From an uncultured Uliginosibacterium sp. (GTDB taxonomy: Bacteria > Pseudomonadota > Gammaproteobacteria > Burkholderiales > Rhodocyclaceae): DNA of 37,824 bases. The notes beneath the pieces are model-generated. The model worked only from the letters and a program-made list of their open reading frames with translations. It was not told the origin of the DNA and ran no database searches. The stretch lies in contig CAMFLH010000013.1 of the NCBI GenBank assembly GCA_945957295.1, forward strand, positions 1-37,824. Direction: 5' to 3'. This document shows, piece by piece, positions 1 through 37,824 of the stretch; positions within the stretch are counted from its first letter, which is position 1, and every line of letters begins with the position of its first letter. The position numbers and the translations under genes were made by a program.

Positions 1-48
1 CGAGATTCCTCTACGTCTCGTGGGCTCGGAGATGTGTATAAGAGACAG
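1..48 (+). other. Illumina Nextera i7 adapter (non-genomic)
   Basis: Bases 1-6 match the end of the P7 primer (CGAGAT). Bases 7-14 (TCCTCTAC) fit an 8-base i7 index. Bases 15-29 match the Nextera read-2 adapter (GTCTCGTGGGCTCGG). Bases 30-48 match the Tn5 mosaic end AGATGTGTATAAGAGACAG exactly. The order and spacing are those of a tagmentation library molecule. Although the last 19 bases are a transposon end, this is synthetic sequence left by incomplete trimming, not a resident mobile element. Confidence 0.98.
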
Positions 49-126
49 TGGCGATTCCGCGCTGCCGACTAGACGGAGGTGGCCGGGCGATGCGGATATC
101 GGTTCAGCTAGCAATCCACACCGGCG

Positions 127-921
127 TTAAGGTTTGTACGGTAGATCTGGCGCATGGCGCCGCCAGATGTCTGCGGCTGCGCCGGACTTGATGATGGCCG
201 CCAGTTCTTTGTTGAATTCAGGCAGTAGTTTGGCGGCAGGGCTGCCAAGCGCTGCGATCAGATGTTTAGCAGGGGCGCGGGCATTGGGAACGGCGGCGTG
301 GGCCAATGCGGGATCACGCAGGTGGTCTTCCCCAAGGTACTTGTAACCGCTGATGACTTCCAGCTCTTCGACGAAGTAGTCGCACCGGCCTGCTTTGAGC
401 TTGCGAATCATCGCCTCGTAGGTTGTCACCCCCAGGTCGAGATCGTCGGGTTTGAGCCCGTAGTGGGCGTAGCTGGCGCCGATCATGCCGCAGCCTTGAT
501 AGCGCTTGAGATCAGTGACCGAGCGAATCTCCAGCGGCTTGTCTTGTCGGAAGAAGACCTGTGGGGTGAGGGTGTTGTAGTGCGCCGAATAGGCGAAGCG
601 CTTGGCGCGCTCAGGGTCCGCGTAGGCATCCATCGCATAGTCGAACTCGCCGGCCTCTACCAGCTTCAGGCAGCGCACCCAGGGGACATTTCCCGTGAAG
701 TCGACGCGTACGCCAAGGCGATTGAAGATCGTCCTGACAAGATCGACCGAGGCCCCCGTGAATGCCTCGGTCTTCTTCCCGCTTGCATCGCGTGTCCAGT
801 AAGTCCAAGGCGGTGGATCGGGATCAGCGCAGACCTTGACCACGCCGTCGGCAGGCGCTGCGACGGCGGTCGTGGGGAGCAGAGCCAGGGCGAGAATCAG
901 CGTGAGCGCTTTTGCCATCAT
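127..921 (-). CDS. Periplasmic solute-binding protein, family 3 (amino-acid type)
   Basis: A 264-residue protein with a clear signal peptide: a short basic start, a Leu/Ala-rich core, and likely cleavage after AVAAPA near residue 23. The mature part reads like a family 3 extracellular solute-binding domain (SBP_bac_3) over most of its length, with VKVCADPDPPPWTY at the start and later segments such as FDYAMDAYADPERAKRF and KAGRCDYFVEELE. No ABC permease or ATPase gene is adjacent, so it may be an orphan binding protein. The chemoreceptor gene lies directly upstream on the same strand, so a role in ligand sensing is possible but inferred. The ATG at 921 follows a GAGG about 15 bases upstream; the next codon is also ATG (918). 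The substrate cannot be read from the sequence. Confidence 0.8.
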   Translation of the reverse strand: MMAKALTLILALALLPTTAVAAPADGVVKVCADPDPPPWTYWTRDASGKKTEAFTGASVDLVRTIFNRLGVRVDFTGNVPWVRCLKLVEAGEFDYAMDAYADPERAKRFAYSAHYNTLTPQVFFRQDKPLEIRSVTDLKRYQGCGMIGASYAHYGLKPDDLDLGVTTYEAMIRKLKAGRCDYFVEELEVISGYKYLGEDHLRDPALAHAAVPNARAPAKHLIAALGSPAAKLLPEFNKELAAIIKSGAAADIWRRHAPDLPYKP

Positions 922-1007
922 CTTGATAACGAATACCTCGGGTGCAGGGGCCGTGTAATCCCCTCTATGTCGAACCCTCGTCGGGCCGGGCCGCCCCGCG
1001 GTGCTGG

Positions 1008-2669
1008 CTAGACGCGGAAGCGGTCGGCCGCCTGATGCATGGCTTGGGATAGCGTGCTGAGGTCGTGTGACGCTTCACGCGTTTCCCGCATCGCCTCGGT
1101 ATTTTCTTCGCTCATGGCGGAGATCACTTCAACCTGCTTGGCGATCAGTTCGCTGGCTGAGCTTTGTTCCTTGAGCGCGTTGCGGATATCCCGAGAAACG
1201 CCCAGCACTTGGCGCGAACCCCCTTGGATGCTCTCCATGGCGGTGCCCGCGGCGCTGGTGACCTCGGCGGTCTCGCCAACTTGTTGGACGAGGGCATGCA
1301 TTTCGCTGATCGCGTTGCGGCTTTCTGCCTGAATAGAGGTGATCAGGCCGCTGATCTCGCCAGTGGCGTTGGTCGTGCGTTCGGCCAGTTTGCGTACCTC
1401 GTCGGCCACGACCGCGAAACCCCGACCTTGTTCGCCTGCACGGGCCGCCTCGATGGCTGCGTTGAGAGCCAGCAGGTTGGTCTGGTCGGCAATCTCTTTG
1501 ATGACCCGGGCAATACTGCCGATTTCCTCTGTCCGCTGTCCGAGTGTCTCCATCGACTGCGATGTGCTCCGAACGGTACTCGCCATCGAATCCATGCGCT
1601 GAACTGTCTCACCGATGACGCGGCCACCACTTTCGGCTTGATCGAGCGACGTCTGCGCCGTGTTCTCCGCCGCTGTGGCCGCATCAGAAACGTGGGAGGC
1701 GGTAACCGCCAGCTCTTCAACCGATGCGGCCATGCTGTTGGTGGCATCGTTCTGACTGGCGACCGACGACGCCAGCGTATCGACCGAGTGCGTCAGCGAG
1801 CCCGCGGTGCGAAGCACCGCCTCTGCACTTTGCTTCATGCTGCCAACGACGGTCTGGAACTCTTCGAGCAACGCGTTAACCGCGCTGGCGACCTGACCCA
1901 TCTCGTCACGGCCGTGCAGCGGGATCCGGCGTGTCAGATCGAGTTCTGCGCGTGCCTGTTCGGTGGTTCGCTGCACGACGGCGATCTGATGCACGATACG
2001 GCGGGACGCGGTCAGCGCCAGTGCCAGCGCGATTACCGCGGCGAGCACCGTAACCGTTATGAGAAAGTTGCGTGCCTGCAGGTAGTTCGTGCGCCCCTCG
2101 GCGATTTGCGCTTCGAGGTGCGCCCGCTCGCCTTTTTCCATGCGAGCCACCACGTCGGCCATAGCCTTGGCGGCAGGGCGATCCTTGCCCTTGAGCTGCG
2201 CATCGAGTTTGAGCCCCGCACCGGGGTCGCCCTTGTCGAAACCGCCGAGTGCGCTTTGGTACAACGCACCGAGTGCTGCATGCTCCTTGATTACGGCGTC
2301 GAGCATTTGCAGGACGTCCGCATTGTTAGGGTCGTTCTCGGCCTTGATGGCGTCGCGCGTTTTGGTAAGCCCCTCCTGCACAGCAGCCTGGCGCCCTGAG
2401 AAGGCTTGGACATGCTTGTCGTATTCGGCGGCGTCGTTGCCACGAATGAGGATGTTCTTCCATTCTTGCACTTGGGTCTTGAAGTCGACGGCGGCCGTTT
2501 CTACGGCGACGAGTTGTCGCATGCCGTCGCTGACATCCTGCAATGCCGCCTCTTGCCGCGCATCGACGCGGGCCAGCGTGACAATGCCAAACAGGGCCGC
2601 CACCAGGATGCCGAGCACGGCGACTGCGCCGAGTAGCCAGACCTGGGCCTTGATGGTGATGTCCTTCAT
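1008..2669 (-). CDS. Methyl-accepting chemotaxis protein
   Basis: A 553-residue transmembrane chemoreceptor. TM1 (about residues 10-33) is followed by a helical periplasmic ligand domain of the four-helix-bundle type (about 34-195), TM2 (about 200-222, rich in Ala/Val/Leu), a HAMP linker (about 222-275) and a long signalling coiled coil to the C-terminus. The hairpin tip that contacts CheA/CheW is well conserved ([19 protein letters not shown], then [18 protein letters not shown]). There is no C-terminal NWETF-type pentapeptide for CheR/CheB docking. The start has a strong Shine-Dalgarno (GGGAGGAG). The gene lies 86 bases upstream of a solute-binding protein gene on the same strand, which may provide its ligand; that link is inferred. 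The ligand is unknown. Confidence 0.95.
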
Positions 2670-2869
2670 GCCAACTCCTCCCTTGGATCGCGAGGAACTA
2701 ACGGCACCCGGCGTCGTTGCTTGAGCGATTGCGGCGAGTGCGGGTTCCTTGGTTTCATGGGACTCCCGCCGTCAGCACCAGCGCGGTGCAGTCGGGGGGG
2801 TGAAGTCTTCGACGGTGTTGCTCTTGCCGTTCAAAGTGCGCGATTTACCTCATCGCGAGCGTCCGCGCG

Positions 2870-3658
2870 CTAGCGGTTACTGCCGTGGGCGGTGCTACCC
2901 GATGTGTTCGCATGCATGCGAAGCTGTTGGTTGAACGACTCAATGGTGCTGGCGGGGACTTTGAAACTGCAAAGCAGGTGCCGCCACTCGCCGGGTGGGG
3001 TGTCGGGGAAGATGAGGTAAGCAAAGACCTCGGGGTGCAGCCCCTTTTGCAGCAGCGTCTGCGTTGCCTCTTGCGTGGTCATCAACAGCGCGTCGGCCAT
3101 CCCTTCATGCAGCATGCGCACAATGGACTGTGCTTCGTCGTAGGCGGCTACGTTGGCCGCAGCCCGCTTGGCGAGTAAGGCGTTGATGGCGGAACCGTAC
3201 GAGTAGCCTTCCTTGATCAGCAGTCGCATGCTTCGATCGCCGAGCGCAGCAGACAAGCTGCCGTAACGGCGAAACTTCGGCTCGGCGCTTTTCGGCACCA
3301 CAAGCGCCATCTGTTCGTTTTGCAGAATCGGCTGCGAAAAGCGGCCGTAGGCTTCGCGCTCGGCATCGCGGAATGCTGCGGCCATGCAGTCGCGCCCCGT
3401 GTTCGCGCGCACGATCGCCAGTTGACGGCGAAATGGTGTCTCGACCCATACGAAGGGAATGCCGGCGCGCTTGAACGCACTGGACACTGGCGTCACAAGC
3501 GTCCCCGTGAGCGCTCCATGGTCGACGTACGAGTAAGGCGCTCGCGGGTTGTACAGCAGCGAAATCGGTTCTTCGGCGCGGGCGCTCGTCGCCATCAGCC
3601 CGAGCGCCAGAAGCACGATGCAACGGCGTGACGACACCCCGGAAGCGGTATGGGCCAT
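2870..3658 (-). CDS. Periplasmic binding-protein-like protein
   Basis: A 262-residue secreted protein. The N-terminus has Arg-Arg, a hydrophobic stretch (CIVLLALGLMATSARA) and a probable cleavage site near residue 28. The rest resembles the family 3 solute-binding fold, with an opening strand (ISLLYNPRAPYSYVD), a central LLIKEGYSYGSAIN segment and a late GMADALLMTTQEA. Homology is weaker than for the first binding protein in the window. Proteins of this diverged type are common near GGDEF proteins and chemoreceptors in betaproteobacteria, often without transport partners. Its ATG overlaps the TGA of the upstream gene (ATGA), so the two are translationally coupled. The exact ligand and role are unknown. 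Confidence 0.65.
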   Translation of the reverse strand: MAHTASGVSSRRCIVLLALGLMATSARAEEPISLLYNPRAPYSYVDHGALTGTLVTPVSSAFKRAGIPFVWVETPFRRQLAIVRANTGRDCMAAAFRDAEREAYGRFSQPILQNEQMALVVPKSAEPKFRRYGSLSAALGDRSMRLLIKEGYSYGSAINALLAKRAAANVAAYDEAQSIVRMLHEGMADALLMTTQEATQTLLQKGLHPEVFAYLIFPDTPPGEWRHLLCSFKVPASTIESFNQQLRMHANTSGSTAHGSNR

Positions 3659-4125
3659 CAGCTGCTCGCGATGGCGTCTGGGTCAGGAGCCTGTAAGCCC
3701 GCTGCGGCTTGCCTCAGCCAATCGTTGCCTGAGCTGCCGGGGCTTAAAAAGGCGTGCGAGACTTCGATGAGCAGGCGTTTTGCGAGCGCTTCCTGGTCAT
3801 CGAATATCCGCTGGGTGAGGGGCAGCAGTCGATCGAGCAAGGCCGGAAGATGCTGATGCGCTTTCATGCGAAACAGCACGGCAAACCGACAGGGGGCGAG
3901 TTCGGTGGCGACATCGGAGAGCCGAATGCTGTTGGCGAGCGTCGCGATCATGCCGGCCGACAGATTCAGCATTTGCGGGCCGGGGACGACAGCAGCAGGC
4001 TCCGCCAGCTGTACCTGAAAGACGACAATGACCGCGGCATCGTCGGCTCGTCGGTCCGTCGCTTGCTTGTGGATGATGCGGCGGAAGTCGTCCGCGGCGA
4101 CAAAGGGCCCCAGTGCTGTTGTCAC
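3658..4125 (-). CDS. Small protein, possible degenerate GGDEF-like domain
   Basis: A 155-residue protein that I do not recognise with confidence. The order of elements recalls a GGDEF (diguanylate cyclase) fold: an early hydrophobic strand (AAVIVVFQVQL), a helix (LSAGMIATLANSIRLSD), then a strand where GGDEF proteins read R-x-GGDEF-AVLL but this one has LAPCRFAVLFRM, followed by an amphipathic helix (LPALLDRLLPLTQRIF). The active-site GGDEF is absent, so it could not make c-di-GMP; at most it could bind a nucleotide or a partner. No signal peptide or membrane segment is seen. The stop overlaps the start of the periplasmic binding-protein-like gene, which supports a real, co-translated gene. 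The start at 4125 is the first available; a later one is possible. Confidence 0.5.
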   Translation of the reverse strand: MTTALGPFVAADDFRRIIHKQATDRRADDAAVIVVFQVQLAEPAAVVPGPQMLNLSAGMIATLANSIRLSDVATELAPCRFAVLFRMKAHQHLPALLDRLLPLTQRIFDDQEALAKRLLIEVSHAFLSPGSSGNDWLRQAAAGLQAPDPDAIASS

Positions 4126-4445
4126 ACCTTCACCTCATCGAGTCCTGTGGTAGATCTGCCCGGTTGCACGGTGCTCGGCCAAACCTTTAACGGCGCGACG
4201 CGCGGCTTCACTTCCTTGCGTCAACGTCCCCGCGATCATTCGCTTGAGCAAAGAATGTCACAGCCGTTCCTCTTGCGCATTGAAGTTCGGGCAAGCCTCA
4301 GGTTATGCGTCGTGCCGCGGCCCGCGTTATCGGCATCAATCCAGCGCAATTCTCTCGAACGCGCTGAGTTGGAACTGCAAGAGCCCCATGCTAGCCGCTT
4401 GCGCAACGTGGGCTCTGGTCGCATTTTCTTTGATGCTCGTATACC
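4126..4445. other. Divergent intergenic region, no gene seen
   Basis: About 320 bases separate the minus-strand sensory genes from dmeR. Plus-strand reading through this stretch is only the non-coding 5' extension of the dmeR frame and shows no domain. It should carry the promoters for both directions. No convincing -35/-10 pair could be picked by eye, apart from a possible -10 (TATACC, 4440-4445) abutting the DmeR operator. Confidence 0.5.
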
Positions 4446-4462
4446 ATACCCCCCTAGGGTAT
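4446..4462 (+). promoter_or_regulatory. Probable DmeR/RcnR-family operator
   Basis: The sequence ATACCCCCCTAGGGTAT is an inverted repeat (ATACCC / GGGTAT) around a C-rich core, ending 14 bases before the dmeR ATG. RcnR, FrmR, InrS and DmeR proteins are known to bind AT-flanked C/G-tract sites of this kind. Its position between a possible -10 and the regulator start fits autorepression of dmeRF that is relieved by metal. The assignment is by pattern only. Confidence 0.75.
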
Positions 4463-4476
4463 GTGATGAGTGCGCC

Positions 4477-4755
4477 ATGAGCCACACGATCCGTGAGAAA
4501 ACCAAGTTGTTGGCCAGGGTGCGGCGCATCCGGGGCCAGGTGGAAGCGCTTGAGCGCGCGCTCGACACCGAGAAGGGGTGTGCAGAGATCCTTCACCAGA
4601 TTGCAGCTACACGTGGCGCAATCAGCGGGCTGATGGCCGAGGTGCTCGAGGAGCATATTCGTACCCACATCGCCGACCCATCGATCGCCTCCGACGACGA
4701 GCGCACCAAGGGCGCGGACGAGTTGATCGACGTCCTGCGGGCCTACATCAAGTGA
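4477..4755 (+). CDS. dmeR: DmeR, Ni/Co-sensing repressor of the RcnR/CsoR family
   Basis: A 92-residue all-helical DNA-binding repressor. The metal ligands known from E. coli RcnR are all present at the expected positions: His3, Cys35, His60 and His64. That set points to Ni(II)/Co(II) sensing rather than Cu(I) (CsoR) or formaldehyde (FrmR, which lacks His64). The ORF track merges it with a long upstream non-coding stretch. The ATG at 4477 gives the normal family length and places His3 correctly, so I use it. It is followed directly by a CDF exporter gene, the arrangement of the Rhizobium dmeRF operon. An operator-like repeat lies just upstream. Apo-protein would repress the operon, and metal binding would release it. 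Confidence 0.93.
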   Translation: MSHTIREKTKLLARVRRIRGQVEALERALDTEKGCAEILHQIAATRGAISGLMAEVLEEHIRTHIADPSIASDDERTKGADELIDVLRAYIK

Positions 4756-4763
4756 ATGCCAAG

Positions 4764-5765
4764 ATGAGTACCGAGAACATTTCGAACTGGGTCCATGACC
4801 ACGTCTTCGATACCGGCAACGACGCCGCCGAACGAGGCACGCGGGTGGTCATGTGGATCACCGCTGTCACGATGGTGGTCGAAATCGTGGCGGGATGGTG
4901 GTTCAACTCGATGGCGCTGCTTGCCGATGGCTGGCACATGAGCTCCCACGCGGTGGCCATCGGCTTGTCGGCATTTGCCTACGCGACGGCACGCCGCTAC
5001 GCCAAAGACCCGCGCTTCGCCTTTGGCACTTGGAAAATTGAGATTCTCGGCGGTTTCGCCAGCGCGATTTTCCTTGTTGGCGTGGCCGTCCTGATGTTGA
5101 TCGGCTCAGTGGAGCGGATCGTTGCGCCTCAACCGATCCAGTATCGCGAGGCGATCGTGATTGCGATCCTTGGTTTGGCTGTCAATCTGGTGTGCGCGCT
5201 GATTCTTGGCAAAGCGCATCACCACGGTCATGGTCATTCCCATGGTCATGACCATGGGGGTGCCCACGCTGAGCATCATCATGACCATCACCACCATCAT
5301 CACGATCTCAACCTGAAGTCTGCCTATCTGCACGTGGTTGCCGATGCCGCGACGTCGGTGTTGGCGATTGCGGCGCTTTGTGGAGGCTGGATCTTCGGCT
5401 GGTCGTGGCTGGACCCGATCATGGGCATGGTGGGCGCTGTGTTGGTGGCGGTATGGGCCAAGGGGCTGATCGCGGAGACCGGCAAGGTCTTGCTCGATCG
5501 TGAAATGGATCATCCGGTCGTGGATGAGATCCGCGAGGTCGTCGAGTGTGATAACCAGACCGGTGACACGCGGATTGCCGATTTGCACGTCTGGCGCGTC
5601 GGAAAGCAGGTCTACTCTTGTGCGATGACGGTCGTGACACGCGACAACTCACTGACACCCGACGAGATACGCAGGCGCCTGTCCGTCCATGAGGAGGTCG
5701 TGCATTCGACGATCGAAATTCATCATCGTCGCGATGGGTCGGACCCAGCGCTGCAGACGCTGTGA
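4764..5765 (+). CDS. dmeF: DmeF, His-rich CDF divalent metal/proton exporter
   Basis: A cation diffusion facilitator of 333 residues with about six transmembrane helices. TM2 carries ADGWHMSSH (His-x3-His with a nearby Asp) and TM5 carries HVVAD (His-x3-Asp), the transport-site pattern of the DmeF group. Between TM4 and TM5 lies a very His-rich cytoplasmic loop (many HGH, HDH and HHH runs, about 30 residues) typical of DmeF. The C-terminal domain is the usual cytoplasmic CDF domain. DmeF proteins export Co(II) and Ni(II) from the cytoplasm. It is cotranscribed with dmeR: a GTG at 4752 would overlap the dmeR stop (GTGA), while the ATG at 4764 is 8 bases after it. I use the ATG; the difference is four residues. 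Confidence 0.93.
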   Translation: MSTENISNWVHDHVFDTGNDAAERGTRVVMWITAVTMVVEIVAGWWFNSMALLADGWHMSSHAVAIGLSAFAYATARRYAKDPRFAFGTWKIEILGGFASAIFLVGVAVLMLIGSVERIVAPQPIQYREAIVIAILGLAVNLVCALILGKAHHHGHGHSHGHDHGGAHAEHHHDHHHHHHDLNLKSAYLHVVADAATSVLAIAALCGGWIFGWSWLDPIMGMVGAVLVAVWAKGLIAETGKVLLDREMDHPVVDEIREVVECDNQTGDTRIADLHVWRVGKQVYSCAMTVVTRDNSLTPDEIRRRLSVHEEVVHSTIEIHHRRDGSDPALQTL

Positions 5766-5871
5766 CAGTGCTTGGTGCGCCTACGCGCTCAGGCGCGCGA
5801 CCATGTTGTGCTTCGGCAGTGCATGGTCAGCCTGTGACGCGCCGCGTTCTCTGTTGATACACTCCGCCGCC

Positions 5872-6228
5872 ATGCGACCCTTCGTCTTCGTCCTGCTGCT
5901 CGTGTTCTTGCCGCTCCAGTCCGTCTGGGGTGCGGCAGCGAGCTATTGTGGGCATGAGTCTGACGCGGCGACCAAGCATTTCGGCCATCACGAGCACAAG
6001 CACCAGCAAGGCAAGGCCGAGCGCAGCACCGACAGCAAGGGTAGCGCCAAGGCAGGCACGTTCGGCGACTTCGACTGCGCGACCTGCCAGCTGAGCGCGC
6101 CGACACTTACCGCCGACCTCGTCGCGGGCATCGCGCCGGCCGCCGCGCCGCCGCAATTCAGCTACCACCGTAGCGACCTCTCGCATATTCCCGCAGGGCC
6201 GGAACGGCCCGATCGCGCGCTCGCCTGA
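5872..6228 (+). CDS. czcI: CzcI-family small exported His/Cys protein
   Basis: A 118-residue protein with a signal peptide (RPFVFVLLLVFLPLQSVWG). The mature part is small and rich in His and charged residues (GHHEHKHQQGK), with a Cys pair in DCATCQLSAP. This is the pattern of CzcI, a poorly understood small protein encoded at the head of czcCBA clusters and thought to act in regulation or periplasmic metal handling. The ORF track starts it far upstream; the ATG at 5872 opens directly onto the signal peptide. It lies about 106 bases after dmeF and 124 bases before czcC, so it may have its own promoter. Confidence rests mainly on context and composition. Confidence 0.75.
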   Translation: MRPFVFVLLLVFLPLQSVWGAAASYCGHESDAATKHFGHHEHKHQQGKAERSTDSKGSAKAGTFGDFDCATCQLSAPTLTADLVAGIAPAAAPPQFSYHRSDLSHIPAGPERPDRALA

Positions 6229-6352
6229 TTCCCGGCGAGCCCATCTCTTCACGCGTTTCTCCGTGAGCTGACCCTCAGGCGTCCAGCCTGTCGGCGGCCG
6301 TATCGCGCTCGCCGGATCTCCCACGTCCTTTCGTGTTACTCAGGAGAATCCG

Positions 6353-7666
6353 ATGCGATTCAAGTATCTCGTCGCGGCCACGCTATGGGCCGCGACTCAA
6401 GGGGCGAGTCTCGCCCAGAACACCGTCGTGCCACTGGCCGCCGAGCCAGCCCAACGCGCGCTCACACTCGACGAGGCGTGGCGCCGGGCCGAACAGGCCA
6501 ACCCGGCGCTGTGGCGCAAGGCCGCCGAGCAAGTCGCAGTCGAGGGGGCGGCGCAGGATGCACGCCCGCTCCTCTTCAACAACCCGCAGATCAGCTGGGA
6601 AGGCACCCGGCGCGAGGTCCCCCTGAGCGGGGCGCCGGATGAGCGCCGCAAGGAGTGGTCGGCGGGGCTCTCGCAGACGCTGGAGATCGGTGGGCAGCGC
6701 AGCTATCGCGTGTCCGCCGCCGAGGCGGCGATCACCGCACACGGGGCTGAGCTGGAGAGTCTGCGGCGCGACCTGCGTGTGCGCGTTGCCCAGCAGTTCT
6801 ATCGGGTGCAGGCGTTGCAGCAGCGGCTTGGCGTCGAGGAAGCCGCGCTCGCGTTGTTCGAGCAGACCGCGTCGGCGGTGGCCAAACGGCGTGCGGCGGG
6901 CGAAGACACCAAGCTCGATGCGAACGTCGCCGTAGTGGAAGCGGAACGCGCGCGCAGTCAGTTCGACGCCACCCGCGAGCAACTGATCGAAGCGCGCGAT
7001 GAACTTGAGGCGACGCTGCAGTTGCCGGCGGGCAGTCAGCCGGCGGTGTCAGCGGATCTTGCCGACGCACTCGCTCAGCCCCTCCCGGCGCTGGCCCCTT
7101 TGCTCTCGGCCTTGCCGATGCAGCCCGGCCAGCGAGCACTCACCGCGCAGGAGGAAGGTGCCCGAGCAAAGCTGGGCCTGGAACGTGCCAGCCGCATTCC
7201 GGATGTCACCCTGGGCTTGAGCCTTGGGCGCGAGGGCGCGGCCGACGCCCGCGAGCGCTTGACGACGCTGTCGCTGTCCGTGCCCCTACCACTGTTCAAA
7301 CGCAACGCGAGCGGGGTCGGCGAGGCGAGCGCGGCCTTGTTGCAAGCACAGATCGAACGCGAGCGCGGCTTGCGAGACGGTGAGGCGGCTGTACGCAGCC
7401 TGCACTTGCGACTGCAGAGCCTGCAGCGCCGCGTGCAGCGGCTGCAGAGCGTGGTTGCCCCAACGCTGGCGAGTAACGCACAGCTTTCCGAAAAGTCGCT
7501 GCGCGCTGGGCAGATCGGCCTGCTCGAACACATCGTCGTCAGCCGGCAGGCGCTTGACGCCCGCCGCGACCTGATCGACGCCCAACTCGACTTCCAGAAC
7601 ACACGCCTCGCACTGATGCAGGCCGCCGGCCAGGCGCTGGCCCCCGAACAAGGAACACAACCATGA
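6353..7666 (+). CDS. czcC: CzcC-like outer-membrane efflux protein (TolC family)
   Basis: A 437-residue outer-membrane factor of an RND tripartite pump. It has a signal peptide (VAATLWAATQGASLAQ) and two OEP-type repeats of long coiled-coil helices. TLDEAWRRAEQANPAL opens the first repeat, and the matching second repeat runs through LERASRIPDVTLGLSLGRE to LLEHIVVSRQALDARRDLIDAQLDFQ. It would form the trimeric channel through which CzcA expels metal. A good Shine-Dalgarno (AGGAGA) precedes the ATG. The stop overlaps the czcB start (ATGA), which indicates translational coupling. The family identification is firm. The specific name czcC rests on the czcB/czcA partners. Confidence 0.9.
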   Translation: MRFKYLVAATLWAATQGASLAQNTVVPLAAEPAQRALTLDEAWRRAEQANPALWRKAAEQVAVEGAAQDARPLLFNNPQISWEGTRREVPLSGAPDERRKEWSAGLSQTLEIGGQRSYRVSAAEAAITAHGAELESLRRDLRVRVAQQFYRVQALQQRLGVEEAALALFEQTASAVAKRRAAGEDTKLDANVAVVEAERARSQFDATREQLIEARDELEATLQLPAGSQPAVSADLADALAQPLPALAPLLSALPMQPGQRALTAQEEGARAKLGLERASRIPDVTLGLSLGREGAADARERLTTLSLSVPLPLFKRNASGVGEASAALLQAQIERERGLRDGEAAVRSLHLRLQSLQRRVQRLQSVVAPTLASNAQLSEKSLRAGQIGLLEHIVVSRQALDARRDLIDAQLDFQNTRLALMQAAGQALAPEQGTQP

Positions 7667-8859
7667 CCGAGAACCTCACCTCACATCGCCCTGCGCCACG
7701 CCTGAGTCTGCTCGCCAGTGCCGTCGCGATTGCCCTGCTGGCCGGATGCGGCGCGAAGGGCGAAGCGCCTGACACGGCCGACACGGCGCCGAAGGCCGAG
7801 GCCGCCGCCCCGCATGAAGAGGGCACCCTGAATCTGAGCAAGAAAGAGCGGACGCGCGCCGGCATCCGGGTCGAGGCGCTGACGGCCATGCCGCTCAAGG
7901 ATCTGCTTGAGGTCACCGCGACGATCCAGCCGAATGCCGACCGTTTTGCCCGTGTGGCGGCGCCGGTCGAGGGGCGCATCGTCAGCGTGGCGACTCCGCT
8001 GGGGGCGCAGGTGCGCGCCGGCCAGCCGCTGGCCCAGGTTGAAAGCGTGGCGCTGGGGGAGGCCAACGCAGCCCTGAGCGCGGCGCGTGCGGCGGCCCGT
8101 ATTGCCGACGCCGACTTCAAGCGTGCGGAAGCCTTGAACGCGGACGAAATCATCGCCCAGAAGGACTACCTGCGTGCTCGCGCCGAACACGAGAAGGCGG
8201 CCGCCGAGTTGCGCGCGGCGGAGGAGCGGGTGCGGGTGCTGGGGGCTGATCCATCCGCCGCTGGGCGAAGTGGCGCCCGGCTGACTGTCGTCGCCCCGTT
8301 CGCCGGCACCGTAGTCGCGCGCAAGGCCACCGTTGGCGAACTGGCCACGCCGGCCGAGCCGATGTTCGCGGTGGCGGATCTCAGCCGCGTGTGGATCGAA
8401 GCCAACCTGACCGAAGCGATGCTCGCGCACGTGCGCCCGGGCGCGCAGGCCAGCATCAGCGTCGAGGCGTATCCCGGCGAGGTCTTCGAGGGCAAGGTGA
8501 GCTACGTGGCGGGCATGCTCGACAAGGCCTCGCGCACGGTCCCTGCGCGGATCGAGCTGGCCAACAAGGACGGGCGCCTGAAGCCGGAGATGTTCGCCAA
8601 GGCGCGCATCGAGGCCGGCGGCGCTGGCGAAGAGCGCCTTGCGGTGCCGGACGACGCAATCATCCTGCTGCAGGGGCAGCCCACGGTCTTCGTGGCAGAG
8701 GGCGATGGCTTTGCGCCGCGCGCGGTCGATCTGGGCGAGAAGCGTGGCGGCCGCACCGTCGTGCGTTCGGGTGTTGCGGCCGGCGAGCAGCTGGTCGTCG
8801 CGGGGACGTATGCCTTGAAGGCACGTCTGCTGAAGTCGCAGATCGGCGACGAGCACTGA
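7663..8859 (+). CDS. czcB: CzcB-like periplasmic adaptor (membrane-fusion lipoprotein)
   Basis: A 398-residue RND periplasmic adaptor. The N-terminus is a lipoprotein signal (AIALLAGC), so Cys is probably lipidated and the protein anchored to the inner membrane. The barrel-sandwich/lipoyl halves are visible (VAAPVEGRIVSVATPLGAQV and later VVAPFAGTVVARKATVGE), separated by an Ala-rich helical hairpin (about residues 120-190). A beta-barrel and membrane-proximal domain follow (SRVWIEANLTEAML, YPGEVFEGKVSYV). It would bridge CzcA and CzcC and may hand metal to the pump. The start overlaps the czcC stop by four bases, and czcA begins 13 bases after its end. It lacks the long His-rich N-terminal stretch of some CzcB proteins. 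Confidence 0.92.
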   Translation: MTENLTSHRPAPRLSLLASAVAIALLAGCGAKGEAPDTADTAPKAEAAAPHEEGTLNLSKKERTRAGIRVEALTAMPLKDLLEVTATIQPNADRFARVAAPVEGRIVSVATPLGAQVRAGQPLAQVESVALGEANAALSAARAAARIADADFKRAEALNADEIIAQKDYLRARAEHEKAAAELRAAEERVRVLGADPSAAGRSGARLTVVAPFAGTVVARKATVGELATPAEPMFAVADLSRVWIEANLTEAMLAHVRPGAQASISVEAYPGEVFEGKVSYVAGMLDKASRTVPARIELANKDGRLKPEMFAKARIEAGGAGEERLAVPDDAIILLQGQPTVFVAEGDGFAPRAVDLGEKRGGRTVVRSGVAAGEQLVVAGTYALKARLLKSQIGDEH

Positions 8860-8872
8860 GCGAAGGAGAACG

Positions 8873-11800
8873 ATGATGCTCAATGCAATCGTGGATGCCG
8901 CGCTGCGGTACAAGGTGCTGGTGCTGGTAGCGTTCGCCGTGGTCGTCGGGCTCGGCGTTCAGGCCTTCCGCAACGTGCCGGTCGATGCTCTCCCGGATGT
9001 CACGCCGGTGCAGGTCAACATCTACACCGAGTCGCCTGGCCTTGCCGCCGAAGACGTCGAGAAGTTGCTGACGACGCCGATCGAGGGCGCGATGGCCGGG
9101 CTTGCGGGGGTCGAGGAAGTGCGCTCGGTGTCCCTGTTCGGCCTTTCGTATGTCGGCGTGTATTTCAAAGACAACGTCGACATCTACTTCGCGCGCCGGC
9201 TGGTCGGCGAGAAGCTGCAGGAAGCCAAGGAGCGGCTGCCGCAAGGCTACGGTGAGCCGGTGCTGGGGCCGAACACCTCGGGCCTCGGCCAGGTGTTCTG
9301 GTACACCGTGGAGTCTGCGGACAAGAAGCTCTCCGCGATGGATCTGCGCACCCTGCATGACTGGACGGTGCGCCTGATCCTGCGCACCGCGCCGGGCGTG
9401 GACGACGTCATCTCCTGGGGCGGCGAAGAGAAGCAGTACCAGGTGCAGATCGACCCGGCGAAGCTGATCAAGTACGAGCTCGGCTTCAAGGAAGTGATGG
9501 AGCAGCTCACCGCCAACAACAAGCAGGTTGGCGGGCAGTATCTGAACATCGGGCGGGAGCAGTACCTCGTGCGTGGTTTGGGGCTGGTGGCGAACACGCA
9601 AGACATCGGCTCCATCGTGCTCGCCGAGCGCGACGGCACACCGATCTATGTGCGCGATGTGGCCACCGTGACCGAAGCGCCCGCTCTGCGCTTCGGCGCG
9701 GTGACGCGCGACGGCAAGGAGGCGGTGCTTGGCATGGCGCTTTCGCGCGTCGGCGAGAACGCGAAGAGCGTGGTCGATGCGGTGAAGGCCAAGCTCGCCA
9801 CCGCTCAGGCCGCACTGCCCGAGGGCGTGAGCCTCAAGCCGATCTATGACCGCACCGACATCGTCGAGAAGGCGCTGAAGACGGCCGAGAGCGCGCTGGT
9901 CGAGGGCTCCATCCTCGTCGTGATCGTGCTGTTCCTGTTCCTCGGGGAAGTGCGCTCGGCGATAGTCGTGATCGTGACTTTGCCGCTGGCGATGCTGATG
10001 GCCTTCCTGATGATGAATCAGGTTGGTATGTCGGCGAACCTGATGTCCTTGGCAGGGCTTGCGATCGGCATCGGCATGATGGTCGATGGCGCGGTGGTGA
10101 TGGTCGAGAACGCCTTCCGCCTGCTCGCCCATGCGAAGGAATCCGGCAAGCCGATCAACAGGACGCACCTGATTCTGGAGGCCGCGCGCGAGGTGGCGAA
10201 CCCGATCGCCTTCGCGATCCTGATCATCATCGTGGTGTTCCTGCCGCTGTTCTCGCTCACCGGCCTCGAAGGCAAGCTCTTCAAGCCGATGGCGCTGACG
10301 ATCACGTTTGCGATGGCCGGCTCCTTGATCCTCTCGCTCACGCTGGTCCCGGTGCTCGCTGCACTGATCCTCAAGCCCAAGGAGGAGAAAGATACCTTCG
10401 TGGTGCGTCATGCCAAGGCCGTGTACCTGCCGCTGCTCGACTGGGCGCTCGGCCACAAGAGGCAGGTGATGGTGGCGGCCGTGAGCTTGCTGGTGGGCTC
10501 GCTCGCACTGTTCCCGCTGCTGGGCAAGGAGTTCATGCCCACGCTGCAGGAAGGTTCGATCATGTTCCGCATCACCGGGATTCCCTCGACCTCGCTCGAT
10601 GAGTCGATCCGCGTGTCGAACGTGGTGGATACGACGCTGCGTGAGCGCTTCCCGCAGGTGCGCTCGGTGCTCGCGACGATTGGCCGTGCCGAGAAGGGCG
10701 AGACTGCCGATGTGAACTACATGGAAGTGCTGCTCGACATGAAGCCCGAGGCCGAGTGGCCTGCCAGGGTCTCCTACGCGAAGCTCTCGGCGGACATGCA
10801 GGCGGTGCTGGAGGAGACCGTGCCGACGGCAGTGTTCGGCGCGACGCAGCCGATCCAGATGCGTGTCGAGGAACTGATCTCCGGCGTGCGCGCAACCCTC
10901 GCGCTGAAGCTCTATGGCGAGGACCTCGCGACGCTCGACCGCTTGAGCGGGCAGATCAAGTCGGTGCTCGACAAGGTGCCGGGCGTGGCGGACCTCTCGG
11001 CGGAGGCCAACAAGGGCAAGCCGCAGCTCGTCATCAAGGTGGACCGCGAGGCGGCGGCGCGCTACGGCGTCAACGCGGACGAGGTGCTGGAGATCGTGCA
11101 GTCCGGCATCGGCGGCAGCGCTGTGTCGACCCTGATCGACGGCACCAAGCGCTTCGACATTGCCGTGCGCCTTGCCGAGAACTACCGCGCCAATCCGGCG
11201 GCGATTGCGGCGATTCCGTTGCGCACCCGCGAAGGGGCGCTGGTGCCTTTCGGGCAGGTGGCGAAGTTCGAGCTCGACGAGGGCTACTCCTTCGTACGCC
11301 GTGAGGCCCTGCAGCGCTATGCCGTGCTGCAGATGGACGTGAAGGGGCGCGATGTCGGCAGCTTCGTGAAGGAGGCCGATGCGCGTCTGCGCGACCAGGT
11401 GAAGCTGCCCGCGGGCTACTGGGTGGAGTGGGGCGGCGCTTTCGAGAACCAGCAGCGCGCGATGGCGCGGCTCGCGATGATCGTGCCGCTGACGATCGGC
11501 TTGATCTTCCTGCTGCTCTACACCGCCTTCAACTCGGTGCGGCACGCCACGCTGACCATCGCCAACGTGCCCTTCGCGATCATCGGCGGCATCGTCAGCC
11601 TCTTCGTGACGGGTCAGTACCTGTCAGTGCCGTCAGCCATCGGTTTCATTGCGGTGTTCGGTGTCGCGATGCTCAACGGCATCGTGATGGTGTCCTTTCT
11701 GAACGACCTGCGCCAGCGCGGACGAAGCATCCGCGACGCGGTGCGCGAAGGGGCTGCGCTGCGCCTGCGCCCGGTGCTGATGACCGCCACGGTGGCCATC

Positions 11801-11998
11801 CTCGGTCTGGTGCCGATGCTGCTGTCCACCGGCGTTGGTGCCGAAACCCAGCGACCACTGGCGACCGTCGTCGTCGGGGGGCTCTTTACCTCCACGGCAC
11901 TGACGCTGTTGCTCCTGCCACTGCTCTACGAATGGTCCGAACAACGCGCTGAAGCGCGCCGTCAGGTCGCGCTCGATCTGGCCAAGGAAGGAGTCTGA
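8873..11998 (+). CDS. czcA: CzcA/CusA-family heavy-metal RND efflux pump
   Basis: A 1041-residue inner-membrane RND transporter of the heavy-metal efflux (HME) group, of normal length. It shows TM1, a first large periplasmic loop (VPVDALPDVTPVQVNIYTESPG is diagnostic), TM2-6, a second periplasmic loop and TM8-12. TM4 reads AIGIGMMVDGAVVMVENAF: the Asp of DGA and the Glu of VEN used in proton transfer are present. The extra Asp of the DFG triplet found in Zn/Co/Cd pumps such as C. metallidurans CzcA is replaced by AIG. The metal spectrum is therefore uncertain, although gene context (czcI, dmeRF) favours divalent metals. Start at ATG 8873, with a second ATG at 8876; GAAGGAG lies just upstream. 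A 961-residue antisense ORF here is a codon-usage shadow. Confidence 0.93.
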   Translation: MMLNAIVDAALRYKVLVLVAFAVVVGLGVQAFRNVPVDALPDVTPVQVNIYTESPGLAAEDVEKLLTTPIEGAMAGLAGVEEVRSVSLFGLSYVGVYFKDNVDIYFARRLVGEKLQEAKERLPQGYGEPVLGPNTSGLGQVFWYTVESADKKLSAMDLRTLHDWTVRLILRTAPGVDDVISWGGEEKQYQVQIDPAKLIKYELGFKEVMEQLTANNKQVGGQYLNIGREQYLVRGLGLVANTQDIGSIVLAERDGTPIYVRDVATVTEAPALRFGAVTRDGKEAVLGMALSRVGENAKSVVDAVKAKLATAQAALPEGVSLKPIYDRTDIVEKALKTAESALVEGSILVVIVLFLFLGEVRSAIVVIVTLPLAMLMAFLMMNQVGMSANLMSLAGLAIGIGMMVDGAVVMVENAFRLLAHAKESGKPINRTHLILEAAREVANPIAFAILIIIVVFLPLFSLTGLEGKLFKPMALTITFAMAGSLILSLTLVPVLAALILKPKEEKDTFVVRHAKAVYLPLLDWALGHKRQVMVAAVSLLVGSLALFPLLGKEFMPTLQEGSIMFRITGIPSTSLDESIRVSNVVDTTLRERFPQVRSVLATIGRAEKGETADVNYMEVLLDMKPEAEWPARVSYAKLSADMQAVLEETVPTAVFGATQPIQMRVEELISGVRATLALKLYGEDLATLDRLSGQIKSVLDKVPGVADLSAEANKGKPQLVIKVDREAAARYGVNADEVLEIVQSGIGGSAVSTLIDGTKRFDIAVRLAENYRANPAAIAAIPLRTREGALVPFGQVAKFELDEGYSFVRREALQRYAVLQMDVKGRDVGSFVKEADARLRDQVKLPAGYWVEWGGAFENQQRAMARLAMIVPLTIGLIFLLLYTAFNSVRHATLTIANVPFAIIGGIVSLFVTGQYLSVPSAIGFIAVFGVAMLNGIVMVSFLNDLRQRGRSIRDAVREGAALRLRPVLMTATVAILGLVPMLLSTGVGAETQRPLATVVVGGLFTSTALTLLLLPLLYEWSEQRAEARRQVALDLAKEGV

Positions 11999-11999
11999 G

Positions 12000-12338
12000 A
12001 TGAAGGAAATCAAGGCCTACGTGCACCGCAGCCGCATCGCCGACGTGATGCAGGCGCTCAAGGAGTCCGAACCCTTCAAGGGCCGAGACGGCGCTCATCG
12101 CCACAACCTGGCAGCCTATGTCGTGAAGGGCTCGCTGCAGGCGCTTGACCGGCAGGAACAGCACTACTCGCTGGATCTGGGCGACGCCGTCATCGATGAG
12201 TACAAGCTCGAGTTCATTTGCGAGGACGCCGACGTTGATGCGCTGGTCTCAATCATCAAGGCTGCCGCGCACACCGGGCGCTGTGCCTGCGGCTGGGTGT
12301 ATGTCGTCGACGTGCTCCGAGCGGAGCACATTGAATGA
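12000..12338 (+). CDS. P-II-like signalling protein of a metal-efflux operon
   Basis: A 112-residue protein with the P-II/CutA-like ferredoxin fold: MKEIKAYVHRSRIADVMQAL opens like GlnB, a T-loop region follows (KGRDGAHRHNLAAYVV) and the C-terminal half is DALVSIIKAAAHTGRCACGWVYVVDV. In canonical P-II proteins that last segment reads G-D-G-K-I-F and binds ATP. Here it is Cys-Ala-Cys-Gly-Trp, so nucleotide binding is doubtful and two potential metal ligands appear. The uridylylated T-loop Tyr is not evident. P-II-like genes next to CusA/CzcA pumps have been described as a separate group (PII-NG). It starts 2 bases after czcA behind AAGGAGT and overlaps the next gene, so it belongs to the efflux operon. 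A role in sensing metal or gating the pump is inferred. Confidence 0.85.
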   Translation: MKEIKAYVHRSRIADVMQALKESEPFKGRDGAHRHNLAAYVVKGSLQALDRQEQHYSLDLGDAVIDEYKLEFICEDADVDALVSIIKAAAHTGRCACGWVYVVDVLRAEHIE

Positions 12339-12724
12339 AGCATTCAAACTTCCGCGACCTGAGGTGGCGGTCGCAGAGTGCGACCCGCACCTGGCTGATC
12401 GCGGCTGCACTGCTATCCGTTACGACATGGGCCACGCCCGGTGATGCAAGTGAGGGGGCTTCGTCGCGCCATCGATCGGGAACGGTGGTCGCCGTCGGGC
12501 CGCTCTCCGAATTGCATCCGACGCGACCCGACCGATGCGCCCGCCCCAGTCCTGCGTTCGATCTTCAGGTCGGCTACGTTGTGATGTATCGCTCACCAGT
12601 GGGCTTCCGGACGCGAGTCGTCGCGCTCAATGAAGCTGAAGCGGCGCGGGTGAGGGTGGGGGATATGGTGAGCGTAGCCAAAGGCTCGTGCAGCGCTGTG
12701 CTGTCGGGTACTGCCACGGAGTAA
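12335..12724 (+). CDS. Small exported protein of unknown function in the czc operon
   Basis: A 129-residue protein with no family I recognise. A basic N-terminus (FRDLRWRSQS) precedes a hydrophobic segment (TWLIAAALLSVTTWATPGDAS) with a likely signal cleavage site near residue 38. The mature part of about 90 residues contains VVAVGPLSELHPT, a short Cys/Pro stretch (DRCARPSP), GYVVMYRSPVGFRTRVVALN and a second Cys (KGSCSAVL). The two Cys could form a disulfide in the periplasm. Its ATG overlaps the TGA of the P-II-like gene, so it is probably translated together with it and belongs to the metal-efflux operon. Function unknown. Confidence 0.65.
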   Translation: MKHSNFRDLRWRSQSATRTWLIAAALLSVTTWATPGDASEGASSRHRSGTVVAVGPLSELHPTRPDRCARPSPAFDLQVGYVVMYRSPVGFRTRVVALNEAEAARVRVGDMVSVAKGSCSAVLSGTATE

Positions 12725-12746
12725 GCAAGACTGGCTTGGCAAGACC

Positions 12747-12786
12747 GGAACGCGATGGGGCTCAGCCACATGGCCTCTCGCGTTCC
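12747..12786. terminator. Inverted repeat, possible terminator of the czc operon
   Basis: A perfect 9-base inverted repeat, GGAACGCGA (12747-12755) and TCGCGTTCC (12778-12786), with a 22-base loop. It begins 23 bases after the last plus-strand gene of the efflux operon and lies between convergent genes. There is no T-run after it, so it may be a bidirectional or Rho-assisted terminator, or simply a protein-binding palindrome. Confidence 0.4.
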
Positions 12787-12981
12787 ATTCGTCGACTGCA
12801 GGTGGTGGTGCGATACGCTTGGCTAAAACGGCCTACCGCGCGCCGCCGGGGCGGCCCGATGCCTTCTTGCAAGCCTCGCCCTGCGGATCTTGCATCGCGG
12901 CAGCTCGACCGCCAGATCTTCTTCAGAATCGGCGGGAGCGCAGGTGGAATTCGCGTCGTCCCGCGGCAAACGCCTCGCAAA

Positions 12982-14202
12982 TTACGAAGCGGACTCCAGG
13001 GTCTTGGGCGTGCGTGATCGGACCAAGGTCAAGGCGGCCAAGGTCAGCGGCACAAAGGACAGCCACAGCACGGTGTCCCAGCCAAACGCAGTCAGCAGGC
13101 TGCCGGACAGGAAGGAACCGCAGGCGACGGTGCCGAACACCACGAAGTCGTTGAACGACTGAACTCGCGACCGCTCTTCCGGCGCGTGGCAGTCCAGCAC
13201 CATGGCCGAGGCGCCGACAAAGCCGAAGTTCCAACCCACGCCCAGCAGGATCAGCGTGAGCCAGAAGTGCGCCACATCCACACCCAGCAAGCCCACTGCC
13301 GCTGACAACCCGGTCAGCAACAGGCCGGCCATCGACACGGCCTTCGCATCGAATCGCGCGATCAGTCGCCCGGTGAAGAAGCTCGGCGCGTACATTGCGA
13401 TCACATGCCATTGAATCCCGAGGTTTGCCGACGCCTGCGACAAACCGCACAAATGCATGGCCAAGGGGGCCGCGGTCATCAGGAAGTTCATCAGCAGGTA
13501 GGAGATCACGCCGCAGGTCACCGCCGTGATGAAGCGCGGGTCACGGGCGATGACGCCGATCGGCCGCCCGCCGGCGTGGCTGCGCTCGTTCGTGAGCGCT
13601 GGCAAGCGCACGCCGGCAAGGATCAAGCCCGACAGGGCCGCCACCAACGCTTGCGCGACGAAGGTGCCGGCGAAAGTGTGGGGCGGCCAGAGATCCATCG
13701 TGTAGGTGACGAGCTGTGGGCCGATCACGCCGGCGAAGATGCCGCCTGTCATCACCAGCGACAACGCGCGCGCCCGCAGCGCCGGCGGGACGCAGTCCGC
13801 CGCGGCAAAGCGGAAGGTCAGCACGACGGCCGCATAGGCGCCACCGAAGAAGGTCGCGGCGCAGAACAGCCAGAAGAGCCCAAGGATCACCGCGAGCGCC
13901 GCGAGCAGCCCGACCAGCACGCCGCAGCCGGCGCCAATCAGGAATGCAGTGCGCCGCCCGTAGCGTTGGGCGATCAGGCCTGCAGGCAGCGAGCATGCAG
14001 TCATGCCTAGGACGAAGATCGTAATGGGCAGGGTGGCGAGCGCCTGGCTTGGCGCGAGTGTGCTGCCGACGATGGCGCCGGTGGCATAAACCACCACGGC
14101 GTTCGCGCCAGAGAGTGCCTGCGCCAGGATCAGTCGTGTGAGATTGCTCAGTTCAAGTGAGGCGGTGGCTCGGGGGTTCGCGTCCTTAGCGGGCATGCCC
14201 AT
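12982..14202 (-). CDS. Major facilitator superfamily transporter
   Basis: A 406-residue inner-membrane protein with about 12 hydrophobic segments in two halves. The loop 2-3 signature of the MFS is visible as AGLIAQRYGRRTAFLIGAGCG, and the matching second-half segment is TGRLIARFDAKAVSMAGLLL. A central hydrophilic linker (NERSHAGGRPIGVIARDPRF) separates the halves. No substrate can be assigned from motifs. The start at 14202 (ATG) has an in-frame alternative at 14196. The N-terminal coding end overlaps the last codons of the alcohol dehydrogenase remnant on the same strand, so that gene was probably once its upstream operon partner. Confidence 0.88.
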   Translation of the reverse strand: MGMPAKDANPRATASLELSNLTRLILAQALSGANAVVVYATGAIVGSTLAPSQALATLPITIFVLGMTACSLPAGLIAQRYGRRTAFLIGAGCGVLVGLLAALAVILGLFWLFCAATFFGGAYAAVVLTFRFAAADCVPPALRARALSLVMTGGIFAGVIGPQLVTYTMDLWPPHTFAGTFVAQALVAALSGLILAGVRLPALTNERSHAGGRPIGVIARDPRFITAVTCGVISYLLMNFLMTAAPLAMHLCGLSQASANLGIQWHVIAMYAPSFFTGRLIARFDAKAVSMAGLLLTGLSAAVGLLGVDVAHFWLTLILLGVGWNFGFVGASAMVLDCHAPEERSRVQSFNDFVVFGTVACGSFLSGSLLTAFGWDTVLWLSFVPLTLAALTLVRSRTPKTLESAS

Positions 14203-14560
14203 CCTTCATAGTCAGCACCATCCTGAATTTCACGTCGCCGGATCGCATCCGTTGGTAAGCCTCGGCGGCGCGTTCGAGCGGCATTGTTTCGATTTGCGGC
14301 CGGACATTCGTGAGTACGCTGAAAGCCAGGGCGCGCTCGCTGTCGTAAGGCGTGCCGGTAATCGATCCAAGCACGCTGCGCTCCGCGCCGACCAATTGTC
14401 CCATGCCGATTTGCAACCGATCCTTGCCCGCGCCCAGCACGACCATCCGACCGCGCGGCGCCAGGCCCGGCACGAGGGCAGAGGTGGCGACGGCATCGGT
14501 GCTCGTCGTGAGGATGGCTTGTGCGCCGTTTGCAGACTACAGCGCGGCCGCCGTCACTTG
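14186..14560 (-). pseudogene. 3' remnant of a zinc-type alcohol dehydrogenase gene
   Basis: The frame encodes only the C-terminal part of a medium-chain zinc alcohol dehydrogenase: GAQAILTTSTDAVATSALV, then APRGRMVVLGA (a Rossmann strand), and a normal end (ERAAEAYQRMRSGDVKFRMVLT). Upstream, the coding frame meets an in-frame TAG at 14537-14539, in the place where family members have a Leu-Gln helix end. Homology stops a few codons beyond that. The N-terminal catalytic domain with the zinc ligands is missing. The upstream neighbour is draG, so a deletion between draG and this gene probably removed its 5' half. The ORF track reports only the GTG-started tail (14473). Confidence 0.85.
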
Positions 14561-14636
14561 AGGCTACGAAGGTGGTTGCTCTTTCTACTTGTGATTCTCG
14601 CACCTCGCGATCTCTTGCGACGAATTACGTGGTCGA

Positions 14637-15578
14637 TCACAAGCGGGCAAGTTGCTCTGCATGAGTGAGGCATTGTGAGGCAATGGAGGTGTGCAAGGCT
14701 GATCGCCAGCTGGCCGGCAGGCATTGCTCGCCATACAGGGCACCGAGTATCGCGCCAGCGATGGCGCCGGTGGTGTCGGCGTCGCCGCCGCGGTTGACGA
14801 CTTCGATCAGCGCGGCTTCGAAGTTGTCGGTGATGTCGATGGCTTGCAACACCGCGCGCATGGTGTCGACGATGTAGCCACTCGGGTTGAGTGCTGGCTT
14901 GCCACGGAAGTGGAAGGCCGGTTGAGCCTTGACGAGCTCATGGGCGAGGGCGATCACGCCGCGAATGCCGTGGCCGAGGATGCCCGCCTGGATCATGCGG
15001 ACGACGCAGACGGTGGCGGCGTCGGTGAGCGGGTTGTGATGCGTAACACGCGCTTGCGTGATTGCGGCGTCGCGCACCGCGTCGGCAGGGGCGCCGAGCA
15101 GTGCGATTGCGACCGGGGCGCAGCGCATGGTGGCGCCGTTGCCGGCGTCGTCCGATGGTGGCACGCAGGCTTCACCGGTGCGCCGATAGCGTGTGATGCC
15201 GCGCCGTACCGTGTTACCGATGTCGACCGGCTTGCTGCGCATCCATGCGTCGAACGCGCGGGCGTAGTCCTCTGCAGTCGGCTGGCGGTTGCGGATCAGC
15301 GCTTCGGCGACGGCAAAGGCCATGGTGGTGTCATCGGTGACCTGGCCAGGCGCCAGCTTGAGCCAGCCGCCGCCGCGGATCTGCGTGTGGCGGCCATAGT
15401 GCGTGCGAATCTCGCGCGGCGTCATGAATTCCACCGTGGCGCCCAACGCGTCGCCGAGCGCCAGACCGAGCAGCGCACCCCGCGCGTGCGCACGAATGCG
15501 CTCGGCCGCTTCTGCTGGCGGCCACGCGATCTGTGGCGCTGGCCATGGCATTGCCCGCGCTTCGTCCGGGTGAGCCAC
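14637..15578 (-). CDS. draG: DraG, ADP-ribosyl-[dinitrogen reductase] hydrolase
   Basis: A 313-residue ADP-ribosylglycohydrolase. The conserved binuclear metal-site motifs are present: GLALGDALGATVEF near the start, DDTTMAFAVAEAL, and GGDADTTGAIAGAILGALYG near the end. DraG removes ADP-ribose from an Arg of the nitrogenase Fe protein and so reactivates it once ammonium or darkness/anoxia stress has passed. The gene follows nifB and a ferredoxin gene with short gaps on the same strand, so it should be transcribed from the nifB promoter. No draT is in the window. The first start is GTG at 15578, 10 bases after the ferredoxin stop; the ATG at 15551 is an alternative that removes nine residues. 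Confidence 0.93.
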   Translation of the reverse strand: MAHPDEARAMPWPAPQIAWPPAEAAERIRAHARGALLGLALGDALGATVEFMTPREIRTHYGRHTQIRGGGWLKLAPGQVTDDTTMAFAVAEALIRNRQPTAEDYARAFDAWMRSKPVDIGNTVRRGITRYRRTGEACVPPSDDAGNGATMRCAPVAIALLGAPADAVRDAAITQARVTHHNPLTDAATVCVVRMIQAGILGHGIRGVIALAHELVKAQPAFHFRGKPALNPSGYIVDTMRAVLQAIDITDNFEAALIEVVNRGGDADTTGAIAGAILGALYGEQCLPASWRSALHTSIASQCLTHAEQLARL

Positions 15579-15587
15579 GATGCGGGC

Positions 15588-15833
15588 TCATCCGTCGCGG
15601 GCAGCCGGCGACAGCGAGCCGAGCGGGTTAAGGGGCGTGCCGAGTTCGTCGATGATCACGCCCTCGATCGGGCAGATCGCAGCGCACTGCGGCGTGGCGT
15701 GCGCGTCGATGCACTCGGTGCAGCGATCGGAGTCGATCAGGAAATGTGGCTGGGCTTCGAGGATTGCCTGGTGCGGACACAGCGCGACACAAGCCCAGCA
15801 ATTGACGCAGCCCGCAACGATTTCGAGTGCCAT
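15588..15833 (-). CDS. 2[4Fe-4S] ferredoxin of the nif cluster
   Basis: An 81-residue ferredoxin. The first cluster motif is CVNCWACVALCP (C-x2-C-x2-C-x3-C). The second is CTECIDAHATPQCAAICP (C-x2-C-x8-C-x3-C), the longer-spaced motif typical of FdxN/NifB-associated ferredoxins. It probably feeds low-potential electrons to NifB or nitrogenase. The ORF track extends it to 15911, but that extension runs into nifB coding sequence. The ATG at 15833 has a GGGGT-like ribosome site, lies 14 bases after the nifB stop and gives a normal N-terminus (MALEIVAGCVNC). draG follows 9 bases later, so the three genes form an operon. Confidence 0.92.
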   Translation of the reverse strand: MALEIVAGCVNCWACVALCPHQAILEAQPHFLIDSDRCTECIDAHATPQCAAICPIEGVIIDELGTPLNPLGSLSPAARDG

Positions 15834-15847
15834 GCCGCTACCCCGGG

Positions 15848-17344
15848 TTACGCGCGACGCTGGCTGGCTGGCGCAACGCTGAGTTGCCCGTTGTCGAGCA
15901 TCGTTTTCCACGCTTCCCGCAGCGCTGACGCGACGGGTTCCATCGCGTGGGCGCCGTCGGGGCGGATGCCTGCGGCTTCGAGCTTGCCCCAGGGTTCGAT
16001 ACCGATTCGGGCGCAGAGCATCACTTCGCAGTCCGACAGCGCGGTCAGCGTGCGGGCGAGCGTGTTGTCGGCCTCGCCGCAGTCCGCCTCGCCGCCGCAG
16101 TACTGCGCGGCGGCGCAGGTGCCCAGCGCCCGGATTTCCTCGGCGCTGACCTCGAAAATATGGAAGTGCTTGGCGTGACCGAAGTGGGTGTCGATCACCG
16201 CGCCGGTGCTACTTGCCACGGCCATGCGTACGGGCCGGCCGAGGGTCGCGGCCGGGCGAGGGAGTTCGATCACCTGGGCGCTGGCGGCATGGCGTGCCGC
16301 GCGCTTCTCGGCCAACTCCGCATGGATTGCGGCGCGTAGCGCGAGCCGGCGACCCATCGCAGCGTGCTCGTCGATCTGCATCGCTTCGACTTTTTCGAGC
16401 GTGAACTCGGCGCCGCGATCCTCACCCAGCATGCCCACCGCGTCGGCCCGGCATTGCTGGCAGTGGCGCATCATGTTCATGTCGCCGGCGCATTCGTCCT
16501 GCAAGGTTTTGAGCTCCTGCGGGGTGGGGCCGCGCTGGCCGATGAGGCCGAAGTGGGTGCCGTGAGCGGGGTCGGAAATCAGCGGCATCACGTTGTGCAG
16601 GAAGGCGCCTTTGGCGCGCACGATGCGTGAGACTTCCTTCAGGTGCTGGTCGTTGATGCCGGGAATCATCACCGAGTTCACTTTCACCAGTATGCCGCGT
16701 GCGACCAGCATCTCCAGCCCTTGCTGTTGCTGTGCGATGAGGACCTCGGCGGCTTCGCGTCCGGTGATCCGGCGATGCTTCCAGAAGATCCACGGGTAGA
16801 TCTGTGCGCCAATGTCAGGGTCGATGCAGTTGATCGTGATCGTCACATGATCAACGTGATACGCGGCGATCTGGTCGACGTACTGCGGCAGCATCAGCCC
16901 ATTGGTGGAGAGGCACAGTTTCAGGTCGGGTGCGCGCTGCGAGAGTTCGGCGAAGGTGGCGAAAGTACGCTCGGGATTCGCGAGTGCGTCGCCGGGGCCT
17001 GCGATGCCCAGCACGCTCATCTGCGGAATCGCCGCCGCCACTGCAAGCGTCTTCTTTACCGCCTGCGCTGCGGTCAGCACTTCCGAAACGACCCCGGGCC
17101 GCGACTCGTTGCTGCAGTCGTACTTGCGGTTGCAGTAGTTGCACTGGATGTTGCAGGCCGGCGCCACTGCGACATGCATGCGCGCGAAGTACTTGTGTGC
17201 TTCTTCGGAGTAGCAGGGGTGATCCTGTACCCGCTGTGCGACGCTTGCATCCAGCTCGTCGATCTGACTCGCACTGGAGCCGCAGCGCCCGCTGGCGCAT
17301 CCGCTGGCCTTGGCGGCCGTATTCGGGGGGGTAGGCGTCGGCAT
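15848..17344 (-). CDS. nifB: NifB, nitrogenase cofactor (NifB-co) synthase
   Basis: A 498-residue radical-SAM enzyme that fuses two [4Fe-4S] units with a carbide and extra sulfur to make the FeMo-cofactor precursor NifB-co. The SAM-cluster motif is C64-x3-C68-x2-C71 (CNIQCNYC). Upstream is the conserved DHPCYSEEAH. The GIAGPGDALANPERTF and HGTHFGLIGQRGPT segments are standard for NifB. The last 130 residues or so (from VRMAVASSTGAVIDTHFGHA) form the NifX-like C-terminal domain found in most proteobacterial NifB. The Cys-rich N-terminus (ASGCASGRCG) is also typical. The gene is preceded by a sigma-54 promoter and a NifA activator site, and followed by a ferredoxin gene and draG. Confidence 0.98.
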   Translation of the reverse strand: MPTPTPPNTAAKASGCASGRCGSSASQIDELDASVAQRVQDHPCYSEEAHKYFARMHVAVAPACNIQCNYCNRKYDCSNESRPGVVSEVLTAAQAVKKTLAVAAAIPQMSVLGIAGPGDALANPERTFATFAELSQRAPDLKLCLSTNGLMLPQYVDQIAAYHVDHVTITINCIDPDIGAQIYPWIFWKHRRITGREAAEVLIAQQQQGLEMLVARGILVKVNSVMIPGINDQHLKEVSRIVRAKGAFLHNVMPLISDPAHGTHFGLIGQRGPTPQELKTLQDECAGDMNMMRHCQQCRADAVGMLGEDRGAEFTLEKVEAMQIDEHAAMGRRLALRAAIHAELAEKRAARHAASAQVIELPRPAATLGRPVRMAVASSTGAVIDTHFGHAKHFHIFEVSAEEIRALGTCAAAQYCGGEADCGEADNTLARTLTALSDCEVMLCARIGIEPWGKLEAAGIRPDGAHAMEPVASALREAWKTMLDNGQLSVAPASQRRA

Positions 17345-17376
17345 GAGGCGCTCCGGAGGATGTTTGTCTCCGGTTC

Positions 17377-17392
17377 AGCAATTGCCGTGCCG
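17377..17392 (-). promoter_or_regulatory. Sigma-54 (-24/-12) promoter of nifB
   Basis: On the minus strand the sequence is CGGCACGGCAATTGCT. It matches the sigma-54 consensus TGGCACG-N4-TTGC(A/T) at every fixed position except the first T, with the required 10 bases between the GG and GC. The -12 GC lies about 35 bases before the nifB ATG, leaving a leader of roughly 20 bases with a GGAG ribosome site. Confidence 0.92.
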
Positions 17393-17444
17393 ATGTGGCC
17401 GAACTGTGCTGCGGCGGGCCGTCCACGCCGTTGGCCCGCTGAAG

Positions 17445-17460
17445 TGTCGCTTAGCCTACA
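17445..17460 (-). promoter_or_regulatory. NifA upstream activator sequence for nifB
   Basis: TGT-N10-ACA (TGTCGCTTAGCCTACA) is a perfect NifA-binding pattern. Its centre is about 85 bases upstream of the predicted nifB transcription start, a normal distance for NifA activation by DNA looping. It lies in the short gap just beyond the trmA stop codon. Confidence 0.85.
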
Positions 17461-17497
17461 CAGTGCGATGTGGGAAAGCGTACAGGCTGGGTCGCTC

Positions 17498-18589
17498 TTA
17501 GCCCCGGCGCGTGAGCAGCAAACCGCATTCGAGGTGATGGGTGTAGGGAAACTGGTCGAACACCGCGGCGGCGTCGATCCGGTGGGTTGCGTGCAGCGCC
17601 TCGACGTTGTCGCGCAGCGTTTGCGGGTTGCACGAGATGTAGAGGATGCGATCGAAGCCCGCGGCCATCTTCAGCGTTGTCTCGTCCAGGCCGCTGCGCG
17701 GCGGATCGACGAACAGGGTGCTGAAGCGATAGCTTTCGAGGTCGATGTCCTTGAGGCGGCGGAACGGCCGCACGCGCGCCAGCGCGTCGCTCATCTCGTC
17801 GCTCGAAAGCCGTGCGAAGGCAACGTTGCCGACGCCGTTGGCTTCCAGGTTGTACGCTGCGGCGCGGACCGAGGACTTGCTGACCTCGGTGGCCAGCACG
17901 CGCTCGAAGTGCGGCGCCAGCGCGACGGTAAAGTTGCCGTTGCCGCAGTACAGCTCCAGCAGATCGCCGCCGAGGGTCTTGGCTTGCTGGCAGGCCCAGC
18001 CGAGCATTTGGCGGTTCATGCCGCCGTTGGGTTGGCTGAAGCTGCCCTCGATCTGCTGGTAGCGGAGCGGGCGGCCATCCACTTCAAAGGCTTCCAGCAC
18101 CCAGTCGCGTTCCAGCACGATCTTCTGCTTGTGGCTGCGGCCGATCAGCAGCACCTGCATCTTGGCAGCCAGCTCGCGGGCGGCGGCCTCCCAGGCTTCG
18201 TCCAGCTTGCGGTGGTAGATCAGCGTGATCAGCATCTCGCCGCTGAGCGTCGAAAGGAAGTTCACCTGGAAGAGCTTGCGCTTGAGCTCGGGCGAAGCGA
18301 TCACCGCGTCGCGCAGCACCGGCATCGCGGCACAGATCGCGGCCGAGGCGGTCGGAAAGTCTTCCAGCAGCACCGGCTGTTTCGGGTCTGCGGCTTCCCA
18401 CATTGCGTAGTCGACACGGTCGCCGTGGTGCCACATGCGGAACTCGGCTCGCATCCGGTAGTGCTGCGCCGCCGATTCGAACACCGCTGGTTCGGGCAGG
18501 CCGAAGGGCGCGAAGTCACGCTTGAATTGCGCCACCTTGGGGGCGAGTTGGGCGGCGTAGCTTTCGGGGGTGAAGCTGGGCTGAGACAT
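17498..18589 (-). CDS. trmA: TrmA, tRNA (uracil-54-C5)-methyltransferase
   Basis: A 363-residue SAM-dependent methyltransferase that makes ribothymidine at U54 of the tRNA T-loop. The length matches E. coli TrmA (366). The SAM-binding motif is LLELYCGNGNFTVAL, the conserved DPPRSGLD loop follows, and ILYISCNP holds the catalytic Cys. There is no TRAM domain or N-terminal Cys cluster, which separates it from RlmC/RlmD. The N-terminus (SFTPESYAAQLAPKVAQFKRDF) is also TrmA-like. It is a housekeeping gene upstream of the nifB promoter on the same strand, and the nifB activator site sits between the two. Confidence 0.96.
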   Translation of the reverse strand: MSQPSFTPESYAAQLAPKVAQFKRDFAPFGLPEPAVFESAAQHYRMRAEFRMWHHGDRVDYAMWEAADPKQPVLLEDFPTASAAICAAMPVLRDAVIASPELKRKLFQVNFLSTLSGEMLITLIYHRKLDEAWEAAARELAAKMQVLLIGRSHKQKIVLERDWVLEAFEVDGRPLRYQQIEGSFSQPNGGMNRQMLGWACQQAKTLGGDLLELYCGNGNFTVALAPHFERVLATEVSKSSVRAAAYNLEANGVGNVAFARLSSDEMSDALARVRPFRRLKDIDLESYRFSTLFVDPPRSGLDETTLKMAAGFDRILYISCNPQTLRDNVEALHATHRIDAAAVFDQFPYTHHLECGLLLTRRG

Positions 18590-18841
18590 GGCGATGCGAA
18601 ACCGGGATGAAACAAAGGGCGCAACGATACCGCGTTGGCGGCCCCAACGGGGCGGAACGACCCCGGCTGGTGCTACTTCGCGCGCAAGCGTACTTCCCGA
18701 ACTGCTATGAGATGAAGCAACGGCGCCCCTTGCAGTGAAACAGGGGCACGATTGGCTTGAAGCGGGGCCGACGGTATCCGATGCTTAGTTCAGGCCAAAG
18801 CACGACGGTGGCCGTCGAAAATCCTTGAAGGAGAAGCAAAC

Positions 18842-19210
18842 ATGCAACGCAATCCAGTTGGCTGGTTCGAAATTTATGTGCAGGACATGGCCCGTGCCAA
18901 GGCTTTCGACGAGCGCGTGTTCGGTGTGTCCTTGCAGGCGTTGGAGAGCCCTGGCATGGAGATGTTGGCCTTTCCGATGGCCGATGTGCCGGGCGCCTCG
19001 GGTGCGCTGGTGAAGATGGAAGGCTGTCCGTCCGGGGGTAACAGCACGCTGGTGTACTTCAGTTGCGCGGACTGCGCCGTTGAGGCGGCGAGGGCGAAGG
19101 CGGGCGGTGGCTGCGTGTTCAAGGAGAAGTTCGCGATCGGCCAGTACGGGTTCATCGCCTTGGTGAGCGACCCAGACGGCAACATGATCGGCCTGCACTC
19201 GATGCAGTGA
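18842..19210 (+). CDS. VOC-family (glyoxalase-like) protein
   Basis: A 122-residue protein with the paired beta-alpha-beta-beta-beta modules of the vicinal oxygen chelate fold. It opens with NPVGWFEIYVQDMARAKAFDERVFG and ends with FIALVSDPDGNMIGLHSMQ, the usual VOC beginning and end. Small stand-alone members of this type are numerous and rarely characterised; substrates range from methylglyoxal adducts to antibiotics. A strong ribosome site (AAGGAGA) lies 7 bases before the ATG. It is divergent from trmA, with a 252-base gap in which I see no other gene. The enzymatic function is unknown. Confidence 0.9.
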   Translation: MQRNPVGWFEIYVQDMARAKAFDERVFGVSLQALESPGMEMLAFPMADVPGASGALVKMEGCPSGGNSTLVYFSCADCAVEAARAKAGGGCVFKEKFAIGQYGFIALVSDPDGNMIGLHSMQ

Positions 19211-19348
19211 AATGCGACGTACCGGCGGGCGCTGGGCATTGCCCGAACAAATCTTGCCTCGCCGGAACCTTTTTGGGCCGCGCGCGCTCCCTTACTTGGC
19301 GCTGCGATTCCTGTGGCGCGCCGTATCCCACGAGGAACAGCCCGAACG

Positions 19349-21070
19349 ATGCCCCATGACGTCAGCCTGATTGCCACCATTGCCGCGGGGTTTGGGCTCG
19401 CGCTACTGCTCGGTTTTGCCGCCACGCGCTTGCGTATGCCGCCGCTGGTGGGCTACTTGCTCGCCGGCGTGATGATCGGGCCGGCGACGCCGGGCTTTGT
19501 GGCCGATGTGGGGCTTGCGAGTCAGCTGGCGGAAATCGGCGTGATGCTGCTGATGTTCGGCGTCGGCCTGCATTTCTCGGTGAGCGACTTGATGGCGGTG
19601 CGCCGGATCGCGGTGCCGGGTGCGGTCGTGCAGATCCTGGTGGCGGTTGCATTTGGCATGACGACGGCGCTGCTGTGGGGTTGGAGCCTTGGTGGTGCGC
19701 TGGTGTTCGGGCTGTGTCTGTCGGTTGCCAGCACCGTGGTGCTGTTGAGAGCGCTGGAGGGCAGGGGGCTGCTGAAGTCGGTCAACGGCCAGATTGCAGT
19801 GGGCTGGCTGGTGGTGGAAGACCTCGTCATGGTGCTGGTGCTGGTGCTGCTGCCAGCGCTGGCCGGCGTGTTGCGCGGGGTCGAAGGCGGTGGCGTGGCG
19901 GGTGTTGCAGCGAACGAGATCTGGCAAACGGTGGCCGTCACCTTGCTCAAGGTCAGCGCCTTCATCGCCTTGATGCTGGTGGTGGGGCGCCGCGTGCTAC
20001 CTAAGTTGTTGTGGTGGGTTGCGCGCACCGGCTCGCAGGAACTGTTCACGCTCAGCGTGGTGGCGACGGCGGTCGGCGTCGCCTTCGGTGCGGCCAAGCT
20101 GTTCGACGTTTCGTTCGCGCTGGGCGCGTTCTTTGCCGGCATGATGATGCGCGAGTCGGAATTCAGCCATCGCGCGGCCGACGAATCGCTGCCGTTGCGC
20201 GATGCCTTCGCGGTGCTGTTCTTCGTATCGGTCGGCATGTTGTTCGACCCGGCTGTGGTGTGGGCGCAGCCGCTCAAGGTGCTTGCCGTGGTGACGATCA
20301 TCATGGTGGGCAAGACGATTGCAGCGGTCGCGCTGGTGCTGCTGTTCCGCTATCCGCTCAATACCGCGTTGACGGTAGGCGCCAGCCTTGCGCAGATCGG
20401 TGAGTTTTCCTTCATTCTCGCCGGGCTTGGCGTTGCGCTCGGTTTGATGCCGGCTGAGGGCCAGAGCCTGATACTCGCAGGCGCGCTGATTTCGATCGCC
20501 GCCAATGCTGGGATCTTCGCAGCGCTGGAGCCGCTGCAGGCCTGGGTGCGCAAACGCTCGGCGCTGGCGCGGCGCCTCGACCAGCGTGACGATCCGCTCG
20601 CGCAATTGCCGATGTCCACCGACCAGGCGTTGCTGACCGGGCAGGTAGTGCTGGTCGGCTACGGTCGCGTCGGTCGCCGCATCGCTGCGATGTTGCGCGA
20701 AGAGCACATCCCCTTCGTGGTAGCCGATGAGAACCGCGAGCGTATCGATGCGCTGCGCAAGGATGGCATCCCCGCGGTGAGCGGCGACGCCAGCACCCCC
20801 GAGGTGCTGATCCAGGCCCACATCGCGCGTGCCGCCATGCTGGTGATTGCGGTGCCGGATGCGGTGAGCGTACGCAAGATGGTCGAGATCGCGCAGACAC
20901 TCAACCCGACCATCGCCGTGGTGCTGCGCAGTCATAACGAGGAAGAGGCTGATCTGCTTGCCAGCGAGAGTCGCGCCAAGGTGTTCCTTGGCGAACGCGA
21001 ACTCGCCCATGGCATGAGTGAGCACATCCGCTTGAGCTATCGCGGCGCAATGTCGACCGTGCGGCCGTAG
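19349..21070 (+). CDS. ybaL: YbaL-type CPA2 cation/proton antiporter
   Basis: A 573-residue membrane protein of the CPA2 family. The N-terminal two-thirds is the antiporter with about 12 helices: LRMPPLVGYLLAGVMIGPATPGF and MLLMFGVGLHFS match E. coli YbaL closely, as do GLCLSVASTVVLLRAL and the ion-site region SFALGAFFAGMMMRESE. The C-terminal third is a TrkA-N (RCK) nucleotide-binding domain with VVLVGYGRVGRRIA and an acidic loop end (VVADENRERIDAL). It probably exchanges K+ for H+ under nucleotide control. The ATG at 19349 has GAGGAAC upstream and a normal start; the ORF-track start at 19313 lies before that ribosome site. It converges on nifA. Confidence 0.92.
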   Translation: MPHDVSLIATIAAGFGLALLLGFAATRLRMPPLVGYLLAGVMIGPATPGFVADVGLASQLAEIGVMLLMFGVGLHFSVSDLMAVRRIAVPGAVVQILVAVAFGMTTALLWGWSLGGALVFGLCLSVASTVVLLRALEGRGLLKSVNGQIAVGWLVVEDLVMVLVLVLLPALAGVLRGVEGGGVAGVAANEIWQTVAVTLLKVSAFIALMLVVGRRVLPKLLWWVARTGSQELFTLSVVATAVGVAFGAAKLFDVSFALGAFFAGMMMRESEFSHRAADESLPLRDAFAVLFFVSVGMLFDPAVVWAQPLKVLAVVTIIMVGKTIAAVALVLLFRYPLNTALTVGASLAQIGEFSFILAGLGVALGLMPAEGQSLILAGALISIAANAGIFAALEPLQAWVRKRSALARRLDQRDDPLAQLPMSTDQALLTGQVVLVGYGRVGRRIAAMLREEHIPFVVADENRERIDALRKDGIPAVSGDASTPEVLIQAHIARAAMLVIAVPDAVSVRKMVEIAQTLNPTIAVVLRSHNEEEADLLASESRAKVFLGERELAHGMSEHIRLSYRGAMSTVRP

Positions 21071-21204
21071 CTGAATCCAGCCAAGTGCCGGGCCTACACT
21101 GGCGGCAGAAATGACGTGTTGCACCTGGTTACCTGGGTGTCCGGTCGCGCGCGAAACGATGGGCTGCGAGGTACCCTTCAAAGGCGGCGTGGCTGCCGGG
21201 ATGT

Positions 21205-22725
21205 TCAGAACTGCTTCACTTCGATCCCCAAGGTTTGCACCCGGTACGCGATCTGCCGCGGGGTCATGTTGAGCAGGCGTGCCGCTTTGGCCTGCACCCA
21301 GCCGGCCTGTTCAAGCGCGGCGATCACGCGGCCGCGCTCGTCGAGATTCGGGTCGTCCAGATCGATACGGTTGGCGGCCGCGGCGGCAGAGAGTTCGCGC
21401 TGGCGGTCGATGCGGATCAACTCGCAGTCGATGTGGCCACTCTCCGACATCACGGCGGCGCGCTCCAGGCAGTTTTCGAGTTCGCGCACATTGCCCGGCC
21501 AGCTGTATTGCATGAGCCGCGTGATTGCAGATTCGCTCAGGTCAAGCGGGCGCCCTTGTTGCCTGCCGATTCGGCCGATCAGGTGGCGGGCGATTTCGGG
21601 CACATCCTCCAGGCGTTCGCGCAGTGGCGGCACGGTAATCGGCATCACATTGAGGCGGAAATACAGATCCTCGCGGAACTTGCCTTCGTCGACCGCGTCT
21701 TCGAGGTCGCGATGGGTTGCCGCGATGACGCGCACATCTACCTTCATCGTGCGGCCGCCGCCCACACGCTCCAGTTCGCCTTCTTGCAGCACGCGCAGTA
21801 GCTTGGCCTGAAAGGCAGGCGAGATCTCGCCGATTTCGTCGAGGAAGATCGTGCCGCCGTCGGCCATTTCGAATCGGCCCTTGCGTGACGCTACGGCGCC
21901 GGTGAAGGCGCCCTTCTCGTGACCGAAGAGTTCCGATTCGAGCAGGTTCTCCGGCAGCGATGCGCAGTTCAGTCGCACGTAAGGCCCGCGGCCGCGCGGT
22001 GAGTTGTAGTGGATCGCGTTAGCGATCAGCTCCTTTCCGGTGCCCGTCTCGCCGCGGATCAGCACGGTGGTGTTCCACTTTGACACCATGCGGATCTGCT
22101 CGAAGATGCGGCGCATCGCGGTGGAGTGGCCGACCATGTTGTCGAAACCATGCTGCCCGCGCACGGCACGGCGCAGGGTGTCGCGCTCCTCGGCGATCGT
22201 CTCTTTCTCCTGCGCCACATCGAGCGAGAGCTTTACGCTCTGGCCGATGAGATTGGCGATCATTTCGACGAAGCGGGCGCGTACCGCCAGCTGACCGTCG
22301 TCCAGCCGGTTGGGTTGAACCGCCAGCGCGCCATGCAGCGTACCGCCGACATGGATCGGCGCCGCGATGAAGGGCAGACGCCGTTCGTAGATGCCGAGCC
22401 GGTTCAGAAAGCGCGGGTTGCTGGCGATCGAGGGCAGGGCGACCGTCTTGCCCTCTTCAAGAATCAGGCCCAGCACCCCTTCGCCGGACTGGTAGCGAAC
22501 CGGCTCGAACTCGTCGGCCTCTACACCCTGCAAGGCGTTGACAACCAGTTCGCCGCTGTCGGAATCGAGCACGCTGATCATGCCGCGCGTAAGACCAGCG
22601 GATTCCTCCAGCACGCGCAGTACTTCCTGCGGGGCTTGTTTGACGTCGAGTGTGCGCGAAAGAATTACGCTCACACGGTAGAGCGTTTCGAGCTGGATGC
22701 GGTGGAGTGCGCCTTCGGTATCCAT
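21205..22725 (-). CDS. nifA: NifA, sigma-54-dependent activator of nif genes
   Basis: A 506-residue enhancer-binding protein. It has an N-terminal GAF domain (about 20-175), a central AAA+ domain (about 195-430) and a C-terminal Fis-type helix-turn-helix (QAKAARLLNMTPRQIAYRVQ) that recognises TGT-N10-ACA. The AAA+ domain has Walker A GETGTGKE, ESELFGHEKGAFTGA (sigma-54 contact loop), Walker B GTIFLDEIGE and the R-finger segment FREDLYFRLNV. The interdomain linker has a single Cys and lacks the C-x4-C of oxygen-sensitive alphaproteobacterial NifA, which fits control by a NifL partner. The gene begins 3 bases after the nifL stop. Targets visible here are nifB, rnfA and probably nifL. Confidence 0.97.
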   Translation of the reverse strand: MDTEGALHRIQLETLYRVSVILSRTLDVKQAPQEVLRVLEESAGLTRGMISVLDSDSGELVVNALQGVEADEFEPVRYQSGEGVLGLILEEGKTVALPSIASNPRFLNRLGIYERRLPFIAAPIHVGGTLHGALAVQPNRLDDGQLAVRARFVEMIANLIGQSVKLSLDVAQEKETIAEERDTLRRAVRGQHGFDNMVGHSTAMRRIFEQIRMVSKWNTTVLIRGETGTGKELIANAIHYNSPRGRGPYVRLNCASLPENLLESELFGHEKGAFTGAVASRKGRFEMADGGTIFLDEIGEISPAFQAKLLRVLQEGELERVGGGRTMKVDVRVIAATHRDLEDAVDEGKFREDLYFRLNVMPITVPPLRERLEDVPEIARHLIGRIGRQQGRPLDLSESAITRLMQYSWPGNVRELENCLERAAVMSESGHIDCELIRIDRQRELSAAAAANRIDLDDPNLDERGRVIAALEQAGWVQAKAARLLNMTPRQIAYRVQTLGIEVKQF

Positions 22726-22728
22726 GGC

Positions 22729-24309
22729 TTATCCGATCTCGCGACTGTCGTGCATCGGCGCTGAGGTGCGCGTCTGCGTCGGTAGCGGCAGCACCAGCAG
22801 GGCGGTGCAACCGCCGCTGGCAGCGTTGCCCAGTTCGATGCTGCCGCCGTGGTCTACCGCGACTTGTTGTGCTGCGGGAAGCCCGGTTCCCAGATGGCTG
22901 CCGAGTTGCTTCTTGGTGCTGAAAAAGGGCTCAAAGGCTTTCAGGCGAAGCGCCTCGGGCAAACCCGGGCCGCTATCCTCCACACGCACTTCCAGGCTGT
23001 TGTGTCGGGTGCGTGTGCTGATGCTGAGCTCGCGCTGCTGCCAGCCCTTCACGTTCATCGCTTCGATCGCGTTGTCCACCAGCGCCTTGAGCAGCGCGCG
23101 CAGCCGCGTGGGCGAGCCCTGGATGCCGGGCAGCACCAGCTGCGGCTGCCAACTGACCGAGACGCCCGCGGTGAGCAGGCGCACCGCGGAGAGGTCCAGC
23201 ACATCGCGCACCACCTCGTTGAGGTTGACCAATGTGCTGGCCTCAGGCGCACGCGCGGGAATCGCACCACGCAGCGTTTCGAGCGCAGCCTGGCCCGCTT
23301 TGAGTGCATCGGCCAGTGCCGCCTGCGCGGGGTCGCAGCCGCGGCGGCCCATCATGTTGACCACCGAGCCGAGGATGTTGAGCGGCCCCTCCATCTGATA
23401 CACCGCAGCAGACAGGCTTTCGCGCAGCGCCTGCTGGCGGCTCTCCTCGGCCATCACCGCTTGCAGCGCCGCGATACGGGCTTTCTCCTGTTCCTGTACC
23501 TGACGGCTGACATCCGTTGCGACCAGCAGCAGAAAGGCCTCTCCCTTGCTGGCGTAGAAGTGGTCGGCTTCGTCGCTGTCGGCAGCGACCCATACTGCCG
23601 AGCACGAGAACCAGCGCGGCGAACGCCAGTGGGGGCGGTCGAGCCGCACCTGGCGGTCGAGGAAGGCGTGGCTGCCTGGTTTGAAGGGGCCGAAGCCGCT
23701 GCCTAGTTCGTTGCGAATTGCGTCCAGCAGCACCTTGGCCGGTTCGGCCATGCCGAGATCCGACATCAGCGCCTTGTATGCAAGGTTGTCGAGCACCACG
23801 CGGTCGCCGATGTCGAGTAGTGCGAGCACCAGCGGAGCCCCGTCGACCACCGATTCGATCAGCGCCTTCTGGTTGCGCACTGCACATTCGAGCTTGTGCA
23901 GCGCGGTGATGTCGCGGTGTAAGCCCAAGTAGTGGCTGATCTGGCCCGCCTCATCAAGCACCGGCGTGACGGTCAGATCCGCAAGGTAGGGCGCGCCGTC
24001 CTTGCGCCGGTTCACCAGTCGGCCGCTCCAGGTTTCCTTGCCGGTGATCTGGCGCCACATCGATTTGTACACATCGGGCGGTGTGGTGTGGTTCGACAGA
24101 ATCGACTGATGCTGCCCCACCGCGTCGCTCGCGCTGAAGCCACTGACGCGAGTGAAGGCCGGGTTCACATATTCGATCCGCGCACGCGGATCGGTGATCG
24201 AGATGGCGATGTCGGCCTGTTCAACCGCTGCACGGAACAGGGCCGCTGGCACTTGCCGCGCTGTAGTGGGTGCGGCCTTTTTCGTCGCTGACTTCTTTTG
24301 CTCTGGCAT
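22729..24309 (-). CDS. nifL: NifL, redox- and nitrogen-sensing anti-activator of NifA
   Basis: A 526-residue protein. After a Lys/Ala-rich start comes a PAS domain (about 20-130; ISITDPRARIEYVNPAFTRVSGF, GLHRDI), which in NifL proteins holds FAD and senses redox state. A second PAS-like region and a coiled linker follow (to about 310). The C-terminal part is a GHKL ATPase-like domain with N-box LVDNAIEAMN, G1 DSGPGLPE and F-box FEPFFSTK. The H-box position reads AAVYQMEGPLN with no His, in keeping with NifL acting by protein binding rather than phosphotransfer. The ORF track extends to 24402; the ATG at 24309 is preceded by GAGG and by a sigma-54 promoter 35 bases upstream, so I use it. Confidence 0.95.
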   Translation of the reverse strand: MPEQKKSATKKAAPTTARQVPAALFRAAVEQADIAISITDPRARIEYVNPAFTRVSGFSASDAVGQHQSILSNHTTPPDVYKSMWRQITGKETWSGRLVNRRKDGAPYLADLTVTPVLDEAGQISHYLGLHRDITALHKLECAVRNQKALIESVVDGAPLVLALLDIGDRVVLDNLAYKALMSDLGMAEPAKVLLDAIRNELGSGFGPFKPGSHAFLDRQVRLDRPHWRSPRWFSCSAVWVAADSDEADHFYASKGEAFLLLVATDVSRQVQEQEKARIAALQAVMAEESRQQALRESLSAAVYQMEGPLNILGSVVNMMGRRGCDPAQAALADALKAGQAALETLRGAIPARAPEASTLVNLNEVVRDVLDLSAVRLLTAGVSVSWQPQLVLPGIQGSPTRLRALLKALVDNAIEAMNVKGWQQRELSISTRTRHNSLEVRVEDSGPGLPEALRLKAFEPFFSTKKQLGSHLGTGLPAAQQVAVDHGGSIELGNAASGGCTALLVLPLPTQTRTSAPMHDSREIG

Positions 24310-24342
24310 GGGGGCCTCGTCTGAACGATTCCTCCGTTGCGA

Positions 24343-24358
24343 TGCAGCAACCGTGCCG
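24343..24358 (-). promoter_or_regulatory. Sigma-54 promoter of nifLA
   Basis: The minus-strand sequence CGGCACGGTTGCTGCA fits TGGCACG-N4-TTGCA with GG and GC ten bases apart. Two positions differ: C for the first T, and C for the first T of TTGCA. It ends about 33 bases before the nifL ATG, as for nifB. Together with the upstream TGT-N10-ACA it suggests NifA autoactivation or another sigma-54 activator. Confidence 0.8.
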
Positions 24359-24440
24359 AAATTTCGCACACGCGCTGCGCGCTTGAGCGACATCAAATGC
24401 ACATTTCGTTGTGAGGATTCGCCGCAAGCCGCGCGCGCTT

Positions 24441-24456
24441 TGTTGCATCTGCGACA
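24441..24456. promoter_or_regulatory. NifA activator site shared by nifLA and rnf
   Basis: TGTTGCATCTGCGACA is a perfect TGT-N10-ACA. The motif is symmetric, so it can serve both directions. Its centre is about 117 bases from the predicted nifL start and about 137 bases from the predicted rnfA start, both within the usual 80-150. It is the only such site I found between the two divergent sigma-54 promoters. Confidence 0.8.
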
Positions 24457-24530
24457 CCGAAATCGACGCTCCCCGCCGGCGCTGCGCAGGCCGAAAACGC
24501 CCGCAATCCGGCACGCCGTGTTGCTTTAAC

Positions 24531-24545
24531 GCACTGTGCCGGTGC
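24531..24545. promoter_or_regulatory. Possible NtrC-binding site
   Basis: GCACTGTGCCGGTGC fits the NtrC half-site arrangement GCAC-Y-N5-GGTGC as I recall it. It lies between the NifA site and the rnf promoter, about 48 bases before the predicted rnfA start and about 200 bases from that of nifL. This could link expression to nitrogen status. A GC-rich palindrome of this size can arise by chance, so confidence is modest. Confidence 0.4.
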
Positions 24546-24558
24546 TGCATGCATCGAC

Positions 24559-24574
24559 TTGGCACGCTCCATGC
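24559..24574 (+). promoter_or_regulatory. Sigma-54 promoter of the rnf operon
   Basis: TTGGCACG-CTCC-ATGC has a perfect -24 element and a -12 GC at the right 10-base spacing from GG. Transcription would begin about 12 bases later, near 24586, giving a very short leader that begins at the AGGAGG ribosome site of rnfA. Confidence 0.9.
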
Positions 24575-24602
24575 GAATTCAGCGCAGGAGGTCTCAACCG
24601 AC

Positions 24603-25184
24603 ATGAGTGAATACCTGATCCTGCTGGTCAGTACCGCGCTGGTGAACAACGTGGTGCTGGTGAAATTCCTCGGCCTGTGCCCCTTCATGGGTGTTTCGAA
24701 GAAGCTCGATAGCTCGTTCGGCATGGGGCTCGCGACCACCTTCGTGATCACGCTCGCATCCGGCGCGTGCTGGGCGCTTGAGCACTACTTGCTCGCGCCG
24801 CTGGGGCTGAACTATCTGCGCATCCTCACCTTCATCCTCGTCATCGCAGCCGCTGTGCAGTTCATCGAGATGGTGGTGCGCAAAGTGACCCCGGAGCTCT
24901 ACCGCACGCTGGGCATCTACCTGCCGCTGATCACCACCAACTGCGCAGTGCTAGGCATTCCGCTGCTCAACGTGCAGCAGGCCAACAATTTCGCGATGAG
25001 CGTGATGGTGGGTTTCGGCGCATCCGTCGGTTTCACGCTGGTGCTGACGATGTTTGCCGGCCTGCGCGAACGCCTGTCGCTCGCCAAGGTGCCGCAGACC
25101 TTCGAGGGCGCGCCGGTCAGCTTCGTGCTGGCTTCGCTGCTGGCGCTTGCGTTCATGGGGTTTTCCGGAATGAAGCTCGGTTGA
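24603..25184 (+). CDS. rnfA: RnfA, membrane subunit of the Rnf electron-transport complex
   Basis: A 193-residue integral membrane protein with six predicted helices, homologous to RnfE and Nqr[25 protein letters not shown] at the start and [19 protein letters not shown] in the middle each carry a conserved Cys (CPF and NCAV), which in the Rnf/Nqr family ligate a membrane-embedded Fe-S cluster. The complex uses ion-motive force to push electrons from NADH to ferredoxin or flavodoxin for nitrogenase. The ATG at 24603 has a perfect AGGAGG 11 bases upstream; the ORF-track extension to 24411 is non-coding. First gene of rnfABCDGEH, downstream of a sigma-54 promoter. Confidence 0.96.
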
Positions 25185-25199
25185 GTGGGGGAGATTGAA

Positions 25200-25730
25200 A
25201 TGATTGCGCCAATTGCCAGTGTGATGTTTCTCGGCCTCGTGCTGGGCCTGATCCTCGGTTACGCCGCCAAGGTCTTCCATGTCGAGGGCGACGCCCTGGT
25301 GGAAGAGCTGATCGAACTGATGCCTGGCACCAACTGCGGGCAGTGCAGCTTCCCGGGCTGTTCCGGCGCCGCCAATGCGATTGCGCGTGGCGAGGCGAGT
25401 GTCGATTGTTGCCCCGGCGGTGGCCGCGCGCTGGCCGAGGCGATCGCCGCAAAGATGGGCGTGAGCCTGGGTGCGGGCGGCAAGGCCGACAGCGGACCGA
25501 AGCTCGCGCAGGTGGCCGAACACTTGTGCATCGGCTGCGCACGGTGCTTCAAGGTGTGCCCGACCGATGCGGTGATCGGCGCAGCCAAGCAGATCCACGG
25601 GGTGCTGCACGGCGCCTGTACCGGCTGCGGCAGTTGCGAGAAGGAGTGCCCGACCGGCGCGATCGGCCTGGAACCGGTTCCGCTGACGCTGCGCGACTGG
25701 AACTGGACAAAACCGGCTCTGGCCGGCTGA
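25200..25730 (+). CDS. rnfB: RnfB, Fe-S subunit of the Rnf complex
   Basis: A 176-residue protein with one N-terminal membrane helix (MFLGLVLGLILGYAAKVF). A cytoplasmic part holds the RnfB cluster motif (NCGQCSFPGCSGAA plus a downstream Cys, DCCPGG) and two [4Fe-4S] ferredoxin motifs, CIGCARCFKVCP and CTGCGSCEKECP. It passes electrons between the membrane part and soluble ferredoxin. I chose the ATG at 25200, which has GGGGGAG in front of it. The ORF-track GTG at 25185 directly follows the rnfA stop and would destroy that ribosome site. Confidence 0.96.
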   Translation: MIAPIASVMFLGLVLGLILGYAAKVFHVEGDALVEELIELMPGTNCGQCSFPGCSGAANAIARGEASVDCCPGGGRALAEAIAAKMGVSLGAGGKADSGPKLAQVAEHLCIGCARCFKVCPTDAVIGAAKQIHGVLHGACTGCGSCEKECPTGAIGLEPVPLTLRDWNWTKPALAG

Positions 25731-25741
25731 GGAGCAGTGAC

Positions 25742-27244
25742 ATGGGATTGCGAGAACTTCTGAATGGCGTGCGCTGGGGCGTGCATCCGCACGACGACCA
25801 CAAGCGCCCTGCGGCCGATGTACCCCTACGGGTGATGCCGCTGCCAGAAAGGCTGTGCGTACCGTTGCTACAGCACGTTGGCGCGCCGGCACTGCCGGTG
25901 GTGGCGGTGGGTGAGCGTGTGCTGCGCGGCCAGCTGATCGCCGCCGCGCAGGGCAGTGTCTCAGCGCCGGTGCATGCGCCGAGCTCTGGCGTGATCAGCG
26001 CGATCGGCGAAGTCACGGCGCCGCATCCATCCGGCCTGCCGTTTGCGGCGATCACGATCGCGTTGGATGGCAAGGACGAGGCGGGCGACGCCCTCGCGCC
26101 GCATGCGGATCCGTTCAGCCTTTCGCCGGCCGAGGTGTCGCAACGCATCGCCGATGCCGGCATCGTCGGTCTTGGCGGTGCAACCTTCCCCTCCGCGCCG
26201 AAGGCGCAGTTGGGCCTCAAGCTGGCCGTACATACGCTGATCATCAACGGCGGTGAGTGCGAGCCCTATCTGTCGAGCGACGACAGCCTGATGCGGGTGC
26301 GCGCCGACGAGGTGATCGACGGCGTGCGCATCCTGATGCATGCGACCGGCGCGACCAAGGCGCTGGTCGGTATTGAAGACAACAAGCCCGAGGCCACCGC
26401 CGCGATGCGCCGGGCAGCAGAGGGCTTTGCGGCGATCGAGATCCGCCCGGTGCCCGCGCGCTACCCGATGGGGTCGGACCGCCAGTTGGTGCAAGTGCTG
26501 ACCGGCAAGGAAGTGCCTTCCGGCGCGCGTACGGCGAGCATCGGCGTGCTGGTCAACAACGTCAGTACCTGTGCGGCCATCCACCGTGCCGTACGCGCCG
26601 GCGAGCCGCTCTACCGCCGCATCGTCACGGTCAACGGTGGTGCCGTGGCGCAGCCGGGCAATGTGCTGGCGCCGATCGGCGTGCTGATCGAAGACCTGTT
26701 GGCCTTTGTTGGGCTTAAAGAAGCGCCGGCGCGCCTGGTGATGGGCGGCCCGATGATGGGCATTGCGCTGCCCCACGCACAGGTGCCAACGGTGAAGGGC
26801 TGTGGCGGCATCCTCGCGCTGACCGCCAACGAGATCACCGATGTCGCACCCTCTGCCTGTATCCGCTGCGGTTCGTGTGTGAAGGCTTGCCCGATGGGCC
26901 TGTTGCCACTGGAACTGTCCGCACACATTCAGGCTGGCGAGTACGACAAGGCGGAGGCCAAGGGCCTCGACGATTGTCTTGCCTGTGGTTGCTGCGCCTA
27001 CGTGTGCCCCTCGCATGTGCCGCTGGTGCAGAGCTTCTATCACGCCAAGGGCGAGGTCTGGAAACGCGCGCAGCAGAAGAAGCGCACCGAGTTCACGAAG
27101 GGCTTGGCGCAGGCGCGCACGGCACGGCTTGAACGCGAGGCGCGCGAACGAGCTGAAGCCGCTGCGCGGCGCAAGGCCGAGCGCGCAGCACAGCAGGCTG
27201 CGGCTGCAGCATCCGCCAACACAGCAGGAGGGGCCAGCGCATGA
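25742..27244 (+). CDS. rnfC: RnfC, NADH/FMN-binding Fe-S subunit of the Rnf complex
   Basis: A 500-residue peripheral subunit that takes electrons from NADH. It has a Rossmann-like NADH/FMN region: GIVGLGGATFPSAPKAQLG binds FMN phosphate, and LIINGGECEPYLSSDD is the family hallmark. A SLBB-like segment follows, then two [4Fe-4S] motifs, CIRCGSCVKACP and CLACGCCAYVCP, and a charged, Ala/Arg-rich C-terminal helix (REARERAEAAARRKAERAAQ). The ORF track begins at 25343 because the frame is open through rnfB in another phase. The ATG at 25742, with GAGGAGC just before it, gives the typical N-terminus. The stop overlaps the rnfD start. Confidence 0.96.
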   Translation: MGLRELLNGVRWGVHPHDDHKRPAADVPLRVMPLPERLCVPLLQHVGAPALPVVAVGERVLRGQLIAAAQGSVSAPVHAPSSGVISAIGEVTAPHPSGLPFAAITIALDGKDEAGDALAPHADPFSLSPAEVSQRIADAGIVGLGGATFPSAPKAQLGLKLAVHTLIINGGECEPYLSSDDSLMRVRADEVIDGVRILMHATGATKALVGIEDNKPEATAAMRRAAEGFAAIEIRPVPARYPMGSDRQLVQVLTGKEVPSGARTASIGVLVNNVSTCAAIHRAVRAGEPLYRRIVTVNGGAVAQPGNVLAPIGVLIEDLLAFVGLKEAPARLVMGGPMMGIALPHAQVPTVKGCGGILALTANEITDVAPSACIRCGSCVKACPMGLLPLELSAHIQAGEYDKAEAKGLDDCLACGCCAYVCPSHVPLVQSFYHAKGEVWKRAQQKKRTEFTKGLAQARTARLEREARERAEAAARRKAERAAQQAAAAASANTAGGASA

Positions 27245-28314
27245 GCGCCCAAGGCATGATTCTTCAAACGGTGGCGTCGCCGCACGCAAGGGCGGGCGAA
27301 TCGGTCAGCGTGGTGATGCTCAAGGTCGTCGCGACCCTGGTGCCGGCGACCGTATATGGCTTCTGGCTGTTTGGCTCGCCGGCCTTCTGGCTGTGGCTGA
27401 TCACGATCGCCGCGGCGCTGGTCGGCGAGGCGGTGTGCCTGCGCTGGGCAGGCCGTGATCCGCTGCCCTTGCTCAAGGATGGCTCGGCCTTGCTGACCGG
27501 CTGGTTGCTCGCGCTCTCGCTGCCGCCGTGGGCGCCGTGGTGGATCGGCGTTGTCGGCGGGCTGTTCGCCACCACGCTGGGCAAGCAGGTCTTCGGCGGG
27601 TTGGGCAACAACCTGTTCAACCCCGCGATGATCGCGCGCATCGCACTGCTGGTCTCTTTCCCGGTGCAGATGACCTATTGGGTGGTGCCGGCGGGCGCCC
27701 CCGGTTTGTTCGACGGTCTCTTGATCACGCTGGGCCAGATGCCGGTGCCCGATGCGATGAGCAGCGCGACGCTGCTGGGCCATGCGAAGACCGACTTGGC
27801 GCGTGGTGTAGATCTGCTGCACACCGAGCTGCCCGGCCACGCTTTCAACTGGGTAGGCGCCCGCGTCGGCAGCCTTGGTGAAACCTCGACCTGGCTGATC
27901 GCAGCCGGTGGCGTTGCGCTGCTGGCGATGCGCATCATCACTTGGCATGTACCGGTCGCGATGCTGGCTGCGATCGCGATTCCCGCCGCGATCGGGCACG
28001 CCGCCGACCCGGCGCGCTACATCGACTGGACCACCCATCTGATGTCGGGCGGCGCGATGCTCGGCGCCTTCTTCATCGCCACGGACTACGTCACCTCGCC
28101 CAGCACCCGGGCCGGGCAGGTGGTGTTTGGCCTCGGCTGTGGCTTGCTGACCTGGGTGATCCGCACCTACGGCGGCTACCCGGAAGGCGTTGCGTTCGCG
28201 GTGCTGCTGATGAACGCGCTGACGCCGGCGATCGACCGCCTCATCAAGCCTCGGGTGTATGGACGCACCTTTGGCGGCAAGCCCGCGCCATTGCAGAAAG
28301 GGAAGTCGAAATGA
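27241..28314 (+). CDS. rnfD: RnfD, membrane flavoprotein subunit of the Rnf complex
   Basis: A 357-residue membrane protein with about nine helices, homologous to NqrB. The segment GLGNNLFNPAMIARIALLVSFP and the later HLMSGGAMLGAFFIATDYVTSPST carry the family signature. In the family, FMN is attached covalently to a Thr in an S/T-G-A-T-like motif; here the matching region is near DYVTSPSTRAGQ. Late helices include GCGLLTWVIRTYGGYPEGVAFAVLLMNALTP. It overlaps rnfC by four bases (ATGA) and rnfG by four bases, so the three are translationally coupled. It takes part in ion translocation linked to electron flow. Confidence 0.95.
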   Translation: MSAQGMILQTVASPHARAGESVSVVMLKVVATLVPATVYGFWLFGSPAFWLWLITIAAALVGEAVCLRWAGRDPLPLLKDGSALLTGWLLALSLPPWAPWWIGVVGGLFATTLGKQVFGGLGNNLFNPAMIARIALLVSFPVQMTYWVVPAGAPGLFDGLLITLGQMPVPDAMSSATLLGHAKTDLARGVDLLHTELPGHAFNWVGARVGSLGETSTWLIAAGGVALLAMRIITWHVPVAMLAAIAIPAAIGHAADPARYIDWTTHLMSGGAMLGAFFIATDYVTSPSTRAGQVVFGLGCGLLTWVIRTYGGYPEGVAFAVLLMNALTPAIDRLIKPRVYGRTFGGKPAPLQKGKSK

Positions 28315-28916
28315 ACGTTGCAGCACTGCGCGAAGGCATCAGTTACCAGGGCGTGCTGCTCGCCTTGTTCAGCACGCTCACCGCTGCGGCGCTGGTGGTG
28401 GCCAACGGCTTCACCGCGCCGGCGATCCATACCGCCGAGGAGCAGGATCTGGAGGCATCGCTGCGGCAGGTGCTGCCCGCGGGCTTCAACGACAACAACC
28501 TGCTGACCGACGTGGTGCGAGTGAAGGACAGCACGGGCCAGGATGTGGAGGTGCACAGGGCCAGCAAGGGCGGCACCCAGCAGGGGGCGGTGTTCAAGAC
28601 AAGTTCAGTGGGTTACGCCGGCCCGATCGTGGTCCTCGTCGGCATTTCGCGCGACGGCGCGGTGCAGGGCGTGCGCGTGTTGCGCCATGCCGAAACGCCG
28701 GGCCTGGGTGACAAGATCGAGGTCGCGAAGTCGGGTTGGGTGCATGCCTTCGAAGGCAAGGCGCTGAGCAACGCACGCTGGCTGGTGAAGAAGGACGGTG
28801 GTGACTTCGACCAGTTCGCCGGCGCCACGATCACACCGCGTGGCGTGGTCAAGGCGGTGAAGGAAGCGCTCGAATTCCATCAGGCCAACCACGCTGCGAT
28901 CTACGCCGCACACTGA
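28311..28916 (+). CDS. rnfG: RnfG, covalent-FMN subunit of the Rnf complex
   Basis: A 201-residue protein with one N-terminal membrane helix (GVLLALFSTLTAAALVVANGF) and a periplasmic FMN-binding domain. The attachment motif is FAGATITPRGVV near residue 174, where the second Thr of GATIT should carry FMN through a phosphoester bond. HAETPGLGDKIE is the other conserved block of RnfG/NqrC. The ATG at 28311 overlaps the rnfD stop. The ORF track starts earlier only because the frame stays open inside rnfD. Confidence 0.95.
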   Translation: MNVAALREGISYQGVLLALFSTLTAAALVVANGFTAPAIHTAEEQDLEASLRQVLPAGFNDNNLLTDVVRVKDSTGQDVEVHRASKGGTQQGAVFKTSSVGYAGPIVVLVGISRDGAVQGVRVLRHAETPGLGDKIEVAKSGWVHAFEGKALSNARWLVKKDGGDFDQFAGATITPRGVVKAVKEALEFHQANHAAIYAAH

Positions 28917-28928
28917 GACGAGGCCCTC

Positions 28929-29609
28929 ATGAAAACCAAAGACATCATCCGCAACGGGCTGTGGGATCAGAACGTGGTGCTCGCGCAGATCCTCGGCATG
29001 TGCCCGACGATGGCGCTCACATCCACTGCTACGAATGGGCTCGGCATGGGCCTCGCGACCACCGCGGTGCTGGTCGTCAGCAACATGGCCGTGTCGTCGG
29101 TGCGCGGTGTCGTGACCGAGCAGGTTCGCATCCCGGTGTTCATCGCGATCATCGCGACCATCGTGACCCTGGTCGACCTGGGCCTGAATGCGTGGATGCA
29201 CGACCTCTACAAGGTACTGGGCCTCTACATCGCACTGATCGTGGCCAACTGCGCGATCCTGGGCCGCGCCGAAGCGTTCGCGTGCAAGAACGGCGTGCTT
29301 GCGTCGGGGGCCGACGGGCTGTTCATGGGCCTGGGTTTCACCGCGGCGCTGACTTCGATCGGCGTGGTACGCGAGATCATCGGAAGCGGCACGCTGTTTT
29401 CGCAGGCGAGCCTGCTGCTGGGGCCGCACTTCGCCTTTCTTGAAACGCGGGTGCTGCCCGGCTATGGCGGCACGCTGATGATGATCCTGCCGCCGGGCGG
29501 CTTTCTCACGCTCGGGCTGCTGCTGGCGGTGCGGCGAAGGATAGAAATGCGGCGTGATGCCCGCCATTGCGGCGGTGTGGTCGCGCAAGCCAGTCACTGT
29601 GGAGCTTAA
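28929..29609 (+). CDS. rnfE: RnfE, membrane subunit of the Rnf complex
   Basis: A 226-residue integral membrane protein, paralogous to RnfA and homologous to NqrD. IIRNGLWDQNVVLAQILGMCPTMALTST at the start and YIALIVANCAILGRAEAFA in the middle carry the two conserved Cys that pair with those of RnfA around the membrane Fe-S site. Six helices are predicted. The C-terminal tail after the last helix (RRRIEMRRDARHCGGVVAQ) is charged and slightly longer than usual, with an additional pair of Cys. It follows rnfG after 12 bases and precedes rnfH by 11 bases. Confidence 0.95.
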   Translation: MKTKDIIRNGLWDQNVVLAQILGMCPTMALTSTATNGLGMGLATTAVLVVSNMAVSSVRGVVTEQVRIPVFIAIIATIVTLVDLGLNAWMHDLYKVLGLYIALIVANCAILGRAEAFACKNGVLASGADGLFMGLGFTAALTSIGVVREIIGSGTLFSQASLLLGPHFAFLETRVLPGYGGTLMMILPPGGFLTLGLLLAVRRRIEMRRDARHCGGVVAQASHCGA

Positions 29610-29620
29610 CGGGAGGCAAC

Positions 29621-29905
29621 ATGAAGATATCGATCGCCTACGCTGAGCCGGGTCGACAAGCCTGGCTCAACATCGAAGTCGAAGAGGGCACGCGAGTTCG
29701 CGACGCGATTGCCGAATCCGGCATCTACGCACAGTTTCCGCACATCGACCTCGCGAGCCAGCGGGTCGGCATCTTCGGCAAGGCGGTGAAGCTCGACGCA
29801 CCGCTGCGTGCGGGCGATAGGGTCGAGATCTATCGCCCGATCCAGTGCGATCCGATGTCGGTGCCGCGCCGCCCGGGGTTCGAACTGGATAGCGACGACG
29901 CCTGA
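29621..29905 (+). CDS. rnfH: RnfH, small ubiquitin-like protein of the Rnf operon
   Basis: A 94-residue protein of the RnfH family (beta-grasp fold): MKISIAYAEPGRQAWLNIEVEEG, then DAIAESGIYAQFPHIDL, then VGIFGKAVKLDAPLRAGDRVEIYRPI. It is encoded at the end of rnfABCDGEH in Rhodobacter capsulatus, where it is linked to Rnf function. In other bacteria it lies beside ratA in a separate context. Its molecular role is not settled. The start at 29621 has GGGAGG upstream. It is the last gene of the operon here. Confidence 0.93.
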   Translation: MKISIAYAEPGRQAWLNIEVEEGTRVRDAIAESGIYAQFPHIDLASQRVGIFGKAVKLDAPLRAGDRVEIYRPIQCDPMSVPRRPGFELDSDDA

Positions 29906-29909
29906 TCGC

Positions 29910-29971
29910 CTGCCGCATTTTTGCGGCAGCGGTTCACCTCCCGAAACAATTCGGCGGCGGTTTTTCGCCGC
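29910..29971 (+). terminator. Two hairpins after rnfH, possible terminators
   Basis: Two short inverted repeats follow the rnf operon: CTGCCGC-ATTTTT-GCGGCAG (29910-29929) and GCGGCG-GTTTTT-CGCCGC (29954-29971). Both have a GC stem of 6-7 base pairs and a T-rich loop. Neither has a T-run after the stem, so they are not classical intrinsic terminators. The second would leave about 46 bases before the beta-lactamase start. Confidence 0.4.
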
Positions 29972-30017
29972 ATGCCGAATAACATGCCCGGTCCAGGTTT
30001 ATTTGGATCGGGCAACA

Positions 30018-30929
30018 ATGGATAGAAGGGCTTTCATCTGGGCAAGCAGTCTCGCGCTTGCCGCGTTCGCGTCAGACGCCAGCGCGAAGAAAAAGTCACA
30101 TCAGAAAAAGCCGCATCATCGCAATCGCCACAGCCCGTTCGAGGACATCGAAGCCAAGATCGGCGGGCGGCTCGGCGTGTGCTGCATCGATGCGGAGAGT
30201 GGCCGCATCACTGGTTACCGCGAAGGTGAGCGTTTTCCAATGTGCAGCACGTTCAAGTGGCTTGCTGCTGCAGCTGTCCTTGGGCGTGTCGACGCCGGCC
30301 AGGAACAGCTGGATCGGCGCATCGTCATTGCGAAAAGCGATCTGCTCGAATGGGCGCCGGTGACGAAACAGCACGTCGGTGGTGAAGGCATGAGCCTGGG
30401 CGAGCTGTGCGAAGCCGCGATCACCGAGAGCGATAACACTGCAGCCAACCTGATCCTGCGCGAGATCGGCGGCATTCCGCAGTGGAACGCCTATGTCCGG
30501 GGTATCGGCGACACGCTGACCCGGCTCGATCGCGGCGAGCCCGAACTCAACGAAGCGCTGCCGGACGACGTGCGCGATACGACAACCCCGGCAGCAATGG
30601 CGGTCGATCTGCGTCGGTTGCTGGTTGAAGACAAGTTGAGCGAGGCTTCACGCGCGCAGCTCATGCAATGGATGCTCGCCACCAAAACCAGCGACCATCG
30701 CCTGCGTGCCGGCCTTAAAGCGGGCTGGAAGCTGGCCGACAAAACCGGCACTGGCAATGCCTCCACCGGTACCGCCAACGACGTAGGTGTCTACTGGACG
30801 CCAGAGGGCAAACCAATCGTCGTGACCGTGTATCTCACCCAAGCCAAGGTCGACCGCAGCAAGCAGGAAGCCGTGATCGCCGAGGTTGGCCGCTGGGCAC
30901 GCGAACCCGGAACGACACCGACGGTGTAA
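30018..30929 (+). CDS. Class A beta-lactamase with Tat-like signal
   Basis: A 303-residue serine beta-lactamase. All class A active-site motifs are present: CSTFK (Ser70, Lys73), ESDN (Ser130-Asp-Asn132), EPELNEALP (Glu166, Asn170) and DKTGTG (Lys234-Thr-Gly). Cys sits at position 69, but position 238 is Gly by motif alignment, so the 69-238 disulfide of KPC-type carbapenemases is not expected. The N-terminus MDRRAFIWASSLALAAFASDA has Arg-Arg before a mild hydrophobic core, as in Tat signals. A Lys/His/Arg-rich linker (KKKSHQKKPHHRNRH) follows. The ATG at 30018 is chosen because it begins at this signal; the ORF-track start lies inside rnfH. No AmpR-type regulator is adjacent. The hydrolysis spectrum cannot be read from the sequence. 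Confidence 0.93.
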   Translation: MDRRAFIWASSLALAAFASDASAKKKSHQKKPHHRNRHSPFEDIEAKIGGRLGVCCIDAESGRITGYREGERFPMCSTFKWLAAAAVLGRVDAGQEQLDRRIVIAKSDLLEWAPVTKQHVGGEGMSLGELCEAAITESDNTAANLILREIGGIPQWNAYVRGIGDTLTRLDRGEPELNEALPDDVRDTTTPAAMAVDLRRLLVEDKLSEASRAQLMQWMLATKTSDHRLRAGLKAGWKLADKTGTGNASTGTANDVGVYWTPEGKPIVVTVYLTQAKVDRSKQEAVIAEVGRWAREPGTTPTV

Positions 30930-31960
30930 GCGGCTCGGTTCGCGAGTCGTTTCAACACAGTCGAGGCCGCGGTGTGGAGTTGCTGACTCGTGCTGTGAAT
31001 CAGATGCAGGTCGCGTGCTCCGTCGGCACTGACCGACCAGCTTCCATCGGTGTTGCGGGTGCCGTGGTTCAGGTGGGCGTCCGCGTCGATGCTACTGATG
31101 CGAAAGCTGAGAGTTTCGCTGTTGCCGTGGTCGCTCAGTTGCCCGTCGAGCTTGATCGGGGTGTCGAATGCAATCAGATGCGCGGGCGCCGAGGCCAGAT
31201 AGAACGAAGAGCGCAGTGCTGCGCCGGTTGCGCTGTGTGCGGTCGATGGGACGGCTTGCAGCGCAATGTCGGTGAAGGGTACGTCGCTTAGGGTGTCCAC
31301 GCGGCTATTTAGCGATGGATCCGGGTTCGGGAGTACATCGGCTTCTGCCACCTTGTTGCCGTGCGCGTTGTGGGCGGCCCAATGCTTGCGATCGTCGTCG
31401 TCGCCCTGTTGCGGATCATCGGCGGCCTTGAAACTGCCGCCAAGCTTCAGGTCCGCGCTTCGGCTCACACCGTGAGTTTGACCAGTAGCGTTTCCCCCGG
31501 TTCGATTCGCAGACTGCGCTGAGCTGCACCCTCCGGCCCGCGGTACAGCGTGCCGTCGCCGACGCCGAAACCGAGCGGGGTCGGAATGACCTGTGCGTGG
31601 TCGCCCGGCAGGGAGAGATCGAGCTTGCCACCCGTCTCCACGTTGGCCGCGTCGAGGGCGCTCAGGCTGAAGCGCTCGAGCGTTGCCAGATGCCCGTCAG
31701 TTACCGTCGCGGTCGCCTCGGCGGGCGTGAATTGCGTTGTGGCCTGCACGGCGCTCAAAGCGGGCGGTTCCACCGTGGCATGGATCGCATCTGGATCTGG
31801 TGTGTGGTGCCGTCGGCGGCGCTGACGTTGAACGCATCAGTCAATGCGGGGGAATTACCGTCGAGTTGCTGGATGGCCGCTTGTTGCTCGTAGCGGTTAG
31901 CGCGGGCGTTGGCTCACGGGCGGTTCGTCGGCCAGTACGGCCGTTGATGCTGATGGATCA
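30930..31960 (-). pseudogene. Remnant of a VCBS/cadherin-like repeat surface protein
   Basis: Three minus-strand pieces in three different frames read like parts of a large repetitive secreted or surface protein. From upstream to downstream they are LDGNSPALTDAFNVSAADGT (VCBS repeat end, about 31900-31800), the 102-residue ORF ending at 31465 (SLPGDHAQVIPTPLGFGV), and the start of the 225-residue ORF from 31468 (KLDGQLSDHGNSETLSFRIS, then DGSWSVSADG). Between the first two, the frame shifts by one base near 31790. Between the second and third, TGA and GTG overlap. The last ORF runs into the antisense of the beta-lactamase gene, so its original end is lost. No start region, signal or secretion domain remains. 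An alternative is two small intact coupled genes, which I think less likely. Confidence 0.6.
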
Positions 31961-32084
31961 AGAGGCCGGTTCAGTGCTGAACTCCGACATCTGCCCTTGG
32001 TTCTCTGTCAGCAGAATTTCGGATGGCCGAACGGCTCAGGCGCAGTAGGAATTCTGCGAGCAGCTCAATGAGACAATCCGCACT

Positions 32085-32750
32085 ATGGCCTCTACTCCCT
32101 ACCGTCCGCCTGAGCACCACGGGTTGTCGGTGCTTTACCTTTCAGATCAGCTGATCGTCGTCGATAAACCCGGTGGCTTGCTGAGCGTGCCGGGGCGCCA
32201 ACCGGGCAAGGAAGATTGCCTGTCGCGTCGGGTACAGGCCGAGTTTCCCGACGCGATGATCGTTCATCGCCTGGACATGGGCACCTCGGGCATCGTCGTC
32301 ATGGCGCGTGGAGCCAAGGCGCTGCGGGAACTCAGTCGCCAGTTTCAAGAGCGCAGGGTGCGGAAGAACTATCAAGCCTTGGTCGATGGGCGCTGGAGCG
32401 TTGCCGCCGCCGGTGAGATCGGGTTGCCGATTGGCGTGGATCAGGCGAACCCTCCCAAGCAGAAAGTCGATCACGCCACGGGCCGGCCGTGCCTGACGCG
32501 CTATTGCGTACTTGATAGCGACGCTGTGCAAGGGGTTTCGCGCATCGCGCTAGAGCCGATCACCGGGCGTTTGCACCAGCTGCGGGTGCACATGGAAGCG
32601 ATGGGGCATCCCATCATTGGCGACGACTTCTACGGCACTCCGGCATCCTGCGCCAAGGCTGAGCGCCTGATGTTGCACGCCTGCCAGATCGAATTCGAAC
32701 ATCCCGCGACTGGGGCACTGCTGCGTATTGAATGCCCACCGCCTTTCTGA
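32085..32750 (+). CDS. rluA: RluA-family pseudouridine synthase
   Basis: A 221-residue RNA pseudouridine synthase. The catalytic motif HRLDMGTSG contains the nucleophilic Asp. LSVLYLSDQLIVVDKPGGLLSVPGR is the normal N-terminus, and GRLHQLRVHMEAMGHPIIGDDFYG is the conserved third motif. The size and lack of an S4 domain match RluA, which modifies 23S rRNA U746 and tRNA U32, better than RluC/RluD. A different RluA subfamily member cannot be excluded. The gene stands alone, flanked by the pseudogene region and a gene-poor stretch. Confidence 0.9.
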   Translation: MASTPYRPPEHHGLSVLYLSDQLIVVDKPGGLLSVPGRQPGKEDCLSRRVQAEFPDAMIVHRLDMGTSGIVVMARGAKALRELSRQFQERRVRKNYQALVDGRWSVAAAGEIGLPIGVDQANPPKQKVDHATGRPCLTRYCVLDSDAVQGVSRIALEPITGRLHQLRVHMEAMGHPIIGDDFYGTPASCAKAERLMLHACQIEFEHPATGALLRIECPPPF

Positions 32751-33473
32751 TCGTAGTCACCCGAAGCACCGTCGGCTTCCGGAACGTTTGCTGTCCTAAG
32801 TAACGGAAGACGATGTCCGCCCTACCCGGGCGTTCGGCTTCACGTTGCGTCAACGTCGGGAAACTGAGGACAGCGCTCAGAACCGGCTACTGCTCGCCGC
32901 CAAGTCATCCGCCTTAGCTGCCAGTCATCCTGAAACTGCGGCAATCTGCTCAAGGCTGTAAGCGGTCAGCGCGGGCTGTGGGTACGCCGGTAGGCGTTCA
33001 GCCTTACCGGAATTCAGGTGGTCGCGGCTCATGGGCACGCGAACGTCGACTTTGAAATTCCGTGGTCGCGAGTGTCGACCAAAATCAGTCGTTGAGCCGC
33101 TCTTGCTCAATGTGACCCGCCCTCGCTCGACCCAGTGTGGGCAACCTCCCGATTTGGAGGTCGTGCTATCCACCCGTTGGTGCGAGGTTTTTCCGTTCGA
33201 TGCAGTGTTCTCAACCTTCACGCCGAATGCAGCTGTGCGGGTCGTTGCCGTGACGCATTGGTCGCGCTGCGTTTGACGCCGACCGTTAAGTGCTCAGGAA
33301 ACGGCGGCCTGAGGTGTGGTGCGATGAGCGGGTCTGAGTCGATCCAGAAAACCGCGGGCGGCGTTGGAAAAAAGGAGACTCAGCTGGGAAAACTTGGGAA
33401 AACTTCGACCAAATTCCGTTACATGTGGGTACATCCCGGCACATCGATATTCCGGAAATCCCAATAAAATCAA
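32751..33473. other. Gene-poor stretch beside tRNA-Leu
   Basis: About 720 bases with no credible gene. The ORFs listed here are short, mutually overlapping and lack recognisable domains or ribosome sites. The last 120 bases are visibly richer in A+T than the rest of the window and contain a tandem 10-mer (TGGGAAAACT twice, 33385-33404). The position immediately 3' of a tRNA gene is a common integration site, so this may be a decayed mobile-element remnant, but no integrase fragment or duplicated tRNA end was found. Confidence 0.5.
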
Positions 33474-33558
33474 TGGTGCGGGTGAAAGGACTCGAACCTT
33501 CACGCCTTGCGGCGCCAGAACCTAAATCTGGTGCGTCTACCAATTTCGCCACACCCGC
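33474..33558 (-). tRNA. tRNA-Leu (anticodon UAG)
   Basis: The minus strand reads GCGGGTG at the 5' end and CACCCGC-A-CCA at the 3' end, so CCA is encoded. The anticodon arm is CCAGA-TTTAGGT-TCTGG with anticodon TAG. The variable arm is long (GCGCCGCAAGGCGT), as in class II tRNAs, and the T-arm has GGTTCGAGTCC. The total of 85 bases is normal for tRNA-Leu. Short ORFs in this interval are artefacts. Confidence 0.97.
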
Positions 33559-33623
33559 ACTGGTGACAGAGGGGCGCGAGTATAGCGCGTTAACGCGTTT
33601 TCGCGGCCCCTCTAAAGAGATCA

Positions 33624-34421
33624 TCAGGCGACGAGGGATTCGCCCTTGTGCGCCTGGATCACTTGCATAAGCTGCGAGAAGACTTTCGGCGTACCGGCAA
33701 CGATGTTGCCGGTGTTGAAGTAGTCGGCGTCGCCAGCGAAGTCGCTCACTAGGCCACCGGCCTCTTGCACCATCAACGCCGCGGCGGCGAAGTCCCACTG
33801 CGCGAGGCCGATTTCGAAGAAGGCGTCGAAGCGCCCACAGGCGACGTAAGCGAGATCGAGCGACGCCGCGCCTGGGCGGCGCAGGCCGGCCGTCTTCTCG
33901 GTGAGTTCGCGGAACATCTTCATGTAGGCATCGGCGTGCTCGAAAGCGCGATACGGGAAGCCGGTACCAACGAGTGAATCATTCAGGCGGATTTTGCGTG
34001 ACACACGGATGCGGCGGTCGTTCAGGAAGGCACCACGCCCACGCGAGGCGGTGAAGAGCTCGTTGCGCGTCGGATCGTACACTACGCCGTGCTGAACGAC
34101 GCCAGCCTGGGCATAGGCGATGGACACCGCGTACTGCGGAAAACCGTGGATGAAGTTGGTAGTGCCATCGAGCGGATCGATGATCCACTGGTGCTCGCTC
34201 TCGCCGAGGGCGCCGGACTCCTCTGCTAGAATTGCGTGGTCCGGATAGGCTTCACGGATCGTTTCGATGATCGATGCCTCTGCTGCGCGGTCGACTTCGG
34301 TCACGAATTCGTTGGGCTGTTTGGTGCGAACCTCGACCTGGTCGAGATCCATCGATGCGCGGTTGATGATGCCGGCCGCGCGGCGCGCTGCCTTGACGGC
34401 GATGTTGAGCGTCGGGTGCAT
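33624..34421 (-). CDS. suhB: SuhB, inositol-1-monophosphatase family protein
   Basis: A 265-residue Mg-dependent phosphatase of the SuhB type (E. coli SuhB has 267). The metal/phosphate motifs are [24 protein letters not shown] and [15 protein letters not shown]. SuhB also acts in rRNA transcription antitermination through NusA in E. coli. The ORF track extends it to 34604, across the start of the divergent trmJ. The ATG at 34421 gives the normal N-terminus ([19 protein letters not shown]). It is divergent from trmJ and lies just downstream of tRNA-Leu, which is on the same strand. Confidence 0.95.
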
Positions 34422-34515
34422 GAAGTGCGTCTGCCTTGCTGCGGCGTGAGCCGCTTGGTCGTCGGCCCGCAGCGAACGGCGGGCTATTCGAATTCGTAAA
34501 ACCCTACATTCTACT

Positions 34516-35250
34516 ATGACTGAGCCTTCGGCGCTGCGCCGGATTCGTGTTGTGTTATCGCGGCCCAGCCATCCAGGCAATATTGGTGCAGCGGCGCGGG
34601 CCATGAAGACGATGGGTTTGCATCAGCTCGTGCTCGTGTCGCCCAAGGAATTCCCGAGCGCCGAAGCTACTTCACGCGCATCGGGCGCGACGGACGTACT
34701 TGAAAACGCGCGTGTCGTCGATAGCTTGGAAGAGGCGCTGGCAGGCACTGTGATGGCCGCAGCGCTGACCTCGCGGATTCGTGAGATGTGCGCCGCGCCG
34801 CGCTGGGCAAGCGAAGTATCAGGTGAGTTGCTGTCGTTCGCCGAGCAAGGCGATGTGGCGGTGGTATTCGGCAACGAAACCTTCGGCCTTTCCAACGAAG
34901 AGGTGATGCTGTGCCAGCGCGCGGTGACGATCCCGGCCAACGCGGAGTACGCATCGCTGAACCTCGGTGCTGCGGTGCAGGTGATTGCATATGAATTGCG
35001 GCGTTCCGCGCTTGAAGGGCGGCTTGCGCCGTTGCCTCAGGCGCTGGGGCAGGTGGCCTCGCACGAAGACGTGGAGCGACTGATCGCGCATTTTGAGCGG
35101 GCCATGATCGCCTCGGGCTTTCTTGATCCAGAAAAGCCTCGCCGCCTGATTCCGCGGCTGCGTCGGCTTTTCGGCCGAGCGGCAATCGAGCGGGAAGAGG
35201 TAGCGATCCTTCGAGGCATGCTTGCGAGTTTTGAATCGAAAGTTGACTGA
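34516..35250 (+). CDS. trmJ: TrmJ, tRNA (Cm32/Um32) 2'-O-methyltransferase
   Basis: A 244-residue SPOUT (SpoU-class) methyltransferase that modifies position 32 of tRNA. The knot motifs are present: [22 protein letters not shown] at the start, [15 protein letters not shown] and [17 protein letters not shown]. The C-terminal helical extension ([44 protein letters not shown]) distinguishes TrmJ from shorter TrmL. Neighbours suhB, cysE and iscR form the standard betaproteobacterial arrangement. The 66 bases to cysE hold no obvious strong terminator. Confidence 0.95.
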
Positions 35251-35316
35251 AATACTCGGGATTTTTAGCATCCCCCTTCTGCAGTTTTTCTGCGATAGAC
35301 CGAGACAGGAACCTCC

Positions 35317-36072
35317 ATGTTTGCGCGATTGCGTGAAGACATCGCCAGCGTTTTAGAACGCGACCCCGCCGCCCGTTCGCGCTGGGAGGTGCTGACCTGT
35401 TATCCGGGTGTCCATGCCTTGATCTATCACCGCGTCGCAAACGCGTTGTGGCGTCGAGGCTTCCATTGGGCTGCGCGCTTTGTGTCGCAGATCTCGCGCT
35501 GGTTGACCGGCATCGAGATCCATCCGGGTGCTCGGATTGGCCGGCGGGTGTTCATCGATCACGGGATGGGCGTCGTGATCGGCGAGACTGCTGATATCGG
35601 CGACGACTGCACCATCTATCAGGGGGTGACGCTCGGCGGCACCTCGCTTTACCGCGGCACCAAACGTCATCCGACGCTTGAGGCGGGCGTGGTGATCGGT
35701 GCTGGCGCGAAGGTGCTCGGTGGGTTTACGGTGGGGGCGGGTGCGAAGGTCGGCTCCAATGCCGTGGTCGTGAAACCGGTGCCTGCGGGCGCGACCGCAG
35801 TGGGTAATCCTGCTCGCATCATCGAGTCGGCGCGGGATCAGGCGCGTGAGGAGAAAGCCATGGAGATGGGGTTCTCGGCCTACGGTGTGACACAGAACAT
35901 GGACGATCCTGTTTCCAAGGCGATGCATGGCCTGCTCGACCATGCAGTGGAAACTGACCGACGTTTCGAGGTCTTGCTGGCCCGCTTGAAGGCTGCAGGC
36001 ATTGATCTCGATGGCGATGTGGCGGCTTGCGATCGCTTTGATCCGAACCAGCTGTCGAAGATGGTTGACTAG
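35317..36072 (+). CDS. cysE: CysE, serine O-acetyltransferase
   Basis: A 251-residue enzyme that acetylates serine with acetyl-CoA, the first committed step of cysteine synthesis. After an N-terminal helical region ([19 protein letters not shown]) comes the left-handed beta-helix of hexapeptide repeats: [39 protein letters not shown] and [22 protein letters not shown]. The catalytic His and Asp lie in the IDHGMG segment. It precedes iscR and a cysteine desulfurase gene, which links cysteine supply to Fe-S assembly. An ACAGGAA ribosome site precedes the ATG. Confidence 0.96.
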
Positions 36073-36086
36073 TTTGATCTGCATCT

Positions 36087-36111
36087 AATGTTGACTGATT
36101 TAATCAGGAAT
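36087..36111 (+). promoter_or_regulatory. IscR box 1 overlapping the iscR promoter
   Basis: By eye, 21 of 25 positions match the type 1 IscR consensus recalled from E. coli (ATASYYGACTRWWWYAGTCRRSTAT). The box covers a sigma-70 -35 element TTGACT (36091-36096), which pairs at 17 bases with TATTCT (36114-36119) as -10. Binding of cluster-loaded IscR here would repress iscR and the genes after it. Confidence 0.85.
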
Positions 36112-36114
36112 TGT

Positions 36115-36139
36115 ATTCTTGAGTAAATCGATCAACTAT
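36115..36139 (+). promoter_or_regulatory. IscR box 2
   Basis: ATTCTTGAGTAAATCGATCA plus the next five bases (ACTAT) match the type 1 IscR consensus at 21 of 25 positions. The box begins 3 bases after box 1 and overlaps the -10 element. Two adjacent type 1 boxes are also found at the E. coli iscR promoter. Confidence 0.8.
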
Positions 36140-36192
36140 TGAGGTCGCGTCCCGCCGATGTGTGCAGGGGCCGGCTGGTGCGGGAACGAACG

Positions 36193-36690
36193 ATGAGACT
36201 GACAACCAAGGGGCGTTTTGCGGTGACCGCGATGATCGACCTCGCGCTGCGCGAGGGCGACGGCCCGGTGACTTTGTCAGGGATCAGTGAGCGTCAGCGC
36301 ATTTCTCTCTCCTATCTTGAGCAGCTGTTCGGCAAGCTGCGTCGCCACAATCTGGTGGCAAGTGTGCGCGGGCCGGGCGGCGGCTACTGTCTGGCGCGAC
36401 CGGCGCCGGAAATTTCCGTTGCCGACATCATCTTTGCGGTCGATGAACCGCTCGATGCAACGCAGTGCGGTGGCAAGGAAAATTGCCAGGACGAGCACCG
36501 TTGCATGACGCACGACCTCTGGACCAATCTGAACAAGCGCATGTACGAGTATCTTCACTCGGTCAATCTGGGTGTGTTGGTCGCACAGCAGCGCGCACGG
36601 TCCGAGGGGAAGCAGGTCTTGCATGACGAGCGTGCTTGCGCCGCAAAGGGCAAAGTGAAGAGCAAGCCGGAGGCGATAGCGCCCGCTTGA
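36193..36690 (+). CDS. iscR: IscR, Fe-S-dependent transcription regulator
   Basis: A 165-residue Rrf2-family regulator. The winged helix-turn-helix occupies the first 80 residues ([51 protein letters not shown]). The [2Fe-2S] ligands are three Cys with x5 spacing ([13 protein letters not shown]) followed by His in MTHDLW, as in E. coli IscR (Cys92, 98, 104, His107). It represses its own operon when clusters are plentiful. The ORF track starts at 36139; the ATG at 36193 gives the family N-terminus. The next gene begins 8 bases after its stop. Confidence 0.97.
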
Positions 36691-36698
36691 TCGCCGCC

Positions 36699-37824
36699 AT
36701 GTTTGCGCCGACCTACCTCGACCACAACGCCACCACGCCGCTCGACCCGCGCGTGCGTGACGCGATGCTGCCTTACCTCGACGCACGCTTCGGCAACCCG
36801 TCGAGCCGGCACGAGTACGGCCGGCAGGCGAGGGCGGCGGTTGATCGCGCTCGGGAGCAGCTTGCGGTTGCAGTTGGTGCGCATCCTACCGAGGTGATAT
36901 TCACCTCCGGTGGTTCGGAGGCGAACAACCTTTTCATCAAGGGTGCTGCGGCGTTGATGAAACCGGGGCTCGTCGTAGTGGGTGCGTCGGAGCATCCATG
37001 CGTAAGGGAGCCTGCACGGCAACTCGAGAGGTCTGACTGGCGCCGGGAACTTGTGCCGCTCGATTCGCAGGGCCGAATTCGCCGCGATGCGTTCGATGCG
37101 CTGATGAAGCAGTCGCCGCGGTTGGTGTCGGTGATGGCGGCGAATAACGAAACCGGTGTGCTGCAGGATATCGAGTCGCTGGCTGCGCAGGCGCGTGCTT
37201 CCGGCGCGTACTTTCACACCGACGCGGTGCAGGTGTTCGGCAAACAGCCGATCTCGTTTCGCGAGCTTGGTGTGAATGCCATGACTGTGTCGTCGCACAA
37301 GATTCATGGTCCGCTCGGTGCGGGTGCGCTGGTGCTAGACAAGCGAGTGGATCTCGCACCGCTGGTGGCGGGCGGGGGCCAGGAGCGCGGTTTGCGTTCC
37401 GGTACAGAAAATGTCGCCGCGATCGTTGGTTTCGGCTTCGCTGCTGAAATTGCCGTCGCCGAGTTGAATGCTTGGACTGCCCGCGCTGCTCGCCAGCGTG
37501 ACATGCTGGAAAGTTCGCTCGCGCGGCTTGGGGCGCGGATTTTCGGCGCTGGCGCGGAGCGCTTGCCGAACACCGTGTTTTTCGCCTTCGACCATATTGA
37601 TGGCGAGACGCTTGTGGCCAAGCTGGATCGCGCGGGTTTCGCGGTGGCGAGTGGGTCGGCCTGTTCCAGCGCCGATCCGCGGCCCTCGGCAACTTTGCTC
37701 GCAATGGGTGTAGAAGATGAAGTGGCGCGTGGCGCGATCCGGGTGAGCCTAGGGCGCGACACGCAGGATGAGGCGCTTGTCCGGTTCGTGAAGACGCTGG
37801 ACGAGACGCTGCAAGGATTGAGAA
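36699..37824 (+). CDS. Cysteine desulfurase, NifS/IscS-like (3' end cut off)
   Basis: At least 375 residues of a PLP-dependent cysteine desulfurase; the frame is still open at the window edge, and for that reason it is missing from the ORF track. The N-terminus is YLDHNATTPLDPRV. The PLP site is SSHKIHGPLGAGAL (Lys Schiff base), the GGGQERGLRSGTEN segment is standard, and the active-site loop is SGSACSSADPRPSATL with the catalytic Cys. Compared with E. coli IscS (YLDYSATTPVDPRV) several blocks differ, and it is closer to NifS-type or accessory desulfurases. It may therefore be an additional copy preceding a true iscS outside the window. Cotranscribed with iscR. Confidence 0.92.
   Translation, partial: MFAPTYLDHNATTPLDPRVRDAMLPYLDARFGNPSSRHEYGRQARAAVDRAREQLAVAVGAHPTEVIFTSGGSEANNLFIKGAAALMKPGLVVVGASEHPCVREPARQLERSDWRRELVPLDSQGRIRRDAFDALMKQSPRLVSVMAANNETGVLQDIESLAAQARASGAYFHTDAVQVFGKQPISFRELGVNAMTVSSHKIHGPLGAGALVLDKRVDLAPLVAGGGQERGLRSGTENVAAIVGFGFAAEIAVAELNAWTARAARQRDMLESSLARLGARIFGAGAERLPNTVFFAFDHIDGETLVAKLDRAGFAVASGSACSSADPRPSATLLAMGVEDEVARGAIRVSLGRDTQDEALVRFVKTLDETLQGLR

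Follow-up and report, generated by a model that had tools for sequence, protein, structure and literature searches.

A PII-NG protein encoded behind a CusA/CzcA-family efflux pump in Uliginosibacterium carries a Cys-x-Cys pair private to one gene copy

Introduction

What might a P-II protein sense when the loop that normally carries its nucleotide-binding motif has been rewritten and its gene lies directly behind that of a metal efflux pump? This question is raised by an open reading frame at positions 12000-12338 (+) of a 37,824-nucleotide stretch of DNA from an uncultured Uliginosibacterium sp. (contig CAMFLH010000013.1), the whole of which is called the window below. A first-pass annotation had described its product as P-II-like, with RCACGWVYV standing where other P-II proteins have GDGKIF, and had proposed that the resulting Cys-x-Cys pair (CxC) makes it a metal-responsive regulator of CzcA, a use of the fold said to be little described.

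That last phrase is apt insofar as no direct functional test of a P-II/metal-pump linkage was found in the open-access literature searched, but the linkage itself already has a name, PII-NG (PII New Group), which is credited to Sant'Anna et al. (2009; doi 10.1007/s00239-009-9209-6) in both PMC7726332 and PMC11617674. The group is represented in Proteobacteria and some Bacteroidetes, its genes lying in linkage with those for heavy-metal efflux pumps (PMC11617674). One of them, GSU2134 of Geobacter sulfurreducens, is encoded in a cobalt-induced czcABC operon, and metal sensing was proposed for it by comparison with CutA1, which has a P-II-like trimeric fold and an association with metal tolerance (PMC7726332). 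Searches for CzcA-linked P-II proteins returned no literature beyond these two sources.

A PII-NG gene in a metal-efflux operon

The 112-residue product of the window gene scores 28.0 bits against PF00543 in a Pfam scan (cut-off 25), a model that is also matched by 64/64 members of the alignment built around it. The profile of that alignment recovers solved PII chains (E about 1e-18), the fold predicted for the window protein from the same 64 sequences (AlphaFold2) has a mean pLDDT of 88 and a pTM of 0.82, and all 50 PDB matches listed for it are PII or GlnK proteins, so P-II identity is borne out by domain model, profile and predicted structure. Membership in CutA1 was ruled out, as a Pfam scan at E-values up to 1 gives only PF00543. 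Compared with its closest relative in the genus, the gene differs at 42 codons synonymously and at 10 non-synonymously, suggesting that it is under constraint.

The operon setting described for this gene is also confirmed. In the window the order is C-B-A-PII, with genes for an outer-membrane factor (CzcC/TolC-like, 6353..7666, +; assigned from operon position, TIGR01844 and IhpA being below cut-off), an RND periplasmic adaptor (CzcB-like, 7663..8859, +; TIGR01730 over cut-off, TIGR00999 below its own) and a CusA/CzcA-family RND pump subunit (8873..11998, +; TIGR00914, 1100.9 bits, over cut-off) together spanning 6353-11998. A single base separates the czcA stop from the ATG that opens the P-II frame, and translation of the PII-NG gene is probably coupled to that of czcA. 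The TM4 motif of the pump reads AIGIGMMVDGAVVMVEN and differs from DFG..VDGA..VEN, the form found in CzcA proper.

Upstream of the pump genes lie those for a His- and Cys-bearing protein with an N-terminal hydrophobic stretch (5872..6228, +; DUF2946-like, PF11162 just below cut-off), for DmeF, a CDF-family Co(II)/Ni(II) exporter (4767..5765, +; NF033827 at 377.6 bits, cut-off 250), and for a metal-type repressor of the CsoR/RcnR/FrmR family (4477..4755, +; PF02583 over cut-off, the FrmR and RcnR models below theirs). The palindrome ATACCCCCCTAGGGTAT (4446..4462, +), read from the sequence 15 bases before the repressor gene, is a possible operator, given its resemblance to the operators of RcnR and CsoR. 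The presence of dmeF hints that the window holds a Co/Ni-type gene cluster. The order DUF2946-C-B-A-PII recurs in two genomes of the same genus (G001 and G005), and no dmeF match was found in the 12-13 kb stretches examined there, so this hint is local to the window.

The association with the pump is widespread. Among 91 Trp-type entries (a loop class defined below; L043 and L074 are left out of this count, and the window and the second copy in its genome are each counted twice), 78 have a czcA stop no more than 150 bp upstream, and 54 of the 78 share one and the same 4-base overlap; the remaining 13 have no close upstream czcA in the stretch examined, some for lack of sequence. The linkage recurs among gammaproteobacterial relatives, and in RefSeq plasmid records a 'P-II family nitrogen regulator' adjoins a 'CusA/CzcA family heavy metal efflux RND transporter'. 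Like the PII-NG systems already known, the window thus combines a P-II domain protein and a CzcA-type pump in one operon, although the GSU2134 gene comes first in its czcABC operon whereas the window gene follows czcA. The window protein fits this known, if little-studied, group as an ordinary member.

The same genome carries separate GlnB and GlnK genes and a second PII-NG copy on a 4.4-kb contig, with a CzcA that is 96% and a P-II protein that is 82% identical to those of the window. Duplicates are also seen elsewhere: a Burkholderiales metagenome-assembled genome has a second PII-NG copy behind a czcA remnant (L001, 11100-11757), and at L018 a frameshifted PII-NG duplicate (5253-5594) lies between czcA and an intact PII-NG gene.

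The Cys-x-Cys pair among relatives

The sequence RCACGWVYV is present as reported, at residues 94-102 (12279..12305, +; codons CGC TGT GCC TGC GGC TGG GTG TAT GTC), with C95 encoded at 12282-12284 (+), C97 at 12288-12290 (+) and W99 at 12294-12296 (+). In the alignment these residues pair with K85-V93 of the GlnB from the same genome, that is, with the GDGKIF-bearing B-loop. Relatives were collected by a scan of genome contigs, among whose patterns was CACGWVYV itself, a bias, if any, toward CxC, and by whole-genome searches of the genus, family and order. The resulting set of 102 distinct proteins, with one frameshifted duplicate left out, splits by loop into a Trp type (83 proteins; typically TGQ-x-x-A-G-W) and a GDG type (19 proteins).

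Conservation of the cysteine pair in orthologues, on which the first-pass annotation had staked its metal site, was not seen. CxC occurs in 1/102 relatives, the window copy, and is absent from the 101 others, among them the second copy in the same genome and two orthologues in the genus; among gammaproteobacterial relatives it was found in 0/22. The family loop consensus is TGQxxAGW, with variability concentrated at positions 95 and 96. C95 is private to the window copy, and C97 is shared by three proteins: the window copy, the second copy in its genome (TGGGCCGW) and one from a same-genus genome (TGRGTCGW), while another same-genus genome has TGRGASGW and neither cysteine. Since the tree groups the window copy, the second copy and G001 (support 96/86), the simplest account has C97 originating inside the genus, with C95 added in the window copy alone.

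A search for convergent cases gave a similar picture, in that an order-wide DNA pattern scan for CxC matched 47/399 genomes, a reversed control pattern also giving scattered matches, and only the window match coincided with a detected P-II gene. The relatives, the second copy and the copies in the genus rule out a conserved CxC metal motif. As judged from these comparisons, C95-x-C97 is most likely lineage-specific variation in a loop that is free to vary at positions 95-96, and not the sensor. The pair is real, but it is private to one gene copy and so is unable to bear the weight that had been placed on it.

Lost and conserved residues in the Trp-loop branch

The reported loss of the nucleotide motif does hold, and it is part of a larger set of replacements. 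When the window protein is aligned with GlnB of the same genome, D88 becomes C97 (mostly Ala across the family), K90 becomes W99, K58 becomes E67, R38 becomes Q47, Q39 becomes A48, Y51 becomes L60, R101 becomes H110 and R103 becomes E112. In GlnB these residues serve the binding of the ATP phosphates and of 2-oxoglutarate, the latter through Q39 and K58, and Y51 is the site of uridylylation. The window protein thus has replacements for the canonical ATP-site residues of GlnB and GlnK (the GDGK loop, R101, R103 and R38), for the 2-oxoglutarate residues Q39 and K58, for Y51, and for the RIRTGE tail. Across the Pseudomonadota branch K90 is changed to Trp and K58 to Glu, and D88, R38, Q39, R101 and R103 are mostly lost. 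These replacements relative to GlnB show, at the level of aligned residues, that most of the canonical ATP-phosphate and 2-oxoglutarate contacts have been lost throughout the Trp-loop branch.

Trp-type and GDG-type sequences stand apart on the tree, in whose labels two Trp-type sequences are marked wrongly; L043 and L074, Trp-loop sequences that carry GDG elsewhere, are counted as Trp-type in the residue counts. Members of the GDG-type branch come from Bacteroidota, Ignavibacteriota and other phyla; they retain GDG together with a K/RIRTG tail, and the branch is CzcA-linked in part. The P-II proteins at L050-L070 and L158 have GDG and an Arg-rich tail, and several lie near CzcA genes, offering a nucleotide-competent counterpart for comparison.

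Other positions are well conserved in the Trp-type branch, namely H9 (71/83), E67 (81/83), C74 (83/83; codon at 12219..12221, +) and W99 (83/83), as well as N36, Y56-S57, E71, T92-G93 and G98, and C74 is a family-wide cysteine, being present in 18/19 GDG-type proteins. Among gammaproteobacterial relatives C74 is missing in 5/22 and W99 in 2/22, so conservation singles out no one metal site.

Possible functions of the PII-NG protein

To our knowledge, no regulatory partner in the cytosol has been established for RND metal pumps. A precedent for control of a transporter by a P-II protein is provided by GlnK, which is cotranscribed with, and docks on, the trimeric membrane transporter AmtB, and which has the fold of the window protein (the E. 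coli GlnK-AmtB structure, PDB 2ns1, is among the fold matches). By analogy, the PII-NG protein would form a homotrimer, as is usual for P-II proteins, and its T-loop region would dock on the cytosolic face of trimeric CzcA, as GlnK does on AmtB, adjusting or gating export. The ligand would differ from the canonical ATP/2-oxoglutarate and might be the metal itself, bound through conserved residues such as H9, E67 or C74. Such a cytosolic trimer, docked on CzcA and tuned by a non-canonical ligand, is the reading that we favour, at a likelihood a little better than even, and in this respect the pump-regulatory role first suggested for the gene remains plausible.

It can be proposed, as a tentative possibility that we would not expect to hold, that the Trp-loop branch as a whole has given up the ATP/2-oxoglutarate site and turned into a cytosolic regulator dedicated to an RND efflux pump, one that answers to metal or another new ligand; on that proposal the window copy may be further tuned by its cysteines. 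A pump-linked P-II branch that lacks the canonical nucleotide site falls, in any case, inside the known group, and significance attaches to the whole family, not to two cysteines. A P-II family fixed to RND metal pumps and lacking that site would offer a clean way to ask what a P-II trimer is able to sense, and whether efflux comes under P-II control in the manner of ammonium uptake.

Altered adenine-nucleotide sensing (of AMP, ADP, cAMP, SAM or similar), coupling pump activity to the energy state of the cell, is unlikely. Positions on the adenine side are kept, E62 and G89 of GlnB corresponding to the invariant E71 and G98, G35 to the common G44, and T83-G84 to T92-G93, and an energy cue would make sense because CzcA is proton-driven. 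Other adenine ligands are bound by P-II-like proteins such as SbtB and CPII, which share the fold and are associated with transport other than that of ammonium or with metabolism. These two are linked to bicarbonate or carboxysome genes and the window protein to a metal pump, and none was found among the best fold matches listed. Against adenine sensing, K90, R101, R103, R38 and Q39 are all replaced, and a Trp occupies the position of the phosphate-binding Lys in 83/83 Trp-type relatives.

The PII-NG protein might instead sense no small molecule and belong to the CzcA pump as a constitutive subunit that serves its assembly or stability. The very tight czcA linkage with its frequent 4-base overlap and the loss of ligand-site residues would fit this role, and the conserved surface-type residues N36, Y56-S57 and E67 could form an interface; it is nonetheless improbable, as close relatives occur in just about 5-7% of the genomes sampled from the family or the order, and RND metal pumps, which are much more widespread, function in the absence of PII-NG. 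Least credible of all is a purpose-built thiol metal site at C95-x-C97 that replaced the nucleotide site and acts on CzcA, for although CxC commonly serves as a soft-metal ligand pair, the gene lies within a metal-efflux operon and the corresponding loop of the second copy contains neighbouring cysteines (C96-C97), C95 is absent from the three closest copies, no other relative has the pair, positions 95 and 96 vary, and orthologues with AVA or PEA there share the operon setting.

The exported protein and neighbouring genes

The PII-NG stop overlaps the start of a gene for a small exported protein (12335..12724, +) that has no Pfam or NCBIfam match. The exported protein noted in the first-pass annotation is real, and it was found in the genus only: relatives (47-49% identity) are encoded by the second copy in the same genome and by G001, each directly behind the P-II gene, while none was found in the same-genus G005 or in viral contigs. 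C68 and C119 are common to all three exported proteins, and a lipobox-like LAAC/LAGC is present in those of the second copy and G001 and lacking in that of the window.

Just past the metal operon, on the opposite strand, lies a nitrogen-fixation cluster (14637-17344, -) encoding a 4Fe-4S ferredoxin as well as DraG and NifB, which match TIGR02662 and TIGR01290, respectively, over cut-off. In other bacteria DraG is a target of canonical P-II proteins, as in the DraG-GlnZ complex; that structure (PDB 3o5t) is among the fold matches of the window protein, with no link between this cluster and the PII-NG gene implied.

Follow-up and report, generated by a model that had tools for sequence, protein, structure and literature searches.

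A candidate two-way sigma-54 control region between nifLA and rnf, with one NifA site and an NtrC-type box, in an uncultured Uliginosibacterium

A question raised by the divergent nifLA and rnf operons of this bacterium is "Can one NifA site serve both promoters, and what would start such a circuit?" A sequence-only reading of the window (the whole 37,824-nt stretch that was analysed, contig CAMFLH010000013.1 of assembly GCA_945957295.1) had proposed that NifA switches on its own operon and the electron supply from one shared enhancer, a compact positive-feedback design. On balance we favor the interpretation that the gap between the operons is a two-way sigma-54 region in which one NifA site serves both nifLA and rnf, with NtrC as the starter.

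The nifL-rnfA gap and its elements

The nifL and rnfA genes diverge from a 293-bp intergenic gap (24310-24602), and nifLA and rnf thus have the adjacent, divergent arrangement of the rnf-nifLA control region of NifL-NifA proteobacteria. The genes concerned are:

21205-22725, minus strand: nifA (TIGR01817, 663 bits)
22729-24309, minus strand: nifL (NCBIfam TIGR02938, 609 bits)
24603-25184, plus strand: rnfA (NF003481, 291 bits; TIGR01943, 276 bits)

Matches to rnfB, C, D, E and H were found 3′ of rnfA and, with a presumptive rnfG assigned from its position, they make up a nif-linked rnfABCDGEH operon reaching to about 29905. Immediately 3′ of rnfH is a Class A beta-lactamase ORF (29808-30929; NF033103, 332 bits). 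The same genome encodes ntrC, rpoN and nifH. It also has a second rnfA on another contig (G000:C18:27186-27749, followed by a later rnfE-like match), which we rejected as a NifA target because the 1.5 kb upstream of that copy has neither a TGT-N10-ACA motif nor a good -24/-12 element.

We compared the upstream stretches of NifL relatives from the window's own taxonomic family, together with those of named genomes, and after removal of duplicates kept 82 non-redundant regions in which nifL and rnfA diverge across a short gap. The window's own clade within this set (n=10) comprises Niveibacterium, Uliginosibacterium, Dactylopiibacterium and further genomes. The elements of the gap, with what each rests on, are:

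24343-24358, minus strand: nifLA -24/-12 (sigma-54) promoter, CGGCACGGTTGCTGCA; sequence; predicted start ~24332
24383-24396, unstranded: TTG-N8-CAA palindrome, Crp/Fnr-like, TTGAGCGACATCAA; clade conservation
24441-24456, unstranded: NifA upstream activator site (UAS), TGT-N4-T-N5-ACA, TGTTGCATCTGCGACA; motif, profile and conservation
24531-24545, unstranded: NtrC-type box, a palindrome with consensus TGCACY-N5-RGTGCA, GCACTGTGCCGGTGC; consensus match and clade conservation
24560-24575, plus strand: rnf -24/-12 (sigma-54) promoter, TGGCACGCTCCATGCG; sequence; predicted start ~24586

Sigma-54 -24/-12 elements, which the sequence-only reading had placed at both nifL and rnfA, can be read directly at both operons, and each promoter is present in all of the related regions (82/82 for nifL, 82/82 for rnf). 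Against shuffles within the intergenic region the nifL element had p=0.0017 and the rnf element, whose -12 part (ATGCG) is imperfect, p=0.021. Predicted starts were set 12 nt after the -12 C, and the one for rnf falls on the Shine-Dalgarno sequence AGGAGG.

The centre of the UAS is 116.5 bp from the predicted nifL start and 137.5 bp from that of rnf, in agreement with the roughly 117 and 137 bases given earlier and inside the span of some 80-150 bp by which TGT-N10-ACA precedes the start in NifA-activated promoters. Within the intergenic region the site had p=0.038 against shuffles. Over the whole window the bare motif was found four times, compared to 4.25 times expected from shuffles, which is not significant, and we therefore rejected motif frequency on its own as a case for the UAS. 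Since that frequency is uninformative, the case for the elements has to rest on conservation. Could the motifs simply be chance matches? Their chance-level frequency across the window would fit, but the UAS is present in 81/82 divergent nifL-rnfA regions (4.4 expected from shuffles) and, on an extended profile built from the sites of the 82 regions, its 18.7 bits are the top score of any 16-mer in the window, making an origin by chance scarcely credible.

The same profile shows the UAS to be the sole good site in the gap, and this bears on a second NifA site for one of the promoters, which had been named as an observation that would count against a shared enhancer: the profile scan of the gap gave no second UAS-like site. 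We also considered that the window might have a degenerate second NifA site at 21-41 bp from the UAS, and discarded this because no such site rose above background; within the window's clade an exact second site, about 40 bp away, occurs in Niveibacterium 24ML only. Class-wide relatives outside the window's family (L147, L149, L153-L161) usually carry two NifA sites between nifL and rnf, most of them 39-42 bp apart (four helical turns), and we consequently regard the single site as a feature of the window's family. Elsewhere in this genome nifH has a similar layout, in which the UAS (TGTCGCCATCCCGACA) and the predicted sigma-54 start are about 133 bp apart. The nifB region of the window (17377-17484) has a -24/-12 element (CGGCACGGCAATTGCT) and two TGT-N10-ACA motifs 86.5 and 110.5 bp from the predicted start. 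On the UAS profile the better of the two nifB sites scores 12.8 bits and the other 6.0.

Spacing between the NifA site and the two promoters

Were the UAS to serve a single promoter, its spacing to the other should drift freely. A raw periodogram of the distances was set aside as inflated by shared ancestry, and we used instead the spacing changes inferred by parsimony on a tree built from RnfA together with the beginning of NifL. Among changes of 4-16 bp, 14/15 in the UAS-nifL spacing were of 9-13 bp, about one helical turn (p=1.5e-5), as were 11/13 in the UAS-rnf spacing (p=0.0009), or 25/28 for both sides summed. Phase tests at 10.5 bp gave p=0.0002 for UAS-nifL, p=0.011 for UAS-rnf and p=2e-5 when pooled, statistics whose limits are set by inferred starts, a hand-weighted promoter matrix and many weak forks in the tree. 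The rnf leader, a control that needs no phasing, showed no such phasing (V=0.11), and total start-to-start distances had no signal at 10.5 bp. Because both spacings change in helical-turn steps, these changes suggest that one UAS is common to both promoters, as the sequence-only reading had claimed, and they are the best evidence in these sequences for one enhancer facing both.

The principal alternative is that the UAS acts on rnf only, with nifLA driven by NtrC or constitutively and hence with no positive feedback. There is precedent for it: NifA autoactivation of nifLA is not general, because in A. vinelandii, whose gene order is identical here, nifLA is not autoactivated by NifA (PMC8219145), and nifLA is strongly NtrC-dependent in P. 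stutzeri, where an ntrC mutant had nifL at 0.13x, nifA at 0.16x and lower rnf (PMC8443478), and also in Klebsiella, according to work cited in PMC8443478. In addition, the window has an NtrC-type box 206 bp from the predicted nifL start. However, a UAS for rnf alone would not require the whole-turn changes seen on the nifL side, and Azoarcus BH72 has predicted NifA sites for nifL too (PMC3916325). We judge this alternative unlikely, while giving it more weight than any of the others.

The NtrC-type box and its target

The NtrC-type box and the TTG-N8-CAA palindrome are elements absent from the earlier reading. The former agrees with the consensus at 10/12 positions (24530-24546), its core GCACY-N5-RGTGC is exact, and within the intergenic region it had p=0.0024 against shuffles. 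The core persists in eight of the 10 clade members at a distance of 47-48 bp from the start of rnf (48 bp in the window), and in U. gangwonense and D. carminicum it has decayed. Family-wide the core is found in 28/82 regions (1.2 expected), its strict form in 22/82 (0.26 expected), and a match with at most two mismatches to the 17-bp NtrC consensus in 40/82 (about 5.6 expected). The same motif is found upstream of glnA in this genome and is doubled before torF-glnK-amtB; by comparison with the two boxes there, the gap has a single GCAC-N7-GTGC match and so lacks paired NtrC boxes.

Positive feedback through NifA alone would still have to be set off by something. The NtrC-type box conserved in this clade is the likely starter, so that nifLA is probably not purely NifA-driven. 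Consequently, the compact feedback design proposed earlier stands as far as the shared site, which the turn-sized spacings favor, but as a loop it appears incomplete. NifA-independent transcription of nifLA, named in that reading as grounds for abandoning it, may thus occur in part.

Which promoter NtrC would act on is less certain, because the distance of the box is kept to the rnf promoter and not clearly to that of nifL. The box position differs by clade: counted from rnf it may be near -48, at -86 or at -97, or else it is at -50 counted from nifL. Could NtrC at 24531-24545 then act on the adjoining rnf promoter, as an activator or a brake, and not as the nifLA starter? The 47-48 bp kept in eight clade members would agree with this, as would other lineages, whose box is 85-86 or 96-99 bp away from rnf but anywhere between 122 and 192 bp from nifL. 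However, a distance of 48 bp is short for an enhancer that loops, the torF-glnK-amtB boxes of this genome have their predicted start about 131 and 169 bp away, and a sister clade places the box at 50 bp from nifL and >200 bp from rnf. Even with P. stutzeri rnfA described as NtrC-dependent and having a predicted site (PMC8443478), we consider an action on rnf in place of nifLA improbable.

Eight loci (L098, L106, L110, L111, L114, L115, L121, L123) have a second TGT-N10-ACA overlapping the -24 box of the nifL promoter. Its distal ACA is invariant (8/8) and the three bases before it vary, and in the same loci 50 bp separate the NtrC-type box from the start of nifL. NifA autorepression is one possible role for the overlapping motif.

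The TTG-N8-CAA palindrome lies roughly halfway from the nifL promoter to the UAS, and might bind a Crp/Fnr-type or bending protein, giving oxygen control or aiding looping to nifL in this clade. TTG and CAA are invariant in 10/10 clade members and their place, about 58 bp from both the nifL start and the UAS, is nearly constant. Yet elsewhere in the family the palindrome shows no enrichment (15/81 regions, 9.8 expected), for which reason we rejected it as a family-wide Fnr site, and in most members the match of its inner bases to the FNR consensus is poor; either role is a long shot.

A proposed mechanism and its relation to known systems

We return to the reading favored at the outset. Under nitrogen shortage NtrC-P would bind 24531-24545 and from about -206 give the first nifLA transcription, perhaps aiding rnf as well. 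At low nitrogen and oxygen NifL would free NifA, which could then, from its single site at 24441-24456, reach the sigma-54 RNA polymerase of the two flanking promoters by looping and amplify nifLA and rnf together. The DNA and its relatives show the elements, how they are conserved and the turn-sized changes in spacing; from these we infer that the proteins bind and loop, in what order events run, and that there is an NtrC step with the direction given. On this basis, NtrC probably starts transcription and NifA amplifies it. More tentatively, and as an idea that may well prove wrong, we suggest that selection has kept the NifA enhancer in helical phase with two divergent promoters, whereas the NtrC box that starts the system stays with one promoter but changes sides from clade to clade, creating a two-activator, two-promoter switch that was repeatedly rewired around one constant part.

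If the mechanism is true, a single DNA site links the electron supply of nitrogen fixation to its master switch, and NtrC is the starter. The family-wide turn-sized changes predict half-turn insertion effects and so address how one enhancer serves two sigma-54 promoters. The mechanism also bears on the engineering of nifLA control, a field in which nitrogen control has already been abolished by replacing the gap between rnf and nifLA (PMC8219145). In the open-access papers that we consulted we found no description of the turn-sized spacing pattern or of the clade-dependent NtrC box.

The layout itself is already known in many nitrogen fixers, the rnf-nifLA arrangement and NifA control of rnf having been published (PMC6490700, PMC2820453, PMC3916325), and the window adds another case. 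It resembles P. stutzeri A1501, in which nifLA and rnf are divergent and both listed as NifA-sigma54 operons (PMC2820453, PMC8443478, PMC8219145), and where nifLA is nitrogen- and NtrC-dependent and NtrC sites are predicted for nifA and rnfA, much as the window has its NtrC-type box; a likely difference, judged from the class-wide comparison, is that loci beyond the window's family mostly carry a pair of NifA sites some 41 bp apart and the window one. Similarly, in Azoarcus BH72 rnf1 is NifA-dependent and NifA sites are predicted before rnfA1 and nifL, but they are reported as tandem sites there (PMC3916325), against the single one of the window. The rnf1-nifLA region of A. vinelandii shares the gene order and NifA regulation of rnf1 (PMC6490700, PMC8219145), whereas its nifLA is without the autoactivation proposed here. 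Finally, the Klebsiella nifLA promoter, as described in work cited in PMC8443478, offers a parallel in that NtrC starts nifLA and the nif genes are then activated, although the rnf neighbour is absent in that group (PMC6490700).
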